Shown one piece after another: positions 1-8,683 of a DNA stretch of 8,683 nucleotides. The notes beneath the pieces are model-generated. The model searched no databases and was not told the DNA's origin. It saw nothing but the letters and a program-made list of their open reading frames with translations. The translations under genes and the position numbers were made by a program. Within the stretch, counting starts at the first letter, position 1. Each line of letters begins with the position of its first letter. This stretch comes from Thermoplasmata archaeon (GTDB taxonomy: Archaea; Thermoplasmatota; Thermoplasmata; Thermoplasmatales; GCA-001856825): the NCBI GenBank assembly GCA_021792355.1, contig JAJYUV010000040.1, positions 1 to 8,683 on the forward strand. The letters run 5' to 3'.

Positions 1-45
1 CTTTCGTCAGTTTCAGATTTAAAAGAGTTTGAAAACTATCTCTAG
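1..45 (+). CDS. Possible C-terminal tail of a convergent gene entering from the left (partial)
   Basis: Frame 1 of the plus strand is open from the window edge and ends at a TAG at 43-45, encoding the 14 residues LSSVSDLKEFENYL. The residue pattern is compatible with a protein C-terminus (alternating charged and hydrophobic residues), and beyond this stop all frames quickly become stop-rich. If real, this gene would converge on the aro operon with about 650 bases between them. The tail is too short to assign a family, and an open frame of this length arises easily by chance. Confidence 0.22.
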   Translation, partial: LSSVSDLKEFENYL

Positions 46-195
46 AAGCTGAGAGCCATTATATCTAACCCGTCTTCTCCACTCTACTGTAATAGCTAAT
101 TAGTCCCAGGCGCACCTAGCTATTTCTAGTATTTCCACATTTACTTTATGCATATTAAGGGCTATATCTTATACCTAAAGACAAATTCCTGAAGT

Positions 196-205
196 ATTCG
201 CTTAA
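196..205 (+). repeat. First copy of a 10-base direct repeat (ATTCGCTTAA)
   Basis: ATTCGCTTAA occurs here and again at 296-305, exactly 100 bases apart; the second copy contains the left arm of the inverted repeat at 297-318. This copy has no matching right arm. A 10-base match in 700 bases of AT-rich DNA can be chance. Confidence 0.35.
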
Positions 206-296
206 TTATTTAATAGAACCTTTTTAGGGTTTATCACACCGTGCTTCACCATCTCGGAAAATACAGCTCCTAGAAATTACTATAACCCCGGGCAGA

Positions 297-318
297 TTCG
301 CTTAAATATCTAAGCGAA
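297..318. repeat. Perfect 8-bp inverted repeat (hairpin or operator-like palindrome)
   Basis: The left arm TTCGCTTA (297-304) and right arm TAAGCGAA (311-318) are exact reverse complements around the 6-base spacer AATATC. The next outward pair (296/319) does not match. No T-run follows on either strand, so it does not look like a simple intrinsic terminator. It could be a protein-binding palindrome or chance. Confidence 0.45.
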
Positions 319-702
319 GCCAAAAGTAAACTTCACAACTATTCTCATAACAGAGACAGCTAGCGTTCTAATATGCAAGGATTAAGATAGTTTAATTGTG
401 TATTGGGGTCCTGTGTCCACCAAAACAACCACATTAAATGTCTTAACCGTGTACCCGATTTGTTCTATTGTTATGGATTTCTAATCTCTTAGACTGTCCG
501 TTCATATTTTAAAAGTGACGGATATTTATATTGAATTTCTGGGATCGTTCTAGGAATATGATAAGTTGCGTAGTGTTAGTGGATACTGTATCTAGAAAGG
601 CCTTGATATAGCTCTTTGACTACCTTAAAATGCGGCTTATAGTGATATCCACCACAGTTCCTGATACATCTATGGTTTCAAATAAGAATCATAACATTTG
701 TA

Positions 703-1479
703 TTATCGTAAGATGTTTTCCCTTAGACTGTCGAAGAACTTTCCAGCCTCCTCATAATCTCTGGCCAGAATTATGTGTTTCAGGAACTCCAATCTGGAGG
801 TTATTCTTTCGAGTTGCTTTATTGACTCTGAGTTGAAGAGTATTTCAGAAAGGAGACTGTCGTCCTCTGACAATATACCCTTGGCGAGTTCCAAATGTTT
901 CCTGAAGTTGGTTCCTGGGATGGCCTTTGTGTCTACGCACGCAGCGAATACCATGGATGAAGAGAATGGTAAGGTCAGGGAATATGCCATCATGGTGTCA
1001 TGTTCACTGAACGAAAATTCGTATAACTTCAATCCAATCTTTTCGTAAAATCCGCGGAAAATGTTCTTCCCTACTTCGTGTGATTCTTTTATGATTATTG
1101 CGCTCTCTCCCTTAGGTTTCTTCATATCAGCGTTAGTCGGCCCGAACATGGGATGAGAGGAAACAAACCTGTGCCCGCTGTTAAGATAATAAGTTGATAT
1201 ATCTCCCTTTATAGATGATATGTCCGCCAATATACACTCCTTTGGAAGGTATGGAACTACTTCTTCGAATACTCTTATAGTGTTTCCAAGTGTGACGGCG
1301 TTTATCAGTATGTCCGGTCGATAGCCGGCGATATTACCAAGCGACGATAGCACCTCCACCCCAGAGATTCCAGCCGTTCTATTCGGATCAGAATCGTATA
1401 CGGATATGTCCCAGTCCTCTTTCAGAACATTGGCAAGCCACTTTCCCATCCTTCCCGTGCCTACGATTGTTGCCCTCAT
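703..1479 (-). CDS. tyrA: Prephenate dehydrogenase, monofunctional (TyrA)
   Basis: TyrA oxidatively decarboxylates prephenate to 4-hydroxyphenylpyruvate using NAD(P)+, the committed step to tyrosine, in the cytoplasm. The N-terminal Rossmann fold opens with GTGRMGKW (residues 7-14); the aspartate in YDSDP after the second strand favours NAD. SSHPMFGPT carries the catalytic histidine (His109), and a second conserved site is SEHD (His160). The C-terminal helical part with FRKHLELA and ILFNS resembles the E. coli TyrA type (YRLELA). No chorismate mutase or ACT domain is present, so prephenate must come from the mutase domain of PheA. I chose the ATG at 1479: it overlaps the pheA stop as ATGA and has AGGAG 9 bases upstream. 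The alternative TTG at 1488 directly abuts that AGGAG. The product is 258 residues with a TAA stop. Oddity: LPF stands where LRHF or LPH is usual. It is the last gene of the operon. Confidence 0.9.
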   Translation of the reverse strand: MRATIVGTGRMGKWLANVLKEDWDISVYDSDPNRTAGISGVEVLSSLGNIAGYRPDILINAVTLGNTIRVFEEVVPYLPKECILADISSIKGDISTYYLNSGHRFVSSHPMFGPTNADMKKPKGESAIIIKESHEVGKNIFRGFYEKIGLKLYEFSFSEHDTMMAYSLTLPFSSSMVFAACVDTKAIPGTNFRKHLELAKGILSEDDSLLSEILFNSESIKQLERITSRLEFLKHIILARDYEEAGKFFDSLRENILR

Positions 1480-2534
1480 AATTCCCAACTCCTATAGCAT
1501 CCCAACAGCCTAAATCCAACAGTACCACGTTTAATTTTCCTCAGGGCTCTTCCTACATTGCTTTCTGAATAATGCCCCTTAAAATCTATCAGGAACTTCG
1601 ATCTGCCAGTAGAGTCCCTCGATGGAATTGACTCGATCATTGTCAAATTTATCCCCTCATCCTTGAATACGTTCAGTACCGTTGTCAGCGCGCCGACCCT
1701 GTCGTCTGTCAGGAACGTGATGGAACACTTACTTCCCTTTCTATGAAGCTTCTTTCTAGAAAGAACGATGAACCTGGTGTAATTGTATCTTGAGTCCTCA
1801 ATCTCCTCCTTGAGGATGTTTAATCCGTAGATACTGGCGCACGCTTTACTTGCGATTGCTGCTGCTCCGGCTGGTCTCTCTCTAGCAATCATACTCGCCG
1901 CCCCAGCGGTGTCATAGAATGGCCTGGGCTCCATTTTGTTTCTTGCAATGAAATCCCTGCATTGGGCAAGCGCCTGAGGATGGGAATACACGACCCTTAC
2001 GTCCTCAAGAGAAACTTCCTGATGGCTAAGCAGGGAATGGTGAATCTGTAAGGTCACTTCACCTACGATATTCAGCTTCCCTACGGCAACAAGATGACTC
2101 ACAGGAGTAACTGCTCCCTCTGATGAATTTTCAATGGGAACGACACCAACGTCGAAGTCTCCATTAAATACTCCTTCAAACACATCAGAAAAATTCCTGC
2201 AGGGTACTGGAATGACGTCTTTGTCAAATTCTCTGGAAGCCATCTCTCCAAATGCCCCCCTCTCCCCCTGGAACGCAGCAAGCCTGTGCCCTTCTTGCTG
2301 AAGCTTCTTAGATTCTGACATTATGCTTTGGTATAGCCCTTGTATAAAATCTGGCCTTATAGGCGGACTTGATTTCTCTTTCAGGGAACGCAATATCTGA
2401 TGCTCCCTCTTCTTGTCCTCTATTTTACTCTTCGTCCTTCCTGCTTGAGCGGAAAGCGTCATCCTACGCTCCAGAAGGCCAAAAATGTCGGAATCTATTT
2501 GATCTATTTCTTTCCTAATCTCCTTTAAATCCAT
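1476..2534 (-). CDS. pheA: Bifunctional chorismate mutase / prephenate dehydratase with ACT domain (P-protein)
   Basis: This enzyme converts chorismate to prephenate and prephenate to phenylpyruvate, the phenylalanine branch. Residues 1-85 form an AroQ-type helical mutase with R7, R24, K35, R43-E44, S75 and Q79 at the expected active-site places. Residues 86-260 form the dehydratase: AFQGERGAF, VVPIENSSEGAV, YSHPQALAQC, DTAGAASM and the catalytic Thr-Arg-Phe at 253-255. Residues 270-350 form an ACT domain for phenylalanine feedback, with GAL at 281-283; the usual ESRP motif reads ESIP (301-304). The length, 352 residues, is near that of E. coli PheA. The start ATG has AGGGG (2543-2547) 8 bases upstream. 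It follows aroA-aroC by 19 bases and overlaps tyrA by 4. Its mutase also supplies prephenate to TyrA, so one domain feeds both branches. Confidence 0.95.
   Translation of the reverse strand: MDLKEIRKEIDQIDSDIFGLLERRMTLSAQAGRTKSKIEDKKREHQILRSLKEKSSPPIRPDFIQGLYQSIMSESKKLQQEGHRLAAFQGERGAFGEMASREFDKDVIPVPCRNFSDVFEGVFNGDFDVGVVPIENSSEGAVTPVSHLVAVGKLNIVGEVTLQIHHSLLSHQEVSLEDVRVVYSHPQALAQCRDFIARNKMEPRPFYDTAGAASMIARERPAGAAAIASKACASIYGLNILKEEIEDSRYNYTRFIVLSRKKLHRKGSKCSITFLTDDRVGALTTVLNVFKDEGINLTMIESIPSRDSTGRSKFLIDFKGHYSESNVGRALRKIKRGTVGFRLLGCYRSWEL
1489..1493 (-). promoter_or_regulatory. Shine-Dalgarno site that fixes the tyrA start
   Basis: AGGAG on the minus strand lies 9 bases before the ATG at 1479 and inside the end of pheA. 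It directly touches the in-frame TTG at 1488, too close for use, so the ATG is preferred. Confidence 0.7.
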
Positions 2535-2542
2535 ATTATCAT

Positions 2543-2547
2543 CCCCT
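2543..2547 (-). promoter_or_regulatory. Shine-Dalgarno site for pheA
   Basis: AGGGG on the minus strand lies 8 bases before the pheA ATG, within the 19-base gap after the aroA-aroC stop. This is the only non-overlapping junction in the operon, so pheA has its own initiation site. Confidence 0.6.
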
Positions 2548-2553
2548 TTCGTT

Positions 2554-4935
2554 TCATATGTCTCCTGATACCATCATGAGATCAGCTATGGTTAGTGCGG
2601 CCATCGCTTCTACAACAGGTGGGGCCCTAACTGCTATGCACGGATCGTGCCTACCCATGACAGAAATCATTTCTTCCTTGCCCTTTGAGTAATTAACTGT
2701 TCGCTGCACCCTTGAAATGCTCGATGTGGGCTTGAAAGCCACCTTAAACACTACTGTCATCCCGTTGCTGATCCCCCCGAGGATCCCGCCAGCGTTATTT
2801 GTAAGAGTCACGATCCTATCATCTCGTATAGCAAACGGGTCGTTGTTCTCGCTTCCTTTCATTCCAGCCCCCCTGAAGCCAGACCCGAACTCTACACCTT
2901 TGACCGCGGGAATTGCAAACATGGCTCTCGAAATCTCACTCTCTAGAGAATGAAATATTGGTTCCCCAACTCCTACCGGCAAGCCAACAATCCTGCATTC
3001 AACAATTCCCCCTAGAGAGTCTCCCTGCTTCCTGGCATCCTCTATAGCTCTTTGCATCTCTTTAGATTTCTCCGGATCAATGCATCTTATGACCCCTTCC
3101 GTTTCTGCATTTTCAATCTCTTCGTCGCTCGGATTAAAATCGCTCTTTATTGTTCCTATCTGTACAATGTGAGAGAGAACCCTGACACCTCTTGTTGCAA
3201 TTATTTTCTTTGCCACGGAACCTGCAGCCACGAAAGTGGCCGTCATCCTACCAGAAAGGAATCCCCCTCCCCTGTAGTCAAACACACTTCCATACTTCCG
3301 CCTTGCAGTATAATCTGCGTGCCCAGGTCTTATAAGTCCTTTTCTTTTTATGTACGCATCAGAATTAACGTCCTTATTCCTGATCTCCATCCTTATCACC
3401 TCTCCTGTCGTAATTCCCTCCTTTAGACCACTAAGGATTTCAACTGAATCAGGTTCCCTCCTGGTTGTGGTAAGGATCGTTGTGCTTCTTCTCTTGTCTA
3501 ACTCCCTCTGTACATATTCTCTTTCGACCGTGATTCCTCTGGGCGCTCCTTCCAGAACTGCACCAATTCTCCTACCATGGCTTTCCCCGTAGACAGAGAC
3601 TTTCAGAATTTTTCCAAGGGAGTTGCTTATTGTAGTTACATCCCCCCCAAGTGCACGCAGGTGGTCGAAGAAATCAGGATAGGACTTTTTGATAGCAGTA
3701 GGACCACCCACGATGGTTTTCCCACTTCTGACCAATCCTGCGACGCTACTGCTCATCACTAGCCTGTGATCCTGAAAGTTCAAGAATACGGGTGAGCTCA
3801 AGTCCATTCCTCCCTGAATGCTTAATGCATTTTCTTCTACGCTTATTTTGCAGCCCAGGTCATTCATCATCCGTTCGGTTGAATCGACCCTATCGCTTTC
3901 CTTGAACCTCAGTCTCCTTATCCCTTTCAAAAGAGTCGTACCTTTTGAGCATGCGGACACAATAGCTAGCACAGGGACCAGATCAGGTGTGTCTCTCACA
4001 TCTATTTCGCAACCGGACAAATCGCTTCTCCATACGGTGACTGAAGAATCTTTAAGTTCTACTGCGGCACCCATGGATTTCAGAAACGCAATAATCCTCT
4101 TGTCACCCTGTTTCGATTCTCTTCTCAAGTTTCTTACTGTAACCCCTCCTTCTCCTCCGGCAAGAACCCCAGCTGCTAGAAGGTAAGCTGACGATGTGTA
4201 GTCCCCCTCAATCGTAATTTCCGATGCCTTGTAAGTTTGCCCTCCTTGAACTGTTATCTTCCTGCCATCAGGAGTCCTCTGAACCGAAATTCCGAATCTT
4301 TCAAGGATATCAATGGTGAGCTCAACATAGTCTTTTGATTCTAGGTCTGTAGTTATTGTGATATTGCTTTCGCCGTGGAGAAGAGGGAGAGCAAAGAGGA
4401 GTCCTGATATGAATTGTGAACTAACGTTCCCACTTATTTTGACCTGACCTCCTGAGAGTTTTCCTTTACTTGCAATTGTGAACGGAAGGCTACCAATGTC
4501 CCGCAAATACTCAACAGAAGCACCTAGGTCTTCGAGCACAGACAGCAATTCCAGAACAGGCCTCTTTTCCAAGCTGGGACGACCGATAAAAGAAATCTTC
4601 CCCCCAGATATTGCTGCTATCGGTATGAGGAAACGCATTGTGGAACCGGATTCTTTGCAGTCGATCTTCCCTTCCTTGATGTTGAATACACCTCCTATTC
4701 CTCTTATTACGATTTTCTCTTCGCTTTTGGAAAGTATCTCAGCTCCCATCGATTTGCATGCCTGTAGCGTTGCCTCGGTGTCATCGCATAACAGAGGGCC
4801 GTATACAGTGCTCACCCCCTCCGCAAGTGCCGCACATATCAGAGCGCGGTGAGTCTGACTCTTTGACGGTGATGCCGTGACTTCTCCCTCAACTGTAGAT
4901 TTACAAATCTCCATCTTCACTCCACAGTCATTCAT
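2554..4935 (-). CDS. aroA-aroC: Fused EPSP synthase - chorismate synthase (AroA-AroC)
   Basis: One 793-residue chain catalyses the last two common steps: shikimate 3-phosphate + PEP to EPSP, then EPSP to chorismate with reduced FMN. The EPSP synthase part (about 1-431; 4935-3643) shows SKSQTHR (24-30), ESGSTMR (95-101), SSQ (172-174), DTPD (315-318), KESDR (345-349), DHR (389-391) and KKSYPDF (416-422). The chorismate synthase part (about 437-793; 3627-2557) shows NSLGK, GESHG (450-454, His453), RPGHADY (His539), KYG and GRHDP (761-765). Both parts are near normal length, so both look functional. The linker is only about five residues, and the chorismate synthase part has no ATG, GTG or TTG before its active site. 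The start ATG overlaps the previous stop (ATGA) and has AGGTGG 6 bases upstream; an internal ATG at 4914 is an alternative. The gene ends in TGA. Confidence 0.93.
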   Translation of the reverse strand: MNDCGVKMEICKSTVEGEVTASPSKSQTHRALICAALAEGVSTVYGPLLCDDTEATLQACKSMGAEILSKSEEKIVIRGIGGVFNIKEGKIDCKESGSTMRFLIPIAAISGGKISFIGRPSLEKRPVLELLSVLEDLGASVEYLRDIGSLPFTIASKGKLSGGQVKISGNVSSQFISGLLFALPLLHGESNITITTDLESKDYVELTIDILERFGISVQRTPDGRKITVQGGQTYKASEITIEGDYTSSAYLLAAGVLAGGEGGVTVRNLRRESKQGDKRIIAFLKSMGAAVELKDSSVTVWRSDLSGCEIDVRDTPDLVPVLAIVSACSKGTTLLKGIRRLRFKESDRVDSTERMMNDLGCKISVEENALSIQGGMDLSSPVFLNFQDHRLVMSSSVAGLVRSGKTIVGGPTAIKKSYPDFFDHLRALGGDVTTISNSLGKILKVSVYGESHGRRIGAVLEGAPRGITVEREYVQRELDKRRSTTILTTTRREPDSVEILSGLKEGITTGEVIRMEIRNKDVNSDAYIKRKGLIRPGHADYTARRKYGSVFDYRGGGFLSGRMTATFVAAGSVAKKIIATRGVRVLSHIVQIGTIKSDFNPSDEEIENAETEGVIRCIDPEKSKEMQRAIEDARKQGDSLGGIVECRIVGLPVGVGEPIFHSLESEISRAMFAIPAVKGVEFGSGFRGAGMKGSENNDPFAIRDDRIVTLTNNAGGILGGISNGMTVVFKVAFKPTSSISRVQRTVNYSKGKEEMISVMGRHDPCIAVRAPPVVEAMAALTIADLMMVSGDI
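3640..3648 (-). other. AroA/AroC domain joint with a run of seven G
   Basis: Codons 430-432 of the fusion read GGG GGG GAT, giving seven consecutive G on the minus strand (C at 3642-3648). The joint lies between the terminal EPSP synthase residues (RALGGDV) and the chorismate synthase N-terminus (SNSLGK). With one G fewer the frame would read GGG GGG ATG TAA, ending EPSP synthase at once. With one more, the frame runs on to a TAG near the GESHG codons. The fusion therefore rests on the exact length of this homopolymer. Confidence 0.75.
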
Positions 4936-6242
4936 TCCAATCCACCTATCTCTCTGATTATTTCTTCAGCCACTACTTCAACCCCTTTTCCATCCGTTTC
5001 GATCTCTGCGTCCTTGGCAATATCGTAATAATGTTTTCGGGCTGAAAGCAGCTTCTCTACCTTCTGGTAATCAATTTCATCCCGACTTCCATTCAGTAAT
5101 GGGTGGGAGGTGCTACCGTTCAATCTTTCCATCACAGTTATGGGTGAAACGTTCAGAAGAACGATGAGTCCACTCTCCTTCATGCGGTGAATGTTGTCGT
5201 AGTTAAGGACTGCGCCTCCCCCAGTTGCAACCACGATACCTTTCCTGATGCTCAAGCCTTCGATGGCCCTCTTTTCCATCCCTCGAAACTCATACTCTCC
5301 TAACCCCTCTATAATGTTCTTTACCGTACTACCAAATTCCTTGGAGATGAGATTATCTGTATCCGCGAATTCCATCTTCAAGGAATTGGCTATGAGCTGA
5401 CCTACACTACTCTTTCCGCTTCCCATAAATCCAACAAGGTAGACGTTCCTTCTCCCACATCTATTGTTCTCAGAAATCTTTAGTCTTGCAGATTCCATCA
5501 TCCCATCCTTGTCGGGATCGACCCCGGTCCATAACTTGAAGGCCTTGACCCCCTGATTGACGAGCAGTTGTAACCCGGTAACGGTCCTGCACCCCCTAAT
5601 TTCAGCGTTTCTGATCAGCTCAGTTTTACGGGTCGCATAGGCTGCGTCCACAACCAGCAGGTCCCTTCTCATGAATGTTGATGATACTGGCGAAGGTTCT
5701 CCATTCATACCGACTGGGGTACAGTTGCAAACTATGTCTGAATCCTTTATTTCTCTTCCAGTGGACTCTTCTCCCATTTCCTTCCTCCCAAGCATCTTTG
5801 TCTCGACTCCTTCTTGTTCCAGGCCAAATGATACCGCCCTTGCCATCCCCCCTCGACCTAGAATCGTTGCTTTTTTCCCTTTGAGGTCGCCGATTGCTTC
5901 ACTTATAGCCTCCACGGCCCCGGTGGCATCTGTATTGTAACCTTTAAGGTTACCTTCGTCGTTTACGATAGTGTTGACAGCACCTATTTTTTGGGCTGTT
6001 TCGTCCAGCTTATCTATGTACCGGATGACTTCCATTTTGTGAGGCATCGTCACGTTAATCCCTTTTACATCCAGATCCCTCAGTGTTCCAATACACCTTC
6101 CTAACTCTCCAAGTTTGACCTTTATCGGAAAATATACGGCATCTACGCATGAACTACGGAAGGCATAATTTTGGATGGATGGGGAAATGGAGTGGGAAAC
6201 AGGGTCCCCAATCAGGCAGTACAGACTCTTGTTTGCCATCAT
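4932..6242 (-). CDS. aroE-aroK: Fused shikimate dehydrogenase - shikimate kinase (AroE-AroK)
   Basis: This 436-residue chain reduces 3-dehydroshikimate with NADPH and then phosphorylates shikimate with ATP. The dehydrogenase part (about 1-258) has GDPVSHSISP (12-21), NVTMPHK with catalytic Lys69, GAVNT, NTDATG with Asp105, the nucleotide loop GRGGMARA (129-136) and CTPVGM (174-179). After a short polar linker the kinase part (about 266-436) has a Walker A GFMGSGKSS (271-279, Lys277), FADTD (292-296), EFRGME with Arg320, and ATGGGAV (339-345). The lid reads STSHPLL, with His380 where RPLL normally has Arg; Arg402 (ARKHYYDIA) is kept. This is a P-loop kinase, not the GHMP type usual in archaea. 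The start ATG at 6242 overlaps the aroD stop (ATGA); a second ATG follows at once. No clear Shine-Dalgarno site is seen, so it probably depends on coupling to aroD. Confidence 0.93.
   Translation of the reverse strand: MMANKSLYCLIGDPVSHSISPSIQNYAFRSSCVDAVYFPIKVKLGELGRCIGTLRDLDVKGINVTMPHKMEVIRYIDKLDETAQKIGAVNTIVNDEGNLKGYNTDATGAVEAISEAIGDLKGKKATILGRGGMARAVSFGLEQEGVETKMLGRKEMGEESTGREIKDSDIVCNCTPVGMNGEPSPVSSTFMRRDLLVVDAAYATRKTELIRNAEIRGCRTVTGLQLLVNQGVKAFKLWTGVDPDKDGMMESARLKISENNRCGRRNVYLVGFMGSGKSSVGQLIANSLKMEFADTDNLISKEFGSTVKNIIEGLGEYEFRGMEKRAIEGLSIRKGIVVATGGGAVLNYDNIHRMKESGLIVLLNVSPITVMERLNGSTSHPLLNGSRDEIDYQKVEKLLSARKHYYDIAKDAEIETDGKGVEVVAEEIIREIGGLE
4942..4947 (-). promoter_or_regulatory. Shine-Dalgarno site for aroA-aroC
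   Basis: AGGTGG on the minus strand lies 6 bases before the ATG at 4935, inside the 3' end of aroE-aroK. It supports the overlapping ATG as the main start. Confidence 0.6.
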
Positions 6243-6892
6243 AAGATCGAACTCATTATATCCTTCATTCTTTCGAATTCAATCTGACCTTCTGCAGTCT
6301 CCTTGCCCCTAGAAAGTGAAGCATAGGTGAAGGGTGCTCCCATTAGCGGGCCCACAAGTCGGCTGATCCTTCCTTTCTCCCCCATTGCCACAACAACTGT
6401 ATTTTCCAGATGACCTAGAAGACCGATGAGTCTGGCAGTATCTGAAAGTGTATTTGCCTTGCATGCGATCTTGAGTATGTCTCCCCCCATCCACGTGAAT
6501 TTCTTTGCAATGTTGAGAAGGAACTCATCTTGAGGCGTCAGTCTTTGATTGTGGTAGGACAAGATCACCTTGCATCCATTTCTTCTTGCTTCTCTGATAA
6601 TCTTCTCCCTGTACCATTTCTTTGCGTCAATCTCTATGTCCACGTACGCTGCTCCGGATTTTATTGCCTCCAACATGAGTCTCATTCTATCTTCGTCTTT
6701 CAGTTTTCCAGCCCTGCACGTTGCAATCATCTGAGCACGAACAGAGAATATCTCCCTGATTTCTTCGGGCGTGAAATTCACCCCGTCAAGCCTTATCTCT
6801 GCCATTTCCAATCCTTTTGTCTCCTCCAGAATTTCAGGAACCGATAACCCAGAAATGCTCACACATATCTTTGAAACTATTGCTTTTTTCAC
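6239..6892 (-). CDS. aroD: 3-Dehydroquinate dehydratase, type I (AroD)
   Basis: AroD dehydrates 3-dehydroquinate to 3-dehydroshikimate through a Schiff base. Class I motifs are in order: EIRLD (substrate Glu/Arg), ATCRAG, YVDIEID, ILSYHNQRLTP with the catalytic His114, DILKIACKA with the Schiff-base Lys141, GRISR, and the closing EGQI. The length of 217 residues is typical of compact archaeal type I enzymes. I place the start at the GTG at 6892, not the GTG at 6898. The first makes a GTGA overlap with the aroB stop and lies 7 bases after AGGAGG (6900-6905); the second is 1 base from that site. Its own TGA overlaps aroE-aroK. Residue numbers here use the shorter start. Confidence 0.93.
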   Translation of the reverse strand: MKKAIVSKICVSISGLSVPEILEETKGLEMAEIRLDGVNFTPEEIREIFSVRAQMIATCRAGKLKDEDRMRLMLEAIKSGAAYVDIEIDAKKWYREKIIREARRNGCKVILSYHNQRLTPQDEFLLNIAKKFTWMGGDILKIACKANTLSDTARLIGLLGHLENTVVVAMGEKGRISRLVGPLMGAPFTYASLSRGKETAEGQIEFERMKDIMSSIL

Positions 6893-7920
6893 TTGCACAC
6901 CTCCTGAACCGCGTACTTCAACTCCCGCTTCTTGATCTTGTAAATAATTCCATTTCCAATCATTTCTGGCAATGCGATGTTGATTGAGTCCCCAGAGCTC
7001 TTTTTGTCCTTAGAGATAGCTTCTAAAACATCATTACCACTTATTCCTGATCTTGTCGGCAAGCCTATTGCTTTCAGAAGCTCTTCTATTCTTAAGGCTT
7101 CTGCTATGGGAAGAAACCCCTTGCGCGCTGAGAGTCGTGATTCGGCCACCATGCCAATCGCTATTGAGTAGCCATGAGGAAGACCGGCCACCTTTTCAAT
7201 AGCATGACCTACGGTGTGTCCGAAATTCAACTTCATTCTTTCTCCATTATCCGTCTCATCCTTTCCTACAACGTTTATCTTGGCTGAAATTGTCTCAGAA
7301 ACAGCATATGCAAGACTATGATCATCCAAGGACAATATGTCTGAATGATTCTCCTCCACGTACTCAAATAGTTTGCTGTTCAGGATAACCCCGCACTTGA
7401 TGACTTCCGCCATACCGGACATTAATTGATCGGACGGCAGAGTTTTCAAAAATGAAAAATCGATTAGGCAAAATTCTGGCTGCCTTACAGTTCCTATCAT
7501 GTTCTTGAATCCTCTGAAATTTACCCCATTCTTTCCACCTATGCTTGCATCTACCTGAGCAAGAAGGGTTGTTGGAGCAAACCCGAAGGGTATCCCTCTC
7601 ATGAAAGTAGAGGCCGCAAAACCTGTTACGTCAGAGACTGTTCCTCCCCCCACCCCGACGATCTTGGACGACCTGTCGACGCTGTGCTCCAAAAAATATT
7701 CGTAAATTCTTTCAACGCTTCTTAGTGTCTTTGCACTTTCGCCGGGCTCAAGGACTATCATGTCTAGGTCGTTCATTTTGTCACCGTATATTCCCAGGAC
7801 GTTTTTGTCTGTCACCAGCAAGACCTTCGTTCTACCTCTGATAGTCGAGATGAATCCTTCAAAATCCGAAAAAATCACCTTCGTAGAACCACTTTTCGCT
7901 TTGAGCTTCATGACTTTCAT
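6889..7920 (-). CDS. aroB: 3-Dehydroquinate synthase (AroB)
   Basis: AroB cyclises DAHP to 3-dehydroquinate using catalytic NAD+ and a divalent metal (Zn2+ or Co2+). Visible motifs: [13 protein letters not shown] (89-101, NAD-binding loop), [20 protein letters not shown] (109-128), [16 protein letters not shown] with metal ligand Glu172, [11 protein letters not shown] with His235 and His239, and [11 protein letters not shown] with His249. The length of 343 residues matches stand-alone bacterial and archaeal AroB proteins. The ATG at 7920 overlaps the aroF stop (ATGA) and has GGAGG 7 bases upstream; another ATG lies three codons inside. AroB with a DAHP synthase shows that the classical entry is used, not the aminosubstituted route (AroA'/AroB') of many methanogens. 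Its TGA overlaps the GTG of aroD. Confidence 0.95.
6900..6905 (-). promoter_or_regulatory. Strong Shine-Dalgarno site that fixes the aroD start
   Basis: AGGAGG on the minus strand, inside the 3' end of aroB, lies 7 bases before the GTG at 6892 and 1 base before the GTG at 6898. Only the former spacing is workable, so it shortens AroD by two residues. Confidence 0.75.
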
Positions 7921-8681
7921 ACCAATCCCTCCATGGTAGACCTGACGGTCCTAGCCTTTCTTACCAGTCCTGAAAACTGGTCGGGTGTGAGTGCCTGATC
8001 CTTATCACTAAGCGCCTGAGAGGGGTCTCTGTGCACTTCTATGATCAACCCATCTGCACCAGAAGCAACTGATGCAAGACTCATAGGTTCTATCAGGCTG
8101 ACCTTTCCGGTGCCATGAGAAGGGTCAACGATCACAGGTAGATGGGTCAGTTCCTTCAGCGCTGGTACTGCACTGAGGTCAAGGGTGTTACGAGTATATG
8201 TCTCAAATGTTCTAATGCCGCGCTCACAGAGAATTACGTCACGATTGCCTTCCTTTAATATGTATTCGGCGCTGTTCAGCCATTCTTCCAATGTTGACTG
8301 CATCCCTCTCTTCAGAAGAACAGGTTTCCTGGTCTTTCCTACTTCTTTCAGAAGAGAAAAATTTTGCATATTTCTGGCACCTACCTGTATCACGTCGACA
8401 TAGTCGCAAACCCATCTGACGTCCCTTGTATCTAATACCTCTGAGATGATCGGTAGGCCTGTTATCTCTTTGGCCTTCTCCAGAATCTTCAAGCCCTTAA
8501 GTCCCAACCCCTGAAATGAATAGGGGGATGTTCTCGGCTTGAATACCCCTCCTCTAAGCATGTCGGCTCCTGCCTGCTTAACCTTTACGGCAGTCTCCAA
8601 CAACTGTTCCTCACTTTCAACACTGCATGGTCCTCCTATGACCGTTAGCCCATTCCCAATTTCCACATCTCCTACTCTCAC
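7917..8681 (-). CDS. aroF: DAHP synthase, type I-beta, without regulatory domain (5' end may be cut)
   Basis: This enzyme condenses phosphoenolpyruvate with erythrose 4-phosphate to DAHP, the first step of the pathway. It resembles the short archaeal (Pyrococcus-type) KDO8PS-like group: GGPCSVES (16-23, metal-ligand Cys19), [17 protein letters not shown] (42-58), [27 protein letters not shown] and VDPSHGTGK. No N-terminal ferredoxin-like/ACT domain and no fused chorismate mutase is visible, so there is no obvious site for feedback control. The first usable start seen is a GTG at 8681, giving 254 residues, but the frame stays open to the window edge. Related proteins often have about ten more N-terminal residues, so the true start may lie outside. 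The TGA stop overlaps the aroB ATG. The operon promoter is not in the window. The symbol aroF is one of several in use (aroG, aroA in Bacillus). Confidence 0.93.
7928..7932 (-). promoter_or_regulatory. Shine-Dalgarno site for aroB
   Basis: GGAGG on the minus strand lies 7 bases before the aroB ATG at 7920, within the last codons of aroF. Confidence 0.7.
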
Positions 8682-8683
8682 TA

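Follow-up and report, generated by a model that had tools for sequence, protein, structure and literature searches.

An EPSP synthase–chorismate synthase fusion gene in the aromatic operon of a Thermoplasmata archaeon

What a pathway gains from gene fusion is a question for which the shikimate enzymes provide a classic case. In the 8,683-nucleotide stretch of Thermoplasmata DNA analyzed here (the window), which comes from an uncultured relative of acid-mine archaea, the last two steps of this pathway appear to be joined: EPSP synthase (AroA) and chorismate synthase (AroC) are read from one frame at positions 2554..4935 of the minus strand. This locus raises the question of whether the frame encodes one bifunctional enzyme or two neighboring genes merged by an error and, if the fusion is genuine, how its two parts are connected, how it arose, and how it relates to the shikimate fusions already described.

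Two enzymes in one unbroken frame

The frame starts with an ATG codon and encodes 793 amino acids with no internal stop. The Pfam family EPSP_synthase (PF00275) matched residues 13–426 (profile positions 5–417 of 417, E = 5.6e-103), and Chorismate_synt (PF01264) matched residues 444–788 (profile positions 1–327 of 327, E = 4.1e-124). Both halves also scored above the curated cut-offs for full-length enzymes, with 417.7 bits against 287.25 for TIGR01356 (aroA; profile positions 1–413 of 415) and 408.4 bits against 212.2 for TIGR00033 (aroC). The first-pass annotation, which had read two full-length domains in this single 793-residue frame, was thereby borne out.

The AroA half (3646..4923, minus strand; approximately residues 5–430) contains Lys25, Asp318, Glu346, Arg349, and Lys417, of which the first four are invariant and the last is nearly invariant in our alignment A1. 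We take these residues, matched via alignment, to be the counterparts of active-site K22, D313, E341, R344, and K411 of the Escherichia coli enzyme. The AroC half (2557..3627, minus strand; residues 437–793) contains His453, His539, Arg762, and Asp764; both histidines and Asp764 are invariant in A1, and the two conserved histidines, together with the aspartate of the GRHDP motif, are presumably the catalytic residues. In the predicted structure of the window protein, fold comparison matched residues 4–432 to EPSP synthases and residues 437–793 to chorismate synthases. Among solved structures, the best stretch covered both domains in none of the best 60 of 68 matched sequences.

Could a missed stop codon or a frameshift error have merged two adjacent genes? 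Separate relatives are often overlapping neighbors, so that one base error could join aroA and aroC, and five of the 59 two-domain proteins recovered from the protein databases (P0052, P0054, P0055, P0056, and P0059) lack the joint motifs, have incomplete AroA matches, and look like frame errors themselves. However, the spacing at the joint is identical in 49 of 49 clade proteins and the frame is free of stops in eight genomes, which refutes an artefact for this clade; we give it virtually no credence. The same unbroken frame was present in MAG YP3.bin60 (L001; 94% identical to the window) and in I-plasma (L002; 85% identical). Across the window's order, 87 of 117 genomes yielded a match, and the fused frame was found in eight of them (G001, G002, G316, G317, G319, G321, G323, and G324; 51–94% identical), at full length in six and cut by contig ends in two. 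None of the other 79 matching genomes had a joint-spanning match among the matches listed. Similarly, 178 genomes in an even phylum sample of 292 had a match, and only that of G001 spanned the joint among the matches listed. These counts (8 of 117 in the order and, among the matches listed, 1 of 292 in the phylum) agree with the earlier judgment that an A–C fusion is uncommon.

Family searches found one EPSPS domain in each of the eight genomes, located in the fused frame in every case, and one AroC each in G001, G002, G316, G317, G319, and G324; the AroC of G321 and that of G323 are each in two pieces, split over two contigs. These searches detected no further AroA or AroC in the eight genomes. 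With the joint unbroken in all eight, the proposal of a true fusion that gives one polypeptide was supported. None of the members of the fused clade that were read had a joint broken by a stop into two genes; more distant relatives in the same order do have two separate genes. Three loci considered as fusions (L003–L005) were ruled out, as their AroA and AroC lie in separate frames.

The first-pass annotation had also proposed a search for proteins carrying both domains, and this search showed that the fusion is not unique to the window. Both Pfam domains were present in 59 of the best 120 of 419 protein matches, and 35 of the best 120 matches of a profile search had the two domains, P0241 being the one new protein among them. 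In each search, scoring was limited to the approximately 8000 candidates that shared the most words. Protein databases already contain such fusions, labeled with one-enzyme names. Named organisms among P0001–P0050 belong to Thermoplasmata (P0006), Micrarchaeota (P0024, P0031, P0044, and P0049), Aenigmarchaeota (P0034 and P0039), Methanobacteriota (P0025), and Deltaproteobacteria (P0043 and P0047). Related archaea and DPANN archaea carry this joined gene too, and we therefore regard it as a shared invention and not as a sequencing error.

The selective regime of the two halves was estimated from dN/dS. Against L001, it was 0.18 in the AroA half and 0.10 in the AroC half; against L002, it was 0.13 and 0.11, respectively. 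Judged from these comparisons (0.10–0.18), purifying selection is acting on both halves. We found no point in favor of the view that one half is catalytically dead and acts as a scaffold or regulator; the key residues are present in both halves, dN/dS is low in both, and no second copy that could take over the lost activity was found in the eight relatives, which makes this view highly improbable. On the sequence evidence, we place the probability that the gene encodes a genuine, obligate bifunctional enzyme on one chain at roughly 0.9. Both activities would be present in the fused chain: the EPSP synthase part would convert shikimate-3-phosphate and PEP to EPSP, and the chorismate synthase part of the same chain would then convert EPSP to chorismate. 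Chorismate synthase is an FMN-dependent homotetramer, and the fused chain would assemble on the AroC homotetramer with four AroA parts attached. Fusion would supply the last two pathway enzymes in equal (1:1) amounts and in one place, which may be its main benefit.

A joint of constant length

The joint lies at 3628..3645 (minus strand; residues 431–436, GDVTTI). The sequence at the window joint is ...KKSYPDFFDHLRALGGDVTTISNSLGKILKVSVYGESHG, and the codons over it read CTT GGG GGG GAT GTA ACT ACA ATA AGC. Fold matching indicated that the EPSPS fold stops at approximately residue 432 and the AroC fold starts at approximately residues 435–437, so that a linker is absent; residues 432–436 are predicted to form a beta strand. 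From KKSYP to GESHG, the window protein is identical to P0001 at every residue.

All 49 proteins of the clade (P0001–P0049) show a spacing of 33 residues between the KSYP and G.SH motifs. Elsewhere the spacing is 36 residues in P0050, 42 in P0051, 34 in P0053, 33 in both P0057 and P0058, and 89 in P0241. A 33-residue spacing is not confined to the clade, as P0057 and P0058 share it and both lie outside. In the 49-row clade alignment (WINDOW and 48 proteins), residues 406–466 contained no gaps. The joint is the more variable part of the protein, with a mean majority fraction of 0.55 over residues 424–446 against 0.61 and 0.68 for the two domains, and of the equally variable stretches elsewhere in the alignment, which overlap one another, 18 of 175 were gap-free. 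We take this constancy as evidence that the joint is structurally fixed, because the length of a loose linker would be likely to differ from one protein to another.

AlphaFold models of the window protein (pLDDT 91.1, pTM 0.90) and of P0044, which is 44–45% identical (pLDDT 90.9, pTM 0.90), both showed a strand at the joint, the alignments behind the two models having most rows in common. A pTM of 0.90 for two large domains suggests confident mutual placement. The fixed-length, linker-less joint and the high pTM of both models fit a fixed domain geometry, and they are uninformative about EPSP transfer.

The first-pass annotation had raised direct passage of EPSP between the active sites. Such channeling, in which the two docked domains would keep a fixed arrangement, with EPSP going from AroA to AroC without bulk mixing, supplements the bifunctional-enzyme explanation and does not replace it. 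AroA and AroC catalyze consecutive steps, the linker-less joint keeps its length across the clade, and the models of two distant members reach the same pTM and both show a strand there, all of which would accord with channeling. However, pTM differs from a contact map, and a strand that does no more than complete the fold of one domain would predict a fixed joint just as well. We consider channeling unlikely, and we retain the bifunctional enzyme as the preferred reading.

It had also been noted that the AroC half lacks an ordinary start codon of its own. This observation was confirmed, as no in-frame ATG, GTG, or TTG is present between residues 410 and 480 of the window fusion. The ATA codon at 3628–3630, which had been placed near the lost start methionine, is indeed there, but it encodes Ile436; the joint methionine of fused relatives aligns with Thr434 (ACT, 3634–3636), two codons upstream of the ATA.

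These codons bear on whether the frame could give two products, the full fusion and a free AroC whose translation would begin internally, at the joint. In five of the nine fused genes seen at the DNA level (G316, G317, G319, G321, and G324), the joint reads GGA-GGN-GAC-NTC-ATG. The Shine-Dalgarno-like GGAGG preceding the joint ATG fits the 16S tail of G001, G002, G319, and G324, and when 150 other internal Met sites were compared with each of the nine joints, just 0 to 14 of them equaled its predicted pairing. Where the genes are separate neighbors, aroC likewise starts at the end of aroA. However, the window, G001, G002, and G323 have ACN (Thr) in place of the joint ATG, and the strongest 16S pairing (-16.0) belongs to G001 and G002, both without that ATG; for the window itself, the sequence argues against a free AroC. 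Position 434 is Met in 25 of the 49 clade proteins, Leu in 11, and something else in 13 (Thr in 7, another residue in 6). Moreover, synonymous-codon shuffles were as strong in 8–72% of draws. The peptide Gly-Gly-Asp alone thus gives about the observed pairing, and nothing in these shuffles suggests that an internal site is under selection. Two products are accordingly very unlikely, and an internal ribosome site kept by selection was unsupported by the synonymous-codon null. The GGAGG-like motif is possibly a relic of the aroC start. A single chain with both activities remains the reading that we prefer.

Origin and transfer of the fused gene

Separate genes were surveyed in 29 Thermoplasmatota loci, which are the best-scoring AroC matches in the 292-genome phylum sample after G001 and not a random draw. 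In 25 of these 29 loci, aroA and aroC share a strand and lie no more than 60 nt apart; the other four (L017, L018, L036, and L041) failed the distance or start rule for neighboring pairs. The two genes are in different frames in all 25 neighboring pairs, and overlaps of 1 to 8 nt occur in 21 of these. Within the order of the window, the genes for separate AroA and AroC are often far apart (for example, in G056 and G071) and adjacent in some genomes (G204, G311, G325, and G326); our inference of a tandem ancestor accordingly draws on the wider phylum. Fusing a neighboring pair would require a small frame change plus the loss of a stop codon. We propose that the fusion of the main clade had one origin, in which a small shift of frame at the joint would have united a tandem aroA-aroC pair lying in different frames, and that the fused gene would then have passed between DPANN archaea and a Thermoplasmata lineage. 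Neither an unfused ancestor nor the unfused state of a donor lineage was found among the sequences examined.

In a tree of the concatenated domains, the window protein and 49 of P0001–P0050 formed one clade (SH-aLRT 90; 95 without P0050). In an AroC-only tree, 53 of 54 fused rows formed one clade (SH-aLRT 81), and P0050 fell with P0061 and P0062. Both trees leave out six proteins with partial or broken matches (P0038, P0052, P0054, P0055, P0056, and P0059), as well as L001, L002, and L003; L041 is also absent from the concatenated tree, and L050, L051, and L061 from the AroC-only tree. P0051, P0053, P0057, and P0058 lay outside the fusion clade in the two trees. Their positions, together with the 89-residue spacing of P0241, suggest that A–C fusions probably arose more than once.

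The relation of the fused AroC to the separate AroC of the order was determined in a 58-row AroC tree of chosen rows, in which three of the 13 "other" separate rows (L059, L070, and L071) belong to the order of G001. The fusion clade had a support of 83/79, so that in AroC alone its support was moderate in this tree as in the first. Eleven Thermoplasmata fusion rows, including P0010 and P0017, which were counted as Thermoplasmata from their place in the tree alone, nested among the fusions of other archaea, apart from eight separate AroC of the order. AU tests rejected a grouping of the 11 rows with these eight chosen separate AroC (p = 0.0073) and a grouping that added 13 more separate Thermoplasmatota AroC (p = 3.5e-5), although both p-values are somewhat flattering because the groups were named after the first AroC tree had been seen. 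The AroC tree thus sets the fused gene apart from the separate AroC of the order, which points to probable transfer between archaeal groups.

The fused gene lies in a compressed aromatic operon on the minus strand. Its order from 5' to 3' is DAHP synthase (the first step; 7917..8681, truncated at its 5' end where the window stops; the L001 and L002 proteins have 274 aa), aroB (3-dehydroquinate synthase; 6889..7920, overlapping DAHP synthase by 4 nt), aroD (type I 3-dehydroquinate dehydratase; 6239..6898, overlapping aroB by 10 nt), an aroE-aroK fusion (shikimate dehydrogenase and shikimate kinase; 4932..6242, with 4-nt overlaps with both aroD and aroA-aroC), aroA-aroC itself, pheA (chorismate mutase, prephenate dehydratase, and ACT; 1476..2534, starting 19 nt past aroA-aroC), and a tyrA-like prephenate dehydrogenase gene (703..1488, overlapping pheA by 13 nt, with a mechanical TTG start). 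The genes overlap by 4 to 13 nt throughout, with the gap before pheA as the sole exception. This seven-gene order is kept in six of the eight fused genomes; in G321 and G323 the first five genes are in order, and the contig ends inside aroA-aroC.

A similar pattern was observed for AroE-AroK, as the Micrarchaeota protein P0140 grouped with the window in a quick tree (22 rows, SH-aLRT 98). Comparison of the lists of A–C and E–K proteins gave ten putative shared contigs, recognized by equal lengths of the longest contig, one of which (length 498134; G317:C3) was confirmed by sequence. Based on the AroC tree, the AU results, and the similar AroE-AroK pattern, horizontal transfer of the fused gene, and perhaps of the operon, is likely. 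The direction of transfer is weakly supported, because only 10 of the 50 proteins P0001–P0050 carry organism names. Micrarchaeota have been reported with Thermoplasmatales hosts, and mutual gene exchange has been discussed (PMC8975820, PMC12892359); the words "shikimate" and "chorismate" are absent from the main texts of these two papers. With the fused gene as a marker, gene traffic between the DPANN archaea and the Thermoplasmata may be traced. The fuller picture, in which a rigidly docked, linker-less AroA-AroC would pass EPSP directly and would be encoded in a compressed operon exchanged between episymbiotic archaea and Thermoplasmata, is doubtful as a whole and is offered tentatively.

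The compression differs among relatives. E–K and A–C are fused in the window, and some relatives have D–E–K and A–C; P0166, a 633-aa AroD-AroE-AroK chain, is the partner of an A–C fusion in one putative shared contig (length 25806).

Relation to other shikimate fusions

AROM, the pentafunctional enzyme of fungi and protists, has the domain order AroB-A-K-D-E. It resembles the fusion described here in that several shikimate enzymes, including an EPSPS domain, share one chain, and the model of the window protein aligns to the EPSPS part of the solved AROM chains 6hqv and 7u5s. However, AROM contains no chorismate synthase, whereas the window chain holds the A and C domains only, with B, D, and E–K encoded by other ORFs and thus carried on other chains. 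The window protein is accordingly no AROM. It belongs with the A–C clade (P0001–P0049), having AroA followed by AroC in one frame, the 33-residue spacing, and a place in the same clade of the tree.

Among archaea, a survey of gene fusions names AroD-AroE and AroE-AroK for chorismate synthesis (PMC11237513), and the terms aroA, aroC, EPSP, and carboxyvinyltransferase are absent from its main text. These are likewise archaeal shikimate fusions, and the operon of the window has its own AroE-AroK. In the abstracts and passages of the open-access literature covered, no description of an AroA-AroC fusion was found, and the A–C fusion is not among the shikimate fusions named in these texts. The strings "aroA-aroC" and "aroC-aroA" in those passages were gene lists in strains or constructs and not fusion proteins. 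We consider the novelty of the fusion clear and well supported but moderate; shown channeling would raise it.

EPSPS also forms two-enzyme chains with cytidylate kinase (AroA-cytidylate kinase, NF008816) and with TyrA (TyrA-AroA, NF011381), but in neither is the partner AroC; the window protein scored 262.5 bits against a cut-off of 943 for the former and 194.8 bits against 902 for the latter. AroC is likewise fused to chorismate mutase, to shikimate kinase, and, in the K–D–E–C protein P0061, to several enzymes, but again the partner is not EPSPS. In both AroC trees, no protein lacking AroA lies closer to the AroC of the fusion than P0061 and the AroC-chorismate mutase protein P0062.

A deep clade with a constant joint thus stands beside relatives whose genes remain overlapping neighbors. 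This setting offers a natural comparison of the separate pair, the fusions with a joint methionine and a Shine-Dalgarno-like stretch, and the fusions without them.

Further AroA-AroC chains

Four chains that join EPSP synthase (AroA) to chorismate synthase (AroC), P0051, P0053, P0057 and P0058, fell outside the main clade of such fusions in our trees, and two of them (P0051 and P0053) carry a C-terminal chorismate mutase. In a further AroA-AroC chain, P0241 (965 aa), the joint is much longer than in the main clade. These five proteins probably represent independent AroA-AroC fusions. In the AroA-AroC tree, P0043 and P0047, both labeled Deltaproteobacteria, nest amid fusions that include Micrarchaeota-labeled ones; their labels may reflect either mis-binned contigs or transfer to bacteria. 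Residue 102 of the fused protein is Phe; our own reading of the alignment puts it at the position of Pro101 in E. coli EPSPS.

AroC with other fusion partners

Among the best 120 of 419 protein relatives, AroC was a promiscuous fusion partner. P0061 (1047 aa) is a K-D-E-C chain. Within the set P0068, P0069, P0075, P0090, P0092 and P0118, AroC is joined to shikimate dehydrogenase, kinase and chorismate mutase, to AroD, to AroB or, as AroC-chorismate mutase, to prephenate dehydrogenase or dehydratase.

Neighboring genes and window ends

An AroE-AroK fusion (4932-6242) lies directly upstream of aroA-aroC; some of its relatives form a longer AroD-AroE-AroK chain (P0166, 633 aa). The DAHP synthase gene is cut by the window end at 8681; in the relatives L001 (MAG YP3.bin60) and L002 (I-plasma) it is a 274-aa frame that begins farther upstream. 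Downstream of tyrA, an A+T-rich stretch (1-702; GC 0.36 versus 0.46) aligns with L001 only from base 472, except for a 105-base match (74%) elsewhere in L001, and no open stretch longer than 49 codons was found in bases 1-760. A chorismate mutase-prephenate dehydratase fusion (pheA) occupies 1476-2534. An archaeal fusion/fission survey reports this fusion, among archaea, in only a few DPANN and TACK members (PMC11237513), whereas here it occurs in a Thermoplasmata lineage.
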